Part shown: positions 1-41,464 of the stretch, piece by piece
Layout: every line of letters starts with the position of its first letter
Position numbering within the stretch: position 1 is the first letter of the stretch
Assembly: GCA_028716165.1 (NCBI GenBank)
Contig: JAQUQI010000014.1
Span: forward strand, 1 to 41,464
DNA: 41,464 nucleotides
Direction: 5' to 3'
Origin: Candidatus Omnitrophota bacterium
GTDB lineage: Bacteria; Omnitrophota; Gorgyraeia; JABMRG01
Made by a program: the position numbers and the translations under genes
Notes under the pieces: generated by a model
The model's input: only the letters and a program-made list of their open reading frames with translations
The model's database searches: none
Told to the model about the DNA's origin: nothing

Positions 1-426
1 TCCGATCTTCTTAATTATTTAAACAACATAATGGCAAAGATTGAGGCTACCGAAAGCGGCCGTGAAGAAGCGATCATGCTTGACGCCAAAGGGTATGTAA
101 CAGAGTGCACCGGAGATAATATTTTTATCATAAAGGATTCCGTTGTCTATACACCGCCGCTTTCAGTAGGTATCCTTAAGGGTATTACCCGCGACGCGGT
201 TATAGAGATAGCAAGGGCCAAAAAGATCAGCCTTAAAGAGCGCAACTTCAGGCGCGAAAAAATATACGCGGCTGATGAATGTTTCTTGACAGGAACTGCG
301 GCAGAGCTTATACCTGTAGTCAGGGTAGATGCTAAAAAAATAGCCTCCGGAAAACCCGGGCCAATGACATTATTATTTTCGGAAGAATTTCATAAGATGG
401 CCAGAGTGGACGGGGTCAGATACTAA
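1..426 (+). CDS. ilvE: Branched-chain amino acid aminotransferase, C-terminal part (5' end outside window)
   Basis: The reading frame is open from base 1, so this is the C-terminal ~141 residues of a longer gene. An internal ATG at 31 is not the true start: the upstream codons continue the family pattern (LNYLNNI before the first ATG, then AKIEA). The pieces EAIMLDAKGYVTECTGDNIF and GILKGITRDAVIEIA, then CFLTGTAAELIPV, are characteristic of the PLP fold-type IV aminotransferase IlvE. It interconverts Val, Leu and Ile with their 2-oxoacids using glutamate, in the cytoplasm. The catalytic lysine lies upstream of the window. The stop is 17 bases before mcsA, so cotranscription with the mcs-clp genes is plausible. 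A D-amino-acid aminotransferase or aminodeoxychorismate lyase of the same fold is less likely. Confidence 0.88.
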   Translation, partial: SDLLNYLNNIMAKIEATESGREEAIMLDAKGYVTECTGDNIFIIKDSVVYTPPLSVGILKGITRDAVIEIARAKKISLKERNFRREKIYAADECFLTGTAAELIPVVRVDAKKIASGKPGPMTLLFSEEFHKMARVDGVRY

Positions 427-443
427 TCCTAAGGAGAGCGCGA

Positions 444-980
444 ATGTTGTGCGATATATGTAAGAAAAACGAGGCAACGGTGCACCTTACCGAAGTTGTA
501 AATGAAAATATAACGGAACTGCACATCTGCGAGCAGTGTGCCAGAGCCAAAGGCGCCTCAATGTATCAGCATTTCGGTATAGCGGAGCTTTTGTCCGGCC
601 TTGTAGATATGCCCGATGACATGGTATCCAAGAAAAGCCATATAAACATCAAATGCCCTGCTTGCAACATGAGTTATGATAATTTTAAGAAAATTGGCAG
701 ATTCGGGTGCGCGAGGTGTTATGAGACCTTTAGCAGGGCGCTGTTTCCCTTGTTTAAAAAAATTCACGGCACGCCATGCCATATAGGCAGGCAGGCGCGT
801 GAAATCCGCAAAGACAAAATAAGGTCTGACGGGAAATCGCAAAAGCCTCGTTCTGCCAAGGATATCCTTAAAGATATCAGGCTGGAATTGGCTGATGCCG
901 TTGAGAAAGAGGAATTTGAGAAGGCGGCTGTCCTGCGCGACAAGATTAAGATGCTGGAGTCGGGGGAAGGCAAGCGTTGA
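444..980 (+). CDS. mcsA: McsA, zinc-binding activator of protein arginine kinase McsB
   Basis: 178 residues, the usual McsA size. Two zinc-binding modules are visible: C3, C6, C29, C32 and C71, C74, C89, C92 (all CxxC pairs). A UVR (UvrB/UvrC-type) helical hairpin lies at about residues 138-173 (DAVEKEEFEKAAVLRDKI). In Bacillus, McsA binds and activates McsB and links it to ClpC. The start is set by AAGGAG at 431-436. The gene sits directly upstream of mcsB and clpC, which confirms the call. The Bacillus operon begins with the repressor gene ctsR, but here an aminotransferase gene occupies that place. It acts in cytoplasmic protein quality control. Confidence 0.9.
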   Translation: MLCDICKKNEATVHLTEVVNENITELHICEQCARAKGASMYQHFGIAELLSGLVDMPDDMVSKKSHINIKCPACNMSYDNFKKIGRFGCARCYETFSRALFPLFKKIHGTPCHIGRQAREIRKDKIRSDGKSQKPRSAKDILKDIRLELADAVEKEEFEKAAVLRDKIKMLESGEGKR

Positions 981-1028
981 CGCGGGTGTAGTATAATAAG
1001 TTGTGATGAAAATACCACCCGGATAAAC

Positions 1029-2102
1029 ATGACGAGACCGTATATGGACATAGATAACCTGATAAAGCATACCAGCGTGTGGCTTAAAGGCATAGGCCCT
1101 GAATCGGATATAGCGATATCAAGCAGGGTAAGGCTTGCCAGAAATATTGACGGATTGCTGTTTGTTGATTGGTCCGACGACCAGACAAAGAGCCGCGTTA
1201 TTGAACTTTCCCGAAAGGCCGTATTATCCAGCGACTATATGAAGGATGCGGCGTATGTTGATATGTCACTTTTGAGCCCGATAGATAAACAATTTCTTAT
1301 TGAAAGACATCTTATCAGCCGTGAACATGCGATAGATACCGGCCGTAAATCGGTTTTTATCTCACGAGGCGAAGAAACCAGCATAATGGTCAATGAGGAG
1401 GATCATCTGCGGCTTCAGGTCATGCAGTCCGGTATAGCCCTTAACGAGGCATGGGATATTATGGTCAGGCTTGAAAAAGATATAGAACGAAAAATCCAGT
1501 TTGCCTATTCTGATTGCTGGGGTTATCTTACGGCGTGCCCCACAAATACAGGAACGGGCTTGCGCGCTTCCGTTATGGTGCATCTTCCCGCTATTGTTAT
1601 GACAAGGCAGATCAACGACCTGATCAAAGCGGTTTCAAAATTAGGGCTTACTGTACGCGGGTTTTTCGGTGAGGGCACAGAAGCGATAGGGAATTTTTTC
1701 CAGATATCAAATCAGGTCACAATGGGCCGCGGCGAAGAGGAGACTATTGACAATTTGACGAGAATCATAAAGCAGGTCGTTTCGCAGGAAAGGGGCTCAA
1801 GGGAATTTTTGAAAGAAAAAAAAAGAGATATAATAGAGGACAAGATATCGCGGGCCTACGCTACGCTTGAAAGCGCGCATATTATTACAAGCGCGGAGAC
1901 AATAGATCTTTTGTCGCTGGTAAGATTAGGTATCGGTCTCGGCATAATAAAGGATATGGACGCGCGAAGCCTTAACGAACTTTTCATTCTTATACAGCCC
2001 GCTCATCTGCAGAAGATGGCGGGAAAGCTATTGCCGCCGTCAGAACGTGATATAAAACGCGCGGAGATAATTAAATCCAGGCTCAAGATGGAGAAACAGT
2101 AA
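1029..2102 (+). CDS. mcsB: Protein arginine kinase McsB
   Basis: 357 residues, full length for McsB, an ATP:guanido phosphotransferase-type kinase that phosphorylates arginines in proteins and so marks them for ClpC-ClpP. Family signatures are GPESDIAISSRVRLARN near the N-terminus, the nucleotide-binding NTGTGLRASVM segment, and GFFGEGTEAIGNFFQISNQ. The C-terminal domain, which carries the phospho-arginine pocket in known McsB, is present. The start is uncertain: ATG at 1029 and ATG at 1044 are both possible and neither has a strong Shine-Dalgarno sequence. It lies 48 bases after mcsA and 98 bases before clpC. McsB is best known in Firmicutes, so finding it with outer-membrane genes is notable. 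Confidence 0.93.
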   Translation: MTRPYMDIDNLIKHTSVWLKGIGPESDIAISSRVRLARNIDGLLFVDWSDDQTKSRVIELSRKAVLSSDYMKDAAYVDMSLLSPIDKQFLIERHLISREHAIDTGRKSVFISRGEETSIMVNEEDHLRLQVMQSGIALNEAWDIMVRLEKDIERKIQFAYSDCWGYLTACPTNTGTGLRASVMVHLPAIVMTRQINDLIKAVSKLGLTVRGFFGEGTEAIGNFFQISNQVTMGRGEEETIDNLTRIIKQVVSQERGSREFLKEKKRDIIEDKISRAYATLESAHIITSAETIDLLSLVRLGIGLGIIKDMDARSLNELFILIQPAHLQKMAGKLLPPSERDIKRAEIIKSRLKMEKQ

Positions 2103-2200
2103 TCATCCGGGTCCGGTGTCCTAATAAAATGCGGGTCCAGATTGCCGCAAGTCAGAAGCATATTCGGTCCGCGTAAAAACGCACAATCGGAGGCGCCATA

Positions 2201-4624
2201 ATGTTTAACAGGTTTACTGAAAGGGCGAGAAAAGTCATAATACTTGCAAAGGAAGAGGCAAAACGTTTTAATCACAATCATATAGGCACCGAACATATAC
2301 TGCTCGGGCTTATAAAAGAGGGTGAAGGGGTTGCCTCGGCTGTTTTACAAAATCTAGGGCTTTCTCTTGATATGATCAGGCTGGAAGTTGAAAAGCTTGT
2401 TCACGCCGGACCCGCTACGGTCGTATCGGGGGATATTCCGTTTACCCCAAAGGCCAAGAAAGTCATTGAGCTTGCCATGGATGAGGCAAGGCATTTAGGG
2501 CATAATTATATAGGGACAGAGCATCTTTTGCTTGGCCTTATCAGGGAGTCGGAGGGTGTTGCCTCACAGGTGCTTTTAAACCTGGGTCTTGACCTGGCCA
2601 GGGTAAGAAACGAGATAATGGTATTGCTTGGTTCAGTAACTCCAGGTCAGGCTCCGAGCATAAGCCCTGAAAAAAGTAAGACACCCGCTTTGGATGCTTT
2701 CGGTAGAGACCTTACCGTTTTTGCCAAGGAAGGCAAACTTGATCCCGTGGTCGGCAGAAAAGACGAGATTGAAAGGGTTATACAGATATTGAGCAGGCGG
2801 ACTAAGAATAATCCTGTTTTGCTTGGAGAGGCTGGTGTTGGAAAAACGGCAATTGTTGAAGGCCTTGCCCAGAAGATCATTAACGGAGATGTCCCGGAGA
2901 TATTGAAAGGGAAAAGGGTCATTACTCTTGACCTCGCCCTTATGGTAGCTGGAACGAAATACCGCGGCCAGTTTGAGGAAAGGATCAAAGCCGTTATGGA
3001 CGAGATCAAACGTTCAGAGAATATAATAGTGTTTATTGACGAATTGCATACCCTGGTGGGTGCCGGCGGCGCCGAAGGCGCCATAGACGCTTCTAACATA
3101 TTAAAGCCTGCCTTATCGCGCGGGGAAATACAATGTGTCGGGGCTACTACTCTGGATGAATATAGGAAATTTATAGAAAAAGACGCCGCGCTTGAAAGAC
3201 GCTTTCAGACAATTATGGTGGATCCGCCTAATGTGGCAGAGACCATAGACATACTCAAAGGGTTGAGAGAAAGATATGAATCCCATCATAAAATAAAGAT
3301 CACTGATGAGGCTTTGAGCGCCGCGGCAAAGATGTCAGACAGGTATATACCCGACAGATATCTGCCTGATAAGGCTATAGACCTTATTGATGAGGCAGGC
3401 TCAAAGGCGCGTTTAAGTGTAATGACAGCCCCGCCAAGCCTTAAAAAGCTTGAGGACGATATTGAACAGGCCCGCCAGGAAAAAGAATCGGCTGTCAGGG
3501 CGCAGGATTTTGAAAAAGCGGCAAAATGCAGGGATCTTGAGCGGACAACAAAAATAGAGCTTGAGAAACAGCGCAATCTCTGGAAAGAAAAGAGGACAGA
3601 GCATGTCCCCAGCATAGGCGAAGATGAGATCGCTTATATTGTTTCCAAATGGACCGGTATACCGCTTATAAGGCTTGAGCAGGGCGAGTCGGAGCGCCTG
3701 CTTAAGATGGAACAGGAGCTGCATAAGAAGGTGGTCGGCCAGGATGAGGCTATAAAATCCATCGCGCATGCCGTAAGGCGTTCCAGGGCAGGCATAAAAG
3801 ACCCGAAGAGGCCGATAGGTTCATTTATATTTCTTGGGCCTACGGGTGTCGGCAAAACATTGCTGGCAAAGGTATTGGCGGACTTTATGTTCGGAGATGA
3901 AGATGCCGTAATACAGGTAGATATGTCCGAATATATGGAAAAATTTAACATATCAAGGCTTGTAGGGGCCCCTCCCGGTTATGTTGGTTATGAAGAAGGG
4001 GGCCAGCTCACGGAGAAGGTCAGAAGAAGGCCTTATTCGGTCGTTTTGCTTGATGAGATAGAGAAAGCGCATCCGGATGTCTTTAACATGCTTCTTCAGA
4101 TATTTGAAGAGGGCAGATTGACGGATAGTTTCGGCAGAAAGGTTGATTTCAAAAACACCATACTTATTATGACATCCAATATTGGCGCCGACCTCTGGAA
4201 AAAGCAGGGCGCGTTAGGGTTTAAGCCAAAAGACGAGGGTGTAACGTATAGAAATATCAAGAGCCAGCTTATGGACGAAGTCAAGAAGTCATTCAAACCC
4301 GAATTTCTCAACAGGGTTGATGACATAATTATTTTTCACCCGCTTCTTAAGGAGCATCTCCAGGAAATACTTGAGATTGAAACAGCGCAGGTGGTCAAGC
4401 GCTTGTCGGAGCATGATATTGATATAGAGCTAACGCCTGATGCCAAGGCATTTTTAATAGAAAAAGGTTTTGATGCCGTATACGGTGCCAGGCCGCTCAA
4501 AAGGATTATACAGTCTTATCTTGAAGACCCCCTCGCAGAAGAGATAATAAGAGGCGGCCTTAAGTCCACTAAAAAGATCAAGGTCGGTTTCTCAAGGGAC
4601 CATCTTGTTTTTGATATGCCCTGA
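2201..4624 (+). CDS. clpC: ClpC, AAA+ unfoldase of the ClpCP protease
   Basis: 807 residues, typical of ClpC. Order of parts: two Clp-N repeats (about 1-145, each with an IGTEH(I/L)LLGLI block), first AAA+ module with Walker A GEAGVGKT and Walker B VFIDE, a middle region with a UVR-type motif ([14 protein letters not shown]), second AAA+ module with Walker A GPTGVGKT and the [13 protein letters not shown] pore region, and a C-terminal D2-small domain. The middle domain separates ClpC from ClpA. It unfolds substrates, including arginine-phosphorylated proteins delivered by McsB, for ClpP, which is not in this window. The start is set by GGAGG just upstream. The 98-base gap before it may contain a separate promoter, but I could not identify one. 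Confidence 0.96.
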
Positions 4625-4638
4625 TTTATACGCGGCGG

Positions 4639-4655
4639 AAGTTTTTTAAAAACTT
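4639..4655. repeat. AT-rich palindrome between clpC and the AsmA-like gene
   Basis: AAG-T6-A5-CTT forms a near-perfect 17-base inverted repeat 15 bases after the clpC stop. It could be a weak terminator or simply intrinsically bent DNA. No GC-rich stem supports it. Confidence 0.3.
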
Positions 4656-4699
4656 ATAGATCCGGAACAAAATAGGAATTGGGAAGACGCTGACTGCAT

Positions 4700-6418
4700 A
4701 TGACATTTTGCAAAAAGTTATACGCGATAGCGGTATTTATATTTTTTTTATTATTAATATTTCTGTTCATTGTCATATATAACAGTTTAGATAAATACAG
4801 GCGCGAATTCAAGGTTAACATTGAGGCTACATTTTCCACAATGACCGCTTCAAAGGTCAGCATTGAACGGGTCAGCGGAAGCCCTTTGCGTAAAATATAT
4901 TTCAAGGGGATGATTTTTGATTTTGGCAGGTTTAAACTTGATTTTGATTCGGCAAGCCTTGAGTATTCATTATTTGATATATTATCCAACAAGGCCCCCG
5001 CGGCAGGCGTTAAAGAGACCGTATTGTCTTTGAGCAAGGGTTCTTTCATACTTGAAAACAATGCTATTATATCAAGGGGCATTAACGGCAGGATAAGGTT
5101 AAGGCAGGGTAAGATATTACTGGATGATATAATATTTATCGTTTTTGACCAGGTATTGGGTTGCCTGAACGGAGAGATTATAAATAATACCAGCCCCTGC
5201 CGCGTAGAGCTTGACCTGGATATAAGGCCCGTTTCCGGAAAAGAAGGCCTCATACTTAACGGTATGAAGGCGCTTGTTACCGGACCCATAGATAATCTTA
5301 CTATCCGCGGAAGGGCTGACGTGAAGGAAAAGAAGGCGGTTCATTTTAGGATGTATTCTATATATGAAAAAGGTATTTTTACATTAGGCTCAAGAGTGGG
5401 TATTGAAACCGACAAGGCCGACATAAATCATTTGCTATCAGTAGACGCCGTCATTGATCCCGCCAAGGAAAGGTTTAACGCTGTTCTTACGCCGAATGAG
5501 GGTACGATTTCGCTTGAAGGCAGTTATGATTATTCGGGTTCATTGTCGGTGGAATTAAAGAACCAGCAGTTAAAGGTTTTTGGGCAGGATTTTTCTAATA
5601 AAACAAGTATTAACGTCAAAACCGTTTTCAAGAATAATACGATATCTCACCTTTTGCTGGACATGGGCACGCAGGCCAGTGTTGTCAATTACCAGCCTAT
5701 AAGCGAGATAGAAGCTTCTCTCATGCTGGAGCCTAAAAAAATAAGGCTGATATATGTCAAGATAGGCGATACATTGTCGGCTTCAGGTTCGTTTAATGGT
5801 TCCTGCGGCGGCAAGATAGACCTTAGCCTGACTTTTAATAATTTCGTTCTGGAAAACATTTTAAGCGTTTTTATTGAGAACAGGCCTGATGTTTCAGGTA
5901 CCGTGTCCGGCAGGATGGATATTGACGGTACCCCGGCCAATCTATTGGCCAGGGTGCGTCTTATATCCGAAAACGGCAATATAGGCGATATGGATTATAA
6001 TAAGATGATTGTTAATGCCGAAGGGACGTGGCCTTTTTTGAAACTGACGGATTCCCGCATAACGCATAAAGACTTGTCGCTGATGCTTAACGGGGAATTA
6101 GATATGAGGAATTTTGCTTCAACGCGTTTTCTGGAGGATATTTCAGTTTCAACAACGGACAAAACCATTGTTTGGGAAGGATGGGATATAACCAGGATTG
6201 ATGAGAGCGGAGATTTTTTGCTTCAGCGTTCTTTGGGCAACGGTATTAGGCTGGGATATAAAACGCATATGGAGGATGAGACAAAATACGACCCGTCCAA
6301 AAAAGGCCGGGATGAATTTCAGCTTGAGTATGACCTTCTTTATGAAGATAGCGTTTTGGAATTCCGGGCCAAGGAAAGGGAAGAGTTTTTTGGTATCAAG
6401 AAAAAATATAAATTTTAA
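4700..6418 (+). CDS. AsmA/TamB-like envelope protein
   Basis: 572 residues. A short basic N-terminus is followed by one hydrophobic segment (about residues 8-29), then a long stretch of alternating beta-strand pattern with no enzyme motif. The layout (single N-terminal anchor, repetitive beta-rich body, C-terminal strands such as EFQLEYDLLYEDSVLEFRAK and a final KKKYKF) resembles the AsmA/TamB superfamily, whose members form lipid-conducting bridges from inner to outer membrane. It is much shorter than E. coli TamB (>1200 residues). The neighbouring mlaEFD genes support a role in lipid transport or outer-membrane assembly. The start is tentative: GGGAAG lies 13 bases upstream. The specific function is inferred from architecture and context only. 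Confidence 0.6.
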   Translation: MTFCKKLYAIAVFIFFLLLIFLFIVIYNSLDKYRREFKVNIEATFSTMTASKVSIERVSGSPLRKIYFKGMIFDFGRFKLDFDSASLEYSLFDILSNKAPAAGVKETVLSLSKGSFILENNAIISRGINGRIRLRQGKILLDDIIFIVFDQVLGCLNGEIINNTSPCRVELDLDIRPVSGKEGLILNGMKALVTGPIDNLTIRGRADVKEKKAVHFRMYSIYEKGIFTLGSRVGIETDKADINHLLSVDAVIDPAKERFNAVLTPNEGTISLEGSYDYSGSLSVELKNQQLKVFGQDFSNKTSINVKTVFKNNTISHLLLDMGTQASVVNYQPISEIEASLMLEPKKIRLIYVKIGDTLSASGSFNGSCGGKIDLSLTFNNFVLENILSVFIENRPDVSGTVSGRMDIDGTPANLLARVRLISENGNIGDMDYNKMIVNAEGTWPFLKLTDSRITHKDLSLMLNGELDMRNFASTRFLEDISVSTTDKTIVWEGWDITRIDESGDFLLQRSLGNGIRLGYKTHMEDETKYDPSKKGRDEFQLEYDLLYEDSVLEFRAKEREEFFGIKKKYKF

Positions 6419-6482
6419 GTTATACCCGGATTTGAATATTATTTGATTTTTTTGTATTGGAATGGCGTAACTATATTTTAGA

Positions 6483-6491
6483 TGTTATAAT
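6483..6491 (+). promoter_or_regulatory. Extended -10 element before mlaE
   Basis: TGTTATAAT matches an extended -10 (TGnTATAAT). No good -35 lies at the usual distance. The predicted start of transcription would be about 5 bases before the mlaE ATG at 6503, implying an almost leaderless mRNA, consistent with the lack of a Shine-Dalgarno sequence there. Confidence 0.4.
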
Positions 6492-6502
6492 AAAATAAAG
6501 CG

Positions 6503-7291
6503 ATGAATATTGAATCTATATATAAGCGTTTTTTAGGAAGAATAAACTCCTCACTGTATTATACGGGCGGAGTGGTTGTTTTGTTTTTGGAGGCTGTTTT
6601 TTGGGCTTTTATACCGCCGTATCGCAGAAGGCAGATAATTGAACAGATGTATAAGGTTGGCGTGAATTCTTTGCCTATTGTTCTGCTTACCTCTTTGTTC
6701 ACGGGAATGGTTCTGGCACTGCAAAGTGCTTATCAGATGCAAAGGATATCCGCTCAAATGTATATAGCCAGCCTGGTCGCTCTTTCAATGGTGCGCGAAT
6801 TGGGGCCGGTTCTTACGGCGCTTGTTGTTGCCGGAAGGGTTGGGGCGTCAATAACCGCTGAACTCGGGACAATGAAAGTCACGGAACAGATAGATGCCCT
6901 TGAAACCCTTGCCACCAATCCTATCAAGTACCTTGTCGTTCCCAGGTTCACCGCCCTTGTGATTATGCTGCCTCTGCTTACGGTCTATGCTGTTTTCATC
7001 GGTATTATAGGGGGTTATGTTGTGGGCGTTTTTAAGCTTCACATAGGTTCCAGTATGTATATAAACATGACGACAAGTCCTTTGGGAGCGAAAGACCTTT
7101 ATACGGGACTTTTAAAGAGCGCTGTTTTCGCGATAATTATTGCTATCGTCAGCTGCTATGAAGGTTTTCGCACTTCTGGCGGGGCTGAAGGGGTGGGCCG
7201 TTCAACCACCCACAGCGTTGTTACGTCTTTTATATTGATCATTGCCGCTGATTGCTTATTTACGGCATTATTTTATTTTATAGGACGTTAG
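6503..7291 (+). CDS. mlaE: MlaE-family lipid ABC transporter permease
   Basis: 262 residues with about five to six hydrophobic segments. The central signature (SLVALSMVRELGPVLTALVVAGRVGA, followed by ELGTMKVTEQIDALE) is diagnostic of MlaE/Ttg2B/TGD1 permeases. It forms the inner-membrane channel of the Mla phospholipid transporter with MlaF and MlaD, which follow immediately. Transport direction cannot be told from sequence. mlaB and mlaC are absent from this cluster, as in many non-proteobacterial versions. It starts 84 bases after the AsmA-like gene, with no clear ribosome-binding site (preceding bases aataaagcg). Confidence 0.93.
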   Translation: MNIESIYKRFLGRINSSLYYTGGVVVLFLEAVFWAFIPPYRRRQIIEQMYKVGVNSLPIVLLTSLFTGMVLALQSAYQMQRISAQMYIASLVALSMVRELGPVLTALVVAGRVGASITAELGTMKVTEQIDALETLATNPIKYLVVPRFTALVIMLPLLTVYAVFIGIIGGYVVGVFKLHIGSSMYINMTTSPLGAKDLYTGLLKSAVFAIIIAIVSCYEGFRTSGGAEGVGRSTTHSVVTSFILIIAADCLFTALFYFIGR

Positions 7292-7300
7292 GGAGAGCAG

Positions 7301-8068
7301 ATGATAGACGCTATAAACCTGCGCAAGGCATTTTCAGGCAATCATGTCCTTAAGGACTTGAACCTTATGATAAATACGGGCGTTACCCAGGTTATTATAG
7401 GCCGTTCAGGATGCGGCAAAAGTATTTTTTTAAAACACATTATAGGTATAGTAAAGCCTGATTCCGGCCAGGTTATTATTGACGGTAAAGACATAACGAA
7501 GATGACGAACAAGGAATTAAGCGAGTTGAGGTTGAGTTTCGGCATGCTGTTTCAGGGCGCCGCGCTTTTTGATTCTCTGACAGTGGCTGAAAACGTCGGA
7601 TTTAACCTGATTGAACATACAGACCTTGACATGGTGACAATATATAAAAGGGTAAAAGAGGCGCTGTCTTTGGTCGGACTTTATGGCATAGAAGATTTGA
7701 TGCCTTCTGAACTTTCGGGCGGTATGCAAAAACGCGTGGGCCTTGCCAGGGCCATATGCATGCGCCCTAAAATTATTTTATATGATGAACCAACAACGGG
7801 TGTTGATCCCATCATGGCTGACGCGATTAATGACCTTATCAAGATGCTGCACGATAAATTAGAGGTTACTTCCATTGTGGTGACTCATGATATGGTCAGC
7901 GCTTATAAAATAGCCAATGATATTGCCATGCTTTACGATGGCAGGATAATCCAGAGGGGCAGCCCCGAGGAGATAAAGAATACCAACGACCCTATAGTGA
8001 AGCAATTTGTATCAGGCGCGTCCAAAGGCCCTATTACGGAAGGGGAACGTTTGGGCCATGGAATTTAA
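7301..8068 (+). CDS. mlaF: MlaF-family ABC transporter ATPase
   Basis: 255 residues, with the standard ABC ATPase layout: Walker A GRSGCGKS near residue 35, Q-loop (MLFQGAALFDSLTV, typical of MlaF), signature LSGGMQKRVGLARA, Walker B ILYDEP, and the H-loop in VVTHD. The GMQKR form of the signature and TTGVDP after Walker B are typical of the Mla/Mkl branch. It powers MlaE on the cytoplasmic face. It begins 9 bases after mlaE, preceded by GGGAGAG, so the two are surely cotranscribed. Confidence 0.95.
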   Translation: MIDAINLRKAFSGNHVLKDLNLMINTGVTQVIIGRSGCGKSIFLKHIIGIVKPDSGQVIIDGKDITKMTNKELSELRLSFGMLFQGAALFDSLTVAENVGFNLIEHTDLDMVTIYKRVKEALSLVGLYGIEDLMPSELSGGMQKRVGLARAICMRPKIILYDEPTTGVDPIMADAINDLIKMLHDKLEVTSIVVTHDMVSAYKIANDIAMLYDGRIIQRGSPEEIKNTNDPIVKQFVSGASKGPITEGERLGHGI

Positions 8069-8089
8069 TAGCACGAAACAGGAGGCGGC

Positions 8090-8773
8090 ATGAAATCCTT
8101 GGAATTTAACGTAAAGGTAGGGCTTTTTATATTGATCGGGCTTGTTATACTGACAGTTATTACGTTTTCAATAAGTGATTTTTTCTTTAAACCGGGATAT
8201 ACTATTTTCGTGGAGCTGGGTTTTGCCAACGGCATACAGCCGTCGGCGCCCGTCAGACTCGCGGGGATAAGTGTCGGAGAAGTCAAGGAATCCGGTGTTT
8301 TTAAAGACAATGAAGGGAAAACCATGGTGAGGTTGAAGCTGTGGCTGACTGATGATGCCAAGGTTGAGGAAGACGCGCAGGTCATCATAAACACATTAGG
8401 CTTGATCGGTGAAAAATATGTTGAGATTATACCAGGCACTCCGTCCTCCCCGCTTGTGCAAGACTGCGGTGTTATGAGAGGCCATGATTCGGTTTCTGTT
8501 GAACAGATAACAAAGAAGGGCTATGAAATAGCGCTCAAGCTGGAACAAGCCATTGACCACATGGAAGGAATACTGGCGCAGGTCAAAAGTGGTCACGGCA
8601 CCGTAGGAAAGTTGATTTATGACGAGACCATATATAATGAGGCTGAAACAATGGTCAAGGACCTGAAAGCTCATCCATGGAAACTTTTGGGCGGAGGGGG
8701 CAGGCAAAGAGTGAAGCCTACCGAGGATAAAAAACCTGTTTCAGGCCCGGTTTCAAATTTTAGTCCATCGTAA
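8090..8773 (+). CDS. mlaD: MlaD-family MCE-domain lipid-binding protein
   Basis: 227 residues. One N-terminal transmembrane helix (about residues 10-32) is followed by a single MCE domain (about 38-118) with the typical GIQPSAPVRLAGISVGEV and LGLIGEKYVEI blocks. The C-terminal part contains GTVGKLIYDETIYNEAE, the usual helix and tail of short MCE proteins, and ends in a basic, Pro-rich, probably disordered tail. It is anchored in the inner membrane and in known systems forms the hexameric ring through which lipids pass from MlaE. AGGAGG lies 5-10 bases before the ATG. It is the third gene of mlaEFD, and no other MCE protein is in the window. Confidence 0.92.
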   Translation: MKSLEFNVKVGLFILIGLVILTVITFSISDFFFKPGYTIFVELGFANGIQPSAPVRLAGISVGEVKESGVFKDNEGKTMVRLKLWLTDDAKVEEDAQVIINTLGLIGEKYVEIIPGTPSSPLVQDCGVMRGHDSVSVEQITKKGYEIALKLEQAIDHMEGILAQVKSGHGTVGKLIYDETIYNEAETMVKDLKAHPWKLLGGGGRQRVKPTEDKKPVSGPVSNFSPS

Positions 8774-8824
8774 TTTTCGTACCGGAAAAGGCGTGTATTG
8801 ACGGTACGGGTTAGAGAGGGTCGC

Positions 8825-10192
8825 GTGGCTTTAAAGACAGTTTTTTTATGCCAGAACTGCGGATACCAAAGCGTGAAATGGATAGGCAAATGCCCTGAAT
8901 GCGAACGCTGGAATAGTTTTGTCCAGGAGCATGTTTCAGGCCCTGACGGGCCTGCCGTTTCACGCGGCATAGGCGATATTGCCGGTACCTGTCCGCCAAG
9001 GAAACTGTCCGATGTAAAAATAAGCCGGCTTTTGCGTGCCGCTACAGGTATCGGTGAATTAGACCGCGTGTTAGGGGACGGACTTGTTGAAGGTTCTGTT
9101 GTTCTTGTGGGCGGCGAACCGGGCATAGGCAAATCAACTCTTATGCTTCAGATGTCGGCAATCATGAGCCGCGATAAAAAGATACTTTATGTAAGCGGCG
9201 AAGAATCTGTAAATCAATTAAAGCTAAGGTCTGAAAGGATTAATGCCTCCTTTGACAATTTTTATATTGTCAACGAAACAAATACTTCGCTTATTATGTC
9301 TTATATGAAAGAGCTCCAGCCATGGGCTGTTATAGTGGATTCCGTGCAGACGCTTTATAGCCCTGGATTTGAGCAGAGCTCGGGTACTGTAACCCAGATA
9401 AAAGAATCGTCAGCCTTGCTAACGGCTTCCGCCAAGGCTTTAGGAATATGCGTTTTTTTTGTAGGCCATATTACCAAAGAAGGTGTTATAGCCGGGCCTA
9501 AATTATTAGAACATATAGTTGATTGTGTTATTTATTTTGAAGGGCAAAGGGAATCCAGCTTTAGGGTATTAAGGGCCATCAAAAACCGGTTTGGCGCTAC
9601 TGATGAGGTGGGGATATTTTCAATGACAGACCAGGGATTGAAAGAGGTAAAGGAACCTTCGCGTATTTTTTCCTGCCGCAGGCACAATACGATTCCGGGT
9701 TCCTGCGTGATGGCGGCGCTTGAAGGGGCAAGGGTTATCCTGATTGAGGTCCAGGCCCTTGTATCGGGATCCAGCTACGGCATTCCAAGACAGAAGGCCA
9801 TTGGATTTGATTCAAACAGGATGCTGCTTCTTGCGGCCGGACTTGTAAAAAATATCGGTATTAATCTTGCCAATTACGATATGTTCCTTAACGTTGTAGG
9901 AGGGGTCAGGGTAGATGAACCCGCGTCGGATTTGGCTGTTTGCGTGGCTATTTGCTCAAGTTTTAAGAATAAGCCGGTACGCAACGATACGGTTGTGGCG
10001 GGAGAAGTAGGCCTCTGTTCAGAGGTTAGGAGCGTTTCGCAGGTTCGCTTGAGAGTCAATGAAGCAAAAAGGATGGGGTTTAAGAGGTTCGTCATGCCTG
10101 CCTCCGATCTGGAAAATGTCATAAGGTATAAAGATATGGAATTGATAGGTGTTGACAGCGTGAAGCAAGCCCTCGGTGAAGTTTTTGTTTGA
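8825..10192 (+). CDS. radA: DNA repair protein RadA
   Basis: About 456 residues from a GTG start at 8825, chosen because GAGAGGG precedes it and the protein then begins MALKTVFLCQNC, like other RadA proteins; an in-frame TTG at 8798 is possible. The N-terminal zinc finger has C9, C12, C23 and C26. Walker A is GEPGIGKS (97-104), the RadA-specific KNRFG motif is at 253-257, and the C-terminal part is the Lon-like domain (GSSYGIPRQKAIGFDSNR through EVGLCSEVR). RadA is a RecA-like helicase that extends D-loops and processes recombination intermediates. It appears to be a single gene between the Mla block and the bactofilin block. Confidence 0.95.
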   Translation: MALKTVFLCQNCGYQSVKWIGKCPECERWNSFVQEHVSGPDGPAVSRGIGDIAGTCPPRKLSDVKISRLLRAATGIGELDRVLGDGLVEGSVVLVGGEPGIGKSTLMLQMSAIMSRDKKILYVSGEESVNQLKLRSERINASFDNFYIVNETNTSLIMSYMKELQPWAVIVDSVQTLYSPGFEQSSGTVTQIKESSALLTASAKALGICVFFVGHITKEGVIAGPKLLEHIVDCVIYFEGQRESSFRVLRAIKNRFGATDEVGIFSMTDQGLKEVKEPSRIFSCRRHNTIPGSCVMAALEGARVILIEVQALVSGSSYGIPRQKAIGFDSNRMLLLAAGLVKNIGINLANYDMFLNVVGGVRVDEPASDLAVCVAICSSFKNKPVRNDTVVAGEVGLCSEVRSVSQVRLRVNEAKRMGFKRFVMPASDLENVIRYKDMELIGVDSVKQALGEVFV

Positions 10193-10315
10193 AATGGAAG
10201 TATATAGATACTCTGAATAGGCTGTTTTTAGCGCGTATTCAGGGTCAACCAGGCCTCTATGGTGCCTGCTGTATCTTGCCGGCATCACAAGGCTTACCCA
10301 AGAGGAGGTGTCTAT
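10193..10315 (+). promoter_or_regulatory. Hairpin-rich leader before the bactofilin-HTH gene
   Basis: This 123-base gap holds two clear inverted repeats: ACTCTGAATA (10210-10219) with TATTCAGGGT (10236-10245, one G-T wobble), and CAGGC (10250-10254) with GCCTG (10264-10268). AGAGGAGGTG at 10301-10310 is a very strong Shine-Dalgarno sequence and fixes the ATG at 10316. No T-tract follows the first hairpin, so it may be a Rho-independent-like end of radA or a regulatory leader. I found no convincing -35/-10 pair. Confidence 0.4.
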
Positions 10316-10870
10316 ATGCAGGGCATAAGAAGAACGCGAGGCAATACGGCGGATAATGAAAAGATCTTGGATGTCAATGCGACCATGCAGGGTACCATGA
10401 TCTTTAAAGACCCTGTAAATCTGCGCATAAACGGTGAGTTTGAAGGCAAGCTGGATACAAAAGGAACGCTTACTATAGGTGCGAATGCCCAAGTCAAGGC
10501 TGAAATTGATGGAGAGGATATTACTATAGCCGGCAGGGTTTCGGGCAATATAACGGCTACAAAAAGGATCAGTATTATTCCTCCCGCGCAGATAACTGGC
10601 GACATATCGGCCCCGGTAATCGGTATTTCGGAAGGTGCTATTTTAAATGGCAGATGCAGTATGAGTTCATCGCTTGGTTATACTGCTTCTTCTGCCAAAT
10701 CCAGAGCCATGGCGCTGGATGAGGTCGCGCGCTATCTTGAGGTTGATATTTCACTTATTGAGGAGTGGGCATCCCAGAAAAAGATACCCGCGGTGAAAGA
10801 GAACAATGCCTGGAAATTTCATAAACAGGATATTGATAATTGGCTGGCAAAAGAAAAGGTCGGTAGATAG
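10316..10870 (+). CDS. Bactofilin fused to an excisionase-type helix-turn-helix
   Basis: 184 residues; the start is fixed by AGAGGAGG 6-13 bases upstream. Residues ~15-112 form a bactofilin (polymer-forming cytoskeletal, DUF583) domain: the repeating strand pattern with glycine turns is clear in FKDPVNLRINGEFEGKL, LTIGANAQVKAEI, ITIAGRVSGNI and AQITGDISAPVIGISEGAIL. A Ser/Ala-rich linker leads to residues ~133-180, which match the excisionase/MerR-like HTH (HTH_17): MALDEVARYLEVDISLIEEW, then KKIPAVKENNAWKFHKQDIDNWL, including the wing W-x-F and terminal DIDxWL. Bactofilins form filaments without nucleotides, often at membranes. The fusion suggests a polymer that also binds DNA or a protein partner through the HTH. 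The next gene carries the same kind of HTH on a membrane anchor. Confidence 0.88.
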   Translation: MQGIRRTRGNTADNEKILDVNATMQGTMIFKDPVNLRINGEFEGKLDTKGTLTIGANAQVKAEIDGEDITIAGRVSGNITATKRISIIPPAQITGDISAPVIGISEGAILNGRCSMSSSLGYTASSAKSRAMALDEVARYLEVDISLIEEWASQKKIPAVKENNAWKFHKQDIDNWLAKEKVGR

Positions 10871-10882
10871 TTTTATTCTGCC

Positions 10883-10903
10883 GCGCGATTTTTTTAATTG
10901 CGC
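10883..10903. repeat. Hairpin downstream of the bactofilin-HTH gene
   Basis: GCGCGATT (10883-10890), a loop of five T, then AATTGCGC (10896-10903) gives an 8-bp stem with one G-T pair. It lies 12 bases after the stop codon. There is no T-tract after it, so its role as a terminator is doubtful. Confidence 0.35.
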
Positions 10904-10985
10904 AATAGGGTATTGTTTGTTTTTAAGAATTAATGAAGATGGTTTTAATGGGTGTGTTTGATGTTGGTTAGTCCGGGAGTTGGAT

Positions 10986-11327
10986 ATGTCCGATAGATTA
11001 TTGACGCTTCAGGAGGCCGCTGATTATCTGAATCTTACGGAGGAAGAAGTGCGCGAACTCGTAAGCGAAGGCAGAATACCGGCCTATCAGGTTGGAGGTA
11101 TGTATCTGCGTTTTAAAGAGGAACATATATTAGCCTTAAAGGCCGAGTTGTTGTCTGACCCTGCCGCGGGCGGAGTATCTGCGGCCCAGGATAAGTTTCG
11201 GAAGGCAGGCCATCAAAATAAAACCGCGTCAAGATTGAAAGATTTTCTGTATTTTAATGATTTTTATATAATTGCCATAGGGCTTATCCTTCTGCTTCTC
11301 TATGTGATAATAAAGGTGATCTATTAG
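10986..11327 (+). CDS. Excisionase-type HTH protein with C-terminal membrane anchor
   Basis: 113 residues. The ATG at 10986 is preferred over a TTG at 10980 because GGGAG (10975-10979) is 6 bases upstream. Residues ~5-55 are an excisionase/MerR-like HTH (LLTLQEAADYLNLTEEEVREL, then GRIPAYQVGGMYLRFKEEHI). A charged linker follows, and the last ~22 residues form one strong transmembrane helix (FYIIAIGLILLLLYVIIKVIY) with almost nothing beyond it. This predicts a tail-anchored inner-membrane protein with its HTH in the cytoplasm. It could tether DNA or the upstream bactofilin to the membrane, or be a membrane-held regulator. The stop codon is directly followed by the next ATG, so it is cotranscribed with the PDZ gene. 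Confidence 0.85.
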   Translation: MSDRLLTLQEAADYLNLTEEEVRELVSEGRIPAYQVGGMYLRFKEEHILALKAELLSDPAAGGVSAAQDKFRKAGHQNKTASRLKDFLYFNDFYIIAIGLILLLLYVIIKVIY

Positions 11328-12323
11328 ATGAAAATGACGATCGTGAAATTTTGCCTGTTACTTTGCTTTCAATCCGCCAGCCTTGCCTGTTTGTCATCTG
11401 GCAGTTCCGCCCTTGCGGACACGGTTTATCAAAATGACGGCAGTGAAATAAAAGGTATAGTAGTTGAAAATTATGCTACTCATATTATATTGAGTACTTT
11501 TGAAGGCGAAAAAAGAATAGACAAGGCCCTCATAAAAGACATCTTATACGATACAATAGAACAGAACCTGTCTAAGCTTGGAGACTATCATCAGGAAAGA
11601 GGTAATTTTTCAAAGGCCTATTCATATTACAAAAGGGCGCATGATGCCAACCCTGCTTTTAAAGAGGCCAGGGAAAAATTTATATTCATGCGCTCCACTC
11701 TGTTAAGGAACCCGGAAAAAAAATTTAAAAACGATATGGAGCGCAAGAAAGACCTTTTTATGAAATCGGGCAGGGCCTATACTCCGTCGGAAAAAACCAG
11801 CGCGGTTTCTCCCCGGGAAAGGCTAAGGTCAAGCATAGGCATAACACTGCATGATAGCGATTACGCGCCCAGAATAGGTTCTGTTGACCCCCTGTCGCCT
11901 GCTGATAAGTCCGGGATAAGAGAAGCGGATATTATTTATTCAATATGGGGCAAGATGGTAGGTTATCTTGAAACCGATTCGGTTATTGACTTGCTGATAG
12001 GCGGCCCGTCTTCTGAAATATCGTTGGTGATAAAACGCGCGATAACCATATCAAGGCGCAAGGGGCACGGCGACATGCAGGCCGACTGCGGTATATCCTT
12101 TGGCATGGAAGAAGAAGGCCTTGTCGTCCAAGCGGTCAGGCCCGGTTCGGACGCGGCTGTAAACGGCTTGACGGCGCGGGATCTGATTGTAGCTATTAAT
12201 GAAGAACCTACCCGTTATATGCCTGTTAATACTGCTGTTTCCAAGGTGAAGAGTTTTTATATGTCTGATAGACTGCGGCTTGATATATTACGGGAAGTTT
12301 CATTATGGAGAAAGGATAGCTGA
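11328..12323 (+). CDS. Exported protein with Sm-like N-domain, TPR-like helices and two PDZ domains
   Basis: 331 residues. A signal peptide (about 1-30, ending ...SSALA) predicts export. Residues ~31-70 (TVYQNDGSEIKGIVVENY, then GEKRIDKALIKDILYD) resemble a small beta-barrel seen in envelope proteins of related candidate phyla. Residues ~80-125 look like a TPR (YHQERGNFSKAYSYYKRAHDANPAF). Two PDZ domains follow, about 165-240 (GSVDPLSPADKSGIREADIIYSI) and 250-328 (VQAVRPGSDAAVNGLTARDLIVAINE). No protease domain is present, so it is a scaffold or sensor rather than an HtrA-type protease. It begins with no gap after the HTH-anchor gene and is followed 4 bases later by the HAMP gene. The specific function is unknown. 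Confidence 0.75.
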   Translation: MKMTIVKFCLLLCFQSASLACLSSGSSALADTVYQNDGSEIKGIVVENYATHIILSTFEGEKRIDKALIKDILYDTIEQNLSKLGDYHQERGNFSKAYSYYKRAHDANPAFKEAREKFIFMRSTLLRNPEKKFKNDMERKKDLFMKSGRAYTPSEKTSAVSPRERLRSSIGITLHDSDYAPRIGSVDPLSPADKSGIREADIIYSIWGKMVGYLETDSVIDLLIGGPSSEISLVIKRAITISRRKGHGDMQADCGISFGMEEEGLVVQAVRPGSDAAVNGLTARDLIVAINEEPTRYMPVNTAVSKVKSFYMSDRLRLDILREVSLWRKDS

Positions 12324-12327
12324 AACT

Positions 12328-12918
12328 ATGGCGCTGATAAAAAGAAAAATATATCTGATAAAAAAATCTTTTCAGTTACGTTATGCGCTGGTGATATCAG
12401 TTTTTATACTGCTTACGGCTCTATTGTCCAGTTCTATGACATATTTGGCGGTATTTCCATATTTGTCTGAAAAACTGGCCAATGTCTATCCGCAAGGCAG
12501 GCTTATCGCGCTTCTTAGAAACGCCAACGCCAAGGCGCTTATTTCCACGTTTATGATCTTTCCGTTTGCCATCTGGTTTGGAATAATACTTTCACACCGC
12601 GTCGCCGGGCCATGGTATAAGCTGGAACTGGTGTTAAAGAAACTGGCTGACGGGGATTTAAACCACGACATCTATTTGAGAAAGAACGATGAGCTCCAGA
12701 GCCTTGCTCATTTGCTTAACGATGTGATACGTAATTTAAGGGATGTGGCCCAGGCCAATGTAAAATATGCGGCAAGCATAGACGAGGCAATTGACGGTAT
12801 TAACAAAGAGCTCGGCAAAGAACCTATAGACGCGATGAAAATACGGCTGATGATTAATTCGGCGCAAGATATTATAAGAGATTTGAAAGAGTCTTTAAGA
12901 AGGCATAAATTGAATTGA
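12328..12918 (+). CDS. HAMP-only membrane protein
   Basis: 196 residues from ATG 12328; an in-frame ATG at 12280 lies inside the PDZ gene and would add 16 residues unlike a membrane-protein N-terminus. A basic N-terminus, TM1 (~18-42), a ~27-residue periplasmic loop and TM2 (~68-88) are followed by a clear HAMP domain (RVAGPWYKLELVLKKLADGD, then KNDELQSLAHLLNDVI, ~90-142) and a final helical coiled-coil stretch. No kinase, methyl-accepting, cyclase or HD-GYP output domain is present. It could pass a periplasmic signal to a separate partner, or its HAMP may only drive dimerisation. The PDZ gene just upstream and TPR gene downstream suggest one envelope-associated module. Confidence 0.8.
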   Translation: MALIKRKIYLIKKSFQLRYALVISVFILLTALLSSSMTYLAVFPYLSEKLANVYPQGRLIALLRNANAKALISTFMIFPFAIWFGIILSHRVAGPWYKLELVLKKLADGDLNHDIYLRKNDELQSLAHLLNDVIRNLRDVAQANVKYAASIDEAIDGINKELGKEPIDAMKIRLMINSAQDIIRDLKESLRRHKLN

Positions 12919-12936
12919 TCTCGTTATCTTATAGCC

Positions 12937-12965
12937 TTGACAACCTGCCGCGATTTGTGTATATT
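12937..12965 (+). promoter_or_regulatory. Consensus sigma-70-type promoter abutting the TPR gene
   Basis: TTGACA (12937-12942), a 17-base spacer, then TATATT (12960-12965). This is the best -35/-10 pair in the left half of the window. Transcription should start near 12971-12974, at or after the first candidate ATG (12968) and just at the second (12974), so the downstream mRNA would be leaderless or nearly so. Confidence 0.7.
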
Positions 12966-12967
12966 AT

Positions 12968-13684
12968 ATGCAGATGAAAACCGCCATATTAAAGCGTTCA
13001 AGCTTAATAATATTATCTGTAATACCTAATCTTGTTATCGTTTGCATTGGCAATATTTACGCCTCATCGGTAAGAGGCAATTTTGCGGCAGACTATACCG
13101 CAACCGAGCCGCAGACTGGACAAGGCCAGCCCGGTATTTACGCCTCATCTCAAGAAGGCGTAGTCAGAGAGTATGCCAGGATGGCGGACGCCAAGCAGAG
13201 GCAGTTTCAGGAAAAGACAGAGGCTATCAACAGGCATTATAGCAAGGGTAAGACATATTACGATACAAAGCAATATGGCAACGCAAGACTCTGCTTTGAG
13301 CAGATCCTTGAGATAGATCCCTCGCATGAACCGGCGAAGCTTTTTTTAAAATCCGTTATCCTGCATGAGCAGGTTTTTGCCGCGCGCAAGAGAATAGAAG
13401 GGATAAAGATACAGCTTGCCGATGTGATGTCCGAATATGATAAACGGGTCCAGCGCGTGGACAGGCTTGCGGTTAAGTATTTTCTTGAGATGGCTCAAAA
13501 AGAATGCCAGATAGGAAATTTCAAAGCGGCGGAAGGTTATTACAATCTATGCTATAAGATACATCCTTACAGCAAAGATGATATAGAATGGTTTGTCAAG
13601 GCCACGCACGAGCTTATGCTTTTATATGATAAGCTTGAGCAAGAAAATACAGGGATGGAGGAGCTTCTGAACTCTATTGAATAA
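12968..13684 (+). CDS. Exported TPR-like / coiled-coil protein
   Basis: 238 residues from ATG 12968, or 236 from ATG 12974; the promoter position favours the second. A signal peptide (KTAILKRSSLIILSVIPNLVIVCIGNIYA) predicts export. After a low-complexity segment (~35-60), residues ~85-125 match a TPR repeat (YSKGKTYYDTKQYGNARLCFEQILEIDPSHEPAKLFL), and a second, weaker one lies at ~165-205 (YFLEMAQKECQIGNFKAAEGYYNLCYKIHPYSKDD). The rest is highly charged helix, probably coiled coil. It is likely a periplasmic scaffold acting with the PDZ and HAMP proteins upstream, but has its own promoter. I recognise no named family. Confidence 0.7.
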   Translation: MQMKTAILKRSSLIILSVIPNLVIVCIGNIYASSVRGNFAADYTATEPQTGQGQPGIYASSQEGVVREYARMADAKQRQFQEKTEAINRHYSKGKTYYDTKQYGNARLCFEQILEIDPSHEPAKLFLKSVILHEQVFAARKRIEGIKIQLADVMSEYDKRVQRVDRLAVKYFLEMAQKECQIGNFKAAEGYYNLCYKIHPYSKDDIEWFVKATHELMLLYDKLEQENTGMEELLNSIE

Positions 13685-13784
13685 CGCGTTGTTTTAGTTC
13701 GCACTCTTTTCTTTAAACTAGTATCCTGGTATCTCCTTTCCGAAATTATAACCCGTGACATGAATGCGGAATCGTATTATAGCT

Positions 13785-16445
13785 ATGGATAAAAAAAGAC
13801 TGTTCTTAATAGACGGTAATTCATTCTGTTACAGGGCTTTTTATGCCATAAGGGAGCTTGCCAATTCTAAGGGTTTTCCTACAAACGCCGTGTATGGCTT
13901 CGTCTCAATGCTCAAAAAAATTATAGAATCGGAACAGCCGGAATTCTTAGCTATAGCTTTTGACCTGAAGGGGCCTACATTCAGGCATGAAAAATATGAA
14001 GCCTATAAACTTCACCGTAAGCCTATGCCCGAGTCCCTTGCGGCACAGATACCGGTTATCAAGGATATTGTCAGGGCCTACCGGATACCGATTTACGAGA
14101 AGCAGGGTTTTGAGGCAGATGACATTATCGGGACCATATCATTGCGCGCAGATAAAAACGGCATTATGACACTTATCGTTACCGGCGATAAAGACGCGCT
14201 TCAGCTTGTGTCAAAAAATACAAGGGTCTATTCAACGCACAAAGAAGGCGTTATATATGATGAGGATGCGGTCATTTCCCGTTTCGGTGTGGGTCCTAAA
14301 CATGTGGTGGACATCATGGCCCTTATGGGGGATAGCAGTGACAATATACCCGGGGTGCCGGGTATCGGCGAAAAAACAGCTGTTGATCTTTTGGCAGAGT
14401 TCAAGACCGTGGACAATTTGATAAAGAACGCGGACAAGATTAAAAGCCGTTCCAAGGCCAGTTTGATCAAAGAGAACATTGATAAGATATATTTAAGCAG
14501 GGAGCTTGCCGAAATAGACAGAATGGTTGATATAGATATTGATTTTGAGGCCATGCGGACAACCCAGCCTGATGCCCAAGCGCTGTTTGCTCTTTTTAGT
14601 GAGCTTGAATTTCGTAAGCTGGCCGAAGAGTTCTCTCCAAAGCGCCAACCCGAAGGGGCCTATAGCGTGATATCTTCAGAAGATGAATTCGGCCTGCTTT
14701 TGGAGTCATTGAAAAAGGACAAGCTCTGGGCTTTTGATTTTGAGACTACCTCAACCGACCCCATGGACTGCGAGATTGTTGGGGTATCGTTCTGCCGGGC
14801 CGCCGGAAAGGCGGATTATGTCAGTTTTGTAGGAGACGGATGGCCTGTGTCCCAAAAACAATTTGTATTAGACAACCTCAAAACCGTTTTTGAGAATCAT
14901 TCCATAAAAAAGATCGGACAAAATATAAAATATGAATGCGTTTTATTGCGTAACCTTGGTATCAACCTAAAAGGTATATTTTTTGATACCATGGTGGCAT
15001 CTTATCTTTTGAATCCGTCAAAACCCAACCACAACCTTTCCGATATCGCCATGGAACACCTTGGGCTTACGATGACGGATATCAGCGAGCTTATAGGTAA
15101 AGGCAAAACGAAGATTACGATGGCGCAGGTTCCACTGGACAGCATAGCAAGATATTGTTGCCAGGATTCTGACGTTACATTCCGGTTGAAAGAGGTGCTT
15201 GAAGAGAAATTGGAACGCAAATCTTTGGACGGCCTTTTCAGGGACATAGAACTCCCGCTCATAGAGGTATTATCTGATATGGAATTTCATGGGGTGAAAA
15301 TAGATACGTCCTTTCTTGTTAGCATGTCAAAGTCCCTTCGGGAGAGGCTTGATGACCTTACAAGGCGTATATATGAGTCTGCCGGCTGTGAATTCAATAT
15401 AAACTCTCCAAAGCAGCTTGGCCATGTGCTTTTTGAAAAATTAGCTCTGCCGGTGATAAAGAAGACAAAGACGGGCGTATCAACGGATTCGGACGTGCTT
15501 TCCGCTCTTTCAGTAAATTATGACTTGCCCAAAATCGTACTTGAATACAGGGAATTTTCCAAGCTTGTATCCACGTATATTGACGCCTTACCGAGGCTTG
15601 TTAACGGACGCACTAAAAAGGTACACACGTCGTTTAACCAAACCGTGACGGCCACGGGCCGGCTTAGTTCGTCAGACCCCAATCTGCAGAACATACCGGT
15701 CAGGACGGATATTGGTAAAAAGATACGAGGCGCATTTAAGCCGTCTTTTGAAAACGGGATAATATTATCGGCGGATTATTCGCAGATTGAATTACGTATC
15801 CTGGCTCATCTATCCATGGACAATACATTAGTAGAGGCTTTTATAAATGGAATGGATATACACAGATATACTGCTTCGTTAATATTTGACAGGCCTGCGC
15901 GTGAAATTGACGATACCATGAGAAACCAGGCTAAAACGGTGAATTTTGGTATCATATACGGCATGAGTCCTTATGGCCTGTCAAAAGAATTGGGCATACC
16001 GGTTGACACGGCCAAAGGTTTTATAGATGCTTACTTTTCAAGATATCCGGGTGTTCGTGAATTTATGCTAAGCCAGATTGAATTTGCCAGGGAAAACGGT
16101 TACGTTCTTACCATGTTTAACAGAAGGCGGTATATACCCGAGATAAGTTCTGAAAACCAGAACGTAAGGCAGTTTGCCGAACGGACGGCCGTAAACACTC
16201 CGATACAGGGCACTGCCGCTGACATGATCAAGATCGCAATGATAAACGTGTCAAATAAACTTAAAGCCGCCGATTTAAAGACCAAGATGATATTACAGGT
16301 GCACGACGAATTGGTATTTGACATGCCGAAGCCGGAACTTGAAAAAGCCAGCAGTATCATTAAAGAGTCAATGGAAGGCGTGGTAAAACTGAAGGTACCC
16401 ATAAAGGTAAACGTCGCGAACGGTAAGAGCTGGCAGGATGCGTAA
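13785..16445 (+). CDS. polA: DNA polymerase I
   Basis: 887 residues from ATG 13785 (MDKKRLFLIDGNSFCYRAFYAI), which fits the family N-terminus; an in-frame ATG at 13764 would add seven residues. Neither has a strong ribosome-binding site. Domains in order: 5'-3' exonuclease/FEN (~1-290, with GFEADDIIGT and MGDSSDNIPGVPGIGEKTA), 3'-5' exonuclease (~300-490) and family A polymerase (~500-887; SADYSQIELRILAHLS, RNQAKTVNFGIIYGMS, QVHDELVFD). Proofreading residues D318, E320, Y457 and D461 are conserved, but the Asp expected in the ExoII motif (GQNIKY then D) is Glu384. It fills gaps in repair and replaces RNA primers. Confidence 0.96.
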   Translation: MDKKRLFLIDGNSFCYRAFYAIRELANSKGFPTNAVYGFVSMLKKIIESEQPEFLAIAFDLKGPTFRHEKYEAYKLHRKPMPESLAAQIPVIKDIVRAYRIPIYEKQGFEADDIIGTISLRADKNGIMTLIVTGDKDALQLVSKNTRVYSTHKEGVIYDEDAVISRFGVGPKHVVDIMALMGDSSDNIPGVPGIGEKTAVDLLAEFKTVDNLIKNADKIKSRSKASLIKENIDKIYLSRELAEIDRMVDIDIDFEAMRTTQPDAQALFALFSELEFRKLAEEFSPKRQPEGAYSVISSEDEFGLLLESLKKDKLWAFDFETTSTDPMDCEIVGVSFCRAAGKADYVSFVGDGWPVSQKQFVLDNLKTVFENHSIKKIGQNIKYECVLLRNLGINLKGIFFDTMVASYLLNPSKPNHNLSDIAMEHLGLTMTDISELIGKGKTKITMAQVPLDSIARYCCQDSDVTFRLKEVLEEKLERKSLDGLFRDIELPLIEVLSDMEFHGVKIDTSFLVSMSKSLRERLDDLTRRIYESAGCEFNINSPKQLGHVLFEKLALPVIKKTKTGVSTDSDVLSALSVNYDLPKIVLEYREFSKLVSTYIDALPRLVNGRTKKVHTSFNQTVTATGRLSSSDPNLQNIPVRTDIGKKIRGAFKPSFENGIILSADYSQIELRILAHLSMDNTLVEAFINGMDIHRYTASLIFDRPAREIDDTMRNQAKTVNFGIIYGMSPYGLSKELGIPVDTAKGFIDAYFSRYPGVREFMLSQIEFARENGYVLTMFNRRRYIPEISSENQNVRQFAERTAVNTPIQGTAADMIKIAMINVSNKLKAADLKTKMILQVHDELVFDMPKPELEKASSIIKESMEGVVKLKVPIKVNVANGKSWQDA

Positions 16446-16480
16446 TTATAGTACGGTTGTCTGCGGAGGCTGATATTATT

Positions 16481-17869
16481 ATGAAGATATTATTTCTTTC
16501 AAGCGAGGTGGTTCCTTTTGCCAAGACGGGCGGGCTTGCCGATGTTGCGGGCGCTTTACCCATTGCCCTGGAGGACTGCGGCCACGAGGTGCGCGTAATT
16601 ATGCCTAAATACGGCTGTGTAAAAGCTAGTGGGGACAGCGCTCTGCTTGGCAAAGCGATCAATGTCCGCTTTATAGTCAATGATAAACTTTACGGCAGGG
16701 AGGGTATTTACGGAGATAAGGACGGTTTTGACCATCCGGATAATTTAGACAGGTTCGCCTATTATTGCCTGAAGGCGCTTGAAATGGTAAAAGAAGACGG
16801 TTTCAGGCCCGATATTATTCACTGCAATGATTGGCAGACCGGGCTTGTGCCTGTGTATTTAAAGAGCGTATACCGCGATGACCCGTTTTTCGCGCGGACA
16901 AAAACGGTTTTTACTATCCATAATATAGCCTATAACGGTGTTTTTGACGCCTGCCAATGGCATAAAACAGGCCTGGACAAATCTCTGTTTAATATAGATG
17001 GTTTGGAATATTACGGAAAATTCAGTCTTTTAAAAGGGGGTTTAATGTTCTCGGACATTATTACCACTGTCAGCCCAACATACGCCAAAGAGATACAGAC
17101 CGGTGAATATGGTTGCGGCATGGAGGGTATACTGCAATTCAGGTCCTCATGCCTTTTTGGCGTGCTGAACGGGATAGATTACGATATATGGGATCCGCGC
17201 CGCGACAGGCATATTTACAAAAACTATTCAAGCGATAATCTTGAATTGAAATACGATAATAAGAGGATGCTGATTGAAGAACTCGGCCTGGATATGAATT
17301 TAGGCATGCCGCTTATCGGCACTGTCGGCAGGCTGGCTTACCAAAAAGGATACGATATCCTTGCCGATATCATACCCGACATGTGCGGCCTGGGCGCTGG
17401 TTTTGTGCTTTTGGGTTCAGGAGAGCTGAAATATCATAATATTTTAAGCGATATAGCTAAAAAACTCGAAAAAAAAGTGTCTATAAACCTTGCCTTTGAC
17501 GCGGTATTGGCGCAGAAGATATATGCCGCCTGCGACATATTTCTTATGCCGTCAAGATACGAGCCGTGCGGCCTGGGGCAGCTTATCAGTTTCAGGTATT
17601 CCACGGTGCCTGTTGTAAGAAAGACCGGAGGGCTCGCGGACACCGTCTATGAATACGACCCGGATACGGAAAAAGGCAACGGGTTTGTGTTCGCCGATTC
17701 CACTCCGGGCCAATTGTTGGAGGCGGTGTCAAGGGCCGTAAAGGTCTATAACGACAGGCAGAGGTGGATGAGGCTTATAAAGAAAATAGCCGATTACGAT
17801 TTCTCATGGAGCGCTTCCGCCCATGAATATATCAGGATATATAAGAAAGCCGCGGGGGTTTGTGATTAA
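16481..17869 (+). CDS. glgA: Glycogen synthase (ADP-glucose type)
   Basis: 462 residues from ATG 16481; GGAGG (16465-16469) precedes it and the protein begins MKILFLSSEVVPFAKTGGLADVAGALP, the hallmark GlgA start. An upstream TTG in the same frame is rejected. GT5 glycosyltransferase features include the ADP-glucose-binding KTGGL, HNIAYNGVF, CNDWQTGLVPVYL and, near the C-terminus, PSRYEPCGLGQLISFRYSTVPVVRKTGGLADTV. It extends alpha-1,4-glucan from ADP-glucose, so the cell probably stores glycogen; the other glg genes are not here. It follows polA by 35 bases and may share its transcript. Confidence 0.95.
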   Translation: MKILFLSSEVVPFAKTGGLADVAGALPIALEDCGHEVRVIMPKYGCVKASGDSALLGKAINVRFIVNDKLYGREGIYGDKDGFDHPDNLDRFAYYCLKALEMVKEDGFRPDIIHCNDWQTGLVPVYLKSVYRDDPFFARTKTVFTIHNIAYNGVFDACQWHKTGLDKSLFNIDGLEYYGKFSLLKGGLMFSDIITTVSPTYAKEIQTGEYGCGMEGILQFRSSCLFGVLNGIDYDIWDPRRDRHIYKNYSSDNLELKYDNKRMLIEELGLDMNLGMPLIGTVGRLAYQKGYDILADIIPDMCGLGAGFVLLGSGELKYHNILSDIAKKLEKKVSINLAFDAVLAQKIYAACDIFLMPSRYEPCGLGQLISFRYSTVPVVRKTGGLADTVYEYDPDTEKGNGFVFADSTPGQLLEAVSRAVKVYNDRQRWMRLIKKIADYDFSWSASAHEYIRIYKKAAGVCD

Positions 17870-17936
17870 CAAAGCATGGCGCGCGCCTTATATCGGGCCT
17901 TAAGGCTGTTTATAAGGCGGCCTGTTTCGCGCTTTG
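17870..17936. repeat. Nested inverted repeats after glgA
   Basis: Starting right after the stop, CAAAG/CTTTG (17870-17874, 17932-17936), GCGCG/CGCGC (17879-17883, 17928-17932) and CGCCTTATA/TATAAGGCG (17884-17892, 17911-17919) are nested in order. The apical loop holds the perfect 10-base palindrome GCCTTAAGGC (17897-17906). It folds into one long imperfect hairpin. No T-tract follows, so it may stabilise the glgA mRNA 3' end or aid Rho-dependent ending. Confidence 0.5.
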
Positions 17937-17982
17937 CCAGAGTTGGTATATAGATGTCGGATCGGCACAGGAGATGATACTT

Positions 17983-18588
17983 ATGATTATCGGGATTACA
18001 GGCGGCATGTCTACGGGAGTATCTTCCGCGGCACGGTATATAGCGCGTTTTTTACACGCAGACTTAATAAGCGCCGATAAGCTCGCGCACGAGCTTCTCA
18101 AGGACACGGGTTCTTTAACAAAACGGTTGGTATCCTGTTTTGGCAGAGGCATTATTGGCAGTAAGGGTCTTATTGATAGAAAGAAACTGGCTGCCAGAGC
18201 GTTCTCTTGTAAAACAGATTATCGTAAGCTATGCGGCATTGCTTACCCTGTCATTAAGGCCCGTATAGATGAAAAGATCAATAGCCTTTGTGAGAAAGGG
18301 CGTAGAAGTATTGTTATTGATGCTCCTATGCTGATTGAATCGGGGTTTTATAAAAGATGCGATTATATTGTAGTTGTAATGGCGTCATTGGCTTTACAGA
18401 TACAGCGCTGTAAAATAAAGAAGCTGTCCGCTGATGAGGCGTTGTCCCGCATTAGGTTTCAGATGCCGCTTCACGATAAAGTCAAGCGAGCGGATTATAT
18501 TATACATAATGGCTCAAGCCTTATGGATTTAAGGCGTTGCTGCAGGGCCGCAGGCAAAAAAATTAAAAAACAGGGAGAAGGTAAATGA
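17983..18588 (+). CDS. coaE: Dephospho-CoA kinase-like protein with degenerate P-loop
   Basis: 201 residues from ATG 17983, set by AGGAG at 17969-17973. The overall pattern is CoaE: N-terminal beta-strand and P-loop region, [24 protein letters not shown], the (I/V)DAPMLIESG block, and the C-terminal [24 protein letters not shown]. CoaE phosphorylates dephospho-CoA at the 3' position, the last step of CoA synthesis. The P-loop reads [12 protein letters not shown] where the family has GxTGGxxSGKS: the Walker A lysine is valine 13 (GTA at 18019-18021). Activity is therefore doubtful, or another residue compensates. It overlaps rho by 4 bases. The family is clear; the function is not. Confidence 0.8.
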
Positions 18589-19838
18589 CTATAGACGCGG
18601 CAGAATTAAAGAAAATGAAAGTTTCGGAGTTGAATCAGGTTGCCAGTGATCTTAAGGTTAATGGCGTAACTGGCCTTAAAAAACAGGATCTTATATTCAG
18701 GATACTGCAATCCCAGACCCGCAATGAAGCCGCCATGAATGGCGGCGGAGTGCTTGAGGTCCTGCCCGACGGGTTTGGCTTTCTAAGGTCTCCTAATTAT
18801 AATTACCTGCCGTGCCCGGATGACATCTATGTATCGCCCAGCCAGATCAGGAAGTTTGATTTAAGGACAGGCGATACCGTGCATGGGCAGATACGCTCTC
18901 CAAAGGAAGGAGAACGTTATTTTGCTCTGCTTAAAGTTGAACAGGTGAATTTTACTGACGCCGAAAAGGCCAAAGACAAGATTCTTTTTGAAAACCTTAC
19001 CCCGCTTTATCCTAAAGAGAGGTTTTTACTGGAGAATGACCCGAAAGAGCTTTCAACAAGAGTCATGGATTTACTGACGCCCATAGGCAAAGGCCAGCGC
19101 GGGATGATTGTCGCGCCTCCTTATAGCGGTAAGACAATAATACTTCAGAAAATAGCTAATGCCGTGACTAAGAATTCCCCAAACACCATATTAATAGTGC
19201 TTTTAATTGATGAAAGGCCTGAAGAGGTGACTGACATGGAGCGCTCTGTCAAAGGCGAGGTGATCAGTTCTACTTTTGACGAACCGGCGGAACGCCATGT
19301 GCAGGTGGCCGAGATGGTGCTTGAAAAGGCAAAGAGGCTTGTTGAACATAAAAAAGACGTGCTTATTCTCCTGGACAGCATAACGCGCCTTGCCCGCGCT
19401 TATAATACCGTTGTCCCCCATAGCGGTAAGATACTTTCCGGCGGAGTTGATTCAAACGCCCTGCATAAGCCTAAAAGGTTTTTCGGCGCGGCGAGGAACA
19501 TTGAAGAAGGCGGTTCTCTTACCATTATCTCTACCGCGCTGGTTGATACCGGAAGCAGGATGGACGAGGTGATATTTGAAGAGTTCAAGGGGACGGGCAA
19601 TATGGAACTGCAATTAGACAGGAGCCTCTTTCAAAAAAGGATATATCCGGCCATTGATATCAAAAGGTCCAATACAAGGAAAGAAGACCTGCTCATGGAT
19701 CCCGACGAGCTCAAACGGGTATGGATATTAAGGAAGATATTAAACGAGCTGCCTTCGGATGAGTCTATGCAGCTTCTTATTGAAAAATTATCCAAATCAA
19801 AAACGAACGCGGAATTTTTAATGGGCATGAACCAATAA
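18585..19838 (+). CDS. rho: Transcription termination factor Rho
   Basis: 417 residues. The N-terminal Rho-N/SAP-like helix domain (~1-45) is followed by the cold-shock RNA-binding domain (~50-120; [12 protein letters not shown]) and the RecA-type ATPase with [30 protein letters not shown], and [21 protein letters not shown]. It is a hexameric RNA translocase that ends transcription. The P-loop has PPYSGKT in place of the usual PPKAGKT (Tyr180), an uncommon change as far as I know. The start overlaps coaE (ATGA), with AGGGAGAAGG upstream. The order rho-rpmE-prfA-prmC resembles Gram-positive genomes. Its presence may explain why most gene ends here lack T-tract terminators. Confidence 0.96.
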
Positions 19839-19839
19839 G

Positions 19840-19866
19840 GCTTGCCCGGTTTCTTTATCGGCAGGC
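19840..19866 (+). promoter_or_regulatory. Hairpin in the rpmE leader
   Basis: GCTTGCC (19840-19846) pairs with GGCAGGC (19860-19866) through one T-G wobble, with a 13-base loop, in the 59-base gap between rho and rpmE. It could be the end of the rho transcript or a ribosomal-protein leader. Confidence 0.35.
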
Positions 19867-19897
19867 GATCAAACCGTTTACAGGGAGGAGAAATAAA

Positions 19898-20098
19898 ATG
19901 AAGAAAAAGATACATCCGGAATACAAAGAGACCACTATAACATGCGCCTGCGGCGAGGTGATCCATACGCGCTGCACTAAGCCGAACATAAAAGTTGAAA
20001 TATGTTCCAAGTGCCACCCTTTTTTCACGGGTAAGCAAAAATTTGTGGATTCCGCCGGCCGCGTTGAAAAATTCATGAAGAAATACAGAAAGCAATGA
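19898..20098 (+). CDS. rpmE: 50S ribosomal protein L31
   Basis: 66 residues, MKKKIHPEY start, zinc-binding (C+) form with cysteines in ITCACGEVI, then RCT and [15 protein letters not shown]. It sits in the large ribosomal subunit near the inter-subunit bridge. GGGAGGAG precedes the ATG. It lies between rho and prfA as in Gram-positive genomes. No C- paralogue is in the window. Confidence 0.95.
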
Positions 20099-20159
20099 CC
20101 GCGAAAGACGCTTCCTACAGAGGCGCGTTTCAAGCCGCTTTTACCGGATAGCTGATATT

Positions 20160-21224
20160 ATGTTAAAATTATTAGAAAATAAAAAAAAGCGTTTTGAAGA
20201 GCTGAAAACCCTGTTGTCGGATGACAAGGTTATAAGCGACAGGCCGCTGTATCAAAAATACGCCAAAGAACTGTCGTCCATGTCGCAATTGCTTGAAAAA
20301 TACGACGCGTATATGCGGTATGAGGATGAAAAATCCGGCCTTGAGGCCATGCTTAGAGAAAAACATGAGTCTGATTTTATTGAGCTGGCCAAATTAGAGA
20401 TAGCGCATATAGAGGCAAAGCAGTCCGGGGTCATGTTTGAGCTTGAGGGTATGCTTATTGAAGATGATCCGGATGCGTCGCGTAATATAATAATGGAGAT
20501 AAGGGCCGGTACCGGCGGCCTTGAAGCTTCTCTTTTTGTCTCGGACCTGTTTAGAATGTACACGAAATACGCTCAGGCTAATAGATGGAAAGTGGATGTT
20601 ATGAATACATCTCCATCCGAGGCAGGAGGCCTTAAGGAGGTGATATTTTCCGTTGAAGGCCATGATATTTTCAAAAGACTTAAATACGAAAGCGGGACAC
20701 ACCGCGTTCAGAGGGTGCCGTCTACGGAAGCCCAGGGCAGAATACATACATCGGCTGTGACGGTTGCCGTTTTGCCTGAAGCCGAGGAAGTGGATATCAA
20801 GATTGAACCTAAGGATTTACGCATTGACGTATACCGCTCAAGCGGATGCGGCGGCCAGAGCGTGAATACCACGGATTCAGCCGTTAGGATAACGCATATA
20901 CCTACCAATGTGATTGTATCCTGTCAGGATGAACGCTCACAGCTTAAGAATAAAGTAAAGGCCATGAAAATACTGCGCTCGCGGCTTTTTGAAAAATTCA
21001 GGCAGGACCAGGCTGATAAGATAACCATGCAGAGAAGGACCCAGGTTGGCACGGGCGATAGGAGCCAGAAGATAAGAACCTATAATTTTCCGGACAGGCG
21101 CGTCACCGACCATAGGATAGGCCTTACTATTCATAAATTGGAAGCTGTATTAGAAGGTGATTTGGATGATCTGATAAACGCTCTTATTGAGTCGGACAGG
21201 AAAAAGAAACTTGAAAATCTCTAA
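20160..21224 (+). CDS. prfA: Peptide chain release factor 1
   Basis: 354 residues, full length. The PCRF domain contains [11 protein letters not shown]; the codon-recognition motif reads [15 protein letters not shown], so the RF1 P-x-T tripeptide is PST rather than the commoner PAT; the catalytic [20 protein letters not shown] carries the GGQ loop. It recognises UAA and UAG and releases the peptide. The gene for the methyltransferase that modifies its GGQ glutamine, prmC, follows and overlaps it. The ribosome-binding site is weak (ccggatagctgatatt before the ATG). Confidence 0.96.
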
Positions 21225-22128
21225 TACGGATATTGAACATAATGCCCATACGGCAGGCACGCAAACCGGCGCCCGTAAAAGAATCAAAATAAACGAGATT
21301 ATCAGGCGCCTGAAAGACGCAGGCATAGAATCGCCTGCCGCTAATGCGCAGGCGATCTTGCGCAGTTTGCTTAATAGTTCTTTGGTAGATTTGTATGTCA
21401 ATGAGGCAGAGCTTTGCGCGGATGATTTTTTGTCGCTTGAGCAGATGCTCAACCGCAGGATAAAAGGAGAGCCGTTACAGTATATATTAGGTATGGCAAA
21501 TTTCCTCGGCCATGATATTAAAGTCAAAAAAGGTGTTTTTATACCAAGGCCTGAAACAGAGATACTTGTCCAGACGATGACACATTTTTTAAGCGGCCCG
21601 CGGCAGTTATACCCCTTGAATATACTTGACCTTTGCACTGGTAGTGGAAATATAGCTATATCATTGACAAAGGCATTAACCCATTGTAAAATAATAAGTT
21701 CCGACATTTCTGATGAGGCGCTTGAAACAGCTAAAAAAAACGCGGCGCTAAACAATGTATCGGAAAGCGTGATTTCCATAAAGGCAGACCTGTTTTCTCT
21801 GCCTGATGACTACAGAAAATTATTTGATGCCGTAATATGCAATCCGCCTTATATCAGCTGTGCTGATATGAACGGCATTCCGGTTGAGCTTAGACATGAA
21901 CCCGGACAGGCTTTATGCGGCGGCGCGGACGGTATGGATTTTTACAGACGCATAATAAAAGATTCTCCGGATTTTTTAAAAAAAGACGGTATCATAGGCC
22001 TGGAAATACCGGATAACAGTTCCAATAGGATAAAGGCCATTGTTGACAGTTCGGGCATGTTTTACGATATAAATTTTTTTGACGATTTAAATGGCATCGC
22101 GAGAGTAGTTACGGCTCGCCTGAAATAA
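21211..22128 (+). CDS. prmC: Release factor glutamine methyltransferase PrmC
   Basis: About 305 residues. No ATG fits: TTG at 21211 has AGGAAAAAG upstream and is preferred; TTG at 21187 has no ribosome-binding site. Either way it starts inside prfA. The N-terminal helical domain ([25 protein letters not shown]) is followed by a Rossmann-like SAM domain with [15 protein letters not shown] and the catalytic NPPY in [10 protein letters not shown]. It N5-methylates the glutamine of the GGQ motif in RF1 and RF2. The overlap with prfA indicates translational coupling of enzyme and substrate. The extra ~25 residues before the usual start region are of uncertain reality. Confidence 0.93.
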
Positions 22129-22175
22129 CCGGCCATAAATTTTTTTGTGTTGTGCTGCAGGGAGATTTAAAGATA

Positions 22176-23441
22176 ATGGATAAACTTATTATAGAAGGGC
22201 CTACAAGATTATCGGGCGAAGTCAGGGTGGACGGCTCAAAGAATGCCGCGTTGCCCATAATGGCGGCCTGCATACTGTCCAATGAAAAATCCCTGATAAA
22301 AGGGGTGCCGCAATTAAGCGACGTCTTTACCATGTGCAAGATATTGCGCGCCTTGGGAGTAAAGACGAATTTTTGTGACGGAGTGCTTGAAATTGATCCG
22401 GCAGGATACAAAGGAAATACAGCGGCATATAGCTATGTAAGCACTATGCGCGCGTCCATATGTATACTTGGGGCCCTTTTGGCGAAACAGAAATACGCGA
22501 AGGTGTCATTACCCGGCGGATGCGTGATAGGCCCAAGGCCCATAAATATCCATATTAAAGGATTAAGAGCGCTTGGCGCCGATATAACAATAGAACACGG
22601 TTATGTAATAGCTCAAACTAAGGGTTTAAGGGGAAGCCCTGTATATCTGGGAGGCTCTTTTGGTTCTTCTGTTTTAGCTACTGCCAACGTGATGATGGCC
22701 GCAACGCTTGCCAAAGGCAGGACAATAATAGAATATGCCGCCTGCGAACCGGAAATAGTTGACCTTGCCAATTTTCTTATTAAGATGGGCGCCAGGATAA
22801 AAGGGCACAATACCCATACTATAGAAATAGAAGGAGTTAAATGCCTGCGTGGCGCGGAACATACCGTTATACCTGACAGGATAGAAGCCGGAACATACAT
22901 GATAGCTTCCTGCGCATCCAGGGGGGACATTATTATAAAAGGTGCCAATATAGGGCACCTTAGAGCGCTTACCGATAAGCTTTCCGAGGCTGGCGCTGTC
23001 ATTAATGCCAAAGCCAACGGAGATATAAGGGTCAGGGCCCAGCGAAGATTGAAAACAATAGATGTTACGGCATTGTCATATCCCGGTTTTCCGACGGATT
23101 TGCAAGCGCAGATGATGGCCCTTATGTCGGTTTCAAAAGGTATAGCCATAATAACCGAGAAAATATATCCCGAGCGTTTTATGCATGTCGGCGAATTAAA
23201 CAGAATGGGGGCGCATATACTGCTTGAGGGGGAAAGCGCGATAATACACGGCGTAAAGTGTCTAAGCGGCGCCGAAGTTATGGCCTCCGATCTAAGGGCG
23301 TCCGCGGCTCTTGTGATAGGAGGTTTGGTTGCCAGGGGCAAAACGACCATTTCCAGGATATATCATCTTGACAGAGGGTATGGGAACATGGAGAAGAAAC
23401 TCTCTTCTCTTGGCGCAAAGATAATGAGAGTCAAAGCATAG
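22176..23441 (+). CDS. murA: UDP-N-acetylglucosamine 1-carboxyvinyltransferase
   Basis: 421 residues from ATG 22176; AGGGAG (22159-22164) lies 11 bases upstream and the MDKLIIEGPTRLSGEVRVDGSKNAALP start is typical, so an upstream TTG at 22152 is rejected. Two inside-out alpha/beta barrel domains of the EPSP-synthase family are visible. The catalytic cysteine is present (C116 in LPGGCVIGPRP), implying sensitivity to fosfomycin. It transfers enolpyruvate from PEP to UDP-GlcNAc, the first committed step of peptidoglycan synthesis, so the organism makes a murein wall. It lies 47 bases after prmC, and the long leader before rpsP follows. Confidence 0.96.
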   Translation: MDKLIIEGPTRLSGEVRVDGSKNAALPIMAACILSNEKSLIKGVPQLSDVFTMCKILRALGVKTNFCDGVLEIDPAGYKGNTAAYSYVSTMRASICILGALLAKQKYAKVSLPGGCVIGPRPINIHIKGLRALGADITIEHGYVIAQTKGLRGSPVYLGGSFGSSVLATANVMMAATLAKGRTIIEYAACEPEIVDLANFLIKMGARIKGHNTHTIEIEGVKCLRGAEHTVIPDRIEAGTYMIASCASRGDIIIKGANIGHLRALTDKLSEAGAVINAKANGDIRVRAQRRLKTIDVTALSYPGFPTDLQAQMMALMSVSKGIAIITEKIYPERFMHVGELNRMGAHILLEGESAIIHGVKCLSGAEVMASDLRASAALVIGGLVARGKTTISRIYHLDRGYGNMEKKLSSLGAKIMRVKA

Positions 23442-23466
23442 GCCGGACCTGTGTTTTTACTCAACC

Positions 23467-23490
23467 GGCGCATTATAATGCGCCCGGGCG
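23467..23490 (+). promoter_or_regulatory. Palindromic rpsP leader
   Basis: GGCGCATTATAATGCGCC (23467-23484) is a perfect 18-base palindrome, and it overlaps a second perfect one, CGCCCGGGCG (23481-23490). GCCGG at 23442-23446 can alternatively pair with CCGGC at 23465-23469, and CGTT/AACG (23489-23492, 23497-23500) forms a further small hairpin. The 92-base murA-rpsP gap is thus able to adopt mutually exclusive folds. The TATAAT inside the palindrome has no matching -35. Confidence 0.5.
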
Positions 23491-23533
23491 TTAAAAAACG
23501 GCAGTATAACAACTAAAAAATAGGAGTAACGGT

Positions 23534-23767
23534 ATGTCAGTTTCAATAAGGCTTAAGAGGATGGGGACAAAAGGCAAGCCGCATTTTAAGATTGTGGTTT
23601 GCGACAGCCACGAAGGCGCGAACTCAAAATCAATAGAGGAAATAGGTTTTTATGACCCGTCAAAAAACCCTGTATATGTAAAAATAGATAAACAGAGGGT
23701 CGCGCATTGGATTGGTGTAGGGGCAAAAATGACGGACACCATAAAGAGCATAGTCCAGAAGGCGTGA
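23534..23767 (+). CDS. rpsP: 30S ribosomal protein S16
   Basis: 77 residues, at the short end for S16. The N-terminal SVSIRLKRMGTKGKPHFKIVVCDS and EEIGFYDP blocks are characteristic. It binds 16S rRNA during small-subunit assembly. The start is set by the AGGAG in ataggagtaacggt. The usual neighbours KH-domain protein and rimM are absent: 75 bases separate it from trmD. Confidence 0.95.
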   Translation: MSVSIRLKRMGTKGKPHFKIVVCDSHEGANSKSIEEIGFYDPSKNPVYVKIDKQRVAHWIGVGAKMTDTIKSIVQKA

Positions 23768-23842
23768 CAGCGTATTGCAATTGTTTATTTTTTTCTGGAT
23801 GGATATTCTTTTACCGATGGCATAATATAAAGGCCCATTAAA

Positions 23843-24556
23843 ATGAAGGCGATGAATATACATATACTCACGCTTTTCCCGGGAATGTTTTCCTCCGTGT
23901 TTTCAGAATCAATTCTTAAGCGCGGCAGGGCTTCGGGCAGGTTAAGGATAGACATACACGACATCAGGAAATATTCTCTTAACCGGCATAAAAAAGTGGA
24001 TGATAAGCCTTTTGGCGGCGGGCCGGGCATGGTTTTGCAATGTCAGCCGGTTATAGACGCTTTACAAAGCATAAAACGCGCCTGCCCAAAAGCCAGGGCC
24101 GTACTTATGGGGCCTAGGGGTAGTGTATTGAATCAGGATTTGTGCAATAATCTTGCCAGGCAAGAATCGTTGATATTAGTGTGCGGGCATTACGAAGGGG
24201 TGGACGAGAGGATCAGGGATTATGTTTCTGATGAAATTTCTATTGGCGACTATGTGCTGACAGGAGGAGAGCTTGCCGCAATGGTTGTCATTGACGCGGT
24301 GGCGCGGCTGGTTCCCGGCGTTCTCGGAGACCTTGGTTCAAACACGGATGAGAGCTTTATAAGCGGCTTGCTGGAATATCCGCATTATACCAGGCCCGCG
24401 GACTATAAAGGCAAAAAGGTCCCCGCCGTGCTTTTATCGGGAAACCACAGCGCGATAGACAAGTGGAGGAAATTTGAATCTATACGTAAAACCATAAACC
24501 AGAGACCTGATATGATAAAGCATATGGCGCAATTAGACATAACGGCGGGCGCATAG
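23843..24556 (+). CDS. trmD: tRNA (guanine37-N1)-methyltransferase TrmD
   Basis: 237 residues. NIHILTLFPGMFSSVFSESILKR, KVDDKPFGGGPGMVLQ and the trefoil-knot segment VCGHYEGVDERI with ISIGDYVLTGGE are diagnostic of the SPOUT enzyme TrmD, which methylates G37 of tRNAs to prevent +1 frameshifting. ATG 23843 is preferred (AAAGG upstream), though ATG 23852 is possible. It sits in the conserved rpsP-(rimM)-trmD-rplS-rnhB order, here without rimM. Confidence 0.96.
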   Translation: MKAMNIHILTLFPGMFSSVFSESILKRGRASGRLRIDIHDIRKYSLNRHKKVDDKPFGGGPGMVLQCQPVIDALQSIKRACPKARAVLMGPRGSVLNQDLCNNLARQESLILVCGHYEGVDERIRDYVSDEISIGDYVLTGGELAAMVVIDAVARLVPGVLGDLGSNTDESFISGLLEYPHYTRPADYKGKKVPAVLLSGNHSAIDKWRKFESIRKTINQRPDMIKHMAQLDITAGA

Positions 24557-24561
24557 TTGGC

Positions 24562-24596
24562 AGGATAAAGATATCCTAAAATAATAACATATTAGG
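24562..24596 (+). promoter_or_regulatory. rplS leader with two competing hairpins
   Basis: AGGATA/TATCCT (24562-24567, 24572-24577) forms a tight hairpin with an AAGA loop. CCTAA (24575-24579) can instead pair with TTAGG (24592-24596). The two stems share the CCT, so they exclude each other. This lies in the trmD-rplS gap before the AGGAG at 24611 and could be a ribosomal-protein autoregulatory leader. Confidence 0.4.
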
Positions 24597-24623
24597 CGTA
24601 AAAACGATAAAGGAGCAATGGAG

Positions 24624-24983
24624 ATGGATAAGATAAAAATGGTTGAAGAAAAATATACCAAGAAAGGCCTGACACAATTTTCAGTCGGAGACACCTTGAA
24701 AGTATTTGTTAAGATCGTTGAAGAGGACAAGCAGAGGCTGCAGGCCTTTGAAGGTATTGTGATAGCCAGAAAAGGCTCCGGCACGGGAGAGACGTTCACA
24801 TTGAGGCGCGTTTCCTATGGAGAAGGCCTGGAGAGGACGTTTCCCCTCCATTCTCCGAGCATTGATAAGATTGAATTGATCAAGCGCGGACGGTCAAGGC
24901 GGGCCAAGCTCTATTATCTTAGAAGCAAAGTCGGTAAGAAGACGGTAATTGAGGAAAAGATTGGCCAGGACGCGAAGCAATAA
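24624..24983 (+). CDS. rplS: 50S ribosomal protein L19
   Basis: 119 residues from ATG 24624. AGGAG (24611-24615) is 8 bases from this ATG but only 2 from an ATG at 24618, so 24624 is the better start. Typical blocks are [51 protein letters not shown] and [14 protein letters not shown]. It lies at the subunit interface. The end overlaps the start of rnhB. Confidence 0.95.
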
Positions 24984-25593
24984 TTGCCTGATAGGCGAAG
25001 AATTAAAGGCAAAGGCCGGTGGTTATAAATTTATTGCCGGTATAGATGAAGCCGGCAGAGGGCCTTTGGCCGGCCCCGTTGTCGCGGCTTCAGTGATACT
25101 TAAGAGCTATGATTTTTCTTGCGCGATTGACGATTCAAAAAGGCTTTCTCCATCCGCGCGCCAACTGGCCTACGGGCAGATATTAAATAAGGCGTTTATC
25201 GGAATAGGTATTGTAGCGGAAGACGATATTGACAGGATTAATATATACCAGGCCACAATGGTTGCGATGCGGATGTCCGTACTGAATCTATGTATTAGGC
25301 CGGATTTGTTATTGATTGACGGCAATATGCGCTTAAGGATCCAGGTTGACCAAAGGTGCATAATCCGCGGTGACCAAAAAAGCCTGTCCATAGCCTGCGC
25401 TTCTATTATAGCAAAGGTGACCAGGGACAGGCTTTTAAAATTTTATGACCAGATATTTCCCGAATATGGTTTTGCCCGTCATAAAGGGTATGGGACCGCG
25501 TCTCATATGCTTGCTATCAGGCGAATAGGATATTCCCCTGTGCATAGGCGAAGTTTCGGCAATAATATTGGCATAACCACAGGACAGCTATGA
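24961..25593 (+). CDS. rnhB: Ribonuclease HII
   Basis: About 210 residues from TTG 24961, chosen because GAGGAAAAGA lies 1-10 bases upstream; a TTG at 24949 is also in frame. No ATG fits. The catalytic region [18 protein letters not shown] supplies the conserved Asp and Glu, with LLIDGN and [15 protein letters not shown] further on. It removes RNA, including single ribonucleotides, from RNA-DNA hybrids. It overlaps rplS at its start and fhs at its end (ATGA), tying the ribosomal operon to the one-carbon genes. Confidence 0.95.
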
Positions 25594-27197
25594 TTTCGGA
25601 TATCAATATTGCTCAAAAGGCGCGCCCGAGGCCGATAACCCGTATAGCCAAAGATGCCGGTATTAATGAGGGTGAGTTATTCCCATACGGCAGGCATATC
25701 GCTAAGGTGTCGCTTTCAGCATACGACAGGTTAAAAGACAAGCCTGATGGCAGGCTTATATTGGTCACGTCTATGACCCCTACAAAACACGGGGAAGGCA
25801 AAACCTCCACGGCAGTCGGCTTGGCCCAGGCGTTCAATTTATTGGGCAAAAAGGCCATCCTGTGCCTGCGCGAACCGTCTCTTGGCCCAATGTTCGGCAT
25901 AAAAGGCGGAGCCTGCGGCGGCGGCTATTCACAGGTAATACCGATGGAGGATATAAACCTGCATTTTACCGGTGACGCGTACGCGGTTTCTGCCGCCAAT
26001 AATCTTTTATGCGCCATGCTTGACAGCAGTATTTATTTTGGCAATAAATTGGCGGTTGATAAAAACAGCATACAAATAAAGCGCGCTATTGATATCAGCG
26101 ACAGGACACTGCGCGATATACGTTTTACCATCAAAAAGGGCATTTCGTATAAAAGCGGTTTTGATATAATAGCCGCTTCAGAAATTATGGCGGTTTTGGC
26201 ATTGAGCAAAAACATAGCCGATCTCAAAAACAGGTTGTCCCGGATTATAGCGGCTTTTTCAAATACGAAGGAACCGGTCACGGCAAAGGCATTAGGGGCT
26301 GTCGGAGCAATGGGCGCTCTTCTTGCAAACGCTCTTATGCCTAATTTGGTTCAGACCCTGGAAGGCGGGCCCGCGTTTGTGCACTGCGGGCCTTTTGCCA
26401 ATATCGCCCACGGCGCTAATAGCCTTATAGCTATTCTTACCGGGCTTAAATTGTGTGATTATGTGATTACGGAAAGCGGTTTTGGCGCTGATCTTGGGGC
26501 GGAAAAGTTTTTTGATATAGTCTGCAGGCAGGGTAACATTAAACCGTCGCTGGCAGTCCTTGTTGCTTCAAAACGGGCTGTTGATATTCAGGGTTTGCCG
26601 AATCTTAAAAGGCATATAGGCGTAATAAGGAGTTTCGGTATAGAGCCTATAGTTGCCATAAACCGGTTTCCATCCGATACGATCAAAGACATTGACGATA
26701 TAAAAAGGGCATGCGATGATTTCGGCGCAGAGAGCTATTTATCGGATGCCGTTAAGCGCGGCGGCAAGGGCGCCCTGGATCTTGCCAATGCCTGTATAAA
26801 ATCCATTAAAAACAGGGCTTGCGCGTTTAGATTTTTGTATAATACATCATCCGGGCTGAAAGAAAAAATCAAAATTATCGCGACAAAGATATACGGCGCC
26901 GGGTCTGTTTGGATAAGCGATAGAGCGGGAAAGGCATTGGATACAATTGAGGATATCGGCCTTGGAAACCTATTGGTCAATATTGCCAAAACCCAATTTT
27001 CGTTTTCTGATAATCACATGCTTAAAGGCGCGCCGAGCGGTTGGAAGCTTAAGGTGAATGATATAAGGGTTTTTGCCGGAGCGGGTTTTGTTGTGCCTGT
27101 ATGCGGCGATATATTACTTTTGCCCGGTTTGCCGAAATGCCCTGCGGCATGGGGTATTGATGTGGATACTCTTGGGAAGATAAAAGGCCTATTTTAA
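25590..27197 (+). CDS. fhs: Formate-tetrahydrofolate ligase
   Basis: 535 residues, slightly shorter than the usual ~556. The P-loop-like TPTKHGEGKT lies at 63-72, followed by LREPSLGPMFGIKGGACGGGYSQVIPM and DINLHFTGD, all diagnostic. It makes 10-formyl-THF from formate, THF and ATP: the entry of the Wood-Ljungdahl methyl branch, also used for purines. The ATG overlaps the rnhB stop, with AGGACAG upstream. An imperfect hairpin (27186-27195 with 27206-27215) spans the stop codon, and a separate promoter follows before fchA. Confidence 0.96.
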   Translation: MISDINIAQKARPRPITRIAKDAGINEGELFPYGRHIAKVSLSAYDRLKDKPDGRLILVTSMTPTKHGEGKTSTAVGLAQAFNLLGKKAILCLREPSLGPMFGIKGGACGGGYSQVIPMEDINLHFTGDAYAVSAANNLLCAMLDSSIYFGNKLAVDKNSIQIKRAIDISDRTLRDIRFTIKKGISYKSGFDIIAASEIMAVLALSKNIADLKNRLSRIIAAFSNTKEPVTAKALGAVGAMGALLANALMPNLVQTLEGGPAFVHCGPFANIAHGANSLIAILTGLKLCDYVITESGFGADLGAEKFFDIVCRQGNIKPSLAVLVASKRAVDIQGLPNLKRHIGVIRSFGIEPIVAINRFPSDTIKDIDDIKRACDDFGAESYLSDAVKRGGKGALDLANACIKSIKNRACAFRFLYNTSSGLKEKIKIIATKIYGAGSVWISDRAGKALDTIEDIGLGNLLVNIAKTQFSFSDNHMLKGAPSGWKLKVNDIRVFAGAGFVVPVCGDILLLPGLPKCPAAWGIDVDTLGKIKGLF

Positions 27198-27215
27198 GAC
27201 AATACAAAACGGGCC
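27186..27215 (+). repeat. Hairpin at the fhs stop codon
   Basis: GGCCTATTTT (27186-27195) pairs with AAAACGGGCC (27206-27215), with one wobble and one mismatch. It overlaps the fhs stop. No T-tract follows, so it is a weak terminator candidate ahead of the fchA promoter. Confidence 0.35.
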
Positions 27216-27224
27216 AATTAATCC

Positions 27225-27252
27225 TTGAGTTATTTTGTTGTTCGGATATAAT
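27225..27252 (+). promoter_or_regulatory. Promoter for the fchA-folD-metV-metF genes
   Basis: TTGAGT (27225-27230), a 16-base spacer, then a perfect TATAAT (27247-27252). Transcription would start near 27259, about 20 bases before the fchA TTG start at 27281. It would let the methyl-branch genes be expressed apart from the ribosomal/fhs transcript. Confidence 0.55.
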
Positions 27253-27280
27253 AAATAAGTGATGAGGACGATTATAATTT

Positions 27281-27904
27281 TTGGCAAAATCCATGGGATA
27301 CGCGAATAAGAGTATAAAATCATATCTGGATTGCCTTGCCGGGCCGAGGCCGGTTCCCGGGGGAGGAAGCGCTTCGGCGCTTGCCGGAGCCTTGGGTTGC
27401 GGACTTTTGAGCATGGTGGCCCATTTTACTTTGTCTAACAAGGGTTTTAACGGTTATAAAGAAAGGGCGCAGAAGTCTTTAAAAAAGTCTGAAAATTTAA
27501 GAGCGAAATTTACCTTGCTTATTGATAAAGATGCCCAGGCCTATGAAAGCCTGGCATTGGCTTTCAAGAAATATGCCCGGGATTCCGCCGATTTCCAGAA
27601 GGCCGTTAAAAAAGCAATAGTTCCGGCCCAAAAGGTGTGCGATTATTGTTACGAGGCGGCTATAGCGGCCCTTGAGCTTTCTTATGCGGGGAAAAAATCT
27701 ATCCTTTCCGATATTGTTTCAGCTATACATGATCTGGATGCCGCGTTTGAAACAGGATTGACAAACATAAATTCCAATACTCGTTTTATTAAAGACAAGT
27801 CTTTCGCCCGTTCAAAGATACAGGCTTATTCCGCTCTGCAAAAAGACATGAAGCAGATAAAGTCCAAGATATTGTCGGTTATTATGGAAAGGATGGATGC
27901 CTGA
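27281..27904 (+). CDS. fchA: Methenyl-THF cyclohydrolase / formimidoyl-THF cyclodeaminase family
   Basis: 207 residues from TTG 27281 (GAGGA 12 bases upstream); ATG 27293 would remove four residues. The N-terminal YLDCLAGPRPVPGGGSASALAGALGCGLLSMV is the hallmark of the all-helical FchA/FTCD cyclodeaminase fold. In acetogens FchA converts 10-formyl-THF to 5,10-methenyl-THF. The position between fhs and folD supports that role; a formimino-THF cyclodeaminase for histidine degradation is less likely because no hut genes are near. FolD usually also has cyclohydrolase activity, so the step may be duplicated. The stop overlaps the folD start (TGATG). Confidence 0.88.
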   Translation: MAKSMGYANKSIKSYLDCLAGPRPVPGGGSASALAGALGCGLLSMVAHFTLSNKGFNGYKERAQKSLKKSENLRAKFTLLIDKDAQAYESLALAFKKYARDSADFQKAVKKAIVPAQKVCDYCYEAAIAALELSYAGKKSILSDIVSAIHDLDAAFETGLTNINSNTRFIKDKSFARSKIQAYSALQKDMKQIKSKILSVIMERMDA

Positions 27905-28770
27905 TGCCGGCCAGAATACTTGATGGCAAACTAAGGGCCGGCGAGATCAAACGGCGCCTGAAGGAAGAGATAGCCGGGTTAAAAGACTCTTTGGGGTATG
28001 CCCCGCGGCTTGCCGCTGTCCAGATAGGTACCGAAACCCCTTTCTCGTTATATGTGAATTCGCAGAAAAAAGTTGCCGAAGAAATAGGCATAGAATACAG
28101 GCTTATAGAATTACCCGCTTCCTGCAAAGAGAAAGACCTTGTTGACAGCATTTTATCCCTAAACGATGACGAGTCAATAAACGGTATTATCCTGCAATCC
28201 CCTTTGCCCGGCCGTTTTGATATGGTAAAACTCTCCTCTTTTGTATCATCCGACAAAGATGCCGAAGGCGTTAATCCCGAAAATAAAGGTAAGCTTCTGC
28301 TTAACTCCTATAAGGTGGTGCCGCCTACGGCATCGGCTGTTATGGAATTGCTTGCCATTTCAGGAGAACAGTTAAAGGGCCGGGAAGCGGTCATTATAGG
28401 CCACAGCGGGATTGTTGGAAAGCCGCTCGCCATGCTTTTGCTTGACAGGTTATGCACAGTAACCGTATGCCATGTAGAGACCTATAACAGGGGCATGCTT
28501 TTAGAGCATATCAGGAGAGCGGAGGTGCTTGTTGTTTCTGTCGGCAAACCGGAGCTGGTTAAGGGTGAATGGATAAGGCCGGGGGCCGTGGTTATTGATG
28601 TCGGAATAAATATGATTAAAGACAAGATAGTAGGTGATGTAGAATACAGCAAAGCCTTGGGCAGGGCTTCTCATATCTCTCCGGTACCCGGAGGCGTCGG
28701 CCCTTTGACGACAATTATACTTATGAGAAATTGTATAGAACTTTTTAAACGGCAGGTCAACGCGCTATGA
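27904..28770 (+). CDS. folD: Methylene-THF dehydrogenase / methenyl-THF cyclohydrolase
   Basis: 288 residues. The catalytic Lys/Tyr region lies in TPFSLYVNSQKKVAEEIGI, followed by DDESINGIILQSPLPG, the NADP-binding VIIGHSGIVGKPLAMLL (usual form GRSxxVGKP, here with His for Arg) and SPVPGGVGPLTTIILM. It interconverts 5,10-methenyl- and 5,10-methylene-THF, the second half of the methyl branch before MetF. It overlaps fchA and metV, so it is translationally coupled to both. It also feeds PanB and thymidylate or serine synthesis with methylene-THF. Confidence 0.96.
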   Translation: MPARILDGKLRAGEIKRRLKEEIAGLKDSLGYAPRLAAVQIGTETPFSLYVNSQKKVAEEIGIEYRLIELPASCKEKDLVDSILSLNDDESINGIILQSPLPGRFDMVKLSSFVSSDKDAEGVNPENKGKLLLNSYKVVPPTASAVMELLAISGEQLKGREAVIIGHSGIVGKPLAMLLLDRLCTVTVCHVETYNRGMLLEHIRRAEVLVVSVGKPELVKGEWIRPGAVVIDVGINMIKDKIVGDVEYSKALGRASHISPVPGGVGPLTTIILMRNCIELFKRQVNAL

Positions 28771-29411
28771 TAGTCACGAGGAAGAAAGAGACAGAAGTTA
28801 TTTTGGGAATGCTTAAAGGTTATAAGTCTGTATTCCTGATAGGTTGCGCGCAATGCGCTACCATGTGCAAGACCGGCGGCGAACAACAGCTTTGCGATAT
28901 GCAGGCATTGCTTGAGGCAGAAGGCAAGGTTGCAACAGGTAAAGCCATACTTGACCCGGCCTGTCATCTCGTTAAGGTAAAGCAATTCGCCTATCAGAAC
29001 AAAGACGCCATAAAGGGCGCGGATGCCATATTGGCCCTTACATGCGGCGACGGAGTGCAAGCTATAAAAGACGGTATTATGGGCAAAACGGTCCTACCGG
29101 CGCTTGATACTCTTTTTTTAGGAGAATTTGAACGCGGCGGGCATTTTTCGCAGAAGTGTGTCCTTTGCGGCGAGTGTATTATTGACAAGACGGATGCCAT
29201 ATGTCCGATAACGATGTGCGCCAAGGGTTTGCTTAACGGCCCATGCGGCGGTTCCAAAAATAAAAAATGCGAGGTTGACAGGGAAAAGGATTGCGCGTGG
29301 ATACTGATATATGAAAGGCTTAAGGTATTGCGCAAACTGGAGAACATGGAAAAGATAGCTTGTCCCCGCGATTATTCGTTGCAGTCAAGGCCCCAAAAGG
29401 TGATAGTTTGA
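28767..29411 (+). CDS. metV: MetV-type iron-sulfur/zinc partner of methylene-THF reductase
   Basis: 214 residues. Cysteine motifs are visible in IGCAQCATMCKTGGEQQLC and in CVLCGECIIDKTDAICPITMCAKGLLNGPCGG, the signature of the methylene-THF reductase C-terminal (MetV) family. In acetogens MetV forms a complex with MetF and is needed for ferredoxin- or NADH-linked reduction to methyl-THF. The gene overlaps folD by 4 bases and ends one base before metF, giving the standard metV-metF pair. This points to an anaerobic, acetogen-like MetFV reductase rather than the E. coli MetF. Confidence 0.9.
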   Translation: MIVTRKKETEVILGMLKGYKSVFLIGCAQCATMCKTGGEQQLCDMQALLEAEGKVATGKAILDPACHLVKVKQFAYQNKDAIKGADAILALTCGDGVQAIKDGIMGKTVLPALDTLFLGEFERGGHFSQKCVLCGECIIDKTDAICPITMCAKGLLNGPCGGSKNKKCEVDREKDCAWILIYERLKVLRKLENMEKIACPRDYSLQSRPQKVIV

Positions 29412-29412
29412 T

Positions 29413-30279
29413 ATGGGTCTAAGAGAAGCCATAAAGGCAAAAAAATTTATAGTAACAAGCGAAACAGCTCCTCCGAAAGGCACTGATATTTTTAGGATGG
29501 TTGAAGATGCCAGGCCTCTTGCCGGAAAAGTTGATGCTGTAAATGTTACTGACTTGCAAAGCGCTGTTATGAGGCTTGGGTCTTTGGCAGGCTGTTACAT
29601 GCTTAAACAAGCGGGCATTGACCCTATATTTCAGCTTACATGCCGTGACAGGAACAGGCTTGCCCTTTCCTCGGATTTGCTTTCAGCATCAGCTCTCGGT
29701 ATCGGCAATGTCCTGATACTTACAGGAGACCATCCTGCCAGCGGAGATCACCCTGGGGCAAAACCGGTATTTGATCTGGATGCGGTCCAGCTCCTTAACG
29801 TTGCCAGAGGCCTTTGCCAGGGCAGGGACATGTCGGGAAATAAGCTTAATGGCAAGCCTGATTTTTGCCTGGGCGCGGTTGTTAATCCGTGCGCGGAGCC
29901 CATTGAACCTGAATTGATAAAGATGAGAAAAAAGATTGATTCCGGAGCTCAATTTTTTCAGACACAGGCTGTCTTTGATGTGGAAAGGTTCGGCCTTTTT
30001 ATGGACAAGGTGTCAAAATATAATGTGCCTGTAATCGCGGGCATTGTATTGCTTAAATCGGCCAAGATGGCATTATATATGAATGATAATGTCGCGGGCA
30101 TATATGTGCCAAAAGCGCTTATTGAACGCATTGATACTGCCGCGGACAAACAAAAAGAATCTGTCGGAATAGCGTGCGGCCTGATCGGCCGGTTAAAGAA
30201 TATATGCGACGGGGTGCATATTATGCCTATTGGCTGGGAGAGGCTTGTTCCTGATATAGTTGACAGGGCCGGCATATGA
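29413..30279 (+). CDS. metF: 5,10-methylene-THF reductase
   Basis: 288 residues, a TIM-barrel flavoprotein. FIVTSETAPPKGTD at the start, VDAVNVTDLQSAVMRLGSLA, ILTGDHPASGDHPGAKPVFDLDAVQLL and SGAQFFQTQAVFD are the family blocks. It reduces methylene-THF to methyl-THF. It is paired with metV and lies upstream of acsE, so the product probably goes to the corrinoid protein as well as to methionine. A 98-base gap with no clear terminator separates it from the HD-GYP gene. Confidence 0.95.
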   Translation: MGLREAIKAKKFIVTSETAPPKGTDIFRMVEDARPLAGKVDAVNVTDLQSAVMRLGSLAGCYMLKQAGIDPIFQLTCRDRNRLALSSDLLSASALGIGNVLILTGDHPASGDHPGAKPVFDLDAVQLLNVARGLCQGRDMSGNKLNGKPDFCLGAVVNPCAEPIEPELIKMRKKIDSGAQFFQTQAVFDVERFGLFMDKVSKYNVPVIAGIVLLKSAKMALYMNDNVAGIYVPKALIERIDTAADKQKESVGIACGLIGRLKNICDGVHIMPIGWERLVPDIVDRAGI

Positions 30280-30377
30280 GCTGTGCCTGTTTATTCGCGG
30301 CCTGTAACGCGGCATGAAAAAAGGAAAAATGTTTTTGATATTTATGTTTGTTTTTTGCTCTATGATAGGGAGGCGGT

Positions 30378-31814
30378 ATGAATCCTAAGATAAAGATAGA
30401 AAGTTTATCCACGGTGAGTTTACAAAAAAAATTCAGCGTGGCATTTATTCTCATGTCTTTGGTGCCGATATTGCTGATACTTTTTATTATCCATTATTTT
30501 CAGATTGTTCCTTTGGTTGAAAAGCAGCTGCCTTTTTTCAACATTACTATACTTCTTGTGGTATTATTAAGTTTAGCTTCTTTTGACCTTGTCAGAAGAA
30601 GTATGGTCTCACTGTCTCGTATCAGTAAAAACGCCGCCATAATCGCAAGCGGTAATTACGACAAAAGGGTTGAACATGCCAATGATGAGGAGATAGGCCA
30701 GCTGGCAAATTCATTTAATAAAATTACCGCTGAATTACAGAATAAGATAAAACAACTGGAACAATCAAAAAAACTGCTCCAGCATATATTGAACAAGATA
30801 GGTTCAGCGGTTACATCAACTAAGGGTATAGAAAATCTTCTTGAGCTTATATTGCAGACTCTGATCCAGGGCACAGAGGCCAGATCGGGGGCCATATATA
30901 TTGTAAACAATGAAAAGAACAGGCTTGTGATGAGGGTTAGTTTTGGGGTATTTGACCCTGCCGGAAAAACTGAACTGGCTATGGATCAGGGCCTGACCGG
31001 TAAAGCGCTTGGATTAAAAACCATAGAAACCGCATCCGACATCAAAGAAAACGCGCTTGCGCGGTTTGAATATGAGAATAAATTGGCCCGGGAATCTATC
31101 GTTGTTTCGCCGCTGATTTGTAAAGACGATACTTTAGGCGTAATTATATTGTGCGATAAAACGCGTGGCCGGTCTTTTAGCAGCGACGACACGGCCTTAT
31201 TATCAAATGTCTCGGCCCAAACCGCTATAGCTATAGAAAACTTTTTGCTTAATGAAGACGCTGAAAAGACCTATCTTGAGACCGTGACCGCCCTGGCTGT
31301 TGCGGTTGAAGCAAAAGACCCTTATAGCAGAGGCCATATTGACAGGGTATCTGATTATGCCCAAAGGCTTGGCAGGGAAATGGGCCTTGATGAAGAGATG
31401 ATGAAGATACTTAAAAACGGAGCTGTATTACACGATGTGGGAAAGATAGGGGTAAGGGATGAGGTTCTGAAAAAACAAGGCCCGTTGAATGAAGAGGAAC
31501 AGAAAGAGATGAGACAACATGTGATAATCGGCGTAAATATAATAAAACCGATAAGAAGCATGTCGGCCCTATCAGATTTAGTGCGCTATCATCAGGAGCT
31601 CTATGACGGCACCGGTTATCCGGACGGGCTCAAAGGCGAAGAGATACCCCTGTCGGCAAGGATAATAAAGATTTGCGATGCCTATGATGCCATGACGACG
31701 GATAGGCCATATCGCAAGGGAATGAGCAGGGATGATGCCAAAAAAGAAATTGAGAAAAAAAGCGGTATAGAATTTGACCCGGGAATAGTAAAAAGTTTCC
31801 TGAATGTGATATGA
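30378..31814 (+). CDS. Membrane-bound HAMP-GAF-HD-GYP protein (probable c-di-GMP phosphodiesterase)
   Basis: 478 residues; GGGAGG sets the start. Two transmembrane helices (~17-40, ~52-72) flank a very short periplasmic stretch, followed by HAMP (~72-125; ASGNYDKRVEHANDEEIGQLANSFN), a GAF sensor (~140-285) and an HD-GYP domain (~305-478). The HD pair is H352/D353 (AVLHDVGKIG), and the second motif reads YHQELYDGTGYP, with GYP at 413-415 (HHE is HQE here). It probably degrades cyclic di-GMP; the cyclic nucleotide actually used cannot be told from sequence. It sits between metF and panB and overlaps panB (ATGA). Confidence 0.9.
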   Translation: MNPKIKIESLSTVSLQKKFSVAFILMSLVPILLILFIIHYFQIVPLVEKQLPFFNITILLVVLLSLASFDLVRRSMVSLSRISKNAAIIASGNYDKRVEHANDEEIGQLANSFNKITAELQNKIKQLEQSKKLLQHILNKIGSAVTSTKGIENLLELILQTLIQGTEARSGAIYIVNNEKNRLVMRVSFGVFDPAGKTELAMDQGLTGKALGLKTIETASDIKENALARFEYENKLARESIVVSPLICKDDTLGVIILCDKTRGRSFSSDDTALLSNVSAQTAIAIENFLLNEDAEKTYLETVTALAVAVEAKDPYSRGHIDRVSDYAQRLGREMGLDEEMMKILKNGAVLHDVGKIGVRDEVLKKQGPLNEEEQKEMRQHVIIGVNIIKPIRSMSALSDLVRYHQELYDGTGYPDGLKGEEIPLSARIIKICDAYDAMTTDRPYRKGMSRDDAKKEIEKKSGIEFDPGIVKSFLNVI

Positions 31815-32659
31815 ACATGATTATGCCTGATGTGATAAAACAAATGAAGGCCAGATCAGAGCCTATAACTCTTCTGACGGCTTACGGGTATCCGATGGCC
31901 AGGATATTTGATGATGTGGGAATAGATATAATCCTCGTGGGCGACAGCGTTGCCAATACCGAGCTGGGGCTGGAGTCTACAAAGTATATGACGATGGATG
32001 AGATGATACATCATGCCAAGGCCGTCTCCCGGGCGGTAAGAAAAAGCCTCCTTGTAGGGGATATGCCCTTTGAGTCCTATCAAAAGGACATATCAAAGGC
32101 CGCCGCCAATGCCAAAAGATTTATTAACGAGGCAGGCTGCGGCGCGGTCAAAGTTGAGTGGTTTAAATACTGCCCTGAAGTTGTCCGGGATATATTGGAT
32201 TCAGGCATTGCTGTTATGGGGCATATAGGCCTTACGCCCCAGACGGCGGATGAACTCGGCGGCTTGAAAGTCCAGGGAAAGGACGTTGACGCCGCGAATA
32301 AAATTATTGAACAGGCCGTGGTTTTAAGCGGTCTGGGTGTTTTCAGCCTTGTGCTTGAATGCGTGCCTGACGTGTTGGCAAAAATTATTACCGAGACCGT
32401 TGATATACCTACTATCGGTATTGGCGCCGGGCCTTATTGTGACGGGCAGGCGCTTGTTTCCTATGATATGCTCGGCATCACAAGGCCGCGTAAACCTAAA
32501 TTCGTAAAACAATATGCCGATATATATTCGCAGATAGAGAATGCGGCAAGGAATTATAAAGACGAAGTCAAGCGCCGCGTTTTTCCCGATAGAGAACATA
32601 TGTATACCATGAACCCGGAAGAGGCGCTTAAATTGCGCCAGTCCAAGAGCAAAGGCTAA
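31811..32659 (+). CDS. panB: 3-methyl-2-oxobutanoate hydroxymethyltransferase
   Basis: 282 residues. TLLTAYGYPMARIFDDVGIDIILVGDSVA, VGDMPFESY, MGHIGLTPQ and IPTIGIGAGPYCDGQALVSYDMLG are PanB blocks. It adds a hydroxymethyl group from 5,10-methylene-THF to 2-oxoisovalerate, giving ketopantoate. The C1 donor is made by folD just upstream, and the 2-oxoisovalerate belongs to the pathway of the ilvE-type gene at the left edge. Nearby start codons at 31811, 31817 and 31823 are all in frame; 31811 is given because of the overlap. panE follows. Confidence 0.95.
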   Translation: MNMIMPDVIKQMKARSEPITLLTAYGYPMARIFDDVGIDIILVGDSVANTELGLESTKYMTMDEMIHHAKAVSRAVRKSLLVGDMPFESYQKDISKAAANAKRFINEAGCGAVKVEWFKYCPEVVRDILDSGIAVMGHIGLTPQTADELGGLKVQGKDVDAANKIIEQAVVLSGLGVFSLVLECVPDVLAKIITETVDIPTIGIGAGPYCDGQALVSYDMLGITRPRKPKFVKQYADIYSQIENAARNYKDEVKRRVFPDREHMYTMNPEEALKLRQSKSKG

Positions 32660-32717
32660 TGCGGCGGTTGAAACAGCAGAAGGTTAATTTTTATCCGGAA
32701 GACAACAAAGGCAGTAT

Positions 32718-33653
32718 ATGAAAATAGCGATAGTAGGCCCCGGGGCGATAGGGTGTTTGTTGGCAGGCTTGCTTTCCAGGCAGAAAGGCAGGCATGATGT
32801 CTGGTTGCTGGATAAACATCCCCAGCGGGCTAAAAAGATTAAAGAATCGGGAATTACCATAGAAGGCGTGACAGCCGCAAAGCAAAGCGTTAATATAACA
32901 GCTGATGCCAAGCTGATAGGGCAGTCAGAGCTGGTTGTTATAGCAACCAAATCATATGATACCGAATCCGCGCTTGCCTCAATCAAGCCTTTGCTTTCCG
33001 GCGAGACAAATGTGATGTCATTGCAGAACGGTATTGGGAACCTACAGCTTGTATCGGACATGGTGGGGCAGGACAGGACTGTCTGCGCTATAACATCACA
33101 TGGAGCTACCCTGATCTCTGACGGCAGAGTAAAACACACCGGCAAAGGGGACACGGTGATAGGCAAGCTTGACGGAAAGCTTTTCAGGGACGTCCGCCAC
33201 ATATCAAATGCCTTAAATGATGCCGGTATCATGACAAAAACTTCCAAAGATATAGGCAATGCCTTATGGAGCAAGCTTATCATAAACGCCGGTATTAACC
33301 CTTTGTCGGCAATATGCCGGGTTCCCAACGGCGTAATCCTTAAGCGCGAAGGCATAAAAGAGTTGATGCGTCAACTGGTTATTGAGGCCGTAAAAGTGGC
33401 CAAGAAAAATAAGATAAAGCTTATATTTGATGACCCGCTGGCTAAGGTTGAATCCGTGTGCCAGTCTACCGCCGATAATATTTCAAGCATGCTTCAGGAT
33501 GTGCTTAACAAAAAACGCACGGAAATAGATTTTATAAACGGCGCCATATCAAGATACGCGAAAAACGCCGGTATAAAAACCCCGGTAAATGACACGATAG
33601 TCTGCATTATAAAGGCTATAGAAGACAGCTATAAGGAACAAGCGGGTATATGA
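32718..33653 (+). CDS. panE: 2-dehydropantoate 2-reductase
   Basis: 311 residues. The NADPH-binding IAIVGPGAIGCLLAGLL, VIATKSYDTESALASI, MSLQNGIGN, and catalytic-lysine region ALWSKLIINAGINPLSAICRV are clear. It reduces ketopantoate to pantoate, the step after PanB. panC and panD are not in the window. The stop overlaps the acsE start (ATGA), so pantothenate and methyl-transfer genes share one transcript. Confidence 0.94.
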   Translation: MKIAIVGPGAIGCLLAGLLSRQKGRHDVWLLDKHPQRAKKIKESGITIEGVTAAKQSVNITADAKLIGQSELVVIATKSYDTESALASIKPLLSGETNVMSLQNGIGNLQLVSDMVGQDRTVCAITSHGATLISDGRVKHTGKGDTVIGKLDGKLFRDVRHISNALNDAGIMTKTSKDIGNALWSKLIINAGINPLSAICRVPNGVILKREGIKELMRQLVIEAVKVAKKNKIKLIFDDPLAKVESVCQSTADNISSMLQDVLNKKRTEIDFINGAISRYAKNAGIKTPVNDTIVCIIKAIEDSYKEQAGI

Positions 33654-34474
33654 TAATAATAGGCGAAAAGATTAATTCAACCCGCAGGCACATAAAAGAA
33701 GCCATAGCCGGAAAAAGGCTTGACGTATTGTTGGAAGAGGCAGGAAGCCAATTGTTGTCCGGAGCCCAATATATTGACATAAATACGGCCGCTTCTATCG
33801 CGAAAGAAAAAGATGATCTTATCTGGCTGCTGGAAAATGTGCAAGAGAAATTTGGGTGCGGTTTAAGTATTGACAGCCCTGACCCTGGTATCGTGAAAGA
33901 GGCTATAGGCTTATGCGCGAAAAGGCCTTTTGTCAATTCTATTACCGGTGAAAAATCCAGGATTGGTTTTATGAAAAGTTTTATGTCCTGCAGGCAATGC
34001 TTTATTATAGCGCTTTCCATAAATGACGACGGTATACCCGATGACGTTGAGGGCAGGGTTTCTGTGGCAGAGGAGATAATAAAATACGCGGCTTTACAGG
34101 GGGTAGACAGGCGGGATGTTTTTATAGATCCGCTTGTCAAGCCCGTTAGCACAGAGCCCGGCCAGGCGCGCTGTTTTTTAGAGGCGGTTAAAATATTAAA
34201 AGGCAAAGGCATAAGCTGCATAGGCGGTTTAAGCAATATTTCATTCGGCCTGCCCAGGCGTGATATTCTTAACGCGGTATTTATCAGGCTTGCCATAGAT
34301 GCCGGTATAGACGCAGCTATACTGGATCCCACACAGAAGCAGACAGGCGCATTATTGTCAGGTAAGGACATGCCAAAGCAGGTTTTTTCTATTGCCCAGG
34401 ATGCCATACTCGGAAAAGACGAATATTCAATGAATTACATTAAGGCCTTCAGGGCCGGGCTTTTGGAGTTTTAG
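33650..34474 (+). CDS. acsE: Methyl-THF:corrinoid iron-sulfur protein methyltransferase (AcsE-like)
   Basis: 274 residues, a pterin-binding TIM barrel like AcsE and the MetH THF domain: IIIGEKINSTRR at the start, GAQYIDINTAA, LSIDSPDPGIVKEAI, FVNSITGEKSR and GGLSNISFGLPRR. It moves the methyl group of methyl-THF to a cobalamin protein, the last step of the methyl branch. The corrinoid protein and CO dehydrogenase/acetyl-CoA synthase genes are not in the window, so the acceptor is inferred; a standalone methyltransferase for another corrinoid protein is possible. It overlaps panE. Confidence 0.88.
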   Translation: MIIIGEKINSTRRHIKEAIAGKRLDVLLEEAGSQLLSGAQYIDINTAASIAKEKDDLIWLLENVQEKFGCGLSIDSPDPGIVKEAIGLCAKRPFVNSITGEKSRIGFMKSFMSCRQCFIIALSINDDGIPDDVEGRVSVAEEIIKYAALQGVDRRDVFIDPLVKPVSTEPGQARCFLEAVKILKGKGISCIGGLSNISFGLPRRDILNAVFIRLAIDAGIDAAILDPTQKQTGALLSGKDMPKQVFSIAQDAILGKDEYSMNYIKAFRAGLLEF

Positions 34475-34584
34475 GCCTCTTGCGCGCGTACCGGGTTTTG
34501 AAATAAATATTTATTCTGTCCGCGCGAAAACAGGCCTTGCGTGCAAGTTGTCTAAAAAAACCGGTTTTTTTTGGATTTCAAATC
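34475..34584. repeat. Palindrome-rich gap before the P-loop/DRTGG gene
   Basis: This 110-base gap contains AATAAATATTTATT (34502-34515), the hairpin CTTGC-GT-GCAAG (34537-34548 region) and the perfect 18-base A7-CCGG-T7 (34554-34571), plus paired CGCGCG and AGGCCT blocks. The A/T tracts predict bent DNA. I see no convincing -35/-10 pair and no clear ribosome-binding site before the ATG at 34585. Confidence 0.4.
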
Positions 34585-35679
34585 ATGCCTAAAAGAATAT
34601 TTATAGCAGCCACCCGGCAGAATGACGGCAAGACCACGCTTTCGCTGGGTCTGATGGCATTATTTAAGAAGAAATTTAATAATGTCAGTTTTATAAAACC
34701 AATCGGCCAGCGGTATCTTGTTGAACAAGGTTACAATATAGATGAAGATTCATATCTGATAGAGGAGATATTCGGTATAAAATCAAATTTGAAGGATATG
34801 TCGCCTGTGGCGATAGAAAAAGGTTTTACCCAGAAATACATAGATAATCCTGACCATAAGCCTCTGGAGTTACAGGTAAAAAATGCCTTTAAGAAAATAT
34901 CCGAAGGAAGCGATCTGGTCGTAATAGAGGGTACCGGCCACGCGGGCGTTGGTTCGGTTTTTGATATGTCTAATGCCGTTGTCGCCAAGATGCTTAACTC
35001 CAAGGTAGTCATAGTGTCCGGCGGCGGGATAGGCAGGCCGATAGACGAGATTATGCTTTCGTTGCCTCTTTTTAAGCAGGCGGGCGTTGAAGTAGCCGGC
35101 GTTATAATAAACAAGGTCCAGGACACAAAATACAAGAAGATAGACAGCCTTGTCCGAAAAGGTTTTCAGCGCCAAGGCGTTAATGTTCTTGGCGTGATAC
35201 CGTATCTTAAGGTGCTTGACACACCCGCAATGGAACATGTGGCTGATGAGCTGAAAGGCAGGTTTATAAGCGGTTCGGCCGAGAACATGCTTAAGGCCAT
35301 AAACAAATTTGTAGTTGCTGCGGGTTTACCGGGCAATGTTTTAAGGCAGATGGGCGAAAGGAGCCTTGTGATTACATCAGGCGACAGGGACGACCTAATA
35401 AAGGCGCTATTAAGAGAGAACCGCAGAAGAAAGCCTCAACAGGATATATTGGCGGGTTTTATCATAACATGCGGGCTGATGCCTAATAGAAAAATAAGGG
35501 GCAAGCTTGAGGAGAGCAAAATACCCGCTCTGCTTGTGCAGGAAGACACGTTTGAGATAGTAACGAAGATTGATAATATGATAGTAAAAATACATCCCGG
35601 CGAGAAAGATAAGATCGCAATGATAGAACGCCTGGTTGCCGAACACGTTGACTTAGAGCCGCTTTTATCAAAGATATGA
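34585..35679 (+). CDS. P-loop (BioD-like) ATPase with DRTGG domain
   Basis: 364 residues from ATG 34585; the in-frame TTG upstream falls in a palindromic gap and is rejected. The N-terminal ~220 residues are an AAA_26/dethiobiotin-synthetase-like fold: RIFIAATRQNDGKTTLSLGL (P-loop), VVIEGTGHAGVGSVFDMSNA, VIVSGGGIGRPIDEIML and VAGVIINKV. The C-terminal part matches a DRTGG domain (LVITSGDRDDLIKALL, then GFIITCGLMPNRKI and LLVQEDTFEIVTKI). This pair forms the regulatory N-terminal half of long phosphotransacetylases, but no acetyltransferase domain is present. Next to acsE, a role in sensing acetyl-CoA or CoA metabolism is a reasonable guess, not shown. Confidence 0.8.
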   Translation: MPKRIFIAATRQNDGKTTLSLGLMALFKKKFNNVSFIKPIGQRYLVEQGYNIDEDSYLIEEIFGIKSNLKDMSPVAIEKGFTQKYIDNPDHKPLELQVKNAFKKISEGSDLVVIEGTGHAGVGSVFDMSNAVVAKMLNSKVVIVSGGGIGRPIDEIMLSLPLFKQAGVEVAGVIINKVQDTKYKKIDSLVRKGFQRQGVNVLGVIPYLKVLDTPAMEHVADELKGRFISGSAENMLKAINKFVVAAGLPGNVLRQMGERSLVITSGDRDDLIKALLRENRRRKPQQDILAGFIITCGLMPNRKIRGKLEESKIPALLVQEDTFEIVTKIDNMIVKIHPGEKDKIAMIERLVAEHVDLEPLLSKI

Positions 35680-35706
35680 GCCCCGAGTTTTGGATTAATA
35701 ACATAA

Positions 35707-36669
35707 ATGAGCGTTAAAAATATTTTATATAAATCGGTTTTTATTGTTATATGCCTGGCTATAACAGTTACCTTGTGCCTTAAGACAGAGACCCGTACCA
35801 GATTCAAGATGGGGACCTTTGTTGACATTGTATTGACCGGTTTTGTTTGGAATGATTTTGGGCCTGTTTTTGATAGTGCTTTTCTCGCCATTGACAGCGT
35901 TGAGCAGATTGCCGATATGTATGATACTGGAAGCCAATTAAGCAATCTCAACAGGTCTGCTTGTGTTGGTCCTTTTCACGCGGACAAAGAGCTTTTTGCC
36001 ATGATATACCATTCCGACAGGCTGAACCGCGAGAGCGACGGGGTTTTTGATATTACGATAGCTCCTGTCGCCAAACTGTGGAAACTGTGCATACATAATA
36101 AGATAATGCCGGATGCCAAGGATATAAGAGACAACCTTGTTTTAACCGGTCCCGGTAACCTTGCGCTGAATCCGGAGAGCCAAGAGGTATTTTTTAAGAA
36201 GAAGGGCATGAGCATAGACCTTGGAGCTGTTGCCAAGGGATATGCGGTAGATAAGGCTGTAAGCCAGATAAAGATCTCCGGCATCAAGTCCGCGATGATA
36301 AATGCCGGAGGCGACATCTTTTGCTTAGGTAAAAAAAACCTTTTCTCACCCTGGCGTGTCGGCATAAGAGACCCTTATGATAAAAAAAATATTTGTGAGG
36401 TCATATCTCTATCCGATAAGGCGGCCGCGACATCAGGCGGGTATGAGCAGTTTTTTATGTATGAAGGAAAGTGCTATAGCCACCTGATAGACCCGAGGAC
36501 AGGCTATCCTTCTAACGGCGAATATAGTTCTGTAACGGTTATAGCTGATTCTTGTTTTTTGGCTGACTCTCTTGCCACGGCTATTTTTATCGGAGGAGAA
36601 GAAACTAGAAAGAAACTGCTGTCCTTGTATCCCGGCATTGAAGTGATAACGATAAAAAGTAATTTTTAA
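35707..36669 (+). CDS. apbE: FAD:protein FMN transferase ApbE
   Basis: 320 residues. One N-terminal hydrophobic segment (~9-25) anchors or exports it; no proper lipobox is seen. ApbE blocks: FKMGTFVDIVLTG, DTGSQLSNLN, IDLGAVAKGYAVDKA, MINAGGDIFCLG, ATSGGYEQFF and HLIDPRTGYPSNG. It attaches FMN to threonines of exported proteins such as RnfG/RnfD or NqrB/NqrC. None of those targets is in the window, but it suggests an Rnf- or Nqr-type complex elsewhere. A 28-base gap separates it from the DRTGG gene. Confidence 0.93.
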   Translation: MSVKNILYKSVFIVICLAITVTLCLKTETRTRFKMGTFVDIVLTGFVWNDFGPVFDSAFLAIDSVEQIADMYDTGSQLSNLNRSACVGPFHADKELFAMIYHSDRLNRESDGVFDITIAPVAKLWKLCIHNKIMPDAKDIRDNLVLTGPGNLALNPESQEVFFKKKGMSIDLGAVAKGYAVDKAVSQIKISGIKSAMINAGGDIFCLGKKNLFSPWRVGIRDPYDKKNICEVISLSDKAAATSGGYEQFFMYEGKCYSHLIDPRTGYPSNGEYSSVTVIADSCFLADSLATAIFIGGEETRKKLLSLYPGIEVITIKSNF

Positions 36670-36691
36670 GGCTTGATTTTTTAAATTTCTC

Positions 36692-36720
36692 TTGTTAATT
36701 GAATTTTCGTGTTGTATAAT
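36692..36720 (+). promoter_or_regulatory. hppA promoter
   Basis: TTGTTA (36692-36697), a 17-base spacer, then a perfect TATAAT (36715-36720). It starts 22 bases after the apbE stop. Transcription should begin near 36727, giving a leader of about 71 bases. Confidence 0.7.
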
Positions 36721-36736
36721 TATCCGATTGACGCGC

Positions 36737-36772
36737 CCCCGCGGCATCTATATGTTTGTGGGGAATTTTTTT
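36737..36772 (+). terminator. Terminator-like hairpin inside the hppA leader
   Basis: CCCCGC (36737-36742) pairs with GTGGGG (36758-36763), one G-T pair, with inner GCAT/ATGT, followed by AA and seven T (36766-36772). It lies after the predicted transcription start and before the ribosome-binding site, so it may end apbE transcripts, attenuate hppA, or both. CCTT (36776-36779) can also pair with the AAGG of the Shine-Dalgarno (36785-36788). Confidence 0.55.
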
Positions 36773-36797
36773 AAACCTTAAAAAAAGGAGAAAAAGA

Positions 36798-38897
36798 ATG
36801 TCGCCATTACTTGTACTGGCACCTTTGAGCTCGTTGCTTGCGCTTGCGTTCTCGTGCTTCTTAGGGGCTAGGATTATGAAGATGGATGAAGGCACCGACA
36901 AAATGAAAGAGATAGCCTGCGCTGTCAGAGAAGGCGCCCAGGCTTATATCAAAAGACAGTATTCCGTGGTAGGCATTATTTTTTTGTTTGTTTTTTTACT
37001 GCTATTATATTTTGTACATTGCGGGTATCTTGTGATATTTGTCCCTTTCGCATTTCTCACAGGCGGATTTTTTTCCGCCTTGTCCGGTTATATAGGAATG
37101 AAAATGGCTACCAATGCTTCCGCGAGGACCGCGTTTGCCGCGAAGACAAGCTTGAATGGGGGCCTGCGGGTTGCCTTTAACGCCGGAACGGTTTTAGGCC
37201 TTGTTGTAGTAGGCTTAGGCCTTCTGGACTTGGTTGCGTGGTTTTACATATTAGATTGGTATTATTCAAATAATCCGGCACCGGTAGGATATGATAAGAT
37301 CTTTATTGTAACAAGCATACTTTTGATGCGTTCTTTGGGAGCAAGCCTGCAGGCCCTTTTTGCAAGGGTAGGAGGAGGTATATATACAAAGGCGGCCGAT
37401 GTGGGAGCTGATCTTGTAGGAAAGGTTGAAGCAGGCATACCTGAAGATGACCCGCGCAATCCCGCCGTTATTGCTGATAATGTTGGTGATAATGTCGGAG
37501 ATGTTGCCGGCATGGGAGCTGATCTTTATGAGTCTTATGTCGGGGCTATTGTGGCATCATCGGCTTTGGCTGTTTCAGCGGGGCTTGGCATTAATGGCGT
37601 GATAGCGCCTATGATAATTGCCGGTATCGGAATATTGTGCTCTATAGTTGGATCGTTTTTTGTAAATAGCAGAGAAAATGCCTCGCAAGGCGCTTTGCTT
37701 ATGGCTTTAAGAAAAGGCGTGATAGTCTCCGCCGGACTTATCGTGGTCTTGTCTTTTTTTATAATCAAACATGTCCTTGGCATGCAGTATATAGGTATAT
37801 ATTATGCTATGCTTGCGGGTTTATTCTGCGGGATTGTAATAGGGGTTTCAACAGAATATTATACGTCCGCGCGTTATAGCCCGACCAGACAGGTCGCCCA
37901 AAGCGCGGAGACGGGCCCGGCAACAGCTGTTATTTTCGGCATGTCTGTAGGTATGCTCTCTACGGCGCTGCCCGTTATTGTAGTCGGCGCGGCCGTATTG
38001 GCGGCATTTTATTTTGCCGGAGGAGCATCCAATTCAAGTATGGGGTTATATGGCGTGGGCATATCGGCGGTCGGCATGCTTTCAACTCTGGGTATTACTC
38101 TTGCTACCGATGCTTATGGGCCTGTTGCTGACAATGCCGGTGGAAACGCGGAAATGTCCGGATTGGGTTCCGAGGTAAGGAAGAGGACGGATGCTCTTGA
38201 TTCTCTGGGAAATACCACTGCCGCGACAGGCAAAGGTTTTGCCATAGGCTCTGCCGCGCTTACCGCGCTGGCTCTTATCGCAGCTTACAGGGATCAGGTA
38301 GTTTTTCTTGGAGGAGGAATGAAAGATCTTTCCCTGCTTAATCCAAGGCTTATAGTCGGCCTTTTCATAGGAGGCATGCTGCCTTTTGTATTTTGTTCAA
38401 TGCTGTTGAAATCAGTGGGTAAAGCGGCTGGTCAAATTGTCGTTGAAGTCAGGCGCCAATTTAAAGAGATAAAAGGCCTTATGGAGGGCAAGGCAAAGGC
38501 AGATTATGCCTCATGCGTAGGAATTGCCACCACTGCCGCCCAAAAAGAAATGATACTACCGTCTTTACTGGCTATAATTGCTCCTGTGTTGGTTGGAATA
38601 TTTGTGGGCCTTGAGGCCGGCATAGGCCTTTTGGTAGGCGCCCTTGTGTCGGGGTTTGTCTTGGCAGTGATGATGGCAAATGCCGGAGGGGCTTGGGATA
38701 ATGCAAAGAAATATATTGAAGAAGGAAACCACGGCGGTAAAGGCAGTTTTGCTCATAAGGCGGCCGTAGCAGGCGATACCGTAGGCGATCCGTTCAAGGA
38801 TACCGCGGGGCCGGCATTAAATATCCTTATAAAGCTTATGTCTATGGTTGCTACATCGTTTGTCGGATTTGTTATGGCATGTACTTTGGTAAAATGA
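36798..38897 (+). CDS. hppA: Membrane-bound pyrophosphatase, K+-dependent type
   Basis: 699 residues from ATG 36798; AAAGGAG lies upstream, and an earlier in-frame ATG at 36756 falls in the leader hairpin. About 16 hydrophobic helices. The substrate site is complete: [61 protein letters not shown] and [17 protein letters not shown]. In [12 protein letters not shown], position 475 is Ala, as in K+-dependent enzymes (Lys in K+-independent ones). It couples PPi hydrolysis to pumping of H+ or Na+; which ion cannot be told here. It has its own promoter and structured leader. Confidence 0.96.
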
Positions 38898-38903
38898 TAT
38901 AAA

Positions 38904-38955
38904 TTATACAGGCGCTTTACGGCAGACGATTGCCTGCCGCAAGGCGCCTGTATAA
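38904..38955. repeat. Long hairpin after hppA
   Basis: TTATACAGGCGC (38904-38915) pairs perfectly with GCGCCTGTATAA (38944-38955). The stem continues through TTT/AAG and, after one mismatch, CGGCAG/CTGCCG (38920-38925, 38934-38939), giving about 21 pairs around an 8-base loop. It begins 6 bases after the hppA stop. No T-tract follows on either strand, so it is probably an mRNA-stabilising or Rho-assisting end, or a small palindromic repeat element. Confidence 0.6.
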
Positions 38956-39008
38956 TCAATATCCAATATCTCTATAATCATTTCGCGAAGGCGTAATAAT
39001 CCAATCTT

Positions 39009-39029
39009 TGCCTAAAAGGCATCTTTTTT
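39009..39029 (+). terminator. Intrinsic terminator before mnmA
   Basis: TGCCT-AAA-AGGCA (39009-39021) is followed by TCTTTTTT (39022-39029). It is the clearest classic terminator in the window. It ends only 20 bases before the mnmA ATG; TATAAT at 38973-38978 upstream could place it inside an mnmA leader. Confidence 0.6.
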
Positions 39030-39049
39030 GATCCTGATTCGGTTTAAAC

Positions 39050-40120
39050 ATGAGAAATAAGACGGTTGTTTTAGCCATGAGCGGCGGTGTTGATTCATCC
39101 GTTGCGGCATACCTTTTGCGCAGACGAGGTTTTTCTGTGATAGGTATTACAATGGGCTTTTTAAGCGCCCGGAAAGGGCAGGATGGTTTACCTGTTTTTT
39201 CGGACAATTGTTCTCGCGCGAAAGAGGTATGTGCAAAAATCGGTGTTCCCCATTATTTTGTGGATTACTCAAAAAAATTTAAAGAAGATGTGATAGAAAG
39301 TTTTGTAGACAGCTATAGGCAGGGCCAGACCCCTAATCCCTGCATTGTGTGCAATAAGGAGGTAAAATTTCCGGTATTAATTGAACAGGCCAGAAGATTT
39401 AACGCTGATTATATCGCCACCGGCCATTATGCCAGATGCTATTATAGCCTGATACGCGGCAGGTTTTTTATCAAAGAGGCAAGAGATAAGGCCAAAGACC
39501 AGTCATATGTGCTGTTCTGCCTGGGCCAGGACACGCTTTCCCGGCTTATATTACCAGTAGGGGATTATAAAAAAAACGATATTTATTATATTGCCAGACG
39601 GATTGGATTGAGTTTTTTGCCCGATGGTGAATCGCAGGAAATATGTTTTGTGCAGGATAATGATCTCAAACGTTTTCTCCGGGAACGGCTTGGCGGCGCG
39701 ATAGTAAAAGGCATTGTTAAAGACCGGCTTGGCAGAAGGCTTTTATCACATGAAGGCACTTGTTTTTTTACTATAGGCCAAAGGCGGGGTTTGGGCATAG
39801 CTTACGGAAGCCCTGTTTATGTGACTGATATAGACCATAAGACAGGAGATATAACCGTAGGAGATTATGGTGATACCATGAAAGGGTCCCTGCGAGTTAA
39901 AAATACTATTTATAATATGCCGTCCGCAGAACTTAAAAAAGATCATCGCGTATATGTCAAGATCAGGTATAAGCATGCAAAAACCCGCGCGGTTTTGAAA
40001 ATCCAGCAAGACGGCGGCGCTTTGGTATATTTTAACAGGCCGCAGAGCGCGCCAACCCCCGGCCAGGCGGCTGTTTTTTATAAGAATAACTCTGTTATTG
40101 GCGGAGGCTGGATAATATAA
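39050..40120 (+). CDS. mnmA: tRNA-specific 2-thiouridylase MnmA
   Basis: 356 residues. The PP-loop SGGVDSSVA begins at residue 11. The catalytic cysteines are C101 (in NPCIVCNKEVKF) and C199 (in GESQEICFVQD). RRGLGIAYGSPVYV marks the central domain. It thiolates U34 at position 2 in tRNAs for Lys, Glu and Gln. No strong ribosome-binding site precedes the ATG (cggtttaaac). The stop shares one base with the next start. Confidence 0.96.
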   Translation: MRNKTVVLAMSGGVDSSVAAYLLRRRGFSVIGITMGFLSARKGQDGLPVFSDNCSRAKEVCAKIGVPHYFVDYSKKFKEDVIESFVDSYRQGQTPNPCIVCNKEVKFPVLIEQARRFNADYIATGHYARCYYSLIRGRFFIKEARDKAKDQSYVLFCLGQDTLSRLILPVGDYKKNDIYYIARRIGLSFLPDGESQEICFVQDNDLKRFLRERLGGAIVKGIVKDRLGRRLLSHEGTCFFTIGQRRGLGIAYGSPVYVTDIDHKTGDITVGDYGDTMKGSLRVKNTIYNMPSAELKKDHRVYVKIRYKHAKTRAVLKIQQDGGALVYFNRPQSAPTPGQAAVFYKNNSVIGGGWII

Positions 40121-41025
40121 TGGAACATTTTTCCTTTTGGTTTAGACGGATTGCGTATAATAATGCCCGGATAAAAAGTTTTGTTACCGTCTTGGCAAGA
40201 GCTTTCGCGGTATTTCTTGTGTTCGCATTATGGAAGCCTTTGCCGGCATATTCAATCTCGTATCTTACCAGCGGCTTGGAAGCGGCGGATAAAACGGCTG
40301 TTGATTCCGGTTTTAAAAAACAAAGACTTGCGACATCTTTTTTTTGCCTTACGGCATATACCAGATTTGACGAAGCGTCCAGTTTATTAAGGGTATATAT
40401 AGAAGGGGACGGGTTCGCGTTTAGTTCCAGAAGGTTTGTTTCAGGTAATCCTACTCCGTCCCAGCCTCTTGTCTTAAAATTAGCGGCAATTGATCCGCAT
40501 AAAAACACGGCGTATCTTGCCCGGCCATGCCAGTATATATCTGAAAAAGAAGAGAGGAATTATCATGATAGATATTGGTCGCAGGCGCGTTTTTCACAGG
40601 AGGTTATAGATTCAATGAATGAAGCGATAGATGTTTTAAAAATGCAATCAGGGGCAAGCGATGTTTTGCTCATAGGATATTCAGGCGGTGCCGCTGTGGC
40701 TGTATTGATTGCCGCCAAAAGAGATGATGTGTCCGGCTTGATAACGATTGCCGGTAATCTTGACCATGAGGCAGTTAACCGTTATCATAAGGTCAGCCAG
40801 CTGGAAGGCTCACTCAACCCGGCGGATTATGCGGGAAAAATCTCCAAAATACCTCAATGCCATTTTGCCGGAGCCGGAGACAGCGTTGTGCCGATAAGTG
40901 TTATAGAAGGGTTTGCCCGCGCGGCAGGGGATAGTAAATGCGAAACGGTTACTATTGTGGACGATTGCGGGCACAATGACGGCTGGGTTAAAAAATGGCG
41001 TCAACTGTTATCCCAGGCGTTTTAA
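40120..41025 (+). CDS. Exported or membrane-anchored alpha/beta hydrolase
   Basis: 301 residues; GGAGG (40103-40107) is 12 bases upstream. Basic residues are followed by a hydrophobic segment (~22-46, ending near AYS), a signal peptide or anchor. An alpha/beta hydrolase triad is visible: S188 in LIGYSGGAA, D254 in GAGDSVVP and H285 in CGHNDGW. The early segments IEGDGFAF and LARPCQYI are typical of lipase-like serine hydrolases. Substrate unknown; an esterase or lipase is most likely. It shares a base with mnmA, so it is cotranscribed, though no functional link is obvious. Confidence 0.72.
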   Translation: MEHFSFWFRRIAYNNARIKSFVTVLARAFAVFLVFALWKPLPAYSISYLTSGLEAADKTAVDSGFKKQRLATSFFCLTAYTRFDEASSLLRVYIEGDGFAFSSRRFVSGNPTPSQPLVLKLAAIDPHKNTAYLARPCQYISEKEERNYHDRYWSQARFSQEVIDSMNEAIDVLKMQSGASDVLLIGYSGGAAVAVLIAAKRDDVSGLITIAGNLDHEAVNRYHKVSQLEGSLNPADYAGKISKIPQCHFAGAGDSVVPISVIEGFARAAGDSKCETVTIVDDCGHNDGWVKKWRQLLSQAF

Positions 41026-41111
41026 ACCGGCGCGGTGTTTCTTACCGCAATAATTAACAGTTATAATGCCGATATATTCGTAGATTGCCCAATGCCTGGC
41101 CTAATTTTTTC

Positions 41112-41140
41112 TTGCAAGGAAATTGGCATTATGCTATAAT
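41112..41140 (+). promoter_or_regulatory. tRNA promoter with extended -10
   Basis: TTGCAA (41112-41117), 17-base spacer, TATAAT (41135-41140), with TGC directly before it making an extended -10. Transcription would start near 41147, about 14 bases before the tRNA. ATAATGCC (41063-41070) and GGCATTAT (41125-41132, overlapping the extended -10) form an 8-base inverted repeat around the region. Confidence 0.75.
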
Positions 41141-41160
41141 TCCCAAACTGAATGTCTTTT

Positions 41161-41237
41161 GGGCCCGTAGCGCAGTTGGTTAGCGCAGTTGACTCATAAT
41201 CAATTGGTCGTAGGTTCGAGTCCTACCGGGCCCACCA
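41161..41237 (+). tRNA. tRNA with anticodon CAT, probably tRNA-Ile2 (lysidine-modified)
   Basis: 77 bases with encoded CCA. Acceptor GGGCCCG/CGGGCCC, D-stem GCGC/GCGC, anticodon stem GTTGA/TCAAT with loop CTCATAA (anticodon 41195-41197), T-arm GTAGG-TTCGAGT-CCTAC. CAT could mean Met-elongator or Ile2. The G1-C72 acceptor with C4-G69 and C5-G68 and the GGTCGTAGGTTCGAGTCCTAC arm resemble tRNA-Ile2 of other bacteria, in which TilS converts C34 to lysidine to read AUA. Not an initiator: the first pair is matched. Its 3' end is copied in the repeats that follow. Confidence 0.9.
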
Positions 41238-41464
41238 TTTTTAGGACTCGAAGAGAGCCCTGCAATAAAATGCGACCAAGAGGAGCATTTTAAGGGCGAA
41301 TGGCCGACCCGAAACGAACGAAGTGAGTGAAGGGCGCCGAGTCCTACCGGGCCCACCATTTTTAGGACTCGAAGAGAGCCCTGCAATAAAATGCGACCAA
41401 GAGGAGCATTTTAAGGGCGAATGGCCGACCCGAAACGAACGAAGTGAGTGAAGGGCGCCGAGTC
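41217..41464 (+). repeat. 121-bp tandem repeat carrying the tRNA 3' end
   Basis: Units at 41217-41337 and 41338-41458 appear identical, and a third begins at 41459 and runs off the window. Each starts with the last 21 bases of the tRNA (CGAGTCCTACCGGGCCCACCA). Within a unit, TAGGACTCG (41242-41250) is complementary to CGAGTCCTA of the preceding tRNA 3' part and of the next unit; AAAATGC/GCATTTT nested in GCCCT/AGGGC forms a second hairpin; GGC..CCC/GGG..GCC a third. No open reading frame is credible inside. Confidence 0.9.

Follow-up and report, generated by a model that had tools for sequence, protein, structure and literature searches.

The short tandem repeats that follow the tRNA-Met(CAT) gene of a Candidatus Omnitrophota bacterium are probably copies of a mobile element of Omnitrophota, small and non-autonomous, which is aimed at the T-loops of tRNA genes and resembles the RtT repeats of Escherichia coli. 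Related copies stand behind at least 28 kinds of tRNA in this phylum. They carry an inverted arm that is fitted to the resident tRNA, and they are present or missing at the same tRNA gene in related species.

The repeat array behind tRNA-Met(CAT)

The window, by which we mean the whole analyzed stretch of 41,464 nucleotides, ends with the piece shown above. The single tRNA in this piece is tRNA-Met(CAT), recognized by ARAGORN and by Rfam (Table 1). Tandem Repeats Finder (TRF) reported a period of 121 bp with 100% matches and no indels for positions 41217–41464, and direct comparison showed that 41217–41343 is identical to 41338–41464 over 127 bases. The unit starts with CGAGTCCTACCGGGCCCACCA, the 3'-terminal 21 bases of tRNA-Met from C56/G57 of the T-loop to CCA. 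A preliminary description of this DNA had reported a tRNA (CAT) followed by at least two seemingly identical 121-base units and the start of a third, with units that begin inside the T-loop and carry the last 21 tRNA bases to CCA. The programs and the exact comparison reproduce this arrangement to the base.

Table 1. Features of the tRNA-Met(CAT) locus (positions in the window)
Feature	Position	Strand	Basis
tRNA-Met (CAT), host tRNA	41161–41237	+	ARAGORN and Rfam
Repeat unit 1, 121 bp, starts with 21 tRNA-terminal bases	41217–41337	+	
Repeat unit 2, identical to unit 1	41338–41458	+	
Unit 3, initial 6 bases; 100-N assembly gap next, beyond the window	41459–41464	+	
Unit 1 left arm TAGGACTCGAA, reverse complement of T-loop and T-stem 3' strand TTCGAGTCCTA	41242–41252	+	Covariation
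Unit 1 conserved core, GAGAGCCC...AGGGCGCC	41253–41338	+	
Core helix P2, 5' strand (partner 41293–41297)	41257–41261	+	
Core hairpin with conserved GCGAC-n-AGGAGC loop region	41266–41292	+	
Core helix P3, GGCCGACCC...GGGCGCC, nearly invariant among 27 elements	41302–41338	+	
Right copy of tRNA 3' end GAGTCCTACCGGGCCCACCA, providing one strand of the closing stem and the CCA tail	41339–41358	+	
Predicted CCA-to-CCA unit RNA, 121 nt	41238–41358	+	Analogous to E. coli RttR, annotated at 171 nt
Unit 2 left arm	41363–41373	+	

The window comprises the initial 41464 bases of a 42933-base scaffold, and its edge is not a contig end. Past the window, 100 Ns are followed by a truncated last unit and a tRNA-Val gene. 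The host genome (1.6 Mb, 27 contigs) is 95.7% complete. The stretch of exact identity equals the period plus 127 at Met-CAT (121 + 127) and again at Arg-ACG (142 + 127), and Ns follow both. Since identity ends at this length before the N gap, the array was evidently collapsed by the assembler; we infer that both arrays break off at a k = 127 overlap, where the assembly graph closed on itself. Two full units and one truncated unit are a lower bound for the copy number at Met-CAT. An identity stretch of period + 127 ahead of an N gap would also fit an assembly artefact, in which one copy was doubled at a contig edge. We regard this explanation as extremely improbable, because a gap-free array of three units with internal differences follows tRNA-Thr-TGT and because units are present in other assemblies too. 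Since the core recurs behind other tRNAs with 83–100% identity, the tandem match at Met-CAT is far above chance. The repeat at Met-CAT is real. The worry about an assembly edge, voiced in the preliminary description, holds for the copy number but not for the repeat itself, and the scaffold continues past the window.

Copies behind other tRNA genes

The core of the unit (bases 27–121) was found behind 7 of the 47 tRNA genes of the host genome, namely Met (in the window), Thr-TGT (three units), Gly-TCC (two units), Arg-ACG, Arg-TCG, Gly-CCC, and a second CAT tRNA. Six of these cores share about 93–98% identity with their nearest neighbor in this genome; for the second CAT tRNA this value is 85%. 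The first 20–50 bases of the unit vary from locus to locus because they consist of the 3' end of the resident tRNA and its flank. The distal units of arrays are frequently truncated. It had been considered that the repeat might recur only as low-complexity sequence lacking the tRNA part; this alternative failed, as the unit is present at many other tRNA 3' ends with the tRNA part included.

Two further kinds of loci were observed. At tRNA-Arg-TCG (L025:1960–4400; C1:287–290 kb), an insert of roughly 2 kb lies between two element copies; this insert has inverted ends of about 40 nt and contains an XRE-like ORF, as judged by eye. Tandem arrays of 94/95 bp that are cut by N gaps and have no tRNA nearby (L029:1019–1250 on C9 and L030:1137–1419 on C3) share the GCGACnnnnGGGAGC hairpin of the core.

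A strict DNA pattern, applied to about 85,000 species genomes, matched 27 contigs, of which 26 are titled Omnitrophota or Omnitrophica and 1 belongs to another bin; 25 of the 29 motif matches lie directly behind a tRNA. With a covariance model the element was detected in 18 of 59 relatives, and a tRNA is located just upstream in 27 of the 30 match loci retrieved from this search, weak matches included. The covariance model also found the element in at least 71 of 285 Omnitrophota genomes (about 25%), a lower bound obtained with tighter filters than those applied to the 59 relatives. The element was absent from the phage, plasmid, and viral collections searched.

Anatomy and predicted fold of the element

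At every locus, the same order of parts was found: the tRNA ending in ...TTC^GANTCC-acceptor-CCA, then a spacer, the T-arm copied in inverted orientation, the core, GGCGCC, and GANTCC-acceptor-CCA once more. The inverted arm copies the T-loop and the T-stem 3' strand of the host tRNA, and the structured core spans 75–130 nt. The right junction is invariably TTC^RA. At the left, a young single copy behind tRNA-Gly-CCC shows a perfect target duplication of 47 bp, 27 bp of which are non-tRNA flank, and a copy at the Glu tRNA of another species (L096) shows a perfect 43-bp duplication with decayed similarity beyond. In many older copies only the tRNA portion of the duplication is recognizable and ends at the tRNA end, so that only young copies clearly show a duplication that reaches past the tRNA. 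These examples indicate that the left boundary is variable and the right boundary is fixed.

A structural alignment of 27 elements from many species, chosen for matching arms, folds as a three-way junction. P1 is formed by the left arm and the right tRNA copy, P2 carries an apical GCGAC-n-AGGAGC hairpin, and P3 consists of GGCCGACCC...GGGCGCC. The closing stem P1 is 100% paired, and five of its eight pairs co-vary; co-variation was also detected in P2, in P2b, and at the tip of P3. Overall, 96.1% of the cells in this alignment are paired, compared to 37–43% with the partners slid. The unit in the window (41242–41347) folds with z = −5.3.

Since these 27 elements had been chosen by arm match, the arm test was redone in an anchor-free form on 77 elements from 28 tRNA species, picked by the P3 motif alone. 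In 67 of the 77 elements the arm is exactly complementary to its own tRNA over 9 nt or more; the corresponding rate is 8.5% with other tRNAs and 0.1% with shuffled sequence. The arm is poor in 10 elements, some of which are decayed. The arm matches T-loop base 59, which has no partner within the tRNA, in 27 of 27 cases, with 17 two-sided changes. The arm is therefore an inverted copy of the 3' side and does not reproduce the T-stem 5' strand. At Gly-TCC in the host genome (L007/L010) and at Gly-GCC in another locus (L099), the arm reads C-GAGAA where CTCGAA is expected. Two distant species share this one slip at the end of the T-loop, which possibly marks the position at which arm copying stops.

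Mobility and retargeting

In one genus represented by seven genomes, the element occurs at 36 of 144 tRNA genes, and 12 isoacceptor loci are polymorphic, with the element present or absent depending on the species. Empty sites, which the preliminary description had proposed to look for in relatives, were found for example at tRNA-Val-GAC, where an occupied and an empty species share the tRNA together with its flank and the gene that follows; target duplication was seen too. The T-arm is mostly identical between occupied and empty orthologues. Since the same T-arm is found with or without the element, the inverted arm was fitted to the resident tRNA, and not the reverse.

As a general explanation, import of a whole donor T-arm together with the element was rejected, since orthologues mostly have the same T-arm whether occupied or empty; Thr-CGT is an exception in one genome. 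At this tRNA (L240, G127) the T-stem is GAGG/CCTC in the sole occupied species and GTGG/CCAC in all empty relatives, a double change that coincides with the insertion.

The most similar cores are often located at different tRNAs in different species (Thr-TGT/Gly-CCC, 93.6%; Lys/Gly-CCC, 93.2%; Tyr/Val, 93.5%), and each of these neighboring cores has an arm fitted to its own tRNA. We conclude from these pairs that the element moves and that its arm is re-tailored. The Lys-CTT array in L260 contains two core types together; such mixed arrays grow by repeated insertion and not by slippage only.

This distribution also bears on the idea that the unit is not selfish, but a tRNA-linked regulatory RNA that benefits the host, is kept by selection, and spreads by gene conversion. 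The conserved core structure and the perfect arm pairing across the phylum would agree with such a role, as would E. coli RtT, which is transcribed and to which older work gave a physiological role. We nevertheless consider this explanation improbable, since the element is patchy at orthologous tRNAs within a genus, only about a quarter of the genomes are positive, and distal copies are truncated. Some host function that maintains these RNAs is conceivable all the same.

Relation to E. coli RtT

The repeats at E. coli tyrT have been a single-locus curiosity since about 1980. Older literature on tyrT includes work by Landy and colleagues and by Boesl and Kersten. To our knowledge, tRNA-Tyr is the only RtT site in E. 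coli. The tyrV/rttR units of E. coli MG1655 (L298:1211–1995) have the order AATCCTTCCCCCACCACCA - spacer - GGGGAAGGAT(GAG) - core - GCGCTGAGT - AATCCTTCCCCCACCACCA, and the annotated RttR RNA (171 nt) starts 8 nt past the tRNA and ends at CCA. The RtT unit is present in 4711 of 5426 E. coli genomes at a median of three places. The number of units varies among genomes, with up to 14 places, and MG1655 contains a fourth RtT copy on the far (5') side of tyrV.

Both RtT and the Omnitrophota element lie on the same strand immediately downstream of a tRNA gene and consist of head-to-tail units, each with a tRNA 3' end including CCA. In E. coli too, an inverted copy of the T-arm, GGGGAAGGAT, pairs with the tRNA-derived ATCCTTCCCC to form the closing stem; the Rfam RtT model (RF00391) is closed by this stem and has a CCACCA tail. 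The likeness to the E. coli tyrT arrangement, pointed out in the preliminary description, therefore extends to a target-derived inverted arm that was not named there. In contrast to RtT at tRNA-Tyr, the Omnitrophota element resides at 28 or more tRNA species, shows occupied/empty polymorphism and retargeting, and differs in core sequence and inner structure. An Rfam search with a relaxed threshold gave no match of the element to RF00391 up to E = 5 and, apart from the tRNA, returned weak matches only, all under gathering scores. In the reverse test, the element covariance model (R1) scored RtT with only 6.4 bits (E = 0.57). The first reading of this DNA had left a choice between a source of rtT-like RNA and a non-autonomous, site-specifically inserted mini-element, and both descriptions fit the layout, the many targets, the duplications, and the empty sites. 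The element is RtT-like in layout; sequence comparison does not support membership in RF00391 or homology of the cores.

How the element may move

The target duplications show that insertion at TTC^GA duplicates the tRNA 3' end and some native flank, so that the host tRNA stays intact. The left arm, which matches the host T-loop and T-stem 3' strand in inverted orientation, would be gained at or after insertion; alternatively, matched arms could result from selection or from palindrome correction after insertion. Later insertions at the same target add units head to tail, as the mixed-core arrays show. The tRNA and the array presumably share a transcript, from which tRNA maturation at each CCA may free a unit RNA in which the left arm is paired with the next tRNA copy, as in RtT RNA. 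Movement is most likely DNA-based and could begin with a nick in the tRNA 3' region. The nicked 3' end would fold back and copy the T-arm to give the inverted arm, then switch onto a donor core and return at the GANTCC motif that is common to all tRNAs.

A nuclease may assist this DNA route. GIY-YIG nucleases are encoded in every genome examined, with or without elements, and their co-occurrence with the element is therefore uninformative. Small GIY-YIG genes stand directly behind tRNA genes in three of six cases in the host genome (C19:3211–3426, C22:960–1163, and C7:24239–24442) and also in L158, L162, L168, and L252. These tRNA-linked genes are preceded by a second hairpin family (CCTGA-stem-GAAGG), often with an inverted copy of CCA and flank. 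It seems that nuclease genes in Omnitrophota generally tend to land at tRNA 3' ends.

The 121-bp unit contains no integrase gene. In the host genome we detected neither a reverse transcriptase (RVT_1, PF00078) nor a Y1 (HUH) transposase (PF01797), and its only two tyrosine recombinases have the size of Xer proteins and are located elsewhere. This inventory speaks against the usual engines, although the missing 4% of the genome may encode one, or a different enzyme may serve.

One such engine would be target-primed reverse transcription, by which the RNA of a SINE-like retroelement is reverse transcribed at a T-loop nick, leaving a fixed right and a variable left junction. The constant TTC^GA junction, the variable length of the target duplication, and the structured, non-autonomous RNA are indeed shared with SINEs and other non-LTR retroelements and with the tRNA-directed retrotransposons of Dictyostelium. 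This explanation is unlikely, however, because the host genome has no RVT_1 protein and the relatives show no clear link (reverse transcriptase in 6 of 18 genomes with the element and in 7 of 41 without it), and because reverse transcription alone does not explain the inverted, target-matched arm that sets this element apart from those retroelements.

A T-loop crossover point is known among tRNA integration sites. Genomic islands of the corresponding class, which are moved by tyrosine integrases, use tRNA 3' ends and generate direct repeats of them, and the units could likewise be tandem att-site remnants or mini-circles moved in trans by a tyrosine recombinase. We hold this to be very unlikely, since there is no integrase in cis and the host has only the two Xer-sized recombinases. 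Unlike such islands, the element is gene-less, measures about 85–130 bp, has an inverted arm tailored to each tRNA, and duplicates up to 27 bp of native flank. The palindromic REP/RAYT elements are also short mobile hairpins without a gene, but the Omnitrophota element is tRNA-specific and its host lacks a Y1 transposase.

Implications

A search of open-access literature returned nothing on the Omnitrophota element or on rtT RNA. One precedent for the layout is known; within the scope of our searches, the element's mobility, its wide range of targets, and its fitted arm are new. It is quite conceivable, though we stop somewhat short of favoring it, that these sequences form a separate class of mobile elements: gene-less, structured-RNA hitchhikers of tRNA genes that insert in the T-loop, restore the tRNA end, and add to their own end a copy of the target in inverted orientation, with E. 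coli RtT as an immobilized member. If so, each copy would be custom-fitted to its host tRNA. Since the RtT layout is now seen in a family that spreads and has dozens of copies fitted to their targets, the nature of the RtT repeats becomes a comparative, testable question. The element also poses a puzzle of mechanism, in that about 100 bp without a gene, in a genome with no detected reverse transcriptase or Y1 transposase, move and re-tailor their own end. Finally, the predicted CCA-ended, three-way-junction RNAs behind many tRNA genes could interact with the enzymes of tRNA processing.
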